Assembly: GCF_003984645.1 (NCBI RefSeq)
Contig: NZ_RWKI01000009.1
Coordinates: 1 to 64,000, forward strand
Source of the DNA: Variovorax sp. MHTC-1
GTDB lineage: Bacteria; Pseudomonadota; Gammaproteobacteria; Burkholderiales; Burkholderiaceae_C
Direction: 5' to 3'
DNA length: 64,000 nt
The position numbers and the translations under genes were made by a program. Numbering within the stretch: the stretch's first letter is position 1; each line of letters opens with the position of its first letter. Positions 1 to 64,000 of this stretch are shown piece after piece. The notes beneath the pieces were generated by a model. That model saw only the letters and a program-made list of their open reading frames with translations. It was not told the DNA's origin and searched no databases.

Positions 1-3000
1 GCAGCTTCAGCGCCAATGTCGACCACTTCGACAACACCGGCGGCACGCTGCGCTCCGGCAGCCTGAACATCGCCGCCGCGGGCGACCTGGTCAACCAGGA
101 CGGCAAGCTCGAGAGCAACGGCGATGCGAGCTTGAGCGCCGGCGGCGCGCTCGACAACACGCGCGGCACCGTCTCCGCTGCAGGCAGCTTGACGGCCAAT
201 GCTGCGGGCGCCCTCGACAACAGCCAAGGACGGATCGTGAGCGGCGGCGTCTCGCGCATTGCCGCCGCCGGCCTGGACAACAGCGCCGGCAAGGTGTTCG
301 GCAACAGCCTGAGCGTCGACACGCATGGCCAGGCGTTGACCAATGCCCAGGGCACCATGGCAGCCACGACCACGGTCAATGTCCAGTCGGGTGCGCTCAA
401 CAACAGTGCCGGCCTGATCCAGTCGGGCGGCGCGATGACTGTCGACACCCACGGGCAGGCCCTCACGAACACCAACGCGGCGAGCTACGCGACCGGGCAG
501 GGCGGCATCACCAGCGGCGGCACGCTGACGCTGGACAGCGGTGCCCTGAACAACAACGCCGGCTTCATCGGCGCGAAGGAGGCGATGGTCGCCAATACCG
601 GGACCGTGATCAACGCCGGCGGCGGCATCGTGCTGGGCCAATCGATGGTAGCCATCAACACGCGCGGCGCCACCTACGACAACCTTGGCGGCCAGACGCT
701 GGCGGTGGGCGACCTGCGCATCGATGCCGGCGCCATCGACACCACCGCCAGCCTGATCCGCTCGCTCGCGACGACGACGCTGAATGCGGGCACGCTGGCG
801 AACGCTGATACGCAGGGCACCGACCAGGGCATCGAAGGCCGGAACGTGGTCATCAACACCGGCACGCTGTCCAACACCTCGGGCGCCATCCGTGCCGACC
901 TCAACACCGCCATCACCAGTGGCGGCAGCGTCGACAACACCTCGGGCCTGATCTCCGCCGCCGACACGCTGACGATCAAGGACCCGAACGCGGCCAACCC
1001 CGCGGCCAAGACGCTCGATCTGGTCAACACCAACGGCACGCTGGTGGCGGACAAGACCCTGCGGATCGATGCTGCCAAGTTCAGCGGGGACGGCCGGGCC
1101 GTATCGGGCCAGGATCTAAGCATTGCCCTGGCGCAGAACATCGTCAACAACGCCGATGTGGCCGCCAACGGCAACCTGAGCTACACCACCACCGGCGACT
1201 TCACCAACAACGGCAAGCTGCTGGCAGGCGAGACGCTCGCCGTCGGTGGCAACAACGTCGAGAACACCGCCATCGCGGAGATGTCGGGCCTGAACACGAT
1301 CGTCAACGCCGCCGGCACCTTGACCAACCGCGGGCTGATCGACAGCAGGGGCAACACGCAGATCGATGCCGGCACGCTCCACAACACCGGCACCGGCCGC
1401 ATCTACGGCAGCGCGGTCTCGATCGGCGTGGGCACCCTCGACAACGAGCGCGAAACCGTCAATGGCGTGGCCAGCTCGGCCACCATCGCCTCCCGCGGCA
1501 CCCTGAACATCGGCGCGGACACCATCAACAATCGCGAGCACGCGCTGATCTTCAGCGAAGGCAAGATGTCCATCGGGGCGGCGCTCGATGCCAACCGCCA
1601 GGCCATCGGCCAGGGCAGCGCGCTCAACAACTTGAGCGCCGAGATCGAGTCCATCGGCGACATATCCATCTCGATGGCGCAGATCAACAACCGCGACGTG
1701 CACATCCAGCGGGTAGCGCCTGCCGTCTCGACCAGCAGCACGGTCAGGGTGGCTCCAGTCACCCCATTGGGGGGAGAGGACTTCTATCCCATGGACGAAG
1801 TACGGCTCGATCCCGCCAACGGCATGGTGTTCCACAAGAACGCCGACGGCAGCGGCGAAGCGCTCGTCGGCATCGGCGGCTACGGCATCTGGAACACCAC
1901 CACCACGACCACCGAGGACCGGGCGACCGACCTCGACCCGGCGCGCATCGTCGCCGGCGGCACCATGACGCTCAACGGCCACCTGTACAACCAGGATAGC
2001 AGCGTGACGGCCGGCGGCGCCATCAACGTCGCCAGCATGCAGCCCGACCAGATGCAGGGCCAACGCACCACGACGGGCTACGCGATCGTGACCAACCACA
2101 AGGGCGAGGTGGCGCCCCTGGTGATTCTGAGCCCGACGGCAGAGACCCTCTCGCTGGGCGCCTACAAGTACGAGGAGAACACCTTGGTCACGCAGGGCTA
2201 CAACCCGGGTGCGGCCAGCACTGCCAACGCGAACGCCAATGCGGGCACTCCCGGTATCGTTTTCGAAGTGCCGGCCAAGACCGCCAGCGGCACGGGCGCG
2301 AGCCAGACCATTCGCACCAGCACGCCCAACGCGTCGGTGCCCACCGCCAGCCTCTTCAACACGCGCCCCGACCCTGGCAGCCGCTACCTCGTCGAAACCG
2401 ATCCGCGCTTCGCCAACTATCGCAGCTGGCTCAACAGCGACTATCTGCTCGACAAGCTGGGCCTGAACCCCGACGTGCTGCAGAAGCGCCTGGGCGACGG
2501 CTTCTACGAGCAGCGACTCATCCGCGAACAGATTGCGCAACTGACGGGCTACCGCTACCTCGACGGCTTCACCAGCGACGAAGACCAGTACGCCGCGCTC
2601 ATGAACGCCGGCGCTACCTTCGCGCAGCAATACGGCCTGAAGCCAGGCATCGCGCTCACGGCCGCGCAGATGGCGCAACTCACCAGCGACATCGTTTGGC
2701 TCGTCGAGCAAACCGTCACGCTGCCGGACGGCAGCACCCAGCGCGTGCTGGTGCCGCAACTGTACGTGCGCGTGCGTCCCGGCGACATCGATGGCTCGGG
2801 TGCCTTGCTCAGCGCCGAGGCCACCGTGATCAAGAGCTCGGGCGATCTCGTCAACACCGGCACCATTGCCGGCCGCTCGATGGTGTCGATCAGCGCCGAG
2901 AATGTGAACAACCTGGGCGGGCACATCGCCGGCGGCAGCGTCGGCATCAACGCGCGCACCGACATCCACAACATCGGCGGCAGCATCACCGCAGACAATG

Positions 3001-6000
3001 CCGCCGTGCTCACGGCCGGCCGCGACATCGACATCCGCACCACCTCGCAGAGCATGGGCGGCGCCGTCCCTGGCACCAACGTCGATCGCATCGCCGGCAT
3101 GTACGTGAGCAACCCGGGCGGCGTGCTCATTGCCTCGGCAGGACGCGACGTCAACCTGATCGGCGCCGCACTGGTGAGCGCCGGCAGCGCCTCCGTGGGT
3201 GCGGGGCGCAACATCAACCTGGGTACCGTGAGCGAGGCCGGCGGCGCCTCCGTCTTCGGCCAGGGCATTGCCGGTGTCACTTCCCAGAGCCGCGAAATCG
3301 GCTCCGTCATCCAGGCCAACGACAACGTGCGCCTGGCTGCCGGCAATGACCTGAACATCCGCGCCGGTGCCGTCGCCAGCATCGACGGTGCCTTGGTCGC
3401 GACCGCGAAGAACGACATCAACCTCACTGCAGGGCAAGCCACCTCCAGCATCGCCACCGCGACGGTCAGCTCATCGAGCAGCCTGCTCAAGAAATCCAGC
3501 AGCAGCACCGTCGACAGCACCAGCGTCACGAGCGTCGTCTCCAGCAGCCTGAGCGGCAACACCGTGGCGCTGGTGGCCGGCAACGACATCGACGCCCAGG
3601 CCGCGCAGCTGCGATCCGACGAGGCGATGAGCCTGTCCGCGGGCCGCGACATCAGCTTCACCACCGCCACCCAGACGACCCAGGAGGCGCACGCCAGCCA
3701 GAGCAAGACGAGTGCGACCGGGCTGGGCTCGGCCATCGGGACTTCCTTGGCGGCAAGCGGTTTGCCGGGAGGCATGTTCGCCGGCGCGGCGCTGACGGGC
3801 GGTCGATCCGCCAACGGAGCAGAGGCCAGCACCCGCAACGATGCCATCGGCACCACCGTCTCGGCCGGAAGCCTTCAGATGGTCAGCGGGCGAGACACGA
3901 CCCTGCAGGCGGCCACCGTCGTCGCCGACGGCGACATCGCCATGATCGCCGGGCGCAACCTCACGATCGAGAGCGCGCAGAACACCAGCGTCGGAAGCAG
4001 CTACAGCGCCGACAGCAAGAGCGGGATGATCGGCACTTGGTACAACCCTTCGGTCGGCAACGTCAAGTCGTCAGAAGCTGTGGCGGTCACGCGCACCACG
4101 CAGGCCAGCAGCCAAGTTGCCAGCCTCCAAGGCAACGTGACCCTGGTGGCCGGCGGCACCTATACGCAGACCGCCAGCAGCGTCATGGCCGCCGGCCTGG
4201 CCGGCCCGCTGGTCGGCGGCGACGTGAACATCCTCGCCAAGAACGTCGTCATCAACGAGGCCTACAACACCGAGCAGTCCGTCACGATCGCGAACAGTTC
4301 GAGCACGGTGATGGGCGGCAGCGCCAGCGTCGGGGGCATCAGCACCGACAGCCTCAAGGGCGCCTCCAGCACCATCAAGGCGATGGGCGAGACCAGCGAC
4401 GGGCGCATGCAGGCGCTGGGGACGGTCAATCTCGCCATGAGCGGCAAGCAGGCTTACGACACGGCCCAGGCATTGGCCAGCGGCGGCAGCTTCGGCTATA
4501 AGGTCAGCGTCAACGTCAACCGCAACGAGAGCCAAAACACCCGCATCAGTAACAGCAGCCAGGCCGTGGGCTCGAGCGTCGTGGGCGCCAACAACGTCAA
4601 CATCGTTGCCACCGGCGGCGGTCAGGACTCCAACATCCACGCGGTTGGCTCGACCATCGCGGCGGGCAACACCGTCAACCTCGCCGCGGACAACAACATC
4701 ACGCTGGAGGCCAGCAAGAACACCAGCGTCACCGCGGGCATGAATTCCAGCAGCGGCGCCAGCTTGGGCGTGGGGTTTGCGGCCGGCGCACAGAACGGCG
4801 TCACCATCGACCTGGGCGTGACCCGCGGAAAAGGCAGCGACAACCAGAACGATATCAGCTACAACAACACGCACGTCAGCGGTGGCAAGGCCGTGAACGT
4901 CTCAGCCGGCGGAGACCTGACCCTGCGCGGCGCGGTAATCGATGCCAACCGCATCACGGCGGACGTGGGCGGCAACCTCAGCATCGAAAGCCTGCAGGAC
5001 GTGAGCGTGGGCCAATCGAGGCAGAGCAGCTCGGGGCTAAATGTGAGTCTGTGCATCCCGCCGATCTGCTACGGCGTCTCGACCGTGGGCGGCAGCGCAG
5101 CAAGCGCCAAGGCCAACGGGACCTTCGTCAGCGTCGGCGAGCAGTCGGGCCTCAAGGCAGGCGATGGGGGATTCGATGTGAACGTCAGGGGCGACACCGA
5201 CCTCAAGGGCGCAGTCATCGAGAGCACGCAGGCGGCGATCGATGCGGGCAAGAACAGCTTCACGACCGGCGGCACGGTCACGATGAGCGACCTGCAGAAC
5301 GTGAGCCAGTCCAGTGGCAGCAGCTATGCGGTCAGCGGCGGCGTGGGGTTCATGGCTGGTGGCGCAGAAAGCCAGCAGGCGGCCATGCGTGAGCGCGGCA
5401 TGAGCGACGATCAGATCAGGACAGCCAGCGATACGACGCCGAATCGCGGCGCTGGGGCAGGCAGCTCCAGCAGCAATCAAAGCAGCGTGACCAAGGCCGG
5501 TATCAGCGGCATTGCGGGTGACCAGAGCGTGCGCACAGGCGATAGCAGCAGCGCCGGCACCCTCATCCGTCAGTGGAATACGCAAAACATCATCCGCGAC
5601 GTGCAAGCGCAGACGCAAATCTCGCAGGAGTTCAATCAGAAAGCGCCAGCTGCGGTGGCGACGTTCGCAGCGAGCCATACCCGTCCATATGAAGACGCGC
5701 GCAGGGAGTTGGTTGACGCGCAAAGACAGCTCGAGACCGAGAGCGATGCCACCGTGCGTGCGGATCTCGCGAGCAAGGTGCAATCTTTGGAAAGCACCAT
5801 GGCGGCGAATCAAGAGAGCTACGACAAATGGAAAGACGGTGGCACGTACAGGGCGGCAGCAGACATCTTGGTCGCTGCGGCGGGTGGAGGCACCGTCACT
5901 TCGCTAGGAGTCGCTGTAACTCGGGAGTCTTTGGTTTGGGCCGCGGATCAGATGCGCCAATCGATGATCGAGGACTCAAAGAAATTCCCCGGTATTTGCG

Positions 6001-6176
6001 ATACACATGGCAATTGTCTGGACAACAAGTCGGGCGTCAGCGTTGGCGTCAACGGCGATTATTTCAAGCTGGCTGGAGGGCGAGTTGATGTTGAGCAGCT
6101 ATGCGGAAATAACAGATGCACCATAAATGAAGTCACGGGGGATTGGGAGAGAGACGTGCAAGGCAGAATAAATTAA
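1..6176 (+). CDS. Filamentous haemagglutinin / CdiA-like two-partner-secretion exoprotein (5' end outside window)
   Basis: The frame is open from base 3, so the N-terminus with its TPS secretion domain lies upstream; about 2057 residues are visible. Roughly the first 500 residues are degenerate 20-residue repeats of the type LDNxxGxIxSxGxLxI, the beta-helix pattern of FhaB/CdiA proteins. A less repetitive central part follows (about residues 560-930), then haemagglutinin-type repeats rich in AGNDI/AGRNI. Near residue 1990 is the pre-toxin stretch SKKFPGICDTHGNCLDN, which resembles the conserved block before the variable tip in this family. By family knowledge the protein would be exported by a TpsB pore and act in adhesion or contact-dependent inhibition. 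The frame stops at TAA 6174-6176, but the expected C-terminal tail continues in another frame (next entry). Composition becomes AT-richer after about 5.6 kb, as is common for exchangeable tips. Confidence 0.88.
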   Translation, partial: SFSANVDHFDNTGGTLRSGSLNIAAAGDLVNQDGKLESNGDASLSAGGALDNTRGTVSAAGSLTANAAGALDNSQGRIVSGGVSRIAAAGLDNSAGKVFGNSLSVDTHGQALTNAQGTMAATTTVNVQSGALNNSAGLIQSGGAMTVDTHGQALTNTNAASYATGQGGITSGGTLTLDSGALNNNAGFIGAKEAMVANTGTVINAGGGIVLGQSMVAINTRGATYDNLGGQTLAVGDLRIDAGAIDTTASLIRSLATTTLNAGTLANADTQGTDQGIEGRNVVINTGTLSNTSGAIRADLNTAITSGGSVDNTSGLISAADTLTIKDPNAANPAAKTLDLVNTNGTLVADKTLRIDAAKFSGDGRAVSGQDLSIALAQNIVNNADVAANGNLSYTTTGDFTNNGKLLAGETLAVGGNNVENTAIAEMSGLNTIVNAAGTLTNRGLIDSRGNTQIDAGTLHNTGTGRIYGSAVSIGVGTLDNERETVNGVASSATIASRGTLNIGADTINNREHALIFSEGKMSIGAALDANRQAIGQGSALNNLSAEIESIGDISISMAQINNRDVHIQRVAPAVSTSSTVRVAPVTPLGGEDFYPMDEVRLDPANGMVFHKNADGSGEALVGIGGYGIWNTTTTTTEDRATDLDPARIVAGGTMTLNGHLYNQDSSVTAGGAINVASMQPDQMQGQRTTTGYAIVTNHKGEVAPLVILSPTAETLSLGAYKYEENTLVTQGYNPGAASTANANANAGTPGIVFEVPAKTASGTGASQTIRTSTPNASVPTASLFNTRPDPGSRYLVETDPRFANYRSWLNSDYLLDKLGLNPDVLQKRLGDGFYEQRLIREQIAQLTGYRYLDGFTSDEDQYAALMNAGATFAQQYGLKPGIALTAAQMAQLTSDIVWLVEQTVTLPDGSTQRVLVPQLYVRVRPGDIDGSGALLSAEATVIKSSGDLVNTGTIAGRSMVSISAENVNNLGGHIAGGSVGINARTDIHNIGGSITADNAAVLTAGRDIDIRTTSQSMGGAVPGTNVDRIAGMYVSNPGGVLIASAGRDVNLIGAALVSAGSASVGAGRNINLGTVSEAGGASVFGQGIAGVTSQSREIGSVIQANDNVRLAAGNDLNIRAGAVASIDGALVATAKNDINLTAGQATSSIATATVSSSSSLLKKSSSSTVDSTSVTSVVSSSLSGNTVALVAGNDIDAQAAQLRSDEAMSLSAGRDISFTTATQTTQEAHASQSKTSATGLGSAIGTSLAASGLPGGMFAGAALTGGRSANGAEASTRNDAIGTTVSAGSLQMVSGRDTTLQAATVVADGDIAMIAGRNLTIESAQNTSVGSSYSADSKSGMIGTWYNPSVGNVKSSEAVAVTRTTQASSQVASLQGNVTLVAGGTYTQTASSVMAAGLAGPLVGGDVNILAKNVVINEAYNTEQSVTIANSSSTVMGGSASVGGISTDSLKGASSTIKAMGETSDGRMQALGTVNLAMSGKQAYDTAQALASGGSFGYKVSVNVNRNESQNTRISNSSQAVGSSVVGANNVNIVATGGGQDSNIHAVGSTIAAGNTVNLAADNNITLEASKNTSVTAGMNSSSGASLGVGFAAGAQNGVTIDLGVTRGKGSDNQNDISYNNTHVSGGKAVNVSAGGDLTLRGAVIDANRITADVGGNLSIESLQDVSVGQSRQSSSGLNVSLCIPPICYGVSTVGGSAASAKANGTFVSVGEQSGLKAGDGGFDVNVRGDTDLKGAVIESTQAAIDAGKNSFTTGGTVTMSDLQNVSQSSGSSYAVSGGVGFMAGGAESQQAAMRERGMSDDQIRTASDTTPNRGAGAGSSSSNQSSVTKAGISGIAGDQSVRTGDSSSAGTLIRQWNTQNIIRDVQAQTQISQEFNQKAPAAVATFAASHTRPYEDARRELVDAQRQLETESDATVRADLASKVQSLESTMAANQESYDKWKDGGTYRAAADILVAAAGGGTVTSLGVAVTRESLVWAADQMRQSMIEDSKKFPGICDTHGNCLDNKSGVSVGVNGDYFKLAGGRVDVEQLCGNNRCTINEVTGDWERDVQGRIN

Positions 6177-6538
6177 ATGAGGTTGATAAGGATGGGAATA
6201 CCGTGGATCTTCCCGTCCTCCTCGCTGCAAATCTTGATTGGCGAAGTCCATTGGGCGGGTTTCAAGGCGCCATCGGCCAGTTTTTGGGACTGGGAAATTA
6301 TGCACCCGGAAGTCTGCAGGACATTTTGGCAGAAGCATACGCGGGAACTCATGATACGCTAAACAGTAAACGCTGGTATGGACCCGATGGCAACATCCGA
6401 TCTGGTTTAGCAGATTCCGAAAGGCAAATCGGGGAAGTGATGAACAAAATCAACGTGCTTATAGCAACGCCATTTGCAATTGCAATATTGTTGCCGCCGG
6501 ATCTACTAAATATCATCACGGTTGGAATAAAAAAATGA
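6143..6538 (+). CDS. Out-of-frame C-terminal tail of the haemagglutinin/CdiA-like protein
   Basis: This frame is -1 relative to the exoprotein and opens only with a TTG inside it, so it is unlikely to be an independent gene. From about 6170 it encodes residues resembling the usual end of this exoprotein family: SPLGGFQGAIG, then YAPGSLQDILAEAYAGTHD, then a hydrophobic stretch NVLIATPFAIAILLPPDLL close to the stop. It ends at TGA 6536-6538, overlapping the ATG of the next gene in ATGA, as expected of the true operon-internal 3' end. I infer that a one-base indel, either a natural mutation or a sequencing error, separates it from the main frame. The sequence around 6165-6176 is A/T-rich but is not a classical XXXYYYZ slippery heptamer. 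A toxic activity cannot be assigned. Confidence 0.6.
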   Translation: MGERRARQNKLNEVDKDGNTVDLPVLLAANLDWRSPLGGFQGAIGQFLGLGNYAPGSLQDILAEAYAGTHDTLNSKRWYGPDGNIRSGLADSERQIGEVMNKINVLIATPFAIAILLPPDLLNIITVGIKK

Positions 6539-7224
6539 TCAATTTTTTCCCTATTCCTGGGGTCATGGTGGTTGTCGTACTTTCTCTGTTGGGTTGCGGT
6601 AGCGCGGTTGTTCGTGAAGGAAATCCACTATGGCAAGTTCCTATCATGTCTCAGGGAAAATGTGAATCCATTGCAGGAAGATACCTGGACAAGGGCCTGT
6701 TATCTAGACAGTTTGTTGACTCCTCCATAAATGCATCGAGAGTTAAATTTTCCGTCGCGACTGGATTCGGGCGAAGCGTGCCGCAAATACCTCTAGGACC
6801 CGCCGAATTGAGAGGCATGAATGCGATTTCCGACAATCAAATAACCGCGGCGCAGATGAAAAACTATGCGGCACAGAGAAAAAAATTCGATGAAAATGCA
6901 GTCGCGCAAATTGTTGAAATTCAAGGAGGGTTGGAGGTTGTCTTGTATGGGGGAGATGGTTTGCCATATCAAAAAATTATCGTTTCTAGTGCTCACCCAG
7001 ATGTGGGGTGTGACAAGGAGCGACGCTTGGTTTTGCGCGAATCATCTCGCATGGGTGGTGCAGAGCTGACTCCAGGCGCAGCGAGGGTGTCTGAAATAGT
7101 TTTCACCAAATTAAGTGATGGCTCCCTAGAGGTTCGTCGTTGGAGCAGAAATTGGGTGAGAACGATGCAACGCCCGCCTGCTAAAGAGACTCAAGCGATT
7201 TTTCTATTTCCTCCATTACGCTGA
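6535..7224 (+). CDS. Putative lipoprotein downstream of the exoprotein tip (possible immunity or accessory protein)
   Basis: A 229-residue protein with a short hydrophobic signal and the lipobox SLLGC, with the lipidated Cys at position 21. It should therefore be anchored in a membrane facing the periplasm. No catalytic motif or known domain was recognised in the mature part. The ATG overlaps the stop of the preceding frame by four bases (ATGA), implying translational coupling to the exoprotein C-terminus. Base composition is clearly AT-richer than the surrounding chromosome, like the toxin tip before it. Position and composition fit an immunity or accessory protein for the CdiA-like tip, but this is inference from context only. 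Confidence 0.7.
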   Translation: MINFFPIPGVMVVVVLSLLGCGSAVVREGNPLWQVPIMSQGKCESIAGRYLDKGLLSRQFVDSSINASRVKFSVATGFGRSVPQIPLGPAELRGMNAISDNQITAAQMKNYAAQRKKFDENAVAQIVEIQGGLEVVLYGGDGLPYQKIIVSSAHPDVGCDKERRLVLRESSRMGGAELTPGAARVSEIVFTKLSDGSLEVRRWSRNWVRTMQRPPAKETQAIFLFPPLR

Positions 7225-7370
7225 GCTTCACTCGGGACTGCGGGGTCAAGCTTCACAACGAAGTTCATCAGAAATCGGTCGCCAGCAGTTCGTTCCCGAA
7301 GAAGAAGATTGAAATACAACGCATCCAAAGATCTCATGACATTCTGGAAAAATCATATACCGCCACGTAC

Positions 7371-7991
7371 TTGCTGCTTTTACTGGTTACGTCGAATTTC
7401 GCGCTTGCGGCCCTTGCGGAGGGAGAGCCCTTTGCAGTTGTTGGTGAACAACTCGATCATCCATCTCCGTTAGGATGGAAGCTTGCGTGGATGAGTGGGG
7501 AAGCGGAGGGAAGCTACGTGGCCGAATACGTTCCCGCCACAGAGGAGATCAATTCATGGCGCGAAGGCTACTTGGCTATCGAGAGATTGAAGTATCCGCC
7601 CGCGGAGAAGCTCGATAAGCGGAAAACCATGATCGCCGATGTCTTGGCATTCGGATATGGCAAGAATGCAAAGGAAAAATGCGGCGGGCGGCATTTCCCG
7701 ATGGTTCAAAGGGCGGACACCTTCAACGGGACTTACCTCGCGGTCGGCGGAGGATTCTGCGACAGCTATGGTCCGGCTGCTCCATTCGGTGAAGGGGCGA
7801 TCTTCGCGTTTGCCGAAGGCAAGGAATTCCTGTTCCGCATCCAATACGGATGGCGTCCGAAGTCAGCGCAAGAACAACGAACCAATATTCCTTGGCGCAT
7901 CGACCCAGAAACCGCCAGAAGGTACATCGAGGCCATCAAGACGACAGCCCTATGCAATGGGCCGGCTCAGCCCTTGTGCCGCGGCAAATGA
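7371..7991 (+). CDS. Hypothetical secreted protein
   Basis: A 206-residue frame beginning with a hydrophobic segment ending in NFALA, which looks like a cleavable signal peptide. The mature part has four Cys residues (in KCGG, FCDS, LCNG and LCRG), suggesting a disulfide-bonded periplasmic or secreted protein. No family was recognised. The start is uncertain: TTG at 7371 gives the signal peptide directly, there is no clear Shine-Dalgarno, and the frame stays open upstream without an ATG. It is on the same strand as the lipoprotein gene, 146 bases downstream, and could belong to the same accessory module. The intervening 7225-7370 holds nothing recognisable. Confidence 0.6.
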   Translation: MLLLLVTSNFALAALAEGEPFAVVGEQLDHPSPLGWKLAWMSGEAEGSYVAEYVPATEEINSWREGYLAIERLKYPPAEKLDKRKTMIADVLAFGYGKNAKEKCGGRHFPMVQRADTFNGTYLAVGGGFCDSYGPAAPFGEGAIFAFAEGKEFLFRIQYGWRPKSAQEQRTNIPWRIDPETARRYIEAIKTTALCNGPAQPLCRGK

Positions 7992-8020
7992 GTGGTGGCT
8001 TCGCCGCAGGAACGATTCGG

Positions 8021-8770
8021 CTACGGCACCGCAGTCAATGCCGCTGCCGGCAGATGCGGCCCGATGATCGACCGCCAGAGCCGATAACCGTCTTCGTTCA
8101 GATGCAGTTGGTCTCCCCGGAACAACTCAACCCGAGGCCTTCGGTCTGCACCCAGCATCGGCGTAAAGATATCGATGTACTCGCTGTTCGGCAGCCGGTT
8201 CAGGTACGCCCCGATGATGTCGTTGGTCTCGCGCATCTGCGGCAGCAGCTTCTCGCGCGAGGGGCTGGGCTTGATCGAGATGTAGCTGATGCGCGTGTCC
8301 GGCAGTTCGGCGCGCACGGCGTTGGCGAAGCGGGCGAAGCTCTCCAGTATCTGCAGCGGCGTGTGGCCTTCGGCCAGGTCGTTGTCGCCGGCGTAGACCA
8401 GCACGTGGCGAGGCTTGTAGCGCACCACGAGTTCGCGGGCGAAGTAGCTGCAGTCGGCCATGGTCGAGCCGCCGAAGCCGCGGTTGATGACCACCGGCAA
8501 TTGCGGGAAGTCCTGTGCGAGCTTGGCCCAGAAGCGGATGGTGGAGCTGCCGACGAAGAGCACGCCGCCTTCGGCCGGCGGGTTCACCTTGTCGGCACGT
8601 GCGAATGCGGCGAGCTCGCTTTGCCAGCGGATCTGGGACGCGATTTGCGGCGGTGAGGGTGCCGCATCCGCGGCGGCGGCGGGCTGGGCCTGCGCCGAGA
8701 ACGTCGCCAGCAGAAGCGCGAGCGGAAGAAGGATGGCAAGGCGGGTGGCGGTAGCAACAGCAACAGTCAT
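8021..8770 (-). CDS. Secreted SGNH/GDSL-type hydrolase
   Basis: The protein is 249 residues from ATG 8770; an in-frame TTG at 8776 is possible. An N-terminal hydrophobic signal (about residues 10-28, ending AQAQ) suggests export. The SGNH blocks are visible in order: FVGSST with the presumed nucleophile Ser near residue 76, GFGGS with the oxyanion Gly, AGDNDLAEG with the oxyanion Asn, and DQLHLNEDGY carrying the Asp-His pair near the C-terminus. Family members are esterases, lipases or carbohydrate esterases; the substrate cannot be told from sequence. It diverges from the membrane-protein gene at 8945 and converges with the secreted orphan at 7991. Confidence 0.85.
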   Translation of the reverse strand: MTVAVATATRLAILLPLALLLATFSAQAQPAAAADAAPSPPQIASQIRWQSELAAFARADKVNPPAEGGVLFVGSSTIRFWAKLAQDFPQLPVVINRGFGGSTMADCSYFARELVVRYKPRHVLVYAGDNDLAEGHTPLQILESFARFANAVRAELPDTRISYISIKPSPSREKLLPQMRETNDIIGAYLNRLPNSEYIDIFTPMLGADRRPRVELFRGDQLHLNEDGYRLWRSIIGPHLPAAALTAVP

Positions 8771-8944
8771 CGTCAAAGCGTCTTTTCGCTATCAGTGCCG
8801 TCAGTTCGGCGTCGGGCTTGGCGCACTTCGCGGATTGTGGAGCATCGGCTGCCATGGGCCGGTACGGTCCCGCCGGATTCGTTCGATGCAGGGCCGTTGG
8901 CAACAACGCGAAACATATACTGCGCGCTCCTCGTTGGAGCGCCC

Positions 8945-10243
8945 ATGCAAGAGCAAACAAGCCCTGCGCCTCGCCCGTTCTGGCACCGCCTGAACACTTT
9001 TTTTGCTTTTCCCTTCCAGCTCCAGCCGCTCGGCTACGCGGTGCTGCTGGCGCTCAGCAGCCTGCTCTTTCACGTGCTGTTCTTCCTGCCGCAGGCGCTG
9101 GGCCTGCTGCTGGTGGAGCTCGGCATCATCCTGGCGGCCAGCCGCTACGGCTTCAAGGTGATGGCGCTCGGCGCGCGCGGCATCGTGCGCGCGAGCGACT
9201 TCCCGCGCAGCCTCGAGGACGAGTGGACGAACCTGCCTTGGAAGCTGTTCGCACTCCTGATCCTGCAGGGCATCGTGGCCGGCCTCGTGGGCGCCTGGAG
9301 CCCGGCGCTGGGCTACGTCGCGCTCTTCGTGCTCTCGTTCACGCTGCCTGCCACCACGATGGTGCTGGTGCAGTCGGGCAGCTTCTGGCAGGCGCTGAAT
9401 CCGGGTTATGTGTGGGAAACGATCCGCGCGGTCGGCTGGCCTTATGCGCTGCTGTGCGTCTTCTTGTTCCTGCTGAACTCGGGTGCGCAAATCGCCATCG
9501 TCATGCTGCTGCCGGTGATGAGCGGCTGGTTCGCGCTGCCGGCGATCAACTTCGTGATGATCTATTTCGGCTGGGTCATGGCCAGCCTGCTGGGCTACGT
9601 GATGTACCAGAACCATGCGGAGCTCGGCATCGACCTCTTGCCCGGCGCCGGCGCCGACGACCGCGCGCCCGACACCCGCACGCCGGCGCAGGTCGCCCAG
9701 CAGATCACCGACTCGCTGGTCGCCCAGATGGTGACCGACGGCGACATTGCCGGCGCGCTGGCGCTGGCCTACGAAGAGCAGCGCACGCAGCCGGAGGACC
9801 TGGTCGCGCAGCGCCGCTACCACCGCATCCTGCTGCTGGCGCCGGACAAGACGGCCACGCTGCTGGACCATGGGCGGCGGTTGATCGCGATGCTGCTGGC
9901 GCGCGATCTCGCCTCGGAGGCGCTCAAGGTCTACAAGGCCTGCCGCGAAAAGGACGCCGGCTTCGTGCTCGAAGATCCGCTGGGCACGATGGCGCTGGCG
10001 CGTGCCGAGTGGCGCAACGGCGAGGCGAAGGCATCGCTGGCGCTGCTGTCGGGCTTCGACAAGCGCTTCCGCGGGCATACCGCGATTCCGCAGGCCTACG
10101 AGCTGGCCGCGCGCGTGCTGGTGCAGGGCCTCGACCGGCGCGACATGGCGCAGCCGATCCTGACGACGCTGGAAGCGCGCTATCCCGAGAGCGAGCAGAC
10201 GCAGGAGGTGCGCTGGCTGCTGCGGGAGGTGCCGCAGGGATGA
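8945..10243 (+). CDS. Multi-spanning membrane protein with TPR-like C-terminal region
   Basis: A 432-residue protein starting MQEQTSPAP at ATG 8945. The first half contains about six hydrophobic segments (for example GYAVLLALSSLLFHVLFFL and YALLCVFLFLLNSGAQI). It is probably an integral inner-membrane protein of the uncharacterised type annotated in Burkholderiales. The second half (after about residue 240) is soluble, helical and tetratricopeptide-like, with repeated Ala/Leu-rich helix pairs (GDIAGALALAYEEQ, DLASEALKVYKACREK). Function is unknown. It converges with a rhomboid gene that also ends in a TPR-like tail, separated by a palindromic repeat. The 174 bases between 8770 and 8945 must hold the divergent promoters; a TATACT is present there but no convincing -35. 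Confidence 0.72.
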   Translation: MQEQTSPAPRPFWHRLNTFFAFPFQLQPLGYAVLLALSSLLFHVLFFLPQALGLLLVELGIILAASRYGFKVMALGARGIVRASDFPRSLEDEWTNLPWKLFALLILQGIVAGLVGAWSPALGYVALFVLSFTLPATTMVLVQSGSFWQALNPGYVWETIRAVGWPYALLCVFLFLLNSGAQIAIVMLLPVMSGWFALPAINFVMIYFGWVMASLLGYVMYQNHAELGIDLLPGAGADDRAPDTRTPAQVAQQITDSLVAQMVTDGDIAGALALAYEEQRTQPEDLVAQRRYHRILLLAPDKTATLLDHGRRLIAMLLARDLASEALKVYKACREKDAGFVLEDPLGTMALARAEWRNGEAKASLALLSGFDKRFRGHTAIPQAYELAARVLVQGLDRRDMAQPILTTLEARYPESEQTQEVRWLLREVPQG

Positions 10244-10252
10244 CCGGTCTTG

Positions 10253-10341
10253 CTCCCTCTCCCTCTGGGAGAGGGCGGGGGTGAGGGCATGCGGCGCCCA
10301 TCACTTGCCCTCACCCTAACCCTCTCCCAAAGGGAGAGGGA
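10253..10341. repeat. Double-hairpin intergenic repeat between convergent genes
   Basis: Two small hairpins built on CCCTCTCC/GGGAGAGGG lie at about 10255-10275 and 10319-10340. The sequence between them contains GTGAGGGC (about 10281) facing GCCCTCAC (about 10307), so the whole element can also fold as one long imperfect hairpin. A short A-run follows on the plus strand. It lies exactly between two convergent stop codons, so a bidirectional terminator role is likely. This CCCTCTCC-type motif is widely scattered in intergenic DNA of beta- and gammaproteobacteria. Confidence 0.6.
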
Positions 10342-10347
10342 AAAAAG

Positions 10348-11814
10348 TCACCCCTTCTGCAGCATCCGCGTCACCATATCCTCCGGCGCGAGCCGCAGCA
10401 GGTGCGGAAGCCAGCCGAGCGCCTGCTCGCGCCGTCCGGCCTGCATCAGCCCGTTGGCGCAGAGCGAAAGCGTGTCGGGCAGGTCGGGATGCTCGGGTGC
10501 GGTCTTCAGCAGCGCCTGGCACAGCCGCTCGGCATCGGTGAACTGCTGCGCGCGCGTGAAGCGCCGCGCCAGCCGCGCCATGTCGTCGGGCTTGAGGCGC
10601 GCGCCGGGCTTGGCGTGGTCGAGGTAGGTCTTGTAGCTCGCATGCTGCAATTCCAGCGTGACCAGGTCCTGCGGCTTGAGCCGGAAGATGCGGTGCGCCG
10701 CGCGATGAAAGTCTTCGCCGGCCGGCCAGAGCTTCGCGGTGTTGAACCAGGCGCGCAGGGTGTCGGCGTCGTCGGGCTCGAGTTGCGCGGCCGCGCGCCA
10801 TTCGGCACAGGCCGCTTCGAACTTCATCTCGCCTGCGAGACGGCGCGCCGACGCGACGTGCTGTGCAAAGGCGTCCGGTGTTTTCGAAGCCGGCGCCTCG
10901 GGCAACTGAAGCCGGCGCCAGCGCATCGCGGCGGCCATCAGCAGGGCGCCCGTCAGCAGACCACCCAGGTGCGCCATGTAGGCAATGCCCTGGCCGCCGA
11001 CGAAATGCTGCAGCAGCTCGTTGGCGATCCAGGCCGGCAGCAGGATCAGCGCCGGCGCGGTGACGTAGTTGAAGTAGAAGAAGAGCTGGTAGAAGAAGCG
11101 GATGCGCCGCAGCCGGTACATCACCGCGTACATGCCCATCAGCGCCGACACCGCGCCCGATGCGCCGAGGCCGTAGCTGCCCTTGCCCGCATAGGCCCAG
11201 GCGGCCAGCGCCGACGCGCCGACCGCGCCGAGCAGATAGAAGCTGAGATAAAGGCCGCGGCCCAGCGCGAGCTCGACCGAGAAGCCGAACAGGAACAGGA
11301 AGAGCATGTTGCCCAGCAGGTGGCCGGTGCTGCCGTGCAGGAAGGCCGAGGTGATCCAGGTCCAGGGCTCGAAAGCGGCATCCTTGTTGTGGTCCTGCGA
11401 CCAGCGCGTGGTGAACGGCGCGGGCAGCTGGGTCTCGTACTGCTGCCGGTCGCGCTTCCACTCGGCGTACTGCGGATGCGCGGGCGTGATCACCGCATCG
11501 CCGCGCAGCTTCTTCAGAAAATCCTTCTCCTGCTGCAGGCCTTCGAGCAGGGGCTCGAATTCGCCGCGCGCCAGCAGCCGCCTCGCCGCCGGCGCGTTCG
11601 CCGAGCGGGTTTCCTGCAGCCACGCGACGAAGGGCGGCAGCTCCAGCTTGGGCAGCACGCTTTGCACATAGAACTGCGCAGCGCGCTGCTCCGCCTTGTC
11701 TTCGGCACGCTGCGGTCCCCAGAACACCAGCATGTTCACGAAAATCAGGAGCACGGTCATCCATGGCGGGTTGCGCCAGGTCGGCCGGCTCTCGAGCGGG
11801 ATCGCGTAGAACAA
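10348..11814 (-). CDS. Rhomboid-family intramembrane serine protease with TPR-like tail
   Basis: A 488-residue protein. The catalytic core shows HLLGN in TM2 (near residue 165), GLGASGAVSALMG with the catalytic Ser near residue 219, and AHLGG with the catalytic His near residue 282. This is the Ser-His dyad of rhomboids, which cut transmembrane substrates within the membrane. Two additions are unusual for a minimal rhomboid: about 115 soluble residues between TM1 (VLLIFVNMLVFWG) and the core, and a C-terminal helical TPR-like region after about residue 310. The start is TTG 11814, since a stop precedes it in frame; an ATG 54 bases later would remove only 18 residues. It is probably the last gene of the GT2-uxs-ugd unit, 15 bases after ugd. 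Confidence 0.85.
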   Translation of the reverse strand: MFYAIPLESRPTWRNPPWMTVLLIFVNMLVFWGPQRAEDKAEQRAAQFYVQSVLPKLELPPFVAWLQETRSANAPAARRLLARGEFEPLLEGLQQEKDFLKKLRGDAVITPAHPQYAEWKRDRQQYETQLPAPFTTRWSQDHNKDAAFEPWTWITSAFLHGSTGHLLGNMLFLFLFGFSVELALGRGLYLSFYLLGAVGASALAAWAYAGKGSYGLGASGAVSALMGMYAVMYRLRRIRFFYQLFFYFNYVTAPALILLPAWIANELLQHFVGGQGIAYMAHLGGLLTGALLMAAAMRWRRLQLPEAPASKTPDAFAQHVASARRLAGEMKFEAACAEWRAAAQLEPDDADTLRAWFNTAKLWPAGEDFHRAAHRIFRLKPQDLVTLELQHASYKTYLDHAKPGARLKPDDMARLARRFTRAQQFTDAERLCQALLKTAPEHPDLPDTLSLCANGLMQAGRREQALGWLPHLLRLAPEDMVTRMLQKG

Positions 11815-11829
11815 GGCTAGGGCCCGGCC

Positions 11830-13203
11830 CTAGAGGCTGTTGCGCCCGATGCCCTGGTAGACCACGCCCGCTTCCTTCATGGTGGTCGGCTCGTAGAGAT
11901 TGCGGCCGTCGAAGATCATCGGCGACTTCATCAGCGTCTTGAGCCGCTCGAGGTTCGGGCTGCGGTAGGCCTTCCATTCGGTGACGATGATCAGCGCATC
12001 GGCACCGGCCAGCGCTTCCATCGGGTCCTTGGCCGACGAGAAGCTGATGCGCTCGAGCAGCGCCGGCGCATCGGCGAAGTCGAGCTTCAGCACGCGCCGC
12101 GTCTCGTCGACCGCGATCGGGTCGTGCGCCACCACCCGCGCGCCGGCGCGCAGCAGCGCGTCGATCACCACGCGGCTCGGCGCCTCGCGCATGTCGTCGG
12201 TGTTGGGCTTGAAGGCCAGGCCCCAGAGCGCGAAGGTGCGGTCGCTGAGGTCGGGGCCGAAGCGCTCCAGCACCTTGCGAGTCAGCACGCGCTTCTGCTC
12301 GTCGTTGACCGCTTCCACCGACTCGAGCACGCGCAGCGCCTGCCCGTTGTCGCGCGCGATGCGCGTCAGCGCCTGGATGTCCTTCGGGAAGCAACTGCCG
12401 CCGTAGCCCGTGCCCGCGTACAAGAAGCTGTAGCCGATGCGCGGGTCGGAGCCGATGCCCTGGCGCACCGCCTCGATATCGGCGCCCACGCGGTCGGCCA
12501 GGTTGGCCAGCTCGTTCATGAAGCTGATGCGGGTGGCGAGCATCGCGTTGGCCGCGTACTTGGCAAATTCGGCGGACTTCACATCCATCACGCGCGTGCG
12601 CTCGTGGTTGCGGTTGAAGGGCGCGTAGAGCCTGCGCATCTCGGCCAGCGCTTCGCGGCCGGTCTCGTCGTCGGTGTAGCCGATGACGATGCGGTCGGGC
12701 CGCATGAAGTCCTCGACCGCTGCGCCTTCCTTCAGGAACTCGGGGTTGCTCACCACCGAGAAGCGCAGGTCGGCGCGCCCGCGCTTGTCGAGCTCTTCCT
12801 GGATCACGGCCGTGACCTTGTCGGCCGTGCCCACCGGCACCGTCGACTTGTCGACCACGACCTTGAAGCCGTTCATGTACTTGCCGATGTTGCGCGCCGC
12901 GGCCAGCACGTACTGCAGGTCGGCGCTGCCGTCCTCGTCGGGCGGCGTGCCGACGGCGATGAACTGGATGTCGCCATGCGCGACCGAGGCTTCGATGTCG
13001 GTCGAGAAGGCGAGCCGCTTCGCCGCCACGTTCGATTCGACGAGCTCGCCGAGGCCGGGCTCGTAGATCGGGATGCCGCCCTCGTTGAGCGTCGCGATCT
13101 TGCGCGGATCGACGTCGAGGCAGAACACGTTGTTGCCGATGTCCGCCAGGCAGGCGCCGGTGACGAGCCCGACGTAGCCGGTGCCGATGATGGAGATATT
13201 CAT
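11830..13203 (-). CDS. ugd: UDP-glucose 6-dehydrogenase
   Basis: A 457-residue protein of typical length. It carries the N-terminal NAD-binding GTGYVG motif (residues 7-12), the TVPVGT segment, NPEFLKEG, and the catalytic GGSCFPKD with the nucleophilic Cys at residue 271. It oxidises UDP-glucose with two NAD+ to UDP-glucuronate in the cytoplasm. The preceding gene in the operon, four bases upstream, encodes the UDP-glucuronate decarboxylase that consumes this product, so the two genes together make UDP-xylose. UDP-glucuronate may also feed exopolysaccharide or LPS synthesis. Confidence 0.95.
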
Positions 13204-13207
13204 GGGT

Positions 13208-14179
<972 letters not shown>

Positions 14180-14205
14180 GCTGCGAAATCACTCCGTAAG
14201 AAAAA

Positions 14206-15057
14206 TCAGTTGAACCGTTGGGGTATCTGCGTGCTGCGCTGCTCGTACATCTTCGCGTCGACCAGCATGCGGAACCACAATGCCTGGAAAAAAGCGAAGT
14301 AGAAGCCGGTCGTGCCGTCCAGAAAGCCAAGCCGGAAGACGTAGCGGTAGACGAAATAGCTCAGCGAGCGCAGGCCGGTCGGCAGCTTGTAGTACAGCTC
14401 CTTGATGAAGCGCGTGCGTTCCCGGGCGTCGCCCATCAGCCGCGGCTGCAGCACGTTGTCGCCGCCTACGCGGGGGCCGAGCTTTTCCTTCGCCTCGGCA
14501 TCGCTCCAGCGGTTGTGGCTCGCGATCCAGTCGCTGAGCCGGGCCGAATTCTTGTCGTGCATGAAGCCGTTGAGGCGGCCGGGCGTCGCCGAGCTGATGA
14601 AGTGCTGGTCGTAGAGCCGCGATTCGCAGCGCCCGGTGCCCGAGCGGAACAGCCGCAGGTGCCACGGATTGACGCCGGAAAAGCGCAGCATCTTGCCCAT
14701 GAAGTAGTCGCGCCGGCGCAGCAGGTAGGCATCGAAGCGCGGCGTGCCCGACAGAAGGGCCTTGATCTCGTCGACCGCCTGCGCGTCCAGCACCTCGTCG
14801 GCGTCGAGATGCAGCTGCCAGCTGTAGGAGGCCTCGACCTGCGCGATCGCCCAGTTGCGCTGGTCGCTGTAGTTGGAGAAGGGCCGCTGCACCACGGTGC
14901 AGCCCAGTTCCTCGAGGATCGCGACCGTGTTGTCCGACGAGTGCGAATCGACCACGTAGACGTGCGGGCTCAGCTTCTTCGCCTGCGACACGGTTTCCCG
15001 AATGATCGAGGCGGAATTGAAAGTCAGGATGACGACGACGCAGTTGGGTTTTTCCAT
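14206..15057 (-). CDS. Family 2 glycosyltransferase (WaaE/KdtX-like)
   Basis: A 283-residue GT-A fold enzyme. The N-terminus [10 protein letters not shown] is followed by [10 protein letters not shown] and the metal-binding LHLDADEVL, the order seen in GT2 enzymes such as the LPS-core glucosyltransferase WaaE. C-terminal aromatic stretches ([33 protein letters not shown]) suggest membrane association. It is the first gene of the minus-strand unit with uxs and ugd; 148 bases separate it from the argH stop upstream. It probably transfers a sugar to LPS core or another envelope glycan. Xylose as donor is only inferred from the neighbouring genes. Confidence 0.85.
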
Positions 15058-15205
15058 GGGATTCGGAGGCGCTCTCGTGCGGTTCGGGGCCCTGCTAGAT
15101 TGCAGGCGGCTCAGGCGAGGTGCAATGCAACTTTAGCACTACATTCTTACAACTGGGCACAAATACTGCACTGCAGCATTCGTGCCTGCGCCCGTGGGGC
15201 CGGCT

Positions 15206-16603
<1,398 letters not shown>

Positions 16604-16629
16604 GGGGTGAACCGAGGTGGGAGGCAATA

Positions 16630-17724
16630 ATGGGTTTGCACCCGAATGTTTCAGCTCTGATGCGCAACCCGACGATTTTATCGGCCACCCCTTCGACGCC
16701 GGCTCCTGCCCGCGCTCGCGGGCCTGCGCGCGTGAGGGTCGCGCTGTTCGATGCCTGCCAGATCGGCGTGGTGCTGCGTACCGTGATGTTCGTCGAAGCC
16801 GTGGTCGCTGTCGCCACTTTGTTCGTTTCGCCGGCGCCCGCCGAGTGGCTGGTGCTGATGGCCACGGTGACCGGCGGCGCCTTGCCGGCCACGCTCCTGT
16901 GGCTGCTTGCGGCCTGCTGGCTCAAGAGCTTGCTCGGCCGCCTGCCGCGCGCGGCGCAGTACGCGGCCGGCGCTTCGCTCGGCGCCATCTCCGCGCTGTA
17001 CGGCTGCGGCCTGCTGCGGCTGACCGGGGTGCTCGGCAGTGCGCCCTGGCTCGCGAGCGCCCTGGCCGGCGCGATGTTCGCCGCGCTGGTGATGGCCGCG
17101 CTGGTGCTGCGCGCGCGCGGCCAGACGCCGGCGGCCATGACGGCGCGGCTCGAAGAGCTGCAGTCGCGCATCCGGCCGCACTTTCTCTTCAACACGCTCA
17201 ACAGCGCCATCGCGCTGGTGCGCGAGGAGCCGGCCAAGGCCGAGGCCATGCTGGAAGACCTGAGCGAGCTGTTCCGCCAGGCGCTGGCCGATCCGGGCGA
17301 ATCGGTCACGCTGGCCGACGAGATCGCGCTGGCCGAGCGCTATCTCGCGATCGAGCAGGTGCGCTTCGGCGAGCGGCTGCGCATCCGCTGGGACATCGAC
17401 CCGGCAGCCAACACCGCGCGCCTGCCGCCGCTCCTGCTGCAGCCGCTGGTCGAGAACGCGGTCAAGCACGGCGTCGAGCCGAGTCCAGCGGGCGCCAAGA
17501 TCCGCATCCGCACCGAGCGCCGCGGCGGCATGGCGGTGATCGAAGTGGTCAACAGCCTGCCGCCGCTGCGGTGGGCCGACGAGCCCTTGCCGCGCGGGCA
17601 CGGCATCGCGCTGGCCAACGTGCGCGATCGGCTGCGCCTCCTGCACGACATGCAGGCGCAGTTCAGCGCCGGCATGGACCAGAAGAGCTACCGCGTCCGC
17701 ATTGCCATTCCTGCCGAAGCCTGA
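16630..17724 (+). CDS. LytS/AlgZ-type sensor histidine kinase
   Basis: A 364-residue protein from ATG 16630; ATG 16660 and GTG 16732 are alternative starts, the latter just before the conserved [12 protein letters not shown]. Several N-terminal hydrophobic segments are followed by the His_kinase domain with [12 protein letters not shown] (phospho-acceptor His near 184) and an ATPase N-box [12 protein letters not shown]. The G-box is [13 protein letters not shown]. This resembles AlgZ/FimS of Pseudomonas. It is the partner of the LytTR regulator that follows after five bases. The signal is unknown; in pseudomonads the homologous pair controls alginate and type IV pili, which need not hold here. 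Confidence 0.88.
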
Positions 17725-17728
17725 AGTC

Positions 17729-18478
17729 ATGAGCGTTCTCCGCACCTTGATCGTCGATGATGAAACCCTTGCCCGGTCGCGGCTGCGAACGCTGCTGGCC
17801 GACTGCAAGTCGCCGGCCGTGGACGTCGTCGCCGAGGCTGCGCACGGCGCCGGCGCGCTGGAGCAACTGGCCGGCACGCGCTTCGACCTCGTGCTGCTCG
17901 ATATCCACATGCCCGGCATCGACGGCCTCGAACTCGCGCGCAGCCTGGGCCGGCGCGATGCGGCGCCTGCGGTGGTGTTCGTCACCGCCCACGCGGCCCA
18001 CGCCGTGACCGCGTTCGAGCTGGAGGCGGTCGACTACCTGACCAAGCCGGTGCGCGCCGAACGGCTGCAGCAGGCGCTGCAGAAAGCCGAGCGCTACCTG
18101 AAGGAGCGGCGCGGCGCCGCGGCCGAGGCGCCGCAGGAAGTGCTGCTGATCCAGGACCGCGGCCGCACCGAGCGCGTGCCGATGTCCGAGGTGCTCTACC
18201 TCAAGTCCGAGTTCAAATACCTCACCGTGCGCACGCCGACGCGCAGCCACATCTACGACGGCTCGCTGGCCGAATTCGAGGAGCGTTATCCGGCGCGCTT
18301 CGTGCGCGTGCACCGCAATGCGCTGGTGGCGCGCGCGGCGATCCGGGCACTCGAGAAATACGACGACGGCGAGGATGCCGAAGGCTGGGCACTGCGGCTC
18401 GACGGCATTCCGGAGCCGGTGGTGGTCTCGCGGCGCCAGCTGTCGGCGGTGCGCGAAGCGCTCAAGGACCCGAGATGA
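17729..18478 (+). CDS. LytTR-family response regulator (AlgR-like)
   Basis: A 249-residue protein with a receiver domain: acidic pocket VDDE near residues 9-12, phospho-acceptor Asp58 in LLDIHMPG, and KPV switch region LTKPV near 107. It is followed by a LytTR DNA-binding domain (about residues 140-245: DRGRTERVPMSEVLYLKSE, FVRVHRNALVAR). The ATG at 17729 is preceded by the kinase stop at 17722-17724. It is probably phosphorylated by that kinase and binds direct-repeat operators. Its stop overlaps the start of the AI-2E transporter gene (ATGA), so all three genes are likely one operon. Confidence 0.92.
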   Translation: MSVLRTLIVDDETLARSRLRTLLADCKSPAVDVVAEAAHGAGALEQLAGTRFDLVLLDIHMPGIDGLELARSLGRRDAAPAVVFVTAHAAHAVTAFELEAVDYLTKPVRAERLQQALQKAERYLKERRGAAAEAPQEVLLIQDRGRTERVPMSEVLYLKSEFKYLTVRTPTRSHIYDGSLAEFEERYPARFVRVHRNALVARAAIRALEKYDDGEDAEGWALRLDGIPEPVVVSRRQLSAVREALKDPR

Positions 18479-19701
18479 CCGACCACACCGAACCGCCGCA
18501 GAAACCGGAAGAGACGCCCGCCGAGCCGCCTGCGTCCGAACCGCCCGCATCCGATCTGCCCGCGTCCGATCTGCCCGCGTCCGAGCCGGAACCGGAACGC
18601 GTGCTGCTGCACATGCCGGTCGACGTGCGCAGTGCTGCGCTGGCGGTGCTCGCGGCGCTGGCCGTCGTGTTCGCGCTGCACTGGGCCAAGACCGTGTTCG
18701 TACCGCTGATGCTGAGCCTGCTCTTGACTTACGCGCTCGCGCCGCTGGTCGACTGGCTCGAACGCTGGAAGATCTCGCGCTGGATCGGCGCCGCCGTGAT
18801 CCTGGTCGGGCTCGGCGGAGGGGTGGGCTGGACCGGCTATTCGCTCTCCGGCAGCGCCGCCGAGCTGCTCGATACGCTGCCGGTCGCGGCCCAGAAGCTG
18901 CGCGCGGCCATGCGCAGCGGCAGAAGCACCGACACGAGCGCGCTCGACACGGTGCAGAAGGCCGCCGCGCAGCTCGAGCAGGCGGCCGAGGAGAACTCGG
19001 CCAAGGTCGCGGCGCGCAAGGGCGTGGCGCGCGTGGTCATCGAACGGCCGGCCTTCAACGTACGCGACTACCTATGGAGCGGAACGGTGGGGCTGATCGC
19101 CGCCATCGGGCAGCTCACGCTGGTGGCCTTCCTGACCTTCTTCGCGCTCGGCTCGGGCGACACCTTCCGCCGCAAGCTGGTGAAGATCACCGGGCCCAGC
19201 CTGCAGAAGAAGAGAATCACCGTGCACGTGCTCGACGACATCACGCGGCACATCGAGCGCTACCTGCTGGTGCAGATCCTCACCAGCGCCGTGGTCGGCC
19301 TCGCCACCGGCCTTGCCTTCTGGGCCCTCGGCGTCGACAACGCCGCGGTGTGGGGCATCGTGGCGGGGGTGACCAATCTCATTCCCTACATCGGCTCGGT
19401 CATCGTGATGACGGCGGCGGGACTGGTGGCCTTTCTGCAGTTCAACAGCATCCAGATGGCGCTCGTGGTCGCGGGCGTCTCGCTCCTGATCCACACGCTG
19501 GTGGGCAACCTGCTGGTGCCCTGGCTCACCAGCCGCACCAGCCGCATGAACCCGGTGGCGGTGTTCGTCGGCGTGATCTTCTGGGGCTGGCTCTGGGGCA
19601 TCTGGGGCCTCCTGCTCGGCATCCCGATCATGATGGTCGTGAAGGCCATCTGCGACCGGGTGGAAGACCTGCAGCCGATCGGCGAGCTGCTCGGGGACTA
19701 G
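18475..19701 (+). CDS. AI-2E family transporter (PerM/UPF0118)
   Basis: A 408-residue polytopic membrane protein. A hydrophilic Pro/Ala/Ser/Glu-rich N-terminus (about 45 residues, with a tandem repeat) is followed by about eight hydrophobic segments, including VRSAALAVLAALAVVFALHW, FVPLMLSLLLTYALAPLVDWLERW and WGIVAGVTNLIPYIGS. The last, with its PY(I/V)G motif, is typical of the family. Some relatives export autoinducer-2 and others act in Na+/Li+ transport; the substrate here is unknown. ATGA overlap with the response-regulator stop indicates translational coupling. Confidence 0.9.
   Translation: MTDHTEPPQKPEETPAEPPASEPPASDLPASDLPASEPEPERVLLHMPVDVRSAALAVLAALAVVFALHWAKTVFVPLMLSLLLTYALAPLVDWLERWKISRWIGAAVILVGLGGGVGWTGYSLSGSAAELLDTLPVAAQKLRAAMRSGRSTDTSALDTVQKAAAQLEQAAEENSAKVAARKGVARVVIERPAFNVRDYLWSGTVGLIAAIGQLTLVAFLTFFALGSGDTFRRKLVKITGPSLQKKRITVHVLDDITRHIERYLLVQILTSAVVGLATGLAFWALGVDNAAVWGIVAGVTNLIPYIGSVIVMTAAGLVAFLQFNSIQMALVVAGVSLLIHTLVGNLLVPWLTSRTSRMNPVAVFVGVIFWGWLWGIWGLLLGIPIMMVVKAICDRVEDLQPIGELLGD
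18526..18585 (+). repeat. Four tandem 15-bp units in the AI-2E transporter gene
   Basis: Four consecutive 15-base units of the form (C)xG-CC(C/T)-GC(G/A)-TCC-GA(N) encode (P/L)PAS(E/D) repeats in the cytoplasmic N-terminus of the transporter. Units three and four are almost identical at the base level. The unit length is a multiple of three, so copy-number change would not break the frame. Confidence 0.75.
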
Positions 19702-19794
19702 GGCCGTCTTGCCGCCGATGCGCGTCTGCAGGAAGTCCAGCAGCGCGGGCTGCGACTTCGCGAAAGGTCTTGATGAGAGCTAGACTGTCCGTCT

Positions 19795-19828
19795 CAGGCG
19801 CTTGTTGTGCTGCGCCTGCTTTATTTTT
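19795..19828 (+). terminator. Rho-independent terminator after the algZ/algR-like/AI-2E operon
   Basis: The arms CAGGCGC (19795-19801) and GCGCCTG (19812-19818) are perfectly complementary and are followed by the T-rich CTTTATTTTT. It lies 94 bases after the transporter stop and immediately beside the stop of the convergent glucan synthase gene. No T-run serves the minus strand. Confidence 0.7.
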
Positions 19829-22800
19829 CAGCCGACGCGCAGCACCGCGTGCTCGGGCAGGGTGCGCCAGGTGATCCATTCGCTTCTGGCGATGTGGTGC
19901 GTGGGCACCGCGGCGGTGGTGGCGTCGCCGTACTGCACGACCAGCTCGCGGCCCTCGAGCCGCAGCGTGATCTCGAAGCCCGGCCAGTGTGCCGGCACGC
20001 GTGGCGTCAGCGAAAGCCGGTCGCCGCGCACCGCCAGGCCCAGCAGGGTTTCGACGGCGGCACGGTGCAGCCATGCGGCCGAGCCGGTGTACCAGCTCCA
20101 GCCGCCGCGGCCGACATAGGGCGCGGCGCCGTAGATGTCGCCGGCCATCACGTAGGGCTCGAGCTCGTAGGCCGGGCCGCGTTCGGGATGGCGCGCACGG
20201 TGCGCCGGGCTCAGGCCTTCGAAGCTTTGCCACGCAGCTTCGGTGTCGCCGGTGAGCGCCTGCGCCATCAGCGCCCACACGGCGGCGTGCGAATACTGGC
20301 CGCCGTTCTCGCGCACGCCCGGCGGGTAGGCCTGGATGTAGCCCGGGTTGTTGGGTGAATTCGCCAGCGGCGGATGCAGGAGCTGCAGCAGGCCGGCGGA
20401 CTCGTCGTGCAGATGGGCCTTCATCGATGCGAGGGCCTGGCTGGCGTGGGTCGTGTCCGAGGCGCCCGAGAGCACCGACCAGGCCTGCGCGATCAGGTCG
20501 ATGCGACATTCCTCGTTGAGTGCCGAGCCGAGCGGCGCGCCGTTGTCGAAGAAGGCGCGCCGGAACCAGGCGCCGTCCCAGCCGGGACCGTGCAGGGCGG
20601 CGATCCAGCCCTTGCGCGCGGCCTGCCAGCGCGCGGCGCGTGCCTTGTCGCCGCGCGCCTCGGCCAATGGGGCGTAGCGCTCGACCACGCTGCAGAGGAA
20701 CCAGGCGAGCCAGACCGATTCGCCGCGGCCTTCGTGGCCGACGCGGTTCATGCCGTCGTTCCAGTCGCCGGTGCCCACCAGCGGCAGGCCGTGGACGCCG
20801 GTCGCGAGGCTGCGGTCGATCGCGCGCGCGCCGTGTTCGTACACGGTGGCCGTGAGGCCGCTGGTCTGCGGCGCGTAGTAGGCGTCCTCGGCGCCCGCCG
20901 GAATCTCGGGGCCGTCGATGAAGGGCACGACTTCGTCCAGCACCGAGCGGTCGGCCGTGACCTCGACGTAGTGCGAGGCGGCATAGGGCAGCCACAGCAG
21001 GTCGTCGGAGAAATGCGTGCGCACGCCGGCGCCGCCGGGCATGTGCCACCAGTGCTGCACGTCGCCCTCGGGGAACTGGCGCGCCGCGTTGACCAGGATC
21101 TGCTCGCGCAGGCGCGCCGGATCGGTGAGCGCAAAGGCCATCGCGTCCTGCAGCTGGTCGCGAAAACCGAAGGCGCCGCCGGCCTGATAGAAGCCGGCCT
21201 TCGACCAGAGCCGGCACACCAGTGTCTGGTAGATGAGCCAGCGGTTGACCAGCGCATCGAACAGCGGATCGGGCGTGCGCACCTGCAGGCGGCCGAGCAG
21301 CTCGTTCCAGAAGCCGCGCGCCTCGGCCAGCGCCTCGGGCACGTCGCGCTGCTGCCAGCGGCGCGCCATCTGCATCGCGGCCTCGGGGTTGTCGGCCTGG
21401 CCCAGCATGAAGGTGAAGCTCGCACTCGCGCCGGCGGCGAGCGGGAAATCGCCGGCCACGGCGGCGCAGGCATCGAGGCCGCTGCCGGCACGCTGGGCCA
21501 GCGTGTCGGGCACTTCGACCGCGCCGTGTCCGGCGAAGAATTCGCTGCGTTCGCAGGTCCATTGGGTCGCGCCGTTCAAGCCCGCGAGCGCGGCGAAGCC
21601 GGTGCTGCCGCCGAATCCGGTACTCGACTCGCGCTGCTGGCCGAACACCGCGGGCAGGTTCTCGGGCTTCCAGGTGTGGACGGTGCGGCGTTCGCCGCGT
21701 GCCGCGCCCAGCTGCCACTCGATCATCGCGAGCGCGCGCAGCCGGCGCGTGCCGGTGCCCTCGTTGCGCACCTTGACGTGCACCAGCTTCATGCGTTCGT
21801 CGCGGTCGGCGAAGAAGGTGGTTTCCAGTGCAACGTTGCGATGCAGGCATTCGAATACCGTGTAGCCCTGGCCGTGGCGCACGCGGTGCCGGGCGGCCGC
21901 GCCGCCGCGGCTGGCCGGCGTGAGCGGCAGCAGCTCGCGCGAATCGAGGTCCTGCAGCAGGTAGTGCTCGAAGGCCGGGTCCCGCACCGGGTCGTTGGAC
22001 CAGGGCGTGAGCTGGTGCATGCGGCTGTTGACGGCCCAGGTGTAGCCGGTGCCGGATTCGGAGATCTGGAAGCCGAAGGAGGCATTGGCGATCACGTTGA
22101 TCCAGGGCCGCGCCGTGCGCTGGTTCGGATCGACCTCGAAACGGAACTCGCCGCTTTCGGCATCGAAGCCGCCCTGCGGCGACGTCACCGCTTCGGCGAG
22201 CTCGGCCGCCGGCGGAAGCAAAGAGAGCTGGACCCGCGGCCCGAGGTCTTCCGCCGCCGGGCCGGCCGAGGCCGTGGTGTCGCGCAGCGCCGCCACCTGC
22301 ATCTCGAGCGAGCGGCCGTCGGCCGTGAACACCGCGCGCGCCAGGCTCGACAGCGCCGCTTTTTCCGAGGGCGCCACTTCGTGGTCGCGCAGCAGGTAGA
22401 AGCCGGCCGCGTCGTTGCGCGGAAAGCTGTTCTGCGTCTGCTGCGCGACCCGGCTGCGCAGCGCCTCGATCTCGCGCTGCAGCGGCATCAGGTAGGAGTT
22501 GGGCTCGCCATTGAGCACCACCAGGTCGCAGGCCACGCCGCCGAAGCCCCACCAGGGCTGGGCGCGCAGCAGCGTGTCGACCAGGCCCTTGCCGGCGATC
22601 GAGTGGATGTGGACCAGCACGATCGGCTTGTCGCCCGAGATCCCGAAGCGCCAGATCTGGCGCAGATCGATGAGCCCGCGGTCGCGCATCGGGCGCGGCG
22701 TGGTGTAGGTCAGGATGGTCGTCAGGTCCTGCAGCGCCTGGTTCTTCGCCGGGTCGATGCTGAGGTCGCGCAGTCGCACCTGCGCCAGCGTGGCCGCCAT

Positions 22801-25800
22801 GCGCGTCGCGCGCTCGACGTGCATCGGCTGCAGGTAGCGGTCGATGCTGGGCATCAGGGCTTCCACATCCTCGTCGGCCGCGGTGGCGAAGGTCACGCGC
22901 GCCGTGCCGCCGGGCGGGATCTCCAGGCGCACGCGCAGGCAGGCGACGGGATCCAGCCCGTTGACCGGCGTGCCGTCCGGCGCCGCCGATTGCGGATCGA
23001 GGGTCGGCGTCGCGAGCGTGCGGTTGCGCCCGATGAAGGCGCGCCGGTCGGTCATGCAGTCGACCGACAGCACCTGCGCATCGACCGAGGCCACGAAGTG
23101 CGCGGCGGCCACCACCGGGTCGCCGTGCAGGCGCGGCTTGCGCGTCAGCAGCAGCGCGCGCCAGCCGGGCTCCCAGCGGCTCTCGATGAAGAGGTTGGCG
23201 AAGGCCGGGTGCGCCTCGTCGGCCTTGGGGTCGGAGAGTACCGGTTCGAAGTACGAGACGAGTTCGAGCGTACGCGTTGCGCTGCCGGTGTTGTGCAGCG
23301 CGACCGTGCGCAGCTCGGTGTCGTCTTCGGGGCTGATCAGCACCGTGGTGCGTGCCTGCAGGCCGGGCCCGCTGGCATCGAACTGCACCTGGTCGGCCAG
23401 GAAGCGCGCGCGGTAGCGCCACTCTTCGCCGGGCGCGGGCAGGGCGGTCAGCGAGGTGATCGTCGCGCTGCCGATGTCCCGCACATAGAAGAAGGTGCCG
23501 TAGCCGTCGCGCAGCGGATCGTCGCGCCAGCGGCTCACGTTGAACGAGCGCCAGCGGCTCACGCCCGCGCCGTTGGCGCGCAGCGCCACGGTGTAGTGGC
23601 CGTTCGACAGCAGGTGGGTGGGCTGGAAGCCGGGCTCGTGAGGATCGACCACGCGCGGCTGGAAGATCGGCGGCGCCTCGCCGGTGCTCGGCTCGGGCGG
23701 CATGCGCGGATCGGCGCTGCCGATGATCTGCCGCGGCGTGCGCTCGTGCAGCAGCGACTCGTGCGCCTGCACCAGCGGAGCGCTGCCGAACCAGCGGCGC
23801 GGCGCGCCGTCGCACGCCACGTTGCACAGTGCCACCAGCGCCATGCCGTGGTGATGCGCCATGACGTTGTGCACCACGGTGAAAGGCTGGCCCGCGGGCT
23901 GGCGCGAGGCGGTGAAGTCGATCGCGTCGAAGAAGCCGAACTCGCCGCGCGCTCCCAGCGATTCGAGCAGCTGCAGATTGACCACTGCATCGGCCGGCGC
24001 GAGCACAGCGGCCATCATGGTGGCGTAGGGCGCGACCACGCGGTCGGTCGGCGGCGTGCGGCGCAGCGCCAGCCGCGGCACGCCGAAGGGCGAGTACTGG
24101 AAGGCGAGCGAATGGTCCTGCGCGAAGTAGGCCGATTCCGAGACGCCCCAGGGCAGGTTCTGCACGTTGCCGAAGACCTGCTGCTCGCCGATCGCGGCCA
24201 GGTTGGCCACCTGCAGCAGGCCGCCCACCGGCTCCGGCATCACCAGCGTGGGCATCAGGTATTCGAACATCGAGCCCGACCAGGACTTGAGCCCGGGCCG
24301 AACGCCGACCGAGAGAAAAGGCCGCCCGAGCGCCATCCAGTGGCGCCGTGGCACGTCGCCCTTGGCGATGGCGAGAAAGCTCAATAGCCGCGCTTCGGAG
24401 GCGAGCAGGTCGTAGTAGCTCGCATCGAGCTCGTTCTCCTCGACCCGGAGGCCGATGTGGAACAGGTGGCGCTTGGCGTCGTAGAGCCCGCGGAAATCCA
24501 TGCCCGCGCACAAGGCCTCGCAGCGCAGGGCGAGGGCTTCGAGCCGCGCGCCGGCGCCGCTGCCGTCGGCCGCGAAGCTGCGGCAGGCCTGGGCCACGGC
24601 CAGCAGGTGGCCTGCAAGGTTGCCGCTGTCGACGCTGGACACGTAGGCCGGCAGCAGCAACGCGAGCGATCGCGTCTCGTACCAGTTGTAGAGATGGCCC
24701 TGGTGCTTGTCCATGCGGTCGATGGTGTCGAAGGTCGCCTCGAGCCGGGCGGCGAGCGCCGCGGTGTCGAGCCAGCCGAATTCGCGCGCGCAGCAGCAGG
24801 CCAGCAGGTACATGCCGATGTTGGTCGGCGAGGTGCGGTGCGCGATGGTGGGCTCGGGTTCGAACTGCAGGTTGTCGGGCGGCAGATGGTTGTCCTCGGG
24901 GCCGACGACATGCTCGAAGAAGCGCCAGGTATCGCGCGCCAGCGTTTCGAGGTAGCTGCGGTGCTCGGCGGCCAGCGTGTCTTCGTTGCCCTCCGGTACG
25001 CGGCTGCCCCACCAGGCTGCGACCGGCGCCAGCGCCCACAGCCCGAACAGCAGCATGCCCAGCCACGGATGCGGGCTCCAGAACGCGGCCACGGCGAGTG
25101 CGATGCAGACCAGGCTCGCGATCGCTCCGCTGCGCAGGAAGGGCGCCAGGTGGTAGCGGGCCTGCGCCTGGGCCTGGGCAGCTGTGGTCCATTCGAGCAG
25201 GTGCCGGCGGCTCACCGCCAGGCGCCACGCGGCACGCACCGTGGCATCGAGCAGGAGCCGGGTCTGCGCGGCCAGCTGGACGAACTGCCAGGCGGCGCCA
25301 GCCATGGCGCGCAGCAGCTCGGTGGAACCGACGTCGAAGAAATGGCGCAGCTCGATCGAGCGCCGTGTCGGCACCAGCCCCGCCAGGGCGCCGAGCATGG
25401 GGCCGAGCATCAGCGCGGCCGCGACGGCCGCGAGCGCCCAGGGCAGCGGGAACGCATCGGTGAAAACGACCCACGCGAGCAGCGCGGTCGACGCCGGAAT
25501 CACCAGCGCGCGGCGCAGGTTGTCGCTCATCTTCCAGAGGCCCAGTGCATCGATGCCGAAGCGCGGCGCGCGCAGCATCAGCGGCAGCAACTGCCAGTCG
25601 CCGCGCGTCCAGCGGTGCGCGCGCGAGGCCGCCACGCCGGCGTGATGCGGATGGTCTTCGATCAGTACCAGGTCGCTCACCACGCCGCAGCGCGCCACCG
25701 TGCCTTCGAGCAGGTCGTGGCTCAATACCGCGCCTTCGGGCAGGCGGCGGTCCAGCGTCGCATGGACGGCGTGCACGTTGAGCAGCCCCTTGCCGGTGAA

Positions 25801-28002
25801 GGAGCCGCTGCCGAACACGTCCTGGTAGAGGTCGGAAGCGCTGCTGCTGTAGGGGTCGAGCCCGCACTGGCCGGCGAACAGCCAGTGGAAGAAGGAGCGT
25901 TCGTTGCGCGCCGGGAAAGGCGTGACGATGCGCGGCTGGAAGATGCCGAAGCCCCTCGCCACGCTGCGGCTGGCCATGTCGAGCTGCGGCGCATTGAGCG
26001 GATGGGCCGCCACCGCGACCAGCTCGCGCAGTGCACCGGGCGGCAGGCCGGTGTCGCTGTCGAGCGTCAGCACGTAGGGGATGCGATCGGCCAGCCGCAG
26101 GCCGGGTGCCATCGGCAGGAAGCCGCTGTCATCGCCGGTGGCCAGGAGGCGCAGCAGCATCTCGAGCTTGCCGCGCTTGCGCTCCCAGCCCATCCAGCGC
26201 TGCTGGGTGTCGCTCCAGCTGCGCGGTCGGTGCAGCAGCACGAAGCGCGGCGCCGCGTCCAGCGGCGCGGGATAGCGATCGTTGAGCGCCGCGATGCGTT
26301 GCAGCACGTCGTCGAGCAGGGCGCCGTCGTCGGGCAGCGAAGACTCGGCGGCATCGGCCCAGTCCGTCAGCAGCGCGAACTGCGCCTGCGCCTCGCGGTT
26401 GGCGAGCCAATGCAGTTCGAGCCGCTGGGCGAGCTGGGCGTTGGCCGCTTGCGAACTCAGCAGCGCCGGAACCACGACCAGCACCCGGTGAGCTTCGGGA
26501 ATGCCGTGCGCGAAATCAAGCCGAGGCAGCGGCTGGACCCGGGTCGATTCGGCCATGATGCGGTGCACCAGCGCGATGACCGCTTCGGACAGGGGCCAGG
26601 CGAGCAGCACGAGCGCAACCAGCGCTTGCCAGGGCGCATCGGGCCAGCCGCTGCCGTTCAGGCCCTGGACCGCCGCCGCCAGCAGCAGCGCGGTGCCTGC
26701 CAGCACGGCCAGCACATAGAGCGTCGGGCGCCAGGCGCGCAGGGCGTTCCGGCGTGGCGCGATGCGTACCGCGCCCGTGCCATCCGCCGGCGCCAGCGCG
26801 ACGCTCAGGGCCGGGAGGCCCTGTCCGAACAGGTAGTAGCCGGCAGTGCTTTCGGCCCGCGACCAGCGGCTCTCCGCATCCCCGTCCTCAGGCGAATCGC
26901 TGGCCGCATCGAAGGCCAGGCGCACCACGGCCTGCGCGACTTCGTGCTCGGACCGCCGGCTGCTGCGCGCCACCTGTTCCATCGCATGGGTGATCTGCTG
27001 GCGCGTGAGCTCGCTTTCGCGCGCGAAGCTGGGCAGCTCGCGCAGCACGCGCAGGGAGCGGCTCACCGGCTCGATCAGGTCGGCCCATTCGACCTGGCCG
27101 ATCATGCGCAAGGTGGTGATGATGTTCCCGACCGTGAGGTTGGCTGCAGCCTGCGTCGTCTGTGCTTCGTGGACCAGCGCCGGGCCGTTCGGGCAATGCT
27201 GCTCGGTCCACTTCAGAAGCGGCGGCGCGTCCTCGCCGTGCTCGACCGGCAGCTGCAGCCAGAGCTGCGTGAGGTAGCGTTCCTGCATGCCGCGGGCCTG
27301 CAGCGCGCGGTAGAGCACGTCGAGATCCTGCACGGAAAGCCTGTCGGCCGCGTCCCACGCCGCATGCGCGACCTCGCGCGCAACCTTGCTTTCTGCAATG
27401 CCCTCGGCCACGCGTCGCAGGTTCTCCAGGAGCACCACGCGCAGCGTGGTCGGCAGCGCCCACAGTTCGCCGAGCGTGAGTTCGTCGATGTCCTGGTAGG
27501 CGTTGAGGAAGGCGGTGAATAGCTCGTTGTTCAGCACGCTGTCGGTATGCGCCACGTAGGCCCAGGCGATGCCGTAGACGCGCGGCAACCCTGCGAGCGG
27601 TGGTGCCGCGAGCTTGGGCAAGCGCGCGTAGTAGCTGCGCGGCACGCCTTCGCGGATCTGTTGCAGCTGCGCCTCGACAAGGTGGAAGTTGTCGAGCAGC
27701 CATTCGGCCGCCGGCGTGACATAGCGCCCGCTCTGCGAGATCAGCGCGATGTAGTCGAAGGCGCTGCGCAGCGACTCGAGGTTGCGGTCGACCCGCGGGA
27801 AGAAGGGCGTGGCGTCGACGCGCGACTCCTCGCTGCGCACGACCTGCGCCCGGGCCAGGCTGTGGCCGTGCTGCTCGAAGCGCTGCGCGCCGAACAGCTC
27901 GGCACGGATCGGCGGCTCGACAGCTTCGTGGGGCCCGAGGAGAAGATTGCGCGCGTACCGGCTGAGGGATTCGAGCCGGTCGACGACCGCCGCGGCGCTC
28001 AA
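19828..28002 (-). CDS. ndvB: Cyclic beta-1,2-glucan synthase (NdvB/ChvB-like)
   Basis: About 2724 residues from TTG 28002, close to the usual 2800 of ChvB/NdvB. Visible in order are the N-terminal block TPAAEWLLDNFHLVEAQL; a GT84 glycosyltransferase region within hydrophobic segments, with TLDSDTGLPPG near residue 647 and RWTRGDWQLLP near 797; a central glucoamylase-like part; and a C-terminal GH94 phosphorylase-like domain with GTGDWNDGMNRVG near 2411, carrying the presumed catalytic Asp. The family polymerises UDP-glucose on itself, adjusts chain length and cyclises the glucan, which goes to the periplasm for osmotic adaptation and host interaction. The start is inferred: TTG overlaps the stop of the small upstream gene (TTGA). 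Longer in-frame extensions only shadow that gene. Rhizobial/Brucella-type synthases usually work with an exporter (NdvA/ChvA), which is not in this window. Confidence 0.9.
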   Translation of the reverse strand: MSAAAVVDRLESLSRYARNLLLGPHEAVEPPIRAELFGAQRFEQHGHSLARAQVVRSEESRVDATPFFPRVDRNLESLRSAFDYIALISQSGRYVTPAAEWLLDNFHLVEAQLQQIREGVPRSYYARLPKLAAPPLAGLPRVYGIAWAYVAHTDSVLNNELFTAFLNAYQDIDELTLGELWALPTTLRVVLLENLRRVAEGIAESKVAREVAHAAWDAADRLSVQDLDVLYRALQARGMQERYLTQLWLQLPVEHGEDAPPLLKWTEQHCPNGPALVHEAQTTQAAANLTVGNIITTLRMIGQVEWADLIEPVSRSLRVLRELPSFARESELTRQQITHAMEQVARSSRRSEHEVAQAVVRLAFDAASDSPEDGDAESRWSRAESTAGYYLFGQGLPALSVALAPADGTGAVRIAPRRNALRAWRPTLYVLAVLAGTALLLAAAVQGLNGSGWPDAPWQALVALVLLAWPLSEAVIALVHRIMAESTRVQPLPRLDFAHGIPEAHRVLVVVPALLSSQAANAQLAQRLELHWLANREAQAQFALLTDWADAAESSLPDDGALLDDVLQRIAALNDRYPAPLDAAPRFVLLHRPRSWSDTQQRWMGWERKRGKLEMLLRLLATGDDSGFLPMAPGLRLADRIPYVLTLDSDTGLPPGALRELVAVAAHPLNAPQLDMASRSVARGFGIFQPRIVTPFPARNERSFFHWLFAGQCGLDPYSSSASDLYQDVFGSGSFTGKGLLNVHAVHATLDRRLPEGAVLSHDLLEGTVARCGVVSDLVLIEDHPHHAGVAASRAHRWTRGDWQLLPLMLRAPRFGIDALGLWKMSDNLRRALVIPASTALLAWVVFTDAFPLPWALAAVAAALMLGPMLGALAGLVPTRRSIELRHFFDVGSTELLRAMAGAAWQFVQLAAQTRLLLDATVRAAWRLAVSRRHLLEWTTAAQAQAQARYHLAPFLRSGAIASLVCIALAVAAFWSPHPWLGMLLFGLWALAPVAAWWGSRVPEGNEDTLAAEHRSYLETLARDTWRFFEHVVGPEDNHLPPDNLQFEPEPTIAHRTSPTNIGMYLLACCCAREFGWLDTAALAARLEATFDTIDRMDKHQGHLYNWYETRSLALLLPAYVSSVDSGNLAGHLLAVAQACRSFAADGSGAGARLEALALRCEALCAGMDFRGLYDAKRHLFHIGLRVEENELDASYYDLLASEARLLSFLAIAKGDVPRRHWMALGRPFLSVGVRPGLKSWSGSMFEYLMPTLVMPEPVGGLLQVANLAAIGEQQVFGNVQNLPWGVSESAYFAQDHSLAFQYSPFGVPRLALRRTPPTDRVVAPYATMMAAVLAPADAVVNLQLLESLGARGEFGFFDAIDFTASRQPAGQPFTVVHNVMAHHHGMALVALCNVACDGAPRRWFGSAPLVQAHESLLHERTPRQIIGSADPRMPPEPSTGEAPPIFQPRVVDPHEPGFQPTHLLSNGHYTVALRANGAGVSRWRSFNVSRWRDDPLRDGYGTFFYVRDIGSATITSLTALPAPGEEWRYRARFLADQVQFDASGPGLQARTTVLISPEDDTELRTVALHNTGSATRTLELVSYFEPVLSDPKADEAHPAFANLFIESRWEPGWRALLLTRKPRLHGDPVVAAAHFVASVDAQVLSVDCMTDRRAFIGRNRTLATPTLDPQSAAPDGTPVNGLDPVACLRVRLEIPPGGTARVTFATAADEDVEALMPSIDRYLQPMHVERATRMAATLAQVRLRDLSIDPAKNQALQDLTTILTYTTPRPMRDRGLIDLRQIWRFGISGDKPIVLVHIHSIAGKGLVDTLLRAQPWWGFGGVACDLVVLNGEPNSYLMPLQREIEALRSRVAQQTQNSFPRNDAAGFYLLRDHEVAPSEKAALSSLARAVFTADGRSLEMQVAALRDTTASAGPAAEDLGPRVQLSLLPPAAELAEAVTSPQGGFDAESGEFRFEVDPNQRTARPWINVIANASFGFQISESGTGYTWAVNSRMHQLTPWSNDPVRDPAFEHYLLQDLDSRELLPLTPASRGGAAARHRVRHGQGYTVFECLHRNVALETTFFADRDERMKLVHVKVRNEGTGTRRLRALAMIEWQLGAARGERRTVHTWKPENLPAVFGQQRESSTGFGGSTGFAALAGLNGATQWTCERSEFFAGHGAVEVPDTLAQRAGSGLDACAAVAGDFPLAAGASASFTFMLGQADNPEAAMQMARRWQQRDVPEALAEARGFWNELLGRLQVRTPDPLFDALVNRWLIYQTLVCRLWSKAGFYQAGGAFGFRDQLQDAMAFALTDPARLREQILVNAARQFPEGDVQHWWHMPGGAGVRTHFSDDLLWLPYAASHYVEVTADRSVLDEVVPFIDGPEIPAGAEDAYYAPQTSGLTATVYEHGARAIDRSLATGVHGLPLVGTGDWNDGMNRVGHEGRGESVWLAWFLCSVVERYAPLAEARGDKARAARWQAARKGWIAALHGPGWDGAWFRRAFFDNGAPLGSALNEECRIDLIAQAWSVLSGASDTTHASQALASMKAHLHDESAGLLQLLHPPLANSPNNPGYIQAYPPGVRENGGQYSHAAVWALMAQALTGDTEAAWQSFEGLSPAHRARHPERGPAYELEPYVMAGDIYGAAPYVGRGGWSWYTGSAAWLHRAAVETLLGLAVRGDRLSLTPRVPAHWPGFEITLRLEGRELVVQYGDATTAAVPTHHIARSEWITWRTLPEHAVLRVG

Positions 28003-28217
28003 GCGACGGCGTACAGCCCGATGACGAGAGCCACGGCCAGGCAGGCCATCGTCACGATGCGGCCTGCCAGGGCCGAGCGCGCCCGCTGCAATTCGCTCTT
28101 CACCGTGAACCATCGCCCCTGTGCGCGCGCGCAATGTCGCATGTGCGATGCCAGCGCGTCAAAGTCGCCGCTCACGAAGTCGACCTTGGCATGGGTAAGA
28201 GTGTGCGGGGAAGACAT
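27999..28217 (-). CDS. Small membrane protein overlapping the glucan synthase gene
   Basis: A 72-residue protein with ATG at 28217 preceded by AGGAA at good spacing. The first 45 residues are hydrophilic (FDALASHMRHCARAQGRW) and the C-terminus is one hydrophobic helix (IVTMACLAVALVIGLYAVA), so it is predicted to be a tail-anchored inner-membrane protein. Its TGA overlaps the proposed TTG start of the glucan synthase gene. No family is recognised. Context suggests a co-expressed partner or translational-coupling leader for the synthase, as inference only. Confidence 0.65.
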   Translation of the reverse strand: MSSPHTLTHAKVDFVSGDFDALASHMRHCARAQGRWFTVKSELQRARSALAGRIVTMACLAVALVIGLYAVA

Positions 28218-28334
28218 GGCGAAGATTCCTGTGAACGAGCCTTGAGCTGCCGCGCGATTGCGAGAACTTTGAAACGTGGCCGACAGGGTACTCTTCCTGC
28301 AAAGGCCTTAAATTCTGCTTCGCCGGATGTTCGC

Positions 28335-28374
28335 GTAGGAAACGGCGTACACGGCGCCTCTCGCCGGTTCCTAC
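28335..28374. repeat. Hairpin overlapping the ppc stop codon
   Basis: The arms GTAGGAAACGGCG (28335-28347) and CGCCGGTTCCTAC (28362-28374) pair at 12 of 13 positions around a 14-base loop. On the minus strand the hairpin begins at the ppc TAG stop itself. There is no T-run, so it is either a 3'-end stabiliser, a weak terminator or a dispersed palindromic element placed at the gene end. Confidence 0.6.
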
Positions 28375-31322
28375 CCTGTATTTCGCAGCCCCGCCGCGAC
28401 GCCGTTGATCGACATGTGGATGCCGCGCTGCAGGCGCTCGTCGTCCTGTCCCGCGCGCCAGCGGCGCATCAGCTCGACCTGCAGGTGATGCAGCGGATCG
28501 ATATAGGGAAAGCGGTGGCGGATCGAACGCTGCATGTCGACATTGCCTTCGAGCCGCTGCTTCGCGCCGGTGATCAGTGTCAACGCGTCGGAGGTGCGGT
28601 GCCACTCGGCATCGATCATCGAGAACACCTTCTGGCGCAGCCTGCGGTCGGCCACCAGTTCCGAATAGCGCGAGGCCAGGGCCAAGTCGCTCTTGGCGAG
28701 CACCATGTCCATGTTCGACAGCAGCGTGCTGAAGAAGGGCCACTGCGCAACCATGCGCTGCAGGAGCGCCTGCCGCTCCTTGCGCGCCGCGGCGCTGCCC
28801 GCGGCCGCGAGGAACTGCTCGATCGCCGAGCCGAAGCCGTACCAGCCCGGCAGCGTGAGCCGGCATTGGCCCCAGCTGAAGCTCCAGGGCACGGCGCGCA
28901 GGTCTTCGATCTTGCGGCTGGGGTTGCGCGAGGCGGGGCGCGAGCCGATGTTGAGCTCGGAGATCTCGCGGATCGGCGTGGCGCTGAAGAAGTAATCGCC
29001 GAAGCCGGGCGTTTCATAGACCAGTTCGCGGTACGCCGCCATGCTGGCCGCCGAGAGCTCGTCGGCCGCCGCCAGAAAGCTGGCAGGCGCGGCCTTGGCC
29101 GAGGGCAGCAGGGTGGCCTCCAGCGTGGCGGCAACCAGGGTTTCGAGGTTGCGCCGGCCGATCTCGCGGTTGGCGTACTTGGAGCCGATCACCTCGCCTT
29201 GTTCGGTCAGGCGGATCTGGCCGCGCACGGTGCCGGGCGGCTGCGCGAGGATCGCCTGGTAGCTCGGTCCGCCGCCGCGTCCCACCGTGCCGCCGCGGCC
29301 GTGGAACATGCGCAGGCGAATCGATGAGGATGCTGCCCCCACGCTCGGCGCTGCGCTCGTCGATTTCTTGTTGAGCTCGTCGAACAGCGCCACCAGTGCG
29401 GTGCCTGCGCGATAGAGCTCCCAATTGCTGGTGAAGATGCCGCCGTCCTTGTTGCTGTCGCTGTAGCCGAGCATCACGTCCTGCTCGGCGCCCGAGCGCT
29501 GCACCAGGGCCTGGATGCCGGGCAGGGCGTAGAAGGCGCGCACGATCGGCGCCGCGTTGCGCAGGTCCTCGATGGTTTCGAAGAGCGGCACCACGATCAG
29601 GTCGCAGGTCGCGTTGCCGAGCGCAGCGCCGGGCCGACCCAAGCAAGCGAGCGCCCCCTCGGTGGGCAGCGAGGACACGCCAGTGCCGAGCGTGGGGGCA
29701 TCATTGCTCAGTGTTCCGCGCAGCAGGCCCACTTCCTTTTGCAGAAGAAGCACTTCCAGCAGGTCGCTGACCGTTTCGGTGTGGCTGATGATGTAGTGGC
29801 GTATCGCCGCCGCGCCGAAGCGTGCGCGGGCCTTGCGGGCAGCGGCGAAGATCGCGATCTCGCTTTGCGCCAGCGGCGAATATTCGACATCGGGCACGCG
29901 CAGCGGCCGGGCGTCGTCGAGCAGGCGCAGCAGCAGGGTCTGCTTGGCCTCCTCGGCCAGCGCGGCGTAGTCGGGCTCGATGCGTGCGGTGGCGAGCAGT
30001 TCGGCCACCACGGCCTCGTGCTTGTCGGAGCTCTGCCGGAGGTCGACCGTCGCGAGATGGAAGCCGAACACCTCGACCGCGCGGATCAGCGGGTGCAGGC
30101 GCTGCGCGACCAGCACCGCGCCGTGCTTGTCGGCGAGCGACTCCTCGATGGTGCGCAGGTCGGCCAGGAATTCTTCGGCCTGCGCGTAGGGGTTCTGCGG
30201 CGCGACCGCATGGCGCGCGGCCTCCCCGCCGGTGAGCTCGCGCAGCGTGGCCGCCAGGCGCGAATAGATGCCGGTCAGCGCGCGGCGGTAGGGCTCGTCG
30301 ACACGGTGCTCGCTCTTGTCCGGCGAGCGCTCGGCCAGCGCCTGCATCTCGACCGACACGTCGACCAGCGTGGCCGACAGAGACAGCTCGCCGCCGAGGA
30401 AGTGCACCTCGGTCAGGTAGTGGCGCAGCGCCAGTTCGGCCTGGCGGCGCAGCGCGTACTCGAGCGTTTCGGCCGTGACGTTGGGATTGCCGTCGCGGTC
30501 GCCACCGATCCACTGGCCCATGCGCAGGAAGGGCGCGATGGCGCCCTGGCCCAGCGCCGCTTCGAGGTCGGCATAAACATGCGGGATCTCGCGCAGGAAG
30601 GTGGCCTCGTAGTAGCTCAGCGCGTTCTCGATCTCGTCGGCCACGGTGAGCTTGGAGAATCGCAGCAGCCGCGTCTGCCAGAGCTGGGTGACGCGCATGC
30701 GCATCTGGCTTTCGTTCTCGGCGTACTCGCGCGGCGTCAGCGTGTCCTTCTTTCCCGCGAAGGCATGCTGGCGCAGCTTGATCTCGTCGCGCGCCGTGAG
30801 CAGCTGCGCGATGGCGCGCTCGGCGTCGAGGATGCTCTTGCGCTGCACCTCGGTCGGATGAGCGGTGAGCACCGGCGACACATAGCTGTGCGCGAGCGAC
30901 TCGACTACGGCCTTGGGCGAGATGCCCGCCTTGCGGATGCGTGCCAGCGCCACCTCGAGGCTGCCCTCGGCGTTCTCGCCGGCGCGTTCGGCCTCGGTGC
31001 GGCGCCGGATCTGGTGGCGGTCCTCGGCCAGGTTCGCCAGGTGGCTGAAGTAGGTGAAGGCGCGGATCACGCGCACCGTCTCGGCCGCGCTCAGTCCCTT
31101 GAGCAGATTCTTGAGCGCGCGGTCGGCCGCATGGTCGGCATCGCGGCGAAAGGACACCGAGAGCGTGCGGATCTTCTCGACCAGCGCATAGCTTTCTTCG
31201 CCTTCCTGCTCGCGGATCACGTCGCCGAGGATGCGCCCGAGCAGGCGGATGTCGTCGATCAGCGGCTGTTCGTCGCTGTTGCGGCGCCTGTTTGCAGGAG
31301 CGGCGGGTTGGCTCGTTTTCAT
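28371..31322 (-). CDS. ppc: Phosphoenolpyruvate carboxylase
   Basis: A 983-residue protein from ATG 31322, which has a strong upstream GAGGAGAG. It carboxylates phosphoenolpyruvate to oxaloacetate, replenishing the citric-acid cycle. Signatures are [15 protein letters not shown] with the catalytic His near residue 165, [11 protein letters not shown], and [17 protein letters not shown] with the second active-site block; the C-terminus ends NTG as in most PEPCs. It is longer than E. coli Ppc (883). Two extra segments, about 30 residues ([15 protein letters not shown] and following) before [15 protein letters not shown] and about 12 ([14 protein letters not shown]) before the FHGRGG loop, are encoded by copies of one dispersed repeat inserted in frame. 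It diverges from hemC with 54 bases between start codons. Confidence 0.96.
29334..29359 (-). repeat. Short copy of dispersed repeat inside ppc
   Basis: A 26-base segment whose two ends equal the two ends of the longer copy at 29618-29700, in the opposite orientation. The shared core TGCCCCCACGCTCGGC reads on the plus strand here. It is followed by GCTGCGCTCG, the complement of the other end of the long copy. It looks like the long element with its middle deleted and encodes the Ala/Ser-rich insert in Ppc. Confidence 0.65.
29618..29700 (+). repeat. Long copy of dispersed repeat inside ppc
   Basis: About 83 bases running from CGAGCGCAGCGCCG (29618-29631) to GCCGAGCGTGGGGGCA (29685-29700), with an internal imperfect palindrome around GCCCCCTCGGTGGGC. 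From memory this resembles an intergenic repeat common in Comamonadaceae genomes. Here it is translated as part of phosphoenolpyruvate carboxylase without breaking the frame. Confidence 0.65.
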
Positions 31323-31376
31323 TCGAAATCTCTCCTCGTCAGGCATGGCCACTCGCACTCGTTGTTGCGATGCAAC

Positions 31377-32327
31377 ATGCTAGCATTCCACCGATCCCCC
31401 ACAGCAACGGAAACGGCCTTGAGCAACATCGTGATCGCCACGCGCGAAAGCCGGCTGGCCCTTTGGCAAGCCGAGCACGTGCAGTCCCTGCTCCAGGCCC
31501 GAGGCCACGCGGTCAGCCTGCTCGGCATGACCACCCGCGGCGACCAGATCCTCGACCGCTCGCTCGCCAAGGTCGGCGGCAAGGGCCTGTTCGTGAAGGA
31601 GCTCGAGCTCGCGCTCGAAGAAGAGCGCGCCGACATCGCGGTGCATTCCCTCAAGGACGTGCCGATGGATCTGCCCGAGGGCTTCGCGCTGGCCTGCGTG
31701 CTGCCGCGCGAAGATCCGCGCGATGCGCTGGTGTCGCCGCGCTATGCCTCGCTCGACGCGCTGCCCCAGGGCGCGGTGGTCGGCACTTCCAGCCTGCGCC
31801 GCGTGGTGCTGCTGCACGCGCTCAGGCCCGACCTGCGCATCGAGCCGCTGCGCGGCAATCTCGACACGCGGCTGCGCAAGCTGGACGAAGGTCAATACGA
31901 CGCCATCGTGCTCGCCGCGGCCGGGCTCAAGCGGCTCGGCCTCGAGGGCCGCATCCGCGCCGTTTTCGAGCCCGATGCAATGCTTCCCGCGGCCGGGCAG
32001 GGCGCGCTCGGCATCGAAGTGCGCGCCGCTCGCACCGACCTGATCGCATTGCTGGCACCGCTGGCCGGGCAAAGCGACTGGCTTGCCACCGCGGCCGAAC
32101 GCGCCGTCAGCCGCGCCATGGGCGGCAGCTGCTCGATGCCGCTCGCGGCCCATGCACGCTGGCAGCCCGACGGCAGATTGCGCATCGACGCGGCCTGGGG
32201 CGATGCGGAAGGGGCGGCGCCCTTGGTGAGGATTCACGCGCTGGCAGAAGCCACGGACTTCGCGCAGGCCGACGCGCTGGGCATGCGCGCCGCGAAGCTG
32301 CTGCGCGACGCCGGCGCCCGCGGATGA
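31377..32327 (+). CDS. hemC: Hydroxymethylbilane synthase (porphobilinogen deaminase)
   Basis: A 316-residue protein from ATG 31377; TTG 31419 just before [16 protein letters not shown] is an alternative giving the usual length. Motifs are [34 protein letters not shown], and [12 protein letters not shown] with Cys252 that binds the dipyrromethane cofactor. It joins four porphobilinogens to hydroxymethylbilane in tetrapyrrole synthesis. First gene of the hemC-hemD-hemX-hemY unit; hemD begins two bases after its stop. Confidence 0.95.
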
Positions 32328-32328
32328 G

Positions 32329-33096
32329 ATGCCTGCAGTGATCGTCACGCGGCCCGCGCGCGAGGCGACGCGCTGGGTGGCCGAATTGCGCGCTGCGGGA
32401 TTGGAGGCGGTCGCGCTGCCGCTGATCGCGATCGAACCGCTCGATGATCCGGCGCAACTTCAGGCGGCACGGGAACGCCTGCCTGACTACGACGCGCTGA
32501 TGTTCGTGAGCGCCGCGGCTGCAGAGCATTTTTTTCGCGCCGGCGGCGCGCTACCGTCCGCCGTGCGCCAGCGCTTCTGGGCCACCGGACCCGGCACCCG
32601 CAGCGCCCTGCAGGAGGCCGGCGTGCCTGCTTCGGCGATCGATGCACCGCCTGCCGATGCCGAACAGTTCGATTCGGAGGCTCTGTGGGCGCGCGTGCAA
32701 TCGCAGGTGCGCCCGGGTGCTCGCGTGCTGATCGTGCGCGGCGGCGATGCTTCGGGGCAACCCACTGGGCGCGACTGGCTGGCGCGCGAGATCGCCGCTG
32801 CGGGCGGTGTGTGCGACGCGGTGGTGGCATACCGGCGGCTGATTCCGTCGCTCGGCGCCGCTGAGCGACGAGCCGCCGCCGAAGCTGCCGCCGGCCGCGC
32901 CATCTGGCTCTTCAGCAGCTCGGAGGCGATCGCCAATCTATGCAACGCGCTGCCCGCAACGAGTTGGCGCTCGGCACGCGCGGTCGCCACCCATGCGCGC
33001 ATCGCCGAGGCCGCGCGCAATGCGGGTTTCGGCACCGTTCGCGTCTCTTCGCCCGGCCTGGCGGCACTGGTCGCGTCGATAGAATCCTTCGAATGA
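32329..33096 (+). CDS. hemD: Uroporphyrinogen-III synthase
   Basis: A 255-residue protein with the poorly conserved two-lobed HemD fold. The visible anchors are VIVTRPAREATRWV at the N-terminus, DALMFVSAAAAEHFF, and LIVRGGDASGQPTGRDWL in the second lobe. It cyclises hydroxymethylbilane with inversion of ring D. Position directly after hemC, and ATGA overlap with the following hemX, support the call. Confidence 0.92.
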   Translation: MPAVIVTRPAREATRWVAELRAAGLEAVALPLIAIEPLDDPAQLQAARERLPDYDALMFVSAAAAEHFFRAGGALPSAVRQRFWATGPGTRSALQEAGVPASAIDAPPADAEQFDSEALWARVQSQVRPGARVLIVRGGDASGQPTGRDWLAREIAAAGGVCDAVVAYRRLIPSLGAAERRAAAEAAAGRAIWLFSSSEAIANLCNALPATSWRSARAVATHARIAEAARNAGFGTVRVSSPGLAALVASIESFE

Positions 33097-34172
33097 GCGA
33101 TGCCTCCGTCTTGAACGAAAGCCTGCAGGAACCCGCAGTGCGTGCACCACTGCCGGCCACGCTGCAGACGACGCCCTCGGCGGCAGCGGTCATCCTCTCC
33201 AGGGTGGTGCTGGGCCTGCTGGCCGTCATCGCGGTGGTGGCGCTGGCGATCGCGCTGGCGCTGTGGCAGAAGGTCAGCGGCATGCAGGAGCAGCTCGCGC
33301 GCCAGAGCGCCGACGCGCTGGCGCAATCGATGGAGGCCCGCACCCTCGCGCGCCAGGCGCAGGAGGTGGTGCGCGACGCCGCGGGGCGGCTGGCGCTGAC
33401 CGAAACCCGCGTCGCCGAAGTCGCGCTGCAGCGTTCGCAGCTCGAGGAGCTGATGCAGAGCCTTTCGCGTTCGCGTGACGAGAATCTGGTGGTCGACATC
33501 GAGTCGGCCGTGCGCCTGGCGCTGCAGCAGGCGCAGGTGACGGGCAACGTGCAGCCGCTGCTGGCGGCGCTCAAGGCAGGCGAGCTGCGCATCGCGCGCG
33601 CCGCGCAGCCGCGGCTCGCGCCTCTTCAGCGCGCGATGCAGCGCGATGCCGACCGGCTGCGCACCAGCGCCAGCGCGGACAGCACCGAGGCGCTGCAGAA
33701 GCTCGACGAGCTGATGCGCAGCGTCGACGATCTGCCGCCGCTGAATGCGGTCGCCGTGCGGGGCGCGGGCCTCAATTCGTGGCAGGCCGAGCCGGTGCCG
33801 GCCGACGCGCCCTGGTGGCAGCGCTTCCTGCTGATGGTGCGCGGCGAGGCACGCTCGCTGCTGCGCGTGGGGCGCATCGAGCGGCCCGAGGCCGTGCTGC
33901 TCTCGCCGGACCAGACCTTCTTCTTGCGCGAGAACCTGAAGCTCCAGCTCCTGAATGCGCGCCTGGCGCTGCTGTCGCGGCAGGTCGACACCGCGCGCAA
34001 CGAATTGGCGACGGTCTCGGCTTCGCTCAACCGCTACTTCGATCCGGCCTCGCGCCGCGTCCAGGCCGCCGCCACGCTGGTGCAGCAGCTGCAGGCGCAG
34101 GTCAGAACCAGCGAGCCGCCGCGCATCGACGAAACGCTGGCCGCGCTCGCGACCGCTGCGGCCGGGCGCTAG
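33093..34172 (+). CDS. hemX: HemX-like membrane protein (uroporphyrinogen-III C-methyltransferase family annotation)
   Basis: A 359-residue protein with one N-terminal membrane helix (VVLGLLAVIAVVALAIALALW, about residues 37-57), then a long coiled-coil-like helical region rich in Ala, Gln and Arg, and a soluble C-terminal domain. Although often annotated as a methyltransferase, it has no S-adenosylmethionine-binding motif; HemX is thought to be a structural partner in haem synthesis. The start overlaps the hemD stop (ATGA). Confidence 0.88.
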   Translation: MSDASVLNESLQEPAVRAPLPATLQTTPSAAAVILSRVVLGLLAVIAVVALAIALALWQKVSGMQEQLARQSADALAQSMEARTLARQAQEVVRDAAGRLALTETRVAEVALQRSQLEELMQSLSRSRDENLVVDIESAVRLALQQAQVTGNVQPLLAALKAGELRIARAAQPRLAPLQRAMQRDADRLRTSASADSTEALQKLDELMRSVDDLPPLNAVAVRGAGLNSWQAEPVPADAPWWQRFLLMVRGEARSLLRVGRIERPEAVLLSPDQTFFLRENLKLQLLNARLALLSRQVDTARNELATVSASLNRYFDPASRRVQAAATLVQQLQAQVRTSEPPRIDETLAALATAAAGR

Positions 34173-34190
34173 GATTCGGGCAGGCCCTCA

Positions 34191-35474
34191 ATGCGCGCGG
34201 TACTCTGGTTTCTCGCCCTGTTCGGCATCGCGGCTGCGGTGGCGCTGTTCGCCGGCAACAACCAGGGCACGGTCACCGTCTTCTGGCCCCCGTGGCGGGT
34301 CGACCTCTCCCTGAACCTCGTGCTGCTGCTCCTGCTGGCGGCCTTCGGCCTGCTGCATGTGGCGCTGCGCGGCTTGTCGGCCCTGTTCTCGCTGCCCCGG
34401 CAGGCGCGCCAGTGGCGCCTGCAGCAGAAGGAGCGCGCCCTGTATGCGGCCTTGCTCGACGCGCTGGCGCAATTGCTGGCCGGCCGCTTCTCGCGCGCCC
34501 GCAAGGCGGCGCAGGCCGCGCTGACGCAGGAAAGGACGCTGGCCGCGCTCGACGCACGGCTGCCGCAGGCCCAGCAGGTGCGGGTGCTGTCGCACCTGCT
34601 CGCGGCGGAGAGCGCGCAGGCGCTGCAGGACCGTCCGGCGCGCGATGCGCATTTGCAGCAGGCGCTCAACGAGAGCGCCGATCGCGGCGTGCTCGCCAGC
34701 CCCGAAACGCGCGAAGGCGTGCAGCTGCGCGCCGCCCGCTGGGCGCTCGACGATCGCGATGCGCCGGCGGCGCTGGCGCGGCTTGCGGAACTGCCGCAAG
34801 GCGCGCAACGGCGCACGCTGGCCCTACGGCTGCGGTTGAAGGCGGCGCGCCAGGACCGGCGCACCCTCGAGGCGCTCGAAACCGCGCGGCTCCTGGCCAA
34901 GCATCGCGCCTTCTCGGACTCGGCCGCGCAGAGCATCGTGCGCGGGCTGGCGACAGAGCTGCTTTCGGGCGCACACGACCCGGCCCAGCTGTTGCGGGCC
35001 TGGGGCGAGTTCGAGGCCTGGGAGCGCGAGATGCCCGAGGTGGCGATCCACGCGGCGCAGCGGATGGTGGCGCTGCGCGGCGATCTCACGCTGGCGCGCG
35101 CTTGGCTGTTGCCGGTCTGGGAGCGCATGGCGGCGCAGCCGCAGAGCCTCGGCGAATCCCTGCGCGTGAAACTGGTGCGGGCGCTCGAAGCGGGACTCGA
35201 TTCGGTCGATGCCGAGTGGCTGGCGCGCATCGAGTCGGCGCAGCGGAACAATCCGCGCGACGCCAATCTGCAGTACCTGGCCGGCATGGCCTGCATGAAG
35301 CGCCAGCTCTGGGGCAAGGCGCAACAATTGCTCACGCAGGCTGGCTTGGCGTTACAGGACCCGAACCTCCATCGCCGAGCCTGGCAGGCTCTGGCCGAGT
35401 TGGCCGAGGCACGGGACGACGCCGATCAGGCCTCCGCTGCCTGGAAGCGCGCAGCGCAGACCGAAAGCCCCTGA
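34191..35474 (+). CDS. hemY: HemY-like haem-biosynthesis-associated TPR protein
   Basis: A 427-residue protein with two N-terminal membrane helices (VLWFLALFGIAAAVALFAG and LVLLLLLAAFGLLHVALRG) flanking TVTVFWPPWRVDLS, the HemY_N signature. They are followed by tetratricopeptide-like helices to the end. This is the proteobacterial HemY, not the Gram-positive protoporphyrinogen oxidase of the same name. It begins 18 bases after hemX and closes the haem unit. Confidence 0.9.
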   Translation: MRAVLWFLALFGIAAAVALFAGNNQGTVTVFWPPWRVDLSLNLVLLLLLAAFGLLHVALRGLSALFSLPRQARQWRLQQKERALYAALLDALAQLLAGRFSRARKAAQAALTQERTLAALDARLPQAQQVRVLSHLLAAESAQALQDRPARDAHLQQALNESADRGVLASPETREGVQLRAARWALDDRDAPAALARLAELPQGAQRRTLALRLRLKAARQDRRTLEALETARLLAKHRAFSDSAAQSIVRGLATELLSGAHDPAQLLRAWGEFEAWEREMPEVAIHAAQRMVALRGDLTLARAWLLPVWERMAAQPQSLGESLRVKLVRALEAGLDSVDAEWLARIESAQRNNPRDANLQYLAGMACMKRQLWGKAQQLLTQAGLALQDPNLHRRAWQALAELAEARDDADQASAAWKRAAQTESP

Positions 35475-35501
35475 GTCAGGGACTATTCCGGAGGCCCGGT
35501 T

Positions 35502-35520
35502 AGCTATCTTTTTGATAGCT
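35502..35520. repeat. AGCTATC hairpin repeat after hemY
   Basis: Perfect inverted repeat AGCTATC-TTTTT-GATAGCT. The T loop and position 27 bases after the hemY stop suggest either a small terminator or a member of the GCTAT/ATAGC-type palindromes that I recall as frequent in Comamonadaceae intergenic DNA. Confidence 0.6.
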
Positions 35521-35623
35521 GAGAATGAAGTATCGGCCGGCACTTCAATAACTTTTGATGATTCGGCTTTTCGCCCTACAAGCGTTTTTTTTCTCGGCCT
35601 TACGATCTACGTCGAGAAAGAAT

Positions 35624-35651
35624 TTGACCTCAGCGCTGACTGATGTACAGT
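35624..35651 (+). promoter_or_regulatory. Putative sigma-70 promoter of the wza-wzb-wzc unit
   Basis: TTGACC (35624-35629) and TACAGT (35646-35651) are spaced by 16 bases in an AT-richer 227-base gap. The predicted transcript would carry a leader of about 45 bases before the wza-like start. The -10 matches only four of six consensus positions. The rest of the 35475-35701 gap holds the hairpin repeat at 35502 and no other recognised feature. Confidence 0.45.
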
Positions 35652-35701
35652 CGTAACTGTTTGCAAAAGTATTCATTCTGGTCACGAACGCGGAGTTGGG
35701 T

Positions 35702-36862
35702 TTGAAACGTTTTCTATTACACACCGCTTTGTTTGCCTCGGCCGGCCTGCTCCTGCAGGCGTGCGCCCCCTTGGCGCCGGGGTTCCGCTCCGCCAGCAAC
35801 GACGCCGCTCAGGCCGTCTCGCCATCGGGCTTTTCGACCTCCGTGATCGATCCGCCGCCCCCCGGTGCGATCACCTCGATCACGCCCCAACTGATCCGGG
35901 CGCAGCGCGCTGCGGTCGGGAATTCGATTCCGCCCGAAGTGAGGGCGCTGGTCGGCACTCCCGATGTCTACAAGATCGGCCCGGGCGACGTGGTGGGCAT
36001 CGTGGTCTACGACCACCCAGAGATCGTGTTCAGCGCAATTCCCGCCACCACGGTGGCCGATCCGGCCAGCGTGTCGCCGGCGCCCGGTTTCATCGTGTCG
36101 AACACCGGGCAGCTGAGCTTCCCCTACGTCGGTGCGCTCAAGGTCGACGGCATGACCGTCCAGGAGCTGGAGAACACGCTCGTGCAGCGGCTGTCGCGGG
36201 TCTTCAAGAACCCCCAGCTCAGCGTTCGCGTCCAGGCCTTTCGGAGCAAGCGCGCCTACATCGAAGGTGAGGTCAGGCAGCCCGGCCTGATGGTGTTCAC
36301 CGACATCCCGATGACGCTCGCCGAAGCGCTCAACCGTGCCGGCGGCCTGGCCCCGACGGGCGACCGTTCCGCCATCAATCTCACGCGCGACGGCAGGACC
36401 ATTCCCCTCGACCTGATGGCGCTGGCAGAGGCAGGCATCGACCCGAGCCGCATCCCGCTGAAGTCCGGCGACATGGTGATGGTGCGCAGCCGCGACGAGC
36501 GCAAGGTCACGGTGATGGGCGAGGTGGGTATCCAGACCGGCGTGATGATGCGCAACGGCAGGCTCAGCTTGAACGATGCGCTGACCGAGGTCGGCGGCGT
36601 CAACCTGGGGACTGCGAATCCGCGCCAGATCTACGTGATCCGCAACGAGACCGAAGGCCAGGCGATCTTCCATCTGGATGCGCGCACGCCGACGGCGATT
36701 GCACTCGCAGACGGTTTTGCGCTGCGGCCCAAGGACGTGGTGTATGTCGATCCGGTCCCGCTCGTGCAGTGGAACCGCGTCCTGAGCCTGATCCTTCCGA
36801 CGGCCACGACCGCGACTTCCTATCGCGATCTGGGCTCGCGCGGCGGCACGACTGGACGATAG
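35702..36862 (+). CDS. wza: Outer-membrane polysaccharide export lipoprotein (Wza-like)
   Basis: 386 residues from TTG 35702, chosen because GGAG lies six bases upstream; an in-frame TTG at 35696 is possible. The signal peptide ends in the lipobox LLQAC (Cys21). The polysaccharide-export (PES/OPX) motif starts near VYKIGPGDVVGIVVYDHPE, followed by SLBB-type domains (RAYIEGEVRQPGLMVF, KVTVMGEVGIQTG). It forms the octameric outer-membrane channel for exopolysaccharide. First gene of the plus-strand export unit with phosphatase and tyrosine-kinase genes. Confidence 0.92.
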   Translation: MKRFLLHTALFASAGLLLQACAPLAPGFRSASNDAAQAVSPSGFSTSVIDPPPPGAITSITPQLIRAQRAAVGNSIPPEVRALVGTPDVYKIGPGDVVGIVVYDHPEIVFSAIPATTVADPASVSPAPGFIVSNTGQLSFPYVGALKVDGMTVQELENTLVQRLSRVFKNPQLSVRVQAFRSKRAYIEGEVRQPGLMVFTDIPMTLAEALNRAGGLAPTGDRSAINLTRDGRTIPLDLMALAEAGIDPSRIPLKSGDMVMVRSRDERKVTVMGEVGIQTGVMMRNGRLSLNDALTEVGGVNLGTANPRQIYVIRNETEGQAIFHLDARTPTAIALADGFALRPKDVVYVDPVPLVQWNRVLSLILPTATTATSYRDLGSRGGTTGR

Positions 36863-36869
36863 GCAGACC

Positions 36870-37313
36870 GTGGCCATTCGGAACGTCCTCGTCGTGTGCA
36901 TCGGCAACATCTGCCGCAGCCCGATGGCCGAAAGCCTGGTGGCCGCGGAATTGCCCGGCATACAGATCAGTTCGGCAGGCCTGCATGCGCTGGCGGGCCA
37001 GCGTGCGGATCCGATTGCCTGCGAGCTGATGGACGCGCGCGGCATCAGCTTAGAAAAACATCGGGCGCGGCAGCTCAATCTCGACATGTGCCAGCGCGCC
37101 GATCTGATCCTCGTGATGGATCGCGAGCAGCGCCGCACCGTCCAGGAACGCTACCTCTTCGCTGCCGGCAAGGTGTTTCGCCTCTGCGAGTTCAGCGATC
37201 AGGACGTGCCCGATCCTTATCGCGCGGGTCGTAGTGTTTTCGAGCGGTCGCTTGCGCTCATCGAAGGCGGCGCGCAGCAGTGGGTCAAACGCATTTCAAG
37301 AGTATCCAGTTGA
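36870..37313 (+). CDS. wzb: Low-molecular-weight protein-tyrosine phosphatase (Wzb-like)
   Basis: 147 residues from GTG 36870. The P-loop CIGNICRS gives Cys10 and Arg16 of the CX5R motif, and the general-acid Asp is in DVPDPYR near the C-terminus. It dephosphorylates the C-terminal tyrosines of the co-encoded Wzc-like kinase, controlling polymer assembly. Its TGA overlaps the ATG of the kinase gene (TGATG). Confidence 0.93.
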   Translation: MAIRNVLVVCIGNICRSPMAESLVAAELPGIQISSAGLHALAGQRADPIACELMDARGISLEKHRARQLNLDMCQRADLILVMDREQRRTVQERYLFAAGKVFRLCEFSDQDVPDPYRAGRSVFERSLALIEGGAQQWVKRISRVSS

Positions 37314-39571
37314 TGAATTCCACTCTCACTCCCAAACAAAGCCCCACCTCGCAGATCATGAGCAGCGGCGCGGACGAGGACGACCTGGACATCGGGCGTT
37401 ACATCGACGTGCTGCTCTCGAACAAGTGGCTGATCGCGGCGATCACCCTCGTCGTGTTTCTGATCGGCGCCACTTACGCATTCCTGGAGCGGCCGATCTA
37501 CGAATCCAACCTGGTGGTCCAGGTCGAGGACACGGACGGCGGCGGCAAGGGCATTCTCAGCGAGGCCGGCGGCCTGATCGACGTGAAGACGCCGGCCAAT
37601 GCCGAGATCGAGATCATCCGCTCGCGCATGATCGCCGGCCAGGCGGTAGAAGCGACCAAGCTCTACATTGCGGCGAGCCCGCGCTATGTGCCCTACATCG
37701 GCGGCTGGCTGGCGCGGCGAGCGAACGGCCTTTCGGAGCCTGGTTTCCTGGGCCTCGAAGGCTACGTGTCGGGAACGGAACGTATCCTGGTGTCGCAGTT
37801 CGACGTGCCGGCCCACATGGAAGGCGGGCTGTTCACGGTGACGGCAAAAGCCGGCAACCAGTACACGATCGACTATCCGGGGATGCAGCAGCTCACCGGC
37901 ACCGTCGGGACGCCGCTGAAGGCCGAGACCGGCAGCGGGCCGATCGAGTTGACGGTGACCGAACTCGCCGGCAAGCCGGGTGCGCTGTTCAATCTCTACC
38001 GTTACGCGAAACTGCCGACCACCGTCGCGTTGCAGTCCAGCCTGGTCCTGACCGAGCGGGGCAAGACCTCCGGCATCATCAACGTGTCGCTGCAGGACAC
38101 GGACCCCTTCAAGCTGACGCGCGTGCTCAATGCCGTGGGCGACCAGTACGTCAAGCAGAACATCGAGCGCAAGGCCGCTGAGGCGCAGAAGACGTTGGCC
38201 TTCCTCGATGTCCAGTTGCCGCAGTTCAAGAAGCAGCTGGAAGCGTCCGAAGAGGTCTACAACCGCTATCGCAACCAGAAGGGCACGGTGGCCTTCAGCG
38301 AAGAAGCGGCGCTGGTCTTGAATCAGGCGGTGGATCGCCAGACCAAGCTGCTGGATGCCCAGCAGCGCCGGCGCGAACTCGAGTCCCGCTTCACGTCCGC
38401 GCATCCGACGGTGCAGACGCTCGACAGCCAGATCGCGGCACTGAGGACCGACATGGGCGAGATCCAGACTCGCATCAAGGGCCTGCCGGCCATCCAGCAG
38501 GAAGCGGTGCGCATGGAGCGCGACGTCAAGGTCAACACCGAGCTGTACCAGCAGCTGCTCAACAACGCGCTGCAGCTGCGCCTGGTGAAGGAAGGCAAGA
38601 TCGGCAACGTCCGCGTGCTCGACGAGGCGGTGGTGCCGCAGGTGCCGGTGAAGCCGAACCGCAAGGTCATTGTCGCGGCGGCGCTGGCCCTGGGGTTGTT
38701 CCTCGGCATCGTCGCCGCGTTCGTGCGCAGCTCCTTCATCGAGCAGCGTCTGCGCGATCCGCACGAGGTGGAGGCCGACACCGGCCTGCCGGTCTTCTCG
38801 ACCATTCCCCTCAGCAACGCGCAAAGCGCGATCGCGAAGCGACGCTTGAGCGGCGCCACCGGCGTCCGCCTGCTGGCGATCGAGAACCCGGACGACCCGG
38901 CCGTGGAAAGCCTGCGCAGTCTGCGAACGGCCATGCAGTTCGCGATGCTGGAATCGCCGAACAACCGCGTGCTCATCAGCGGTCCCACCCCGGGCGTCGG
39001 CAAGAGCTTCGTGACGGCGAACTTCGCCGCCCTCATGGCCGCCGCCGGCAAGCGCACGCTCCTGATCGACGCCGACTTGCGGCGCGGCCACACGCACCAG
39101 TACTTCGGATTGCAGCGCCACGGCGGGCTTTCGGAGCTGATTGCGGGCAGCCTGACGGTGCAGCAGACCGTGCACCGCCAGGTGGTCCCCAACCTGGACT
39201 TCCTGGCCACGGGCCAACTGCCTCCGAACCCGTCGGAACTGCTGGTGTCGGACTCGTTCAAGACGGCGCTCGAGCGCCTGTCGGAACAGTACGACCTGGT
39301 CGTCATCGATACGCCGCCGGTGCTGGTCGCCGCCGACACGTCCACGGTCGCGGCGCACGCGGGCACGGTGCTGCTGGTGGCGCGCGCCGATCAATCCACC
39401 ATGGGCGAGCTCAAGGAAAGCACGCGCCGGCTGGCGATGGGCGGCAAGGCTGCCACCGGTGTGCTGCTCAATGCGATGGATGTGGGCCGCCGGGCCTACG
39501 CGCCGTACAAGTACGGCCGCTACCGCTACACCAACTACAACTACGAGAGCATCCTGCCCGAAGAGCAGTGA
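37313..39571 (+). CDS. wzc: Polysaccharide co-polymerase / bacterial tyrosine kinase (Wzc-like)
   Basis: 752 residues. A Wzz-type N-terminus (IDVLLSNKWLIAAITLVVFLIG membrane helix) is followed by a periplasmic coiled-coil region, a second helix near residue 455 (VIVAAALALGLFLGIVAAF), and a cytoplasmic BY-kinase. The kinase has Walker A GPTPGVGKSF near residue 557, the Walker A' LLIDADLRRG near 585, and a Tyr-rich tail YAPYKYGRYRYTNYNY that is the autophosphorylation cluster. It cooperates with the Wza channel and the phosphatase to control chain length and export. Last gene of the unit, converging with the glycosyltransferase operon 40 bases on. Confidence 0.94.
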   Translation: MNSTLTPKQSPTSQIMSSGADEDDLDIGRYIDVLLSNKWLIAAITLVVFLIGATYAFLERPIYESNLVVQVEDTDGGGKGILSEAGGLIDVKTPANAEIEIIRSRMIAGQAVEATKLYIAASPRYVPYIGGWLARRANGLSEPGFLGLEGYVSGTERILVSQFDVPAHMEGGLFTVTAKAGNQYTIDYPGMQQLTGTVGTPLKAETGSGPIELTVTELAGKPGALFNLYRYAKLPTTVALQSSLVLTERGKTSGIINVSLQDTDPFKLTRVLNAVGDQYVKQNIERKAAEAQKTLAFLDVQLPQFKKQLEASEEVYNRYRNQKGTVAFSEEAALVLNQAVDRQTKLLDAQQRRRELESRFTSAHPTVQTLDSQIAALRTDMGEIQTRIKGLPAIQQEAVRMERDVKVNTELYQQLLNNALQLRLVKEGKIGNVRVLDEAVVPQVPVKPNRKVIVAAALALGLFLGIVAAFVRSSFIEQRLRDPHEVEADTGLPVFSTIPLSNAQSAIAKRRLSGATGVRLLAIENPDDPAVESLRSLRTAMQFAMLESPNNRVLISGPTPGVGKSFVTANFAALMAAAGKRTLLIDADLRRGHTHQYFGLQRHGGLSELIAGSLTVQQTVHRQVVPNLDFLATGQLPPNPSELLVSDSFKTALERLSEQYDLVVIDTPPVLVAADTSTVAAHAGTVLLVARADQSTMGELKESTRRLAMGGKAATGVLLNAMDVGRRAYAPYKYGRYRYTNYNYESILPEEQ

Positions 39572-39579
39572 CGGAAGCA

Positions 39580-39595
39580 CCGGGCGGCCGCCCGG
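39580..39595. terminator. Perfect palindrome between convergent exopolysaccharide units
   Basis: CCGGGCGGCCGCCCGG is a perfect 16-base palindrome lying in the 39-base gap between the convergent wzc and GT4 stop codons. It is flanked by longer-range arms CATCCTGC (39550-39557) and GCAGGATG (39600-39607). No T-run is present, so termination is inferred from position and stem strength. Confidence 0.45.
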
Positions 39596-39610
39596 CGCAG
39601 CAGGATGGCG

Positions 39611-40855
39611 TCAGGTGGCCGGACGGTGCGCCATGCGCGCCACGCAGGCCTGCAGGTCGCGTTCGAACTGTGCCAGCACGGTATCGCGATCGAACCGCGT
39701 TTCGGCAAAAGTGCGGGCATGCCGCCCCAGTTCGCTTCGAAGCTCGGGCTGCGAGGCCAGCGAGAGCACTGCTGCAGCAAAAGCCTTCGCGTCATCGGGC
39801 GGCACGGCGATACCGCATTCGGATGCGACCTTGCCGAGCTCGGTCTCGACACGCGCGCCGGCCACCACCGGCCTGCCGCTGCTCAGCATGCCGGTGAGCT
39901 TGGAGGGCATTACCAGGTCCGCCGCATCCGCGCGCTGCGGCAGCAGATGAATGTCCGCCAGGCCCAGCAGGTCGCCGAGGCGATCGACCGGCTGCAGATC
40001 GAGGAAGCGGACGTTGGCGAGCTGCTCGCAGCGCTTCATCAGTTCGGCGCGGCCGGCGCCGTTGCCGCAGAACACGAACTGGAGGCCGGGCTGATCCTTC
40101 AGCATGAGGGCTATCTCGGCCAGCAGTTCCAGCCCCTGCTTGGCGCCCATGTTCCCGGAGTAGAGGGCGACCACGGCGTCGGACGGGATGCCCAGTTCGG
40201 CGCGGTAGGGGCTGTCGGCCTGCAGCGGCTGGATGGCCGATACGTCGGCCCAGTTAGGCAGGGAAATCAGTCGCGCGTCCTCGATGCCCTTGCTGCTCGC
40301 GCGTTCGATCATGCGCTGTGAAATGGTGGAGATGCGGTCGAAGCGGCGCATCAGTCCGCGCTCGACCGCGGCGACGAATGCGCGCAGCCGTGCGCCCTTG
40401 AGCAGCCCGAGCTCGAAGGCGGCGTCGACTTCGTAGTCCTGGATGTGCAGCCAGGTCTTGGCCGAGCGCAACCGCGCGAAGATCAGCGCCGCCGGCGTGC
40501 AGAAGAGCGGCGGCTCCGTCACCCACACCACGTCGGGCTTCCAGCGCCACTGTGCGAACAGGGCCGGCACGCTGGCCAGCGCGAAGCTCGCCAGGTGCAG
40601 AAGACGCTTCGCGCCGCTGACCTTGCGCGGCACCCACAGCGGCGTGCGCAGCACCGTGGCGCCGCCCCAGGTCTCCTGCGTATAGCGCGAGGCGCGGTAG
40701 CCCGGCCAGATCGCCCAGTCGGGGTAGTAGGGCGGCGCGGTCACTACGCGCACCTCGTGGCCCCGGGCTGCCAGCCACGCGACCATTTCTCCGGTGTACT
40801 TGCCGATGCCGGTCAGTTCCGGGGCGAAATTGATTCCGTAGACGAGCAGCTTCAT
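39611..40855 (-). CDS. WcaI/WbuB-like family 4 glycosyltransferase
   Basis: A 414-residue GT-B enzyme. The N-terminal block MKLLVYGINFAPELTGIGKYTGEM and VVTAPPYYPDW are the signature of colanic-acid WcaI and WbuB (fucosyl/N-acetylfucosamine transferases); the C-terminal donor site shows VALYSGNMGAKQGLE and MPSKLTGMLSSGRPVV. It probably adds a sugar, plausibly fucose given the fcl gene nearby, to the lipid-linked repeat unit at the inner membrane. Last gene of the minus-strand unit, three bases after the preceding GT4. Confidence 0.87.
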   Translation of the reverse strand: MKLLVYGINFAPELTGIGKYTGEMVAWLAARGHEVRVVTAPPYYPDWAIWPGYRASRYTQETWGGATVLRTPLWVPRKVSGAKRLLHLASFALASVPALFAQWRWKPDVVWVTEPPLFCTPAALIFARLRSAKTWLHIQDYEVDAAFELGLLKGARLRAFVAAVERGLMRRFDRISTISQRMIERASSKGIEDARLISLPNWADVSAIQPLQADSPYRAELGIPSDAVVALYSGNMGAKQGLELLAEIALMLKDQPGLQFVFCGNGAGRAELMKRCEQLANVRFLDLQPVDRLGDLLGLADIHLLPQRADAADLVMPSKLTGMLSSGRPVVAGARVETELGKVASECGIAVPPDDAKAFAAAVLSLASQPELRSELGRHARTFAETRFDRDTVLAQFERDLQACVARMAHRPAT

Positions 40856-40858
40856 GGA

Positions 40859-42022
40859 TCAGGCGGGTTGCGGCGAGTGTTCGCGAATGGTGCGGACCAG
40901 CTTTTCCGCCACCTGTTTCATCTGGAACCGATTGTCGAAGCAGCGCAGCGCGGCGAGGCGCATCGCCGCGAGTTCGGCGGGGGTCGAATCCAGCCAGCGC
41001 CGCAACAGCGCGATCGTGCCTTCGAGCGTGTCGGACTCGACGAAGCCCGCCTGGTCTGCCGCGATCTCGCGCCAGATGTTGACCTTGTCGCTGATCAGCA
41101 CCGGCCGGCTGCAGGCCAGCGCCTCCGCTACCGCGATGCCGAAGTTCTCCTGATGCGAGGGCAGGCAGAACACCTCGCATGCATGGAACGCGCCCCATTT
41201 CAAATCGCCCGACAGCATGCCGGTCCAGCTGATGCGCGAGGCGATGCCGAGGCTGGCCGCTCGGCTTTGCAATTGCCGGGTCAGGTCTTCGTCGCCGGGG
41301 CCCGCCATCACGAGCTGGACGTCCGGCGCAGCCGCCACCACGCGCGCAAAGGCTTCGATCAGCAGGTCGCAGCCTTTCTTCTCGTGGATACGGCCCAGGA
41401 ACAGCAGCAGGCGCTTCTGCCGCAGCTCGGGAAAAGACGAAAGAAAGGCCTCGGACAAGGCCTTGGCATCCTGCGGCGGCACAGTGGTGCCATAAGAGCC
41501 GACCACCTCCCGGCAGCGATAGAGCCAGAACGATTGCCGAGCGAGCAGGCGTTCTTCTTCGCAGGTGAAGAGCACGGCGGACGCATCGCGCAGCACGCGG
41601 TATTCGCCCCAGGGCCAGTAGAGCCACTTCTTGAGGTGCTTGAGCGGGTAGCGATGCTTGAACCACGGATCGAGCATGCCGTGGCTGTAGACGAAGTAGG
41701 GCGTGGACGAGCCGTGCAGGGCGCGCCAGGCGGCGAAGCCGACGTACTGCCAGAGGCCATTGACGATGACGGCGTCATAGTCGCCGGCGTGCGCCTTGAG
41801 CCACGGCAGCAGGCGCTCGTTGTAGCCGTAGCTCGAGATCGAGGGGCCGGTCGCGATTACCTTGCCCGGATAGTCGGCGACGAAGCCGGCGTCGGGGCTG
41901 TCCAGACTCACGAGGTCGCCTTCGTGCCCCATGCCCGCCAGCGCATCATGGATCCGCCGGACTCCCTCGATGGGGCCGCCGCCCCGGGGATCGACGGATG
42001 GAATGAGATGAAGCAGTCTCAC
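40859..42022 (-). CDS. Family 4 glycosyltransferase
   Basis: 387 residues from GTG 42022, which overlaps the stop of the polymerase gene (GTGA). The N-terminal motif LLHLIPSVDPRGGGPIEGV and the C-terminal LLFLGRIHEKKGCDLLIEAF ... PSHQENFGIAVAEALACSRPV give the GT4 E-x7-E donor site. It transfers a nucleotide-activated sugar in repeat-unit assembly; donor and acceptor are not identifiable. Confidence 0.88.
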   Translation of the reverse strand: MRLLHLIPSVDPRGGGPIEGVRRIHDALAGMGHEGDLVSLDSPDAGFVADYPGKVIATGPSISSYGYNERLLPWLKAHAGDYDAVIVNGLWQYVGFAAWRALHGSSTPYFVYSHGMLDPWFKHRYPLKHLKKWLYWPWGEYRVLRDASAVLFTCEEERLLARQSFWLYRCREVVGSYGTTVPPQDAKALSEAFLSSFPELRQKRLLLFLGRIHEKKGCDLLIEAFARVVAAAPDVQLVMAGPGDEDLTRQLQSRAASLGIASRISWTGMLSGDLKWGAFHACEVFCLPSHQENFGIAVAEALACSRPVLISDKVNIWREIAADQAGFVESDTLEGTIALLRRWLDSTPAELAAMRLAALRCFDNRFQMKQVAEKLVRTIREHSPQPA

Positions 42023-43365
42023 GATCGCGAGGCGCGGCTTGGGAAGATTTCGAGCCTCGGATAGCGGAAAACCAGGAGGGCGTAGGCCAGCATGATGCCG
42101 AGCAGCGCATTGGCCGTCAGTTGGCCGAGCGCGGGCCAGCTGACTATGGCAAGCGTGGTGGTCAGCCACACCAGCACGGCGTAGGGGGAATTTGTCCGGA
42201 TCGAGATTCTGAGACTCCACAGCATTCCGAGGCCCAGCACCACGTACTTGACCGCGATGTAGGCGACGCCCAGCAAGCCGCCTTCCATCAGGATGCGGCC
42301 GCCTTCGGCTTCCGCGAGCGCGAAGACATCCGCCGCTCCGGTGCGAACGTAGGTCGCGAGGTTGGATCCGTAACCCACGCCGTAGCCCAACCAGTTCATG
42401 AGGTCGTAGACCCAGGGTTCGCCGAACAGAACGGTGAGAACCCGTTCGCCGAAGTTTTCGGCCTCCGCCGCCTGTTCGAAGCGTGTCTGCGTGATGCCGA
42501 TGGCATCGCGAAAAACATAGGCGAAGAGCGCCGTCAATGCCAGCACAATGACCACCGCCACCGCTGCGCCAACCTTGTTGCGTGCTTTCGAGAACAGCAG
42601 CCTGCCGACCAGGTAGGCCATGAGCATCATCCCCGAGGTGATCGCCGCCGTTCTGGAGCCGCTCACCAGCGCGCCCGTAGCGAAGGCCACGAACACGGCG
42701 ATCGCGAACAGGAACTGCCTGGTGTTTCGCTTCCTGGCGCCCAGGATGCCGAACACCAGGGGCGCCACCATCGTCAGGTAGGTGGCATAGCCGGAGGTGA
42801 AGCTGAAGGTGCCCGTGGTGCGGACCACGCCCACCACCGCGACGAAGACGCTTTCCTCGTCGCCGTCCAGCTGGGTGTTGATCCGCGCGCCGGGAGGCGA
42901 GTAGTGCTGCAGCACTGCCAGCGGTGCCAGCACCACCATCACGACGGCGGCTGCAAGCACTGCGATCCGGTAATCCGTTTCGTTCATGGCGGCGGCAGCC
43001 GCGATGGCGAACCACGTGTAGAGCAGCCAGAAACGCAGCCCGATCACAAACACGACCGGTGAACTTTCGCCGCCGACGAGCTGCAGCAGTCCCCAGCCGA
43101 TCACCAGGCACGACCATGCGAGCATGGCGGCCGTGATCTTCTTGTAGCGCTTCAGGTGACCATGCCTCCACGCATAGACGACCAGCGCGAAGGCCAGCAG
43201 GTCGCGCAGCAGGATCAGAGGAAGCGTGGACGCGGAGGACACCCACTTGCGCACCGCCCCCTCGAAAACGACGATCAGGAAGACGGCAAGAAAAAGCTGG
43301 CCGGCGCGGCTGAGCGACGCGGCCCGGTTCGTCGCGCGAGGGACGCTTGCGGCGATCGCGCTCAT
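42019..43365 (-). CDS. O-antigen/exopolysaccharide polymerase-like membrane protein (Wzy-like)
   Basis: A 448-residue protein with about 11-12 hydrophobic segments and a longer periplasmic loop before WVYDLMNWLGYGVGYGSN. This is the architecture of the Wzy_C/O-antigen ligase superfamily. It is placed among glycosyltransferase genes of the exopolysaccharide unit, so polymerisation of lipid-linked repeat units in the periplasm is the likeliest role; a ligase is the alternative. The sequence of this family is poorly conserved, so the call rests on topology and context. Confidence 0.75.
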   Translation of the reverse strand: MSAIAASVPRATNRAASLSRAGQLFLAVFLIVVFEGAVRKWVSSASTLPLILLRDLLAFALVVYAWRHGHLKRYKKITAAMLAWSCLVIGWGLLQLVGGESSPVVFVIGLRFWLLYTWFAIAAAAAMNETDYRIAVLAAAVVMVVLAPLAVLQHYSPPGARINTQLDGDEESVFVAVVGVVRTTGTFSFTSGYATYLTMVAPLVFGILGARKRNTRQFLFAIAVFVAFATGALVSGSRTAAITSGMMLMAYLVGRLLFSKARNKVGAAVAVVIVLALTALFAYVFRDAIGITQTRFEQAAEAENFGERVLTVLFGEPWVYDLMNWLGYGVGYGSNLATYVRTGAADVFALAEAEGGRILMEGGLLGVAYIAVKYVVLGLGMLWSLRISIRTNSPYAVLVWLTTTLAIVSWPALGQLTANALLGIMLAYALLVFRYPRLEIFPSRASRS

Positions 43366-43402
43366 GGGCGTACCCCGCCGGTTTGCATGCCGTTGTTGTC
43401 GC

Positions 43403-44386
43403 TCACCTTTGTACCTCGGTGGTCAATGTCCGGAGCGCGTCGACGTGCGCATCGATGCGATGCGGTACGTACCACTTGTGCGCTTCGCGTCCGATGACGC
43501 GCGGATCGACGGCCGATCGGTCGACCGCATCGAAACCGCGAGCATAGTGCACGTTGGGCGTCAAGCCGTCGTGCACGCCATACTCTTCCCACAGCAGGAT
43601 GGGGCAAACGGCGTGCGAGCTGTAGGCCGCAAAGATGCTGCTCTTGGAGACGTAGTCCGGAGGGTAGGCGAGGGCGCCATAGTCCGCGCTGGACAGCGCT
43701 AAGCTCACCTGTGCGGCCGGCAGCTTGCCGTGCGCCATCACGCCCTCCCGCGCCAACTGTCGAGAGAGCGGGCCTTCCGGCATCGCGGGGCCGATGTCGT
43801 GTATTTCGAGCCCGTTGCGCTTGGCGCAGCGGAAGAGTTCGCCCTCCGACCACTCGTAGGCCTGGGCCCGGATGCCGGCGCTGCCGAAAACCACCAGCTT
43901 GCGCCGCCGTTCGGTCTCGATCGAGGCGGGCTCGCCCACATTCGAGAACACCGGCAGCACCCGGTGCGGCGTGGTCCGCGAATGCTCCCGCAGCCAGCGC
44001 GCGGATTCCTCCCGGTTCGTCACCCAGAAATCGGATCGGCGCAGCAGGTCGCGCGCGATCCGCTGCTGGCAGCCGCTGAGCCAGAACGCTGAGCCCCATG
44101 GTGGGCCGGTTGCGAAGAGTTCATGGAACACGATGCCGAAGGCCTTGAACTGCGTGCGCAAGCCGTCGATCCTGTTGACCAGCCACAACGGAATCCCGCG
44201 CTTCTGGAAACCGTAACCGCTGAAATGCAGGAGCAGGAACTCTCCCTTCAGCGAGGCGGTGTCGGTGCCGCGCGTGAGCTCCATCAGCGGCGCGTGAAGT
44301 GGATTGCCCACCGCGGTCGCATAGTCCCGCACGCCGCCCGTTCCAGGCGGAATCAGGGAGACGGAGGAGACGGTCATGCTGGGCAT
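43403..44386 (-). CDS. Probable glycosyltransferase of the exopolysaccharide unit
   Basis: A 327-residue soluble protein; ATG 44377 is an alternative start. It begins SVSLIPPGTGGVRDYA, resembling the glycine loop of GT-B enzymes (PGxGGVRxY), and contains FGIVFHELFATGPPWGS, like the acceptor-side histidine region of GT4 proteins. The C-terminal donor motif is atypical (FGSAGIRAQAY ... YPPDYVSKSSIFAAYSSH). Position between the polymerase gene and fcl supports a transferase role; the sugar is unknown. Confidence 0.62.
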   Translation of the reverse strand: MPSMTVSSVSLIPPGTGGVRDYATAVGNPLHAPLMELTRGTDTASLKGEFLLLHFSGYGFQKRGIPLWLVNRIDGLRTQFKAFGIVFHELFATGPPWGSAFWLSGCQQRIARDLLRRSDFWVTNREESARWLREHSRTTPHRVLPVFSNVGEPASIETERRRKLVVFGSAGIRAQAYEWSEGELFRCAKRNGLEIHDIGPAMPEGPLSRQLAREGVMAHGKLPAAQVSLALSSADYGALAYPPDYVSKSSIFAAYSSHAVCPILLWEEYGVHDGLTPNVHYARGFDAVDRSAVDPRVIGREAHKWYVPHRIDAHVDALRTLTTEVQR

Positions 44387-44407
44387 CGAAGCACGGAAGG
44401 CAAGTCC

Positions 44408-45376
44408 TCAGGAAGGAACGAGTTCTTCGCTACAGAAGTCTTCGTAGGCGCGCATCACGCCGGCGCGCAGCGTCGTCCTGGGCGTCCAGCCGAGTTCGCG
44501 AATCCGCGAAATGTCGAGCAGCTTGCGTGGTGCGCCGTCGGGCTTGCTCGCATCGCAGCGGATGGCGCCGCGGTAGCCCACCACTTCGCTCACCAATTGG
44601 GCGAGTTCCGCGATCGACAGGTCTTCGCCGCTGCCGATATTGATGTGGCTGGTCGTGGGCTCCGTATGGGCCGCGTAGATTTCGCGCGGAAGGTCCATCA
44701 CGTGGACGCAGCCGCCTGCCATGTCGTCGACGTAGAGAAACTCCCGCTTCGGCGTGCCCGTTCCCCAGATCACCACCGAGGGTGCATCGGCGAGCTTGGC
44801 TTCGTGAAAGCGGCGGATCATGGCGGGCAGGACGTGGCTGTTCTCGGGATGGTAGTTGTCGCCCGGGCCATAGAGGTTGGTCGGCATCACGCTGCGGAAG
44901 TCGCATCCGTACTGGCGGTTGTAGCTTTCGCACAGCTTGATGCCTGCAATCTTGGCGACGGCGTACGGCTCGTTGGTCGGCTCCAGCTTGCCGGTCAGCA
45001 GCGCATCCTCCGCCATGGGCTGCGCCGCGAGCCGCGGATAGATGCAGCTCGACCCGAGGAAAAGCAGCTTGCTCACGCCGGTGCGCCAGGCCTCGTGGAT
45101 CAGGTTGGCCTCGACCATCAGGTTCGAATAGATGAACTCCGCCGGATAGCTGTTGTTGGCGTGGATGCCGCCGACCTTGGCCGCCGCCACGTAGACCTCC
45201 TGCGGCTTTTCCGCGGCGAAGAAGGCCCGGACCTGGGCCTGGTCCGTCAGGTCGAGTTCGGCACGACTTCGGGTGACGATGTTGGTATAGCCCTTCTCGA
45301 CCAGGCATCGCACGATCGCGCTGCCCACCATGCCGCGGTGTCCCGCCACGAAAATCCGCTTCTGAAACTCGTTCAT
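44408..45376 (-). CDS. fcl: GDP-L-fucose synthase
   Basis: A 322-residue extended SDR (WcaG/Fcl): NADP-binding GHRGMVGSA (residues 12-20), [10 protein letters not shown], catalytic Tyr/Lys in [11 protein letters not shown], and [22 protein letters not shown], which is characteristic of the family. It epimerises and reduces GDP-4-keto-6-deoxymannose to GDP-L-fucose. manC just upstream in transcription supplies GDP-mannose, but the intermediate enzyme GDP-mannose 4,6-dehydratase (gmd) is not in the window. AAGG precedes the ATG. Confidence 0.94.
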
Positions 45377-45431
45377 TGAAATAGACCTTGATACGGGGGA
45401 GGATGGGGCCGGCGCTCTCCGACCTGGGCCC

Positions 45432-46868
45432 TCAGGCGAGTCGTCGCTGCGGATCGGCGGCGTCCGCGGGCAGATCGTCGAAGCGCACGATGTCGTCGTC
45501 GCCGAGATAGCCGCCAGTCTGGACTTCGATCACCTCGAGGAAGGTCTTGCCGGCGTTTTCCAGCATGTATCGGGCACCGACGGGAATGTAGATCGATTCG
45601 TTTTCCTTGACCAGCAGCACCTTATCGTCGCACACCACTCTGGCCGTCCCCTGGACCACCACCCAGTGCTCGGCGCGATGGTGGTGCATTCGCAGCGCAA
45701 GGTGCGCGCCGGGCTTGACCGTCAGGCGCTTGACGGCGAAACGCTCGCCGTCGTCGATGCTGTCATAGGCACCCCAAGGCCGGGGGATGCGGCGATGGCG
45801 GGTGGCCTGGCTGTGGCCCTGCGTCGTGAGCAGGGCGACCACGTCCTTGACCTGCTCGGCGCAGTCGCTGTGCGCAACCAGCAGCGCGTCCGGCGTATCC
45901 ACCACCAGCAGATCCTTGGTGCCCAACGCCACGACGGGGCGGTTGGGCGCATAGATGAAGGTATTGCGCGCACCCATGGCAAAACCCTGGCCGCTGATCC
46001 GGTTGCCTTCATCGTCCACATCGTGCAGCTCGGCAACCGCGTTCCAGCTTCCGACATCGCTCCATCGGCCCTGGAAGGGAATGACGGCAACGCGATCGCA
46101 TTTTTCGAGTACCGCGTAGTCGATGCTCTGGCTGCGGCAGCGGCCGAACGCGGCGCTGTCCATGCGCAGAAAATCGCCGTCGGTCACGATGGCGGCAGTG
46201 GCCTGCCTGCAGCTGTCGAGGATGTCGGATGCATGCTGCTCGACTGCGGCGATCAGCACCTTGGCCTGGACCAGAAGGATTCCGGCGTTCCAGAGGTGGC
46301 CGCCCGCGAGCAGCAGGTGCTCGGCGTGGTCCGCGGCAGGCTTCTCGACGAAGGCGGCCACGGCATGACCCGCCGCTTCGCCCAATGCGGCGTCGAGTTT
46401 TTCGCCTTGGCGGATGTAGCCGTAGGCGGTGCTGGGAAAAGTCGGCTCCACGCCGAAGGTCACGAGATAGCCGGCCAGCGCGGCGGGAATCCCTTTCTGG
46501 ATCGTGGCGACAAAGCGATCGGCGTCCGGGATGTGGTGATCGGCGGGCGCGAACAGCAGCAGCTGCTCCGGATCGGCCAGAAGAGCAATCGCCGACATCG
46601 CGGCAGCCGTGTTGCGTGCCACCGGCTCGAGCAGTTGCTTGCCGCAGACATCCGCCGCTTCGATGCTTTCTTGAACCAGAAAGCGGTGCTCTTCTGCAGC
46701 AACGCAAGTCACCTCGGTATTCAACCGACGCAGGCGTTCCAGCGTGAGCACCAGGAGGTTCTTGTTGTCGATCAGCGGGACGAATTGCTTGGGCAGGGTC
46801 TTGCGCGACAACGGCCACAGGCGGGTGCCGCTGCCGCCGCAGAGGACGATCGGCTGAATCGCGCTCAC
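45432..46868 (-). CDS. manC: Mannose-1-phosphate guanylyltransferase / mannose-6-phosphate isomerase
   Basis: 478 residues from GTG 46868, which overlaps the stop of the priming-transferase gene (GTGA). The nucleotidyltransferase half begins [23 protein letters not shown] and includes VEKP; the C-terminal type II isomerase cupin has [18 protein letters not shown] and [18 protein letters not shown] with metal-binding His residues. It makes GDP-mannose, the precursor for mannose and fucose units of the polymer. Confidence 0.94.
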
Positions 46869-47587
46869 CGCGAGCCCTCGCCGGTGATGACTGCACGCAC
46901 GGTCTTCAACAGGATCTTGATGTCGAGCCAGAGCGACCAGTTGCTGACGTACTCCATGTCGAGTTCGACGCGTCTTGCATACGACAGGCGATTGCGGCCG
47001 CTGACTTGCCACAAGCCCGTGATCCCCGGGCGCATGGCGCAATAGTGTTCCCAGCCCTTGCCGTAGAGGCTGCGTTGACGCTCCATGCAGGGACGCGGAC
47101 CGACCAGGCTCATGTCGCCCTTGAGCACGTTCCAGAACTGGGGCAGTTCGTCGAGGCTCAGCTTGCGGATGAACTGGCCGATCGGCGTGATGCGCGGATC
47201 CTTCTCGAGTTTCTGGAAGGTGTCCCACTCTGTGCGGGCCATGTCGTTGCGGCTCAGAAATTCGTCCAACACCACTTCGGAGTTGTGCACCATCGAGCGG
47301 AACTTGTAGAAGCGAAACCGCTGGCCGCTTTCTCCAAGGCGGTTCTGCCAGAAGTGGACCGGACGGCCCATGCTGATGCGAACGCCGAGTGCAACGAGCA
47401 GATAGAGGGGCCCGAAGAGGATGAAGAATGTCAGCGCGCCCACGATATCGATGGCGCGCTTCGTCGCGCGCTCGAGGCGAGTGAGGTTGCGCGGGCGTAG
47501 GTACGCTGGAGGCGCGGACGATCCACCGCCATCAGGGGTGAAGCGTCGGACCACGTTGCCGTGTGCGGTCGAGTCGGAACGAAACAT
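46865..47587 (-). CDS. Undecaprenyl-phosphate glycosyl-1-phosphate transferase (ExoY/WbaP catalytic type)
   Basis: A 240-residue protein of the short, monotopic class: one membrane-entering helix (AIDIVGALTFFILFGPLYLLVALGV) and the catalytic domain with KFRSM, LRKLSLDELPQFWNVLKGDMS (split over two lines of the motif) and VGPRP. It starts repeat-unit synthesis by linking a hexose-1-phosphate to undecaprenyl phosphate at the inner membrane. It is the first gene of the minus-strand unit. GGGGGA lies eight bases before its ATG. Confidence 0.92.
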   Translation of the reverse strand: MFRSDSTAHGNVVRRFTPDGGGSSAPPAYLRPRNLTRLERATKRAIDIVGALTFFILFGPLYLLVALGVRISMGRPVHFWQNRLGESGQRFRFYKFRSMVHNSEVVLDEFLSRNDMARTEWDTFQKLEKDPRITPIGQFIRKLSLDELPQFWNVLKGDMSLVGPRPCMERQRSLYGKGWEHYCAMRPGITGLWQVSGRNRLSYARRVELDMEYVSNWSLWLDIKILLKTVRAVITGEGSR

Positions 47588-48115
47588 TTAAAAATCCCCC
47601 AAACGGGTGCTGCCCTCAACTTCGGGGCCAGAGTGCAGCAGTGTAACGCTTTACTACTATTCGCAAGAATTTGAACACAAGATTCTTTCGTTGTCTTGTG
47701 AACAAAAGACGTACACCCTTCGTCAAGCAGTGTAAGTTGCGTATTCGGTGAATATGCTCCCACACCGATTGGTGCAGCGCAGCATAGTCGCTGGAAGTGT
47801 AGGTCTTTTGTATGACAACATGTTAACGCTTCTTGACGACTGAGTGTTGTTTGCAAACGCCGTTCGTCGATTTCGTGACTTAGTTCTTGCCTCCGTGGTT
47901 GCTGCAGTGCAGCAAGCATATGGCGTGCCGGAGCAATTCGAAAGGATTACAAAAAGCTACCGCAGCAGCGCACTGGGTTATTGAGGCGGTCGATGCGCTT
48001 GCGATGGCATTCGATGAACGGCACGGCAGGCGATCGCGATGCGGAGTGGCGGCGCTGGCGCTGGCGCAGGCCCTTGAGATGGTCTCGGCACGAGGAACTG
48101 CCGCGTCGAACGCGA
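47588..48115 (-). promoter_or_regulatory. AT-rich upstream region of the exopolysaccharide biosynthesis unit
   Basis: This gap without a credible gene serves as the upstream region of the minus-strand unit. The part 47588-47900 is distinctly AT-richer than its surroundings. It holds an inverted repeat CACAAGA (47676-47682) / TCTTGTG (47694-47700) that could be an operator, and a minus-strand TTGACG (47721-47726) that could be a -35 element, although no convincing -10 pairs with it. The part 47900-48115 has ordinary GC content, with only short frames of no recognisable product. Confidence 0.4.
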
Positions 48116-48134
48116 GGGAGGCGCGCCGCCTCCC
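48116..48134 (-). terminator. GC-rich hairpin downstream of rne
   Basis: GGGAGGCG-CGC-CGCCTCCC is a perfect 8-bp stem beginning 13 bases after the rne stop on the minus strand. It lacks a T-run. It is probably a 3'-end structure or a weak terminator. Confidence 0.45.
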
Positions 48135-48146
48135 CCGGTAGCGGCG

Positions 48147-51100
48147 TTACCGGCGCGCGCTTGCGTCGTGCGTTGCGCCTTCGAACGGCAGCACCATGTT
48201 GCCGAGGTCGCGGCGGGTCTCCACGAGCACCAGCGGGCCCTCGTCGACCACGATCGCGGGCGGGCGCTCGCGCGGGACATGAACGGGCTTGGGTTCCGCC
48301 GCGATCGCCGCGCGAACCTGCGCCACGCGCTCGGCATCCGAATTCACCCAATGCAATCCCGAGCCCTCGGCCACTTGGGCGAGCTCGTCCAGCGGCAGCT
48401 CGAAGGGCTGCACCTTCGGCAGCGCGCGCGAGCTCGGGGCGGAGGCTTCGACCACTCTGGGGGTCGAGGGTGCGGCTGCGGGCCGTTCGGTGCGAAGCAC
48501 TGGCACGGGCGGCGCCGTTTCGATCTCGATGCCGTCGTAGGCGCCGACGGGCGCGGGCGGGAGTACGGATGCGGTCGGAGCCGGCTCGCCCTCTTCGCGT
48601 GGGCCGCGCTCTCGGCGATCGCGGCCGTAGCGATCGCGAGAGCGACCTCGGCGTTCGTCGCCGTCGCGCCGCGGCGCGGAATCTTCGTTCGAAGCATCAC
48701 CGGCGTTGCCGATCTCAGCGGCCTCGGCGGCGAGCGGCTGGACTTCTGCAGCGGAAGGTGCTTCGATGGCGCGCGGCGCGCCATCATTGCGCCGCTCGCG
48801 GCGGCCTTCGCTGCGCTCGCCGCGAGGCGCGCGTTCCTCGCGGCCGCCGCGCACACCGCGATCGGCTGCAGCACCCTCTTGTTGTTGCGAGCTGTCTGCG
48901 TTCGCTGCGCGGGCGGCGTCGCCCGTGCGTTCACGCGCTGCGTCGACGCCGCGTTCGCCGCGTTCCCGGCGTTCGCCGCGTCCACGCGGTGCGCGTTCCG
49001 CGGGGGGCGCACTTTCGTCGCCTGCAAACGCATTCGGTGCGATCGCCTGCGCGTCGAGTTGGACGTCGGTTGTTTCGGTCGGCGGTTGGCGCAGGTCGCT
49101 GTCGCGACGCTCGCCGCGGCCACGGCGCTCGCCGTCGCGGGGCGCACGCGCTTCACGGGGCTCGCGGGGTTCACGAACCTGGCTGTCATTGCGCGCCTCG
49201 CTGCGGACTTCGCGTCCTTCGCGACGCTCGCCGGAACGGGCGCCGCGGCGTTCACCGTCGCGACCGCCGCGTCCTTCACCGCGGCCGCCGCGGCGCTGCT
49301 CGCCGTCGCGTGCGGTGCGTGCTTCGCCGTCCCGGCCGCTGCGGCCTTCCCGGCGCGGCTTGGGCGCTTCCACCGGAATCGTGGCTGGGGCAGGTGCTGG
49401 TGCCGGCGCGGCGCCGAACAGGCTCTTGATCCAGCCGAAGAGCCCTGATTCGGCGGGAGCGCGTGCAACGGGAGCAGCCGCAACTGGTGCGGGCGCCGGC
49501 GCGACCATCGGCGGGCGTGCCGCTTCGGGCCGTGGCACCGCCACCGGTGCCGGCGCGTCGGGCAATACGCCCTTGATCACCGGCGTCTGCTTGTTGGTCG
49601 GCTCCTGCGAGCGCCGCGTGACCGAGGTCGGGTCCTCGATCTCGTCGGCCATCTTGTAGCTGGCCTCGATGTGATCAAGCCGCGGGTCGTCGTGCTTCAG
49701 CCGCTCCAGCTTGTAGTTGGGCGTTTCCAGCGTCTTGTTGGGAACCATCAGCACCGTCACGCGCTGCTTGAGTTCGATCTTGGCGATCTCGGGGCGTTTT
49801 TCGTTGAGCAGGAAGGATGCGACTTCGACCGGCACCTGCACATGCACGGCGGCCGTGTTGTCCTTCATGGACTCTTCCTGAATGATGCGCAGTATCTGCA
49901 GCGCGCTCGATTCGGTATCGCGGATGTGGCCCGAGCCGCCGCAACGGGGGCAGGGGATCGACGAGCCTTCGGAAAGCGCGGGCTTCAGGCGCTGGCGGCT
50001 CATTTCCATCAGGCCGAACTTGCTGATCGAACCGAACTGGACGCGCGCGCGGTCCTGGCGCAGCGCGTCGCGCAGGCGGCTTTCGACCTCGCGGCGGTTC
50101 TTCGACTCGTCCATGTCGATGAAGTCGATGACGATCAGGCCACCCAGGTCGCGCAGGCGCATCTGACGGGCCACTTCGTCGGCCGCTTCGAGGTTGGTGC
50201 GCGTGGCGGTCTCTTCGATGTCGCCGCCCTTGATGGCGCGCGCCGAGTTCACGTCGACTGAGACCAGTGCTTCGGTGTGATCGATGACGATCGCGCCGCC
50301 GCTGGGCAGCTGCACCGTGCGCGCATAGGCCGATTCAATTTGATGTTCGATCTGGAAGCGACTGAACAGTGCGGCGTCGTCGCGGTAGCGCTTCACGCGC
50401 GCAGCGTGTTCCGGCATCACATGCGCCATGAACTGCTGCGCCTGGTCGTAGATGTCGTCGGTGTCGATCAGGATGTCGCCGATGTCGTGATTGAAGTAAT
50501 CGCGGATCGCGCGGATGACGAGCGACGACTCCTGGTAGATCAGGAAGGCGCCCTTGCCCCCCTTGGCGGCGCCGTCGATGGCGGCCCAGAGCTTGAGCAG
50601 GTAGTTCAGGTCCCACTGCAGCTCGGGCGCGGAGCGGCCGATGCCGGCAGTGCGCGCGATGATGCTCATGCCCTTGGGGTACTCGAGCTGGTCCATCGCC
50701 TCCTTGAGTTCGGCGCGGTCGTCGCCCTCGATGCGCCGGCTGACGCCGCCGCCGCGCGGGTTGTTCGGCATCAGCACGACGTAGCGGCCGGCCAGCGAGA
50801 TGAAGGTGGTCAGGGCCGCGCCCTTGTTTCCGCGCTCTTCCTTCTCGACTTGGACCACCAGTTCCTGGCCTTCACGGATCGCATCCTGGATCCGGGCCTG
50901 GCTGGCCGAGACGCCTTCGGCGAAATACTGCTTGGAGATTTCCTTGAACGGCAGGAAGCCGTGGCGGTCCTCGCCGTAGTCGACGAAGCAGGCTTCCAGC
51001 GACGGCTCGACTCGCGTCACGACCGCCTTGTAGATATTGCCCTTGCGCTGCTCGCGCCCTTCGATTTCGATTTCGTAGTCGAGGAGCTTCTGCCCGTCGA

Positions 51101-51155
51101 CGATGGCCAGGCGGCGTTCTTCTGCCTGCGTGGCGTTGATCAGCATCCGCTTCAT
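48147..51155 (-). CDS. rne: Ribonuclease E
   Basis: 1002 residues. The catalytic half starts [21 protein letters not shown], with an S1 domain at about residues 38-120, the DNase-I-like active site with SVDVNSARA and IVIDFIDM supplying the metal-binding Asp residues, and the Zn-link CPRCGGSGH joining subunits of the tetramer. After about residue 510 the protein becomes a long low-complexity scaffold rich in Arg, Glu, Ala and Pro. This is the usual RNA- and degradosome-binding tail; it ends in a more ordered 70-residue segment ([20 protein letters not shown]). It initiates mRNA decay and rRNA/tRNA processing at the membrane. It is divergent from rluC. Confidence 0.96.
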
Positions 51156-51696
51156 GATGCGTTTCCTTTGTCTGTTCTATCGTTCTAACCGGTCCATGAC
51201 GGACCTAACGATGCACGGACGACGCGTCGCGAAACGAAGGAATTGCCACTGTGCCCCGGCTGCTGCTGGGTTGCCGCGCGGACGCGAACAACCGTATCGA
51301 GCGTCAGCTCAATGACAGCCGGGGTGGGGGCGCGTGGATGGGCGCGAGCCCGATATGGTGTTGACGCGCTATATTTTCTATAGCAGTTGGCGCAATGGTG
51401 GTGCGCTCTGCCGACGATTCAATGCCCGCAACCGCTGGCATGAGCCAGCGCAGGCAAAGTTGAATCAGCAGTATCAACACAAGGTACTCGCTTCGATCCG
51501 CCGGCAGCTTATGGCCTGCCGGCTGGGTATTCCGTATCGGTGTTTCGTGGGCGTCGGCTTGACTTTGATGTAGCGCCCGCCGCCCTGCGCGTTGGCGCGT
51601 GGCTTGCGGGCTCAACGCCTAAGCGGCATCGACCTCACAGCGCCTCCGGCAGTGCTCTAAACTTCTGATTAATCAAGCACTTACAAGACCGCGCTG
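51156..51696. other. Long rne-rluC divergent intergenic region
   Basis: 541 bases without a credible gene. It contains a candidate minus-strand promoter (51368-51395), a hairpin GCCGGCAG (51500-51507) / CTGCCGGC (51516-51523), and a perfect palindrome TGATTAATCA (51666-51675) about 20 bases before the rluC start. A long rne leader is expected from E. coli, where it mediates autoregulation by RNase E. Whether that holds here is inference. Confidence 0.5.
51368..51395 (-). promoter_or_regulatory. rne: Putative rne promoter
   Basis: Minus-strand TTGCGC (51390-51395) and TATAGC (51368-51373) are spaced by 16 bases, giving a predicted rne leader of roughly 200 bases. The -10 forms one arm of the inverted repeat GCTATA-TTTTC-TATAGC (51368-51384), so the match may in part reflect that palindrome. 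Confidence 0.4.
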
Positions 51697-52752
51697 GTGA
51701 AAAACATTATAGGTGCGAAGCCAAGCCCCGCGGCAGCAGAAGTTCGCTTTCTGACGGTCGATGGGGAATCTGCGGGCCAAAGACTCGACAATTTCCTGTT
51801 CCGGCAGCTCAAGGGCGTACCCAAAACCCATGTTTACCGGATCATCCGGTCGGGAGAGGTGCGCATCAACAAGGGACGTGCTCAGGCCGAGACCCGCCTG
51901 GCGGAAGGCGACTTGTTGCGGCTGCCGCCGGTGCGGGTATCGGCGCGATCGGAAGAGGGCGGCGGCTCGCCGCCGGCGCCCGCGCGCGAATTCCCCCTGC
52001 TTTACGAGGACGATGCGCTGCTGGCGATCGACAAGCCGGCAGGCGTCGCGGTTCACGGCGGCAGCGGCGTGAGCTTCGGCGTAATCGAGCAATTGCGCAC
52101 CGCGCGCCCCGCCGCGCGCTTTCTGGAGCTCGTGCATCGACTGGACCGTGAGACCTCGGGCATCCTGCTGGTTGCCAAGAAGCGCAGCGCATTGACGGCG
52201 CTGCAGGACCAGTTTCGCGAGCGCGAGACCGGCAAGACCTATCTGGCACTGGTCGAAGGCAACTGGCCGGTGAACAAGAAGGTGCTCGATGCGCCGCTCG
52301 CCAAGTATCTTCTGCCGGGTCAGGCAGGCTCGGCCGATCCAGGCGAACGGCGCGTGCGCGTGGTGGCCAAGGATCATCCCGACGCGATGCGCGCCGTGAC
52401 GCTCGTGAAGGTCCTGGCCCGCGTCAGTCTTCCTGCCGACGCCGCTGCGTTCTCGCTGCTTGCCGTCACGATCAAGACCGGCCGCACGCACCAGATTCGC
52501 GTCCACCTCGCCTCCGGCGGCCATGCGATCGCGGGCGATGACAAGTACGGCGACTTCCAGCGCAATCGCGCATTGCAGAAGCTCGGCCTCAAACGCATGT
52601 TCCTGCACGCCTGGCGGCTGCAGTTCACCCACCCCGCGAGCGGAGAACGCATGGCGCTGCAGGCCGACTTGCCGCCGGATCTGCATGCGCTGATGCCGCA
52701 GGCCGCGCTCGATGCGCTCGCGGCCCATCCCTCGACAGCCTCTCACTCATGA
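51697..52752 (+). CDS. rluC: 23S rRNA pseudouridine synthase RluC-like
   Basis: 351 residues from GTG 51697. The N-terminal S4 RNA-binding domain (AGQRLDNFLFRQLKGVPKTHVYRIIRSGEVRIN) is followed by the RluA-family catalytic domain: HRLDRETSG with the nucleophilic Asp150, and KTGRTHQIRVHLASGGHAI. It converts uridines of 23S rRNA (955, 2504 and 2580 in E. coli) to pseudouridine. The gene is divergent from rne, as in many proteobacteria, and overlaps the next gene by ATGA. Confidence 0.93.
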   Translation: MKNIIGAKPSPAAAEVRFLTVDGESAGQRLDNFLFRQLKGVPKTHVYRIIRSGEVRINKGRAQAETRLAEGDLLRLPPVRVSARSEEGGGSPPAPAREFPLLYEDDALLAIDKPAGVAVHGGSGVSFGVIEQLRTARPAARFLELVHRLDRETSGILLVAKKRSALTALQDQFRERETGKTYLALVEGNWPVNKKVLDAPLAKYLLPGQAGSADPGERRVRVVAKDHPDAMRAVTLVKVLARVSLPADAAAFSLLAVTIKTGRTHQIRVHLASGGHAIAGDDKYGDFQRNRALQKLGLKRMFLHAWRLQFTHPASGERMALQADLPPDLHALMPQAALDALAAHPSTASHS

Positions 52753-53417
52753 CTGACATTCGCCCCCGCCGCTTCGACCTCATAGTTTTCGATTGGGACG
52801 GCACGCTCTATGACTCGACGCGGCTTATCGTGCGCTGCATTCAGGCCGCTGTGGTCGATGTCGGCGGCGCCAAGCCGAACGAGAACGACGCCGCCTGGGT
52901 GATCGGTCTGGGCCTTGCCGAAGCGCTGGCGCGCGCCGCGCCAGACGTGCCCAAGGAAAAGTACGCCGAGCTCGGTGCGCGCTACCGGTACCACTATCTG
53001 CAGCATCAGGATGACCTGGTGCTTTTCGACGGTGTCCTGCCGATGCTCGATGCGCTCCACGCGCGCGGTCACAAGCTGGCTGTGGCCACGGGCAAGTCGC
53101 GCCGGGGGCTGAACGAAGCGCTCGCGACGGTTGCGCTGCGGGACCGCTTCGATGCCTCTCGAACGGCCGATGAAACCTTCGGCAAGCCGCATCCGCGCAT
53201 GCTGCTCGAATTGATGGAAGAGCTGGACGTGCCGGCCGGGCGCACCTTGATGGTCGGCGACACCACGCACGATCTCCAGCTCGCGCTCAACGCCGGCTGT
53301 GCAAGCGTAGGGGTGAGCTACGGCGCGCACGAGCCGGATACCTTCGACGCGCTTGGGCCGCTGCACGTGGCGCACTCGGTGTCCGGTTTGACGCAATGGC
53401 TTCTCGAGAACGGATGA
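52749..53417 (+). CDS. HAD-IA hydrolase, phosphoglycolate-phosphatase-like
   Basis: 222 residues with HAD motif I DWDGTLYD (Asp15/Asp17), motif II VATGKSRRG, and motifs III/IV GKPHP and MVGDTTHDL. A helical cap lies between motifs I and II. It is expected to hydrolyse small phosphate esters; the Gph label comes from similarity and from the rluC-gph neighbourhood, and the substrate is not certain. Start overlaps rluC (ATGA). Confidence 0.9.
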   Translation: MTDIRPRRFDLIVFDWDGTLYDSTRLIVRCIQAAVVDVGGAKPNENDAAWVIGLGLAEALARAAPDVPKEKYAELGARYRYHYLQHQDDLVLFDGVLPMLDALHARGHKLAVATGKSRRGLNEALATVALRDRFDASRTADETFGKPHPRMLLELMEELDVPAGRTLMVGDTTHDLQLALNAGCASVGVSYGAHEPDTFDALGPLHVAHSVSGLTQWLLENG

Positions 53418-53427
53418 AAATCCGCGC

Positions 53428-53793
53428 ATGAGCGAATGCATTCCTCTGTGCAATACGGCCGACCTGGTCGAGGGCGGGCGTGCCGTTCCCTTCGACCTGG
53501 TGCATGGCGGCCAGACGTGCAGGGCCTTTGCCGTTCGCTTCGAAGGGCAGCCGCATGCCTACCTGAACCGCTGCAGCCACGTCGCGATGGAGCTGGATTT
53601 CCAGCCTGATCGCTTCTTCGACGACAGCGGCCAATGGCTCCTCTGCGCGACGCACGGCGCCGTCTACAAGCCGGACACCGGCGAGTGCGCCGGTGGTCCC
53701 TGTCGCGGCGGCCTGGTGAAGATCGCCTTGAGCGAACGGGACGGAGTGGTGCACTGGCATACTGCCTGGAACCTCCAACCTCTGGTTTTCTGA
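53428..53793 (+). CDS. Rieske [2Fe-2S] domain protein
   Basis: A 121-residue single-domain protein. The cluster ligands are visible as CSH (Cys49, His51) and CATH (Cys73, His76), the CxH...CxxH Rieske pattern. No other domain and no signal peptide were seen, so it is a cytoplasmic ferredoxin-like electron carrier with unknown partners. It sits 10 bases after the HAD gene and one base before the SppA-like protease gene, in the same operon. Confidence 0.9.
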   Translation: MSECIPLCNTADLVEGGRAVPFDLVHGGQTCRAFAVRFEGQPHAYLNRCSHVAMELDFQPDRFFDDSGQWLLCATHGAVYKPDTGECAGGPCRGGLVKIALSERDGVVHWHTAWNLQPLVF

Positions 53794-53794
53794 C

Positions 53795-54817
53795 ATGACC
53801 GATTCCAACCGCACGGAACCCGAGGGTTTCGAGCCTTTCGAGCGCGCTACGCCCTCCCGAAACACATCGAGGAACGATCCGACGCTGCAACCCAACTGGG
53901 AGCGCGCAACACTCGAAAAGCTGGCCTTCGCCTCGCTGCGCGAGCAAAGAGCCACGCGACGCTGGAAGACCTTCGTTCGCCTGAGCTGGCTCGCCTTCTT
54001 CATTTTCCTGGTGTGGCTGGCCGTGTCCCGTGGCACGCCGACGACCGCCAAGACCACGTCTCACACGGCGGTGGTCGAAATCAAGGGCGAAATCGCCAAT
54101 GGAGGCGATGCGAGTGCGGAGTTCGTGATCGCGGCGATGAAGTCTGCTTTCGAGGATGACGGTGCCAAAGGTGTGGTGCTGCTGATCAATTCGCCTGGCG
54201 GAAGCCCCGTGCAGGCCGGCATCATCAACGACGAGATCAAGCGCCTGCGGGCCAAGCACAACAAGCCGGTCTACGCGGTGGTCGAGGAGACCTGCGCGTC
54301 GGCGGCGTATTACATCGCGGCGGCGACCGACAAGGTCTTCGTCGACAAGGCGAGCATCGTCGGAAGCATCGGCGTGCTGATGGACGGTTTCGGATTCACC
54401 GGCCTTATGGACAAGGTGGGCGTAGAGCGCAGGCTCTTGACGGCCGGCGAGAACAAGGGTTTTCTGGATCCGTTCAGCCCGATGAGCGATGCACAGCGGG
54501 TGCATGCACAAAAGATGCTCGACCAGATCCACGCGCAGTTCATCGATGTGGTCAAGAAGGGCCGCGGCGACCGGTTGAAGGCCGATACGCCCGGCCTGTT
54601 CAGCGGCTTGTTCTGGAGCGGCCAGCAGGCCGTGGAACTCGGCCTGGCCGATCAGATCGGCAACGTCGATTTCGTTGCGCGCGAAGTGGTAAAGGCCGAG
54701 GAAGTGATCGACTACACGCGCCGGGAGAACGTGGCCGAGAAGCTCGCCAAGAAATTCGGCGCTGCCATAGGCGATGCCTCGGTGCGGGCGCTGCGAACCG
54801 CGCCGGCACTGCGTTGA
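53795..54817 (+). CDS. sppA: S49 family signal-peptide peptidase (SppA-like)
   Basis: 340 residues, the short single-domain form. One membrane helix near residues 65-79 (WLAFFIFLVWLAVS) precedes a periplasmic protease domain. The catalytic Ser169 lies in EETCASAAYYIA and Lys221 in GENKGFLDPF; their 52-residue spacing matches the Ser-Lys dyad of Bacillus SppA. The motif LINSPGGSP supports the fold. It degrades cleaved signal peptides in the membrane. Confidence 0.92.
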   Translation: MTDSNRTEPEGFEPFERATPSRNTSRNDPTLQPNWERATLEKLAFASLREQRATRRWKTFVRLSWLAFFIFLVWLAVSRGTPTTAKTTSHTAVVEIKGEIANGGDASAEFVIAAMKSAFEDDGAKGVVLLINSPGGSPVQAGIINDEIKRLRAKHNKPVYAVVEETCASAAYYIAAATDKVFVDKASIVGSIGVLMDGFGFTGLMDKVGVERRLLTAGENKGFLDPFSPMSDAQRVHAQKMLDQIHAQFIDVVKKGRGDRLKADTPGLFSGLFWSGQQAVELGLADQIGNVDFVAREVVKAEEVIDYTRRENVAEKLAKKFGAAIGDASVRALRTAPALR

Positions 54818-54818
54818 A

Positions 54819-55970
54819 TCAGGCCGGATTCGCGTAGCGCGCCGATGCCGCGAGCGCTGCGGCAAAGGCCACCACGACATAGAGCGCTGCGGTCAACGAG
54901 CTGACCTGGGCCAGAAAGCCGATCACCGGCGGTCCGGCCATGAAGCCCAGGTAGGCGGCCGCCGATACCGCGGCGATACCGCGTGCCGGCTCGACGCCGG
55001 GGACGCGCGCCGACGCCGCGAAGAGAATCGGCACCACATTGGCAAAGCCCGCCCCGACGCCTGCAAATCCGATCAGGGCCAGCCAGGGTTCGTCGGCCAG
55101 CAGCACCAGCGTCATGGAGGCGGCAGCCAGCCAGGCGCTGCCGCGCAGCAGCAGGGCCGGCGAGAAGCGCGCCCGCATCGCGTCCCCGGCGAAGCGCGTG
55201 GCGGCCATCGCGGCCGAAAAGCTGGCGTAGGCCAGCGCGGCCTGCTGCTGGGGACTGCCCAGTTCCTGCTTCAGATAGAGCACGCTCCAGTCGTAGATCG
55301 CGCCCTCGGCAATCAGCCCCAACGCGGCGAGCACGCCGAGGATCGCCAGCGCGCCGTGCGGCAAGCGAAAGCCGTCGCCCGTGCTGGTGAACGTCGTCGC
55401 CTCTTTCGGCAACATCCATCTGGAAGAGAGGGCGATCGATAGCGCCATCGTCGCGGCGACCAGCGTCAAGTGCGATTGCGGCGTCATGCCAGCGGCGAGC
55501 GCCGCGCCGCCGGTCACGGCGCCAGCCATGCCGCCCAGGCTGAACATGCCGTGCATGCCGCTCATCATCGGATGGCCGTTGCGCAGCTCGAGCTGCGCGG
55601 CCTCGGTATTGATCGCCACGTCGAAAACGCCGGTAAGAACGCCGAACACGGCGAGCAATCCCAGCAGTGCGCCGTAGCTCGGCATCGCCAGCAAGCCGGC
55701 CAGCAGCAGCGCGTAGATCGCGCCGCACAGGCCGGCTGTGCCGCGCGCGCCATGGCGGCCGATCCAGCGGCTTGCCTGTGTGAGGCCGAGCAAGGCGCCG
55801 ACACCGGCTGCGAGCATGGCCAGGCCGAGCGCCGCTTCATCGACGCCATAGTGGATTTTCACGGTCGGGATATGAACGCCCCAGGTCGCGAAGATGAAGC
55901 CCGAGCCGAAGAACTGCGCGCGCGAAGCCCAGCGCATGCGGGCGGAAACGCTCGTCACCGTGCCGGACAA
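54819..55970 (-). CDS. MFS transporter (YbjJ-like)
   Basis: A 383-residue protein with about 12 hydrophobic segments. Start TTG 55970, two bases after the preceding stop; an ATG at 55937 is possible. Conserved features include RAQFFGSGFIFATWGVHIP in TM1 and FDVAINTEAAQLE after TM4, as in the YbjJ subgroup. The substrate is unknown. It converges with the sppA-like gene with a single base between the two stop codons. Confidence 0.85.
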   Translation of the reverse strand: MSGTVTSVSARMRWASRAQFFGSGFIFATWGVHIPTVKIHYGVDEAALGLAMLAAGVGALLGLTQASRWIGRHGARGTAGLCGAIYALLLAGLLAMPSYGALLGLLAVFGVLTGVFDVAINTEAAQLELRNGHPMMSGMHGMFSLGGMAGAVTGGAALAAGMTPQSHLTLVAATMALSIALSSRWMLPKEATTFTSTGDGFRLPHGALAILGVLAALGLIAEGAIYDWSVLYLKQELGSPQQQAALAYASFSAAMAATRFAGDAMRARFSPALLLRGSAWLAAASMTLVLLADEPWLALIGFAGVGAGFANVVPILFAASARVPGVEPARGIAAVSAAAYLGFMAGPPVIGFLAQVSSLTAALYVVVAFAAALAASARYANPA

Positions 55971-55972
55971 GA

Positions 55973-56731
55973 TCAGCGCCCGATCGCGAACACGGCGGGC
56001 GAACGCTCGTCGGCCGGCAATGGCTTGGCGCGCCAGCTCTTCACCGTCTCGCTGCGCACGTTCGCGCCCGAGAGCGTCAGGCCGCGCGCCACGGCGAGCC
56101 GCGTGTTGTGCTGCAGCGTTTGCACCAGCGCCTGCAGGAGGGCTGTATTGCGGTACGGCGTTTCGATGAAAAGCTGCGTCTGGCCGGTGCGCAATGCGAG
56201 CGCCTCGAGCTCGCGGATGCGGTGTGCACGTGCCTCGGTGTCCTGCGGCAGGTAGCCGACGAATGCAAAGTTCTGGCCATTGAGCCCGCTCGCCGCAAGT
56301 GCGAGCAGCAGCGACACCGGGCCGGTGAGCGGCACCACCGTGATGCCCAGTTCGTGCGCGGCACGTGCGACGGAGGATCCCGGGTCGGCGACGGCAGGCA
56401 TGCCGGCTTCGCTGAGCAGGCCGATGTCCTTGCCTTCGAGCGCCACGGCGAGAAGAGGCCGTGCGTCGAATTGACCAGCGTGATCTCCCTTCTTGTGGAC
56501 CTCGCGCGGCAGTTCCTGGATCTGTTGGGCCTGCAGCGGCGCAGCAAGCGGCGCCACCGCGTCGATGCGCTTGAGATAGGCGCGAGCCGATTTCGCGTTC
56601 TCGCAGATCCAGTGCGTGATTCCAGCCGCGATCCGCAGCGTGCCGAGCGGAAGCACGTCCTGCAGCGGCACCTCGGCCTCACAGCCGAAATCCAACGGTG
56701 CGGGCACCAGATAGAGCTTGCCCTTGCTCAC
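55973..56731 (-). CDS. RsmI-like SAM-dependent methyltransferase (tetrapyrrole-methylase fold)
   Basis: 252 residues from GTG 56731, overlapping the maf stop (GTGA). Motifs are KLYLVPAPL at the N-terminus, GLLSEAGMPAVADPG (the GxSDAGxPxxxDPG equivalent) and VPLTGPVSLLLALAASGL. This belongs to the RsmI family, which 2'-O-methylates C1402 of 16S rRNA. It lacks the usual NLGDITLRAL region, so it is the shorter paralogue often found next to maf; its target is uncertain. Confidence 0.85.
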   Translation of the reverse strand: MSKGKLYLVPAPLDFGCEAEVPLQDVLPLGTLRIAAGITHWICENAKSARAYLKRIDAVAPLAAPLQAQQIQELPREVHKKGDHAGQFDARPLLAVALEGKDIGLLSEAGMPAVADPGSSVARAAHELGITVVPLTGPVSLLLALAASGLNGQNFAFVGYLPQDTEARAHRIRELEALALRTGQTQLFIETPYRNTALLQALVQTLQHNTRLAVARGLTLSGANVRSETVKSWRAKPLPADERSPAVFAIGR

Positions 56732-57309
56732 AGCAGGTCCACCCCTGCGGCGCGCAGCATGTTGGCGGTTCGGATCAGTGGCAGGCCCACCAGCGCCGTC
56801 GGATCGTCGCTGTCGATCGCGTCGAGCAATGCGACGCCGAGGCCTTCGCTCTTAGCGCTTCCCGCGCAGTCGTAGGGCTGTTCCGCGCGCAGATAGGCAT
56901 CGATCGCCGCATCGCTGAGCTCGCGAAACACGACGCGCACCGGCGCCAGATCGCGCTGCACGAAGCCCGTCGCCTGGCACACCACGGCGACAGCTGTCTG
57001 GAAGATCAGCGTCTGGCCTCGCATGCGCCGCAATTGGGCGGTGGCGTGCGCATGATCTCCCGGCTTGCCCAGGGGTTCGCCGGCCAAATCTGCAACCTGG
57101 TCGGAACCGATGACCACCGCTTCCGGAAACCGGCGGGCCACCGCCATCGCCTTTTCGAGTGCCAGCCGCTCGGCCAATGCGCGGGGCGCCTCGCCGGCCT
57201 GGGGCGTCTCATCGACCTCGGGAGCTTGAACATCGAAGGCCAGGCGCAGGCGTTCAAGAAGTTCGCGGCGATAGCGCGAAGTCGAGGCGAGGATCACGGT
57301 ACGTTGCAT
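56728..57309 (-). CDS. Maf-like nucleoside triphosphate pyrophosphatase (YceF-type)
   Basis: 193 residues. It starts ILASTSRYRRELLERL, the Maf signature for nucleotide binding, followed by VDETP, VIGSDQVADLAGEPLGKPG and the C-terminal GLPLIRTANMLRAAG. It hydrolyses non-canonical or modified NTPs to monophosphates (YceF prefers 7-methyl-GTP). It diverges from yceD with 38 bases between start codons, as in E. coli. Confidence 0.92.
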   Translation of the reverse strand: MQRTVILASTSRYRRELLERLRLAFDVQAPEVDETPQAGEAPRALAERLALEKAMAVARRFPEAVVIGSDQVADLAGEPLGKPGDHAHATAQLRRMRGQTLIFQTAVAVVCQATGFVQRDLAPVRVVFRELSDAAIDAYLRAEQPYDCAGSAKSEGLGVALLDAIDSDDPTALVGLPLIRTANMLRAAGVDLL

Positions 57310-57347
57310 GGGCCACGATTGTGCGCGAGCGGTTTAGACTGGTGCCG

Positions 57348-57896
57348 ATGACCAGAGAATTTGCCCCAGGCCGGCTCGACGTGAACGGCTTTGCCGAGGC
57401 GGCCGCCACCGTTTCGGGAAGCGAGCCCCTTCAGACCTATCAGCGCTTGAGCGCTGAAATGGCCGCCCCGGCCGCCGACGCGAGCGTGCGCTGGCACGCC
57501 GAAGGCGCACGCCGCGATGGTCCCGACGGAAGGCCAGTCCCCTGGCTGCATTTGGACGCGCAGACAACGGTGCCCCTAATCTGCCAGCGCTGCCTCACCC
57601 CCGTCGAGGTCGAACTGAAAGTCGATCGCTGGTTCCGCTTCGCGGCAGACGAAGCCATTGCAGCGGCCGAGGACGAAGAGTCCGAGGAGGATGTTCTGGT
57701 CGCGAGCCGCGATTTCGACCTCCATGCCTTGATCGAGGATGAGCTCCTCATGGAAATCCCGGTCACACCGCGGCACGAACGTTGTCCCGAGCCGGTGCAG
57801 CTATCGGCCGCGGATCCCGATTTCGAGGCGGCCGATGCCGCGCGTCCGAATCCCTTCGCGGTGCTCGGCGCGTTGCGTTCGCGCAAGCCGGAATAG
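57348..57896 (+). CDS. yceD: DUF177/YceD family protein (23S rRNA accumulation protein)
   Basis: 182 residues from ATG 57348. The family motif with two Cys, LICQRCLTPVEVEL, is followed by an acidic stretch (AEDEESEEDVLVAS) and LIEDELLMEIPVTPRHE. YceD is needed for normal 23S rRNA levels. It is encoded directly before rpmF, as in most bacteria, with 150 bases in between that contain the rpmF promoter. Confidence 0.92.
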   Translation: MTREFAPGRLDVNGFAEAAATVSGSEPLQTYQRLSAEMAAPAADASVRWHAEGARRDGPDGRPVPWLHLDAQTTVPLICQRCLTPVEVELKVDRWFRFAADEAIAAAEDEESEEDVLVASRDFDLHALIEDELLMEIPVTPRHERCPEPVQLSAADPDFEAADAARPNPFAVLGALRSRKPE

Positions 57897-57938
57897 GCCC
57901 CAAAACGTCGTGGCTGGCGCTCCTTATCGAGCTTGGGC

Positions 57939-57944
57939 TATAAT
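57939..57944 (+). promoter_or_regulatory. rpmF: rpmF promoter -10 element
   Basis: A perfect TATAAT in the yceD-rpmF gap, about 100 bases before the rpmF start. No good -35 hexamer is seen at 16-18 bases, so the element may depend on an activator or on flanking sequence. It would make L32 and the fab genes partly independent of yceD. Confidence 0.5.
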
Positions 57945-58046
57945 CATGGGCTTCGCGCGCGCCGCCGTTGACGTTAGAGCGTTCTGCAGAGCATTGCGGC
58001 CGCCCCGCGTGCTTACCCACTCACCCGAATACTTCCAGGAGCCAGC

Positions 58047-58229
58047 ATGGCCGTCCAGCAAAACAAGAAGTCGCCGTCCAAGCGCGGCATGCACCGTTCC
58101 CATAATGCTTTGGGCGTGCCCGGCATTGCCGTTGAACCGACCACCGGCGAAACGCACCTGCGCCACCACATCAGCCCGAACGGCTTCTATCGCGGCCGCA
58201 AAGTGCTCAAGACCAAGTCTGAAGCCTGA
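58047..58229 (+). CDS. rpmF: 50S ribosomal protein L32
   Basis: 60 residues, [20 protein letters not shown] and a GFYRGRKV C-terminus, typical of bacterial L32. No zinc-binding Cys pairs are present, so it is the Cys-free form usual in proteobacteria. CAGGAG precedes the ATG. First gene of the conserved rpmF-plsX-fab cluster. Confidence 0.97.
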
Positions 58230-58246
58230 TTCCAGTGTCAAGGCCA

Positions 58247-58290
58247 AAGGCCCGAGGCTACTTTTGTCGTAGCGTCGGGCCTTTGTTTTG
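58247..58290 (+). terminator. Terminator-like hairpin between rpmF and plsX
   Basis: Outer arms AAAGGCCCGA (58247-58256) and TCGGGCCTTT (58276-58285) are perfectly complementary; inner arms GCTAC (58258-58262) and GTAGC (58270-58274) extend the stem. GTTTT follows. The T-run ends two bases before the plsX ATG (58291), so the structure also covers the plsX translation-initiation region. Confidence 0.7.
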
Positions 58291-59379
58291 ATGGTCACGC
58301 CTTCCGAATTCGCTTCTGCCCCCTCCGCGATCACGCTTGCCGTCGATTGCATGGGAGGCGACCACGGTCCGCGCGTCACGCTCGCGGCCTGCCGAGCATT
58401 TCTCGATCGGCACGCGGAAGCGTCGTTGCTGCTGGTCGGGGCTCCGGCAGCGCTGGCCGGTTTCTCGCATCCGCGTGCCCGGGTCATTCCGGCCAGCGAG
58501 GTGGTCGGAATGGACGACCCTATCGAGATTGCGCTGCGCAAGAAAAAAGATTCGTCGATGCGGGTCGCGATTCAGCAAGTGAAAGACGGTGCCGCGCAGG
58601 CCGCGATCTCGGCCGGCAACACCGGGGCCTTGATGGCGATCGCTCGTTACTTGCTCAAGACGCTGGATGGCATCGACAGGCCCGCAATCGCGCCGCAGCT
58701 TCCCAATAGAAAAGGTGGGGCGACCACCGTGCTCGACCTCGGTGCCAACGTGGATTGCGATGCCGAAGACCTGTTGCAGTTCGCCGTGCTGGGTTCCGCC
58801 CTCGTGTCGGCCCTGACAGGCAACGAATCACCGTCCGTCGGACTTCTCAATGTAGGTGAAGAGGCGATCAAGGGAAGCGAAACGATAAAAAAAGCCAGCC
58901 AACTGCTAAGAAAAGCAGCCAATTCCCAGGATTTGAATTTTTACGGCAACGTCGAGGGCAACGATATCTTCAAGGGGACGACCGATATCGTCGTGTGCGA
59001 CGGTTTCGTGGGCAATGTCACATTGAAGGCGACGGAGGGAGTGGCTTCGATGATTGTCGACTTCCTGCGCATTGAATATTCGAATGGACTTTTCAGCAAA
59101 TTTGCTGCGATCGTCTCCTATCCGGTTCTAAAAGCGCTCAAACGCCGCTTGGATCATCGGCGGTACAACGGCGCGGCCTTGTTGGGCTTGCGAGGTCTCG
59201 TTTTCAAGAGTCATGGCTCGGCTGACGAAGTGGCCTTCGGTCATGCGCTCGATCGCGCTTATGATGCCGCTCGCAACAACCTGCTCGATCGCGTGCGGGC
59301 CCGCATCGCCCACGCCGCGCCACTCCTCGCGCGACAAGAACCGGCGACGCCGGTCGACACGGCGGCGCTCCACGTTTGA
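58291..59379 (+). CDS. plsX: Phosphate acyltransferase PlsX
   Basis: 362 residues from ATG 58291; the preceding TTG codon is also in frame. Motifs include [12 protein letters not shown] at the N-terminus, [20 protein letters not shown], and [17 protein letters not shown]. It converts acyl-ACP to acyl-phosphate, the acyl donor for glycerol-3-phosphate acylation in phospholipid synthesis. There is no clear Shine-Dalgarno because the upstream bases are part of the hairpin. The stop overlaps the fabH start (TGATG). Confidence 0.95.
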
Positions 59380-60356
59380 TGACTCCTTTTTCCCGCATCA
59401 CCGGTACCGGCAGCTACCTGCCACCGCGCCGAGTGACCAACGACGACCTCGCCCGCGAATTGGCCACGCGCGGCATCGAGACCTCTGATCAATGGATCAT
59501 CGAGCGCACGGGCATTCGCGCCCGGCACTTTGCCGCACCGGAAGTCACGAGCAGCGAACTGGGGCTGGAGGCCGCAAGGAACGCGCTGGAAGCGGCAGGC
59601 CGCAGTCCCGGCGACGTCGACCTGATCATCGTCGCGACCTCGACCCCCGATATGGTGTTCCCGTCGTCGGCAGCCATTCTTCAGAACAAGCTGGGTATTG
59701 CAGGCTGTCCTGCATTCGACGTACAGGCGGTGTGCAGCGGCTTCGTCTATGCCTTGACGGTGGCCGACGCCATGATCCGAACAGGAAGCGCCAAGTGCGC
59801 ATTGGTCGTCGGTGCGGAGGTTTTTTCGCGCATTCTCGATTTCAACGACCGCACCACCTGCGTCCTGTTTGGAGACGGCGCCGGCGCCGTCGTGCTCGAG
59901 GCCAGCGATGAGCCCGGGATTCTTGCCAGCGACCTGCATGCCGACGGCAAGCACGTGGGCATCCTTTGCGTGCCGGGCCATGTCTCGGGCGGCGATGTGC
60001 TCGGCACGCCGCTGCTCCATATGGACGGGCAAGCCGTTTTCAAGCTCGCCGTACGCGTGCTGGAAGAGGCCGCACGCGCCACCTTGCAGAAGGCAGGCAA
60101 GACCGAAGCCGACATCGACTGGCTGATTCCCCATCAGGCCAACATCCGCATCATGGAAGGCACCGCGCGGAAGCTGAAGCTACCGCTCGAGAAGCTGGTC
60201 GTGACGGTTAACGAGCATGGCAACACCTCCGCGGCCTCCATCCCCTTGGCATTGGACGAGGCGGTGCGCGGAGGCAAGGTCAAGAAGGGCGATACGGTGA
60301 TGCTGGAAGGCGTTGGCGGCGGCTTCACCTGGGGCGCGGTACTGTTGACCATGTAA
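59379..60356 (+). CDS. fabH: 3-oxoacyl-ACP synthase III
   Basis: 325 residues from ATG 59379. The catalytic Cys119 lies in DVQAVCSGF, the His in IPHQANIRI and the Asn in [10 protein letters not shown], the Cys-His-Asn triad. It condenses acetyl-CoA with malonyl-ACP to start fatty-acid synthesis. Overlaps plsX by one base. Confidence 0.96.
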
Positions 60357-60408
60357 TGCAGCGCGTTGCTCCGAAGAGGGCAGCGGCGCGCGACTGGAGA
60401 CGCAAACA

Positions 60409-61362
60409 ATGAAATCCTTCGCTTTCGTATTTCCTGGCCAGGGCTCGCAGGCGGTCGGCATGCTCGACGCATGGGGCGGCCATCCGGCCGTGGCCGAGAC
60501 GTTGCGGGAAGCATCCGATGCCTTGGATGAAGACGTTTCGCGCTTGATCCACGACGGGCCCAAGGAGGCGCTGGCGCTCACGACGAATACGCAGCCCGTG
60601 ATGCTGGTCGCCGGCATCGCGGCTTGGCGGGCCTGGTTGGCGGAAGGCGGCGCCAAGCCTTCTGTCGTTGCCGGTCATTCGCTGGGCGAATATTCCGCCT
60701 TGGTCGCGTCCGGCGTCCTGACGCTCACGCAGGCGGCGCCATTGGTGCGTTTTCGTGCGCAGGCCATGCAGCAGGCCGTGCCCGTGGGGGCGGGCGCCAT
60801 GGCGGCGGTCCTCGGCATGGATGCCGGCAAGGTGAAGGCAGGTTGTGCCGAAGTGACGGCCTCGTTCGGCGCCGGCAGCGCCGAAATCGTCGAAGCGGTG
60901 AACTTCAACGATCCGATGCAAACCGTGATCGCAGGCAGCAAGGCCGCGGTTGAAAAGGCTTGCGAAGTGCTCAAGGCCCAGGGCGCCAAGCGGGCGCTCC
61001 CGTTGCCGGTGTCGGCGCCTTTCCACTCGAGCCTGATGAAGCCGGCCGCCGAAGCGCTGCGGGAACGGCTGGCATCTCTCAGCCTGGCTGCGCCGCAGAT
61101 TCCCGTCCTCAACAACATCGACGTGGCGGTCGAAACCGACCCGGCCCGGATCCGCGACGCGTTGGTGCGTCAAGCCGCGGGACCGGTGCGCTGGGTCGAA
61201 GGTGTGCAGGCGCTGACGGCGCGTGGGGTGGAAGTCATCGTCGAGTGCGGTCCCGGCAGGGTACTGACCGGCATGACCAAACGCATTGCGCCCGACCTTG
61301 CCGCGGCCTCTGTGTACGACCCGGCGACGCTGGGGGAAGCAAGACAACTGCTCGGCGGCTGA
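60409..61362 (+). CDS. fabD: Malonyl-CoA:ACP transacylase
   Basis: 317 residues. FVFPGQGSQAVGM at the N-terminus, the nucleophile Ser91 in GHSLGEYSA, and a later His in PFHSSLMKPA. It moves malonyl groups from CoA to acyl-carrier protein. In the fab operon 52 bases after fabH. Confidence 0.96.
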   Translation: MKSFAFVFPGQGSQAVGMLDAWGGHPAVAETLREASDALDEDVSRLIHDGPKEALALTTNTQPVMLVAGIAAWRAWLAEGGAKPSVVAGHSLGEYSALVASGVLTLTQAAPLVRFRAQAMQQAVPVGAGAMAAVLGMDAGKVKAGCAEVTASFGAGSAEIVEAVNFNDPMQTVIAGSKAAVEKACEVLKAQGAKRALPLPVSAPFHSSLMKPAAEALRERLASLSLAAPQIPVLNNIDVAVETDPARIRDALVRQAAGPVRWVEGVQALTARGVEVIVECGPGRVLTGMTKRIAPDLAAASVYDPATLGEARQLLGG

Positions 61363-61388
61363 ATGCCGGGCTCCCACATCATTCTCTT

Positions 61389-62132
61389 ATGAGCATTCCA
61401 AAATTCGAAGGCCAGGTCGCGCTGGTCACCGGCGCTTCGCGGGGTATCGGTGCTGCCATCGCGCTCGAACTGGCGCAGCGCGGTCTCACGGTCGTCGGAA
61501 CCGGCACCACCGAAGATGGCGCGAACAGGATCACGGCCGCGCTCGCCGCCCATGGCGGACGGGGGTGCGCACTCGACGTCAACGATGGGCCGTCGGTCGA
61601 AGCGCTGGTCGACGAGATCGTCAAGACCTATGGCGCAATCCACGTGCTGGTCAACAACGCCGGTATCACCCGCGACATGCTCGCCATGCGCCTCAAGGAT
61701 GAGGATTGGGATGCGGTGCTCGACACCAACCTCAAGGCCGTTTTCCGCCTTTCCCGTGCTGTGATTCGCCCCATGATGAAACAGCGCTACGGCCGGATCG
61801 TCAGCATCACCAGCGTCGTGGGTGCCTCCGGCAACGCCGGGCAGGCCAACTATGCGGCCGCCAAGGCCGGCGTGGCGGGCATGACGCGGGCGCTGGCACG
61901 CGAACTCGGAAGCCGCAACATCACGGTCAATTGCGTAGCGCCGGGATTCATCGAAACCGACATGACCGCAAGCCTGCCCGAGGCCCAGCAGCAAGCGCTG
62001 CTGTCGCAGATCCCGCTCGGTCATTTGGGCAAGCCGGCCGACATCGCGCATGCCGTCGCCTTCCTGGCTTCGCCCCAGGCCGCCTATGTGACGGGCCAGG
62101 AACTGCACGTCAACGGCGGCATGCATATGTAA
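61389..62132 (+). CDS. fabG: 3-oxoacyl-ACP reductase
   Basis: 247 residues from ATG 61389. NADPH-binding TGASRGIG, NNAG, and the Ser142-Tyr155-Lys159 catalytic residues (ITSVVG, NYAAAKAG). The C-terminus reads VTGQELHVNGGMHM. It reduces 3-oxoacyl-ACP in each elongation cycle. Confidence 0.96.
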   Translation: MSIPKFEGQVALVTGASRGIGAAIALELAQRGLTVVGTGTTEDGANRITAALAAHGGRGCALDVNDGPSVEALVDEIVKTYGAIHVLVNNAGITRDMLAMRLKDEDWDAVLDTNLKAVFRLSRAVIRPMMKQRYGRIVSITSVVGASGNAGQANYAAAKAGVAGMTRALARELGSRNITVNCVAPGFIETDMTASLPEAQQQALLSQIPLGHLGKPADIAHAVAFLASPQAAYVTGQELHVNGGMHM

Positions 62133-62471
<339 letters not shown>

Positions 62472-62564
62472 TATCGGCCACGCTGAGTTCCCGTTCCGGC
62501 CTGCGGCTTCCCAGCCTGCACGCGTCGCACAGCGGCCTCGGCGCTTTCAGAAAGGTTTGCCGGC

Positions 62565-63809
62565 ATGACCAAACGCCGCGTCGTCGTCACTGGGCTCGGT
62601 TGCATTGCCCCTGTCGGAAACACCGTCGCCGAGTCCTGGGCCAATCTGTTGGCCGGGAAGTCGGGCGTCGACACCATCACCAAGTTCGATGTGAGCGCCT
62701 TTGCCTGCAGATTCGCAGGCGAGGTCAAAGGCTTCGACATCACGCAATACATCCCCGAGAAGGAAGCGCGCCATATGGATCGCTTCATCCACCTCGGGCT
62801 GGCTGCCGCGATCCAGGCGGTGCAGGACAGCGGCTTGCCGACCGGCGAGGCCCTCAGCTATGAAGAAGCCGTTCGCATCGGCTGCAACATCGGCTCAGGA
62901 ATCGGGGGGCTCCCCATGATCGAGGCCACGCACGGCGAACTGACCAGCCGCGGCCCGCGCCGCGTGTCTCCATTCTTCGTGCCGGCATCGATCATCAACA
63001 TGATCTCCGGCCATGTGTCCATCAAGTATGGCTTCAAGGGCCCGAACATCGCGATCGTCACTGCCTGCACGACCGGTTTGCATGCGATCGGCACCTCGGC
63101 TCGGATGATCGAGTACGGCGATGCCGATGTGATGATTGCGGGCGGCTCCGAATCGACGGTGTCGCCGCTCGGCATCGGAGGCTTTGCCGCGGCGCGCGCA
63201 CTGTCCACCCGCAACGACGATCCGGCCACCGCTTCCCGCCCCTGGGATCGCGAGCGCGACGGCTTCGTGCTCGGTGAGGGTGCCGGCGTACTGGTGCTCG
63301 AGGAATACGAGCATGCCAAGGCGCGGGGCGCCAAGATCTACGCCGAAGTGTCCGGCTTCGGCATGAGCGCCGACGCATTCCACATGACAGCGCCCGATGT
63401 CGATGGGCCCCGCCGCTCGATGGATATGGCCTTGAAGAATGCCGGAGTCAATGCCGACCAAGTGCACTACCTCAACGCGCATGGGACCTCGACGCAGATC
63501 GGCGACATCAACGAGACCAATGCGATCAAGAACGCTTTTGGCGACCACGCCAAAAAGCTGGTGGTGAACTCGACCAAGTCGATGACTGGCCACCTGCTCG
63601 GCGGTGCCGGCGGCATCGAATCGGTGTTCACCGTGCTGGCGGTGCACCACCAGAAGAGCCCGCCGACGATCAACATCTTCAATCAAGATCCGGAGTGCGA
63701 TCTCGATTACTGCGCCAATGAGGCGCGCGATCTCAAGATCGACGTGGCGGTCAAAAACAACTTCGGTTTCGGCGGCACCAACGGCACGCTGGTGTTCAGG
63801 CGCGCTTGA
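62565..63809 (+). CDS. fabF: 3-oxoacyl-ACP synthase II
   Basis: 414 residues. Catalytic Cys168 in VTACTTGLHAIG, His in NAHGTSTQIGD and His in NSTKSMTGHLLGG, with C-terminal NNFGFGGTNGTLVF. It elongates acyl-ACP, including the unsaturated C16:1 to C18:1 step. AAAGG lies upstream of ATG 62565. Confidence 0.96.
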   Translation: MTKRRVVVTGLGCIAPVGNTVAESWANLLAGKSGVDTITKFDVSAFACRFAGEVKGFDITQYIPEKEARHMDRFIHLGLAAAIQAVQDSGLPTGEALSYEEAVRIGCNIGSGIGGLPMIEATHGELTSRGPRRVSPFFVPASIINMISGHVSIKYGFKGPNIAIVTACTTGLHAIGTSARMIEYGDADVMIAGGSESTVSPLGIGGFAAARALSTRNDDPATASRPWDRERDGFVLGEGAGVLVLEEYEHAKARGAKIYAEVSGFGMSADAFHMTAPDVDGPRRSMDMALKNAGVNADQVHYLNAHGTSTQIGDINETNAIKNAFGDHAKKLVVNSTKSMTGHLLGGAGGIESVFTVLAVHHQKSPPTINIFNQDPECDLDYCANEARDLKIDVAVKNNFGFGGTNGTLVFRRA

Positions 63810-63822
63810 TTTTCCTTGACCC

Positions 63823-64000
63823 ATGCACGACGCTCCATCGGTGAGTTATCCGGTGGGGCGTTCGCGCAGCGCCGATCGGCTGCTCTCGATCGTCTGGACT
63901 TGCGGCGCGTGCTGCGTGGCCGCAGCGTGCTATCGGTTCGACGGCGCAGATTGGCGGGTCGGATTGCTGGCGCTCAGCATCATCGGTGCCGGCGCTGCGG
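63823..64000 (+). CDS. Hypothetical membrane protein (3' end outside window)
   Basis: An ATG at 63823, 13 bases after the fabF stop, opens a frame that runs off the right edge. The visible 59 residues have two hydrophobic parts (LLSIVWTCGACCVAAACY and VGLLALSIIGAGAA). No family is recognised. A small membrane-protein gene between fabF and a sigma-E (rpoE) operon is what I would expect in this family; the next genes are not visible. Confidence 0.55.
   Translation, partial: MHDAPSVSYPVGRSRSADRLLSIVWTCGACCVAAACYRFDGADWRVGLLALSIIGAGAA

Follow-up and report, generated by a model that had tools for sequence, protein, structure and literature searches.

Rickettsia palindromic elements (RPEs; Ogata et al. 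2000) are short, hairpin-forming mobile repeats found both between genes and in frame within conserved genes, and the product of an RPE-bearing gmk gene is reported to be translated and active (PMC10969869, PMC2229807). Here we describe a repeat in Variovorax sp. MHTC-1 that resembles RPEs in being a short, structured mobile repeat with intergenic copies plus in-frame copies in conserved genes (16 of 94 sites, 15 of them in known families). In contrast to RPEs, its host is free-living, GC-rich and of another class, its length is about 82 bp compared with 105-150 bp, and one class of its copies is flanked by ATGA. Inspection of the 94 site edges by eye also revealed no constant CGTC, the end attributed to R. 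conorii RPEs in PMC3733652. Since the CGTC end tag and the Rickettsia host are both lacking, the element was not filed as an RPE, and the comparison is one of description only.

Two other groups of repeats invite comparison. Like REP/BIME repeats (PMC2817692, PMC3733652), the element is palindromic and high-copy with some copies in tandem, and as in REP/BIME-RAYT systems a Y1 transposase gene was present, one in each of 13 genomes tested. It differs from REP, a 20-40 bp palindrome with a GTAG tag whose copies flank the RAYT gene, in its length of about 82 bp and its three hairpins, and no GTAG tag was seen. Like the MITEs ERIC, Correia/NEMIS, RUP and BOX (PMC10969869, PMC2229807), it is short and non-autonomous and can fuse in frame to ORFs; such MITEs can show duplicated target letters, to which the double ATGA at one site of the element may or may not correspond. 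Terminal inverted repeats were not seen by eye. Unlike these MITEs, one class appears to use an ATGA overlap as its site, and the arms of its terminal hairpin differ among copies but remain complementary. By analogy, the element would work like RPEs, yet in a free-living bacterium and with end and site features of its own. The repeat itself is apparently undescribed; no earlier account was found in the open-access literature searched.

Results

Two in-frame copies of the repeat lie in ppc

The locus lies in a 64,000-nucleotide stretch of the MHTC-1 genome, referred to as the window, with the following features:

28371 to 31358, minus strand: ppc, phosphoenolpyruvate carboxylase, 995 codons from the first possible start (Pfam PF00311, NCBIfam PRK00009)
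29618 to 29700, minus strand: insert A, full-length element, 29 residues read in frame, net addition of 87 bp
29574 to 29600, minus strand: conserved strand LIVVPLFET, directly after insert A
29334 to 29359, plus strand, opposite to insert A: insert B, element shorter by 57 nt, net addition of 30 bp
29289 to 29306, minus strand: conserved FHGRGG, directly after insert B

Translation of ppc may in fact begin at a later ATG, at about 31322, and FHGRGG belongs to the glycine-rich catalytic loop of Ppc. The 16-mer TGCCCCCACGCTCGGC, which the initial annotation had noticed in opposite orientations inside ppc, matched exactly at 29334-29349 (plus strand) and 29685-29700 (minus strand). No other match appeared in the window when up to two mismatches were allowed; shuffles gave a mean of 0.29 matches, and 4 of 100 reached two. 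Six exact copies were present in the whole genome (5.88 Mb, 125 contigs), and the reversed 16-mer used as a control had none in the same 5.88 Mb. On the ppc strand insert B reads TSAAPSVGA. Both inserts keep the frame, with ppc open throughout 28371-31358 and both net additions multiples of three when measured against the insert-free Variovorax ISL-79 (L109), the nearest sampled relative. These results confirmed the in-frame double presence of the repeat in ppc as first seen. Beside ppc, the minus strand of the window contains an open frame of 2768 codons (19828-28134) that appears by eye to be of the cyclic beta-glucan synthase type.

The short copy equals the two ends of the long copy joined, as had been proposed: the 83-nt copy minus exactly 57 nt leaves 26 nt, and the joint is ambiguous over four nucleotides (CGGC). 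The loop preceding LIVVPLFET (loop A) of strain ISL-3 has also lost 57 nt, the same size as the loss in the window loop preceding FHGRGG (loop B). The joints of these two 19-codon losses differ slightly and lie between CTCGGC and CCCGGC, and the pair fits slippage between internal repeats; inserts may thus be trimmed in frame by deletion at internal short direct repeats. That the short copy is an unrelated chance match is hardly credible. Its score with a covariance model of the element family was not significant on its own (12.3 bits, E = 0.39), so its membership derives from its exact sequence; against chance, it equals the long copy minus a single block, and full-length copies in the same orientation lie at loop B in strains E41 and YR216. 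Its 24-mer also occurs exactly only once in 5.88 Mb, with two places matching at three mismatches, one of them the hrpA copy, and the same counts led us to reject a separate short mobile form. Insert B is best read as an independent insertion on the opposite strand that afterwards lost 57 bp. The idea of one repeat inserted twice holds in that both inserts are of the same family, with the history of the short copy corrected.

The repeat belongs to a structured, high-copy family

The element is approximately 82 bp long, with three hairpins and covarying pairs. Searches of the MHTC-1 genome revealed at least 56 matches to an 85-nt consensus (40 of 186 candidates scored) and at least 147 matches at E ≤ 0.1 to a covariance model built from 29 copies (150 candidates scored). 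Twelve other genomes contained from 0 to at least 75 matches at E 1e-4, with matches in 11 of the 12. At the level of the order, at least 33 of 300 genomes, the window's own included, reached E 1e-4 under stricter filters with 14 candidates each. All of these counts are lower bounds, since a limited number of candidates was scored per genome (150, 40 with the consensus, 14 at order level). The element was also present in eight plasmid records, at one place each, including Burkholderia, Azoarcus and others; no match was detected among the phages searched. The family had been described as an intergenic repeat of Comamonadaceae: most copies do lie between genes, and relatives in the order-level search and on plasmids reach beyond that family.

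The model matched insert A at 29611-29701 with 92.2 bits, a score that is not independent as insert A was among the 29 sequences used to build the model. The DNA fold of insert A alone was no more stable than its shuffles, and the structure of the element therefore rests on covariation. Among 111 distinct matches from the MHTC-1 genome, 15 of 17 pairs showed changes on both sides and 95.5% of cells were paired compared with 84.7% in shuffles (0 of 500 shuffles reached any of five measures); the alignment was fitted to the model and hence biased towards it, and slid controls were far lower. The arms of the third, terminal hairpin vary between copies yet are complementary, with a mean stem of 5.94 compared with 4.02 when arms were re-dealt (0 of 1000), as measured in the 49 of 84 single copies that could be parsed by pattern. 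No Rfam family scored above its gathering threshold in the window, and in six element loci Rfam gave only a sub-threshold miRNA match (E = 0.65).

The ppc inserts are scattered among relatives

We examined the distribution of the inserts in ppc loci from relatives (100 genomes matched; 30 loci read in that search). The Ppc tree was built from 110 loci, of which L105 and L115 were skipped, leaving 108 rows, 90 of them distinct; the nearest named relatives were Variovorax. Measured from anchor to anchor, loop A is 9 residues long in most rows compared with 38 in the window, and loop B mostly 22 residues compared with 32; the anchors were fixed. Full-length or decayed insert A was found in 7 of the 90 distinct rows, with one further shortened copy (L039), and an element-like insert B in 3. 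Covariance-model searches of 87 of the 110 ppc loci gave loop-A matches in L038, L043, L059, L119 and L121, whereas the loop-B matches, in L080/L081 and L106, were on the opposite strand. The decayed loop-A insert of L122 and the shortened insert of L039 both fail the model. L058, L092, L101 and L142 are among rows with loops a few residues longer whose sequence is unrelated to the element. In other Variovorax/Xenophilus lineages the same two loops contain longer copies, with orientation and frame unchanged. Both loops are empty in ISL-79 and CF079, the closest sampled relatives of the window ppc. The inserts are therefore lineage-specific, in keeping with insertion into Ppc as in-frame coding segments, and neither segment is an ancestral loop. 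The family meets ppc in a second way in Variovorax JS1663, where a copy scoring 50 bits is situated immediately downstream of the ppc match (L045:4888-4978).

A single ancestral insertion in each loop, followed by repeated precise loss, is unlikely. It would account for near-identical loop-A junctions in the window, WS11, WDL1 and L119 (junction letters alike among several carriers count against independent insertion) and for the unusual letters common to the murD inserts of MHTC-1, G005 and G015. However, carriers are scattered over the tree of 90 distinct rows, where the loop-B carriers represent three distinct clades and the loop-A carriers three or more positions, L059 being set apart in a separate clade as well, and the exact loop length would need to have been restored several times. 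Insert A differs between the window and WS11 at 5 of 90 nt compared with 64 of 272 flanking four-fold sites, a divergence so much lower that it favors recent independent insertion or homogenization over old common descent.

The inserts probably form disordered loops

By sequence, insert A falls between residues 495 and 500 of E. coli Ppc and insert B about eight residues before FHGRGG; both loops neighbor conserved strands. A structure was modeled from an alignment of 31 rows, from which L113 (in-frame stop), L100, L114 and L116 were left out; the model (mean pLDDT 74.8, pTM 0.77) matched the E. coli structures 1jqn and 1fiy. The pLDDT was below 50 at residues 553-580 (insert A) and 669-676 (insert B), between ordered elements, and also at 688-698, 712-729 and parts of 794-833, catalytic loops included. 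Since the catalytic loops are likewise of low pLDDT, the model is silent on how the inserts pack, and low confidence is no more than a hint of disorder. The inserts probably add disordered loops to Ppc, as to the other proteins below, that would be tolerated rather than selected.

We regard it as very improbable that the inserts are adaptive, forming a selected new regulatory or interaction loop of Ppc. Separate lineages were hit at the same two loops, always in frame, and both loops adjoin conserved strands, one of them leading to FHGRGG. Opposed to this are the decay and shortening in L039, L121 and L122, the absence of inserts from most of the 90 rows, the low model confidence at the inserts and the presence of similar peptides in 15 other open frames of unrelated kinds.

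In-frame copies occur in about 16 genes

The genomic context of the element was analyzed at 94 merged sites of the MHTC-1 genome (about the weakest quarter of the 147 matches fell outside this set), with the coding frames of both flanks scored by a codon table derived from 23 open frames in the window. Sixteen of the 94 sites were open, in-frame insertions, 15 of them in recognizable gene families; ppc is one of about 16 genes so affected. By family models, the 15 are ppc, a FemAB-like gene, Rep helicase, MoaE, a PRK10985 hydrolase (YheT-like), TlyA, an aminotransferase, Mpl, PutA, MurD, HrpA, a 2Fe-2S oxidoreductase subunit, UvrA, an AidB_N acyl-CoA dehydrogenase and an AKGDH/AceE-type protein; several of these frames are truncated where the retrieved stretch ends, and several fall below the curated cut-off of the family model. 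The sixteenth site (L200) had no family match. In several of these proteins the family match breaks at the element. The FemAB-like gene (L165:1248-1581) contains four head-to-tail copies with an 81-bp period, giving four 27-residue units and about 110 residues added in frame.

The frames used are not evenly distributed. Each of the six plus-sense coding copies encodes APTL, or APRL in one case, and the peptide terminates in SVGA or SVGG in 8 of the 10 minus-sense copies. For every one of the six element frames, between 48 and 64 of the 69 non-coding copies are open; 14 of the 16 coding copies nevertheless use two frames (naive binomial probability 1.2e-5, for a test chosen after the data were seen), which give Pro/Gly/Ala/Ser-rich, Arg-poor peptides.

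Of 30 murD loci read, those of MHTC-1, G005 and G015 carried a 27-residue insert and the remaining 27 lacked it. The tlyA insert was present in MHTC-1 and G003 and absent from the 10 others of 12 loci read; among the matches listed for the other 77 matching genomes, none spanned the insert site. MHTC-1 has its tlyA and loop-A inserts in common with G003, both lacking in G063 and G013, and its murD insert in common with G005 and G015, not G013 or G003. Such patchy sharing among close strains weighs against our main reading and could also arise if the inserts had spread through ppc, tlyA and murD by very short homologous recombination tracts instead of repeated transposition, an explanation to which we give little weight. 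One 100-nt window beside the tlyA insert was 90% identical to the carrier G003 compared with 84% to G063 and G013, and the one holding ppc insert A was 92% identical to WS11 and 91% to ISL-79. In most other 100-nt windows, however, MHTC-1 was nearer to non-carriers, and the loop-B inserts occur in distant genomes that are themselves rich in copies.

One class of copies is flanked by ATGA

The remaining sites comprised 23 between minus-strand genes (in the sense of the element), 37 between plus-strand genes and 18 mixed. In the minus-strand class, ATGA was present at the left edge of 21 of 23 sites and at both edges of 15, compared with 2-3% in random windows. The plus-strand class had ATGA at the left edge in 3 of 37 sites and at both edges in 1; here 15 of the 37 had TCAT at their right edge, which is what genes running in the opposite direction would give, and the left edge was less regular. 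Coding sites had ATGA at the left edge in 1 of 16 and at both edges in none. The rarity of ATGA at coding and plus-strand-class edges confines the ATGA rule to one class; the edges of coding insertions may have decayed, or such insertions may arise by a different route. The start of the downstream gene in the minus-strand class lies a few bases past GTGGGGGC, judged from its letters to resemble a ribosome-binding site.

Several related arrangements were observed. Two ABC-transporter genes of an annotated Variovorax plasmid are separated by a related copy that occupies the whole gap, and some tandem arrays, for example L159, are joined by ATGA. In a subtype on the other strand (L161:1501-1591, L201:1004-1091, L205:1612-1702), the variable stem itself forms a strong ribosome-binding-like end, GGAGGCCTGATG, ahead of ATG.

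Only at C1:126345 were truly empty sites of an intergenic copy read; 78 of 81 genomes had a match there, and 30 of the loci were covered. The element was present in MHTC-1, G063, G003 and G072 (L283-L286) in the arrangement ATGA-element-ATGA. Seventeen loci (L296-L312) were empty, with GCATGA followed directly by the next gene in a TGA/ATG overlap. At this one site the double ATGA could be a target duplication of 4 bp. It could equally mean that an element with ATGA as its own end was inserted after a single ATGA, as with single-strand transposons of the IS200/IS605 kind, in which case the second ATGA would be the element's own.

Nine more loci at this place (L287-L295) hold other sequence. 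Seven of these, from Variovorax (L287-L291, L294, L295), contain related 55-bp inserts (GCCGC...GGAGGTTTCC...) at the same ATGA overlap; they start like the third hairpin of the element and end with GGAGG before ATG, stopping just before ATGA. L292 and L293 hold yet other sequence.

No mobilizing enzyme was found; the RAYT route was tested via PF01797 in 13 genomes. An origin from RAYT is not supported, as in none of these 13 genomes did an element match lie within about 1.5 kb of the PF01797 gene, and G036 holds a PF01797 gene yet no element match. A 230-residue Y1 transposase gene with an HFH motif (L184:1174-1866) is RAYT-like by eye and has no element of the family nearby.

Discussion

Both ppc segments probably arose by insertion of short, structured mobile repeats from a single family, mostly harmless between genes and occasionally tolerated within them. 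The element has a high copy number, a covarying structure and a lineage-specific presence, with a double ATGA at one intergenic site whose relatives are empty, and it lies in frame in ppc, murD and tlyA, each uninterrupted in most sampled relatives. The earlier reading, in which an intergenic repeat family had entered ppc as coding inserts, is supported; both conditions named as refuting it, rarity of the repeat elsewhere in the genome and conserved ancestral loops, proved false.

We infer that the element moves in trans and that one class prefers the ATGA of overlapping stop and start codons. Insertion there would do little harm, since the upstream gene retains its TGA and the downstream gene its ATG, and the element would supply the downstream gene with a G-rich ribosome-binding-like sequence (GTGGGGGC-NNN-ATG). 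As the element is GC-rich and its frames are mostly open, an occasional landing in a gene could survive, given a length that is a multiple of three, a loop position and one of the two favored frames.

A broader proposal is more tentative, and we place it somewhat short of an even chance: that this is a Burkholderiales-wide structured mobile family addressed to the ATGA overlaps of operons, splitting the overlapping genes while sparing the stop of one and the start of the other, bringing its own ribosome-binding-like end and seeding genes with in-frame disordered loops. The modular relatives with another 3' part at the very same ATGA suggest that the address, not the sequence, may define the class.

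The ATGA pattern, if true, would be an unusual target choice that spares both neighboring genes. The effect of such inserts on enzymes would become directly testable in a free-living soil bacterium that has about 15 recognizable insert genes, including enzymes of the cell wall, of repair and of carbon metabolism, and whose close strains have empty alleles. If the reading of ATGA as an address is true, the family would represent a standing source of protein variation in free-living bacteria.
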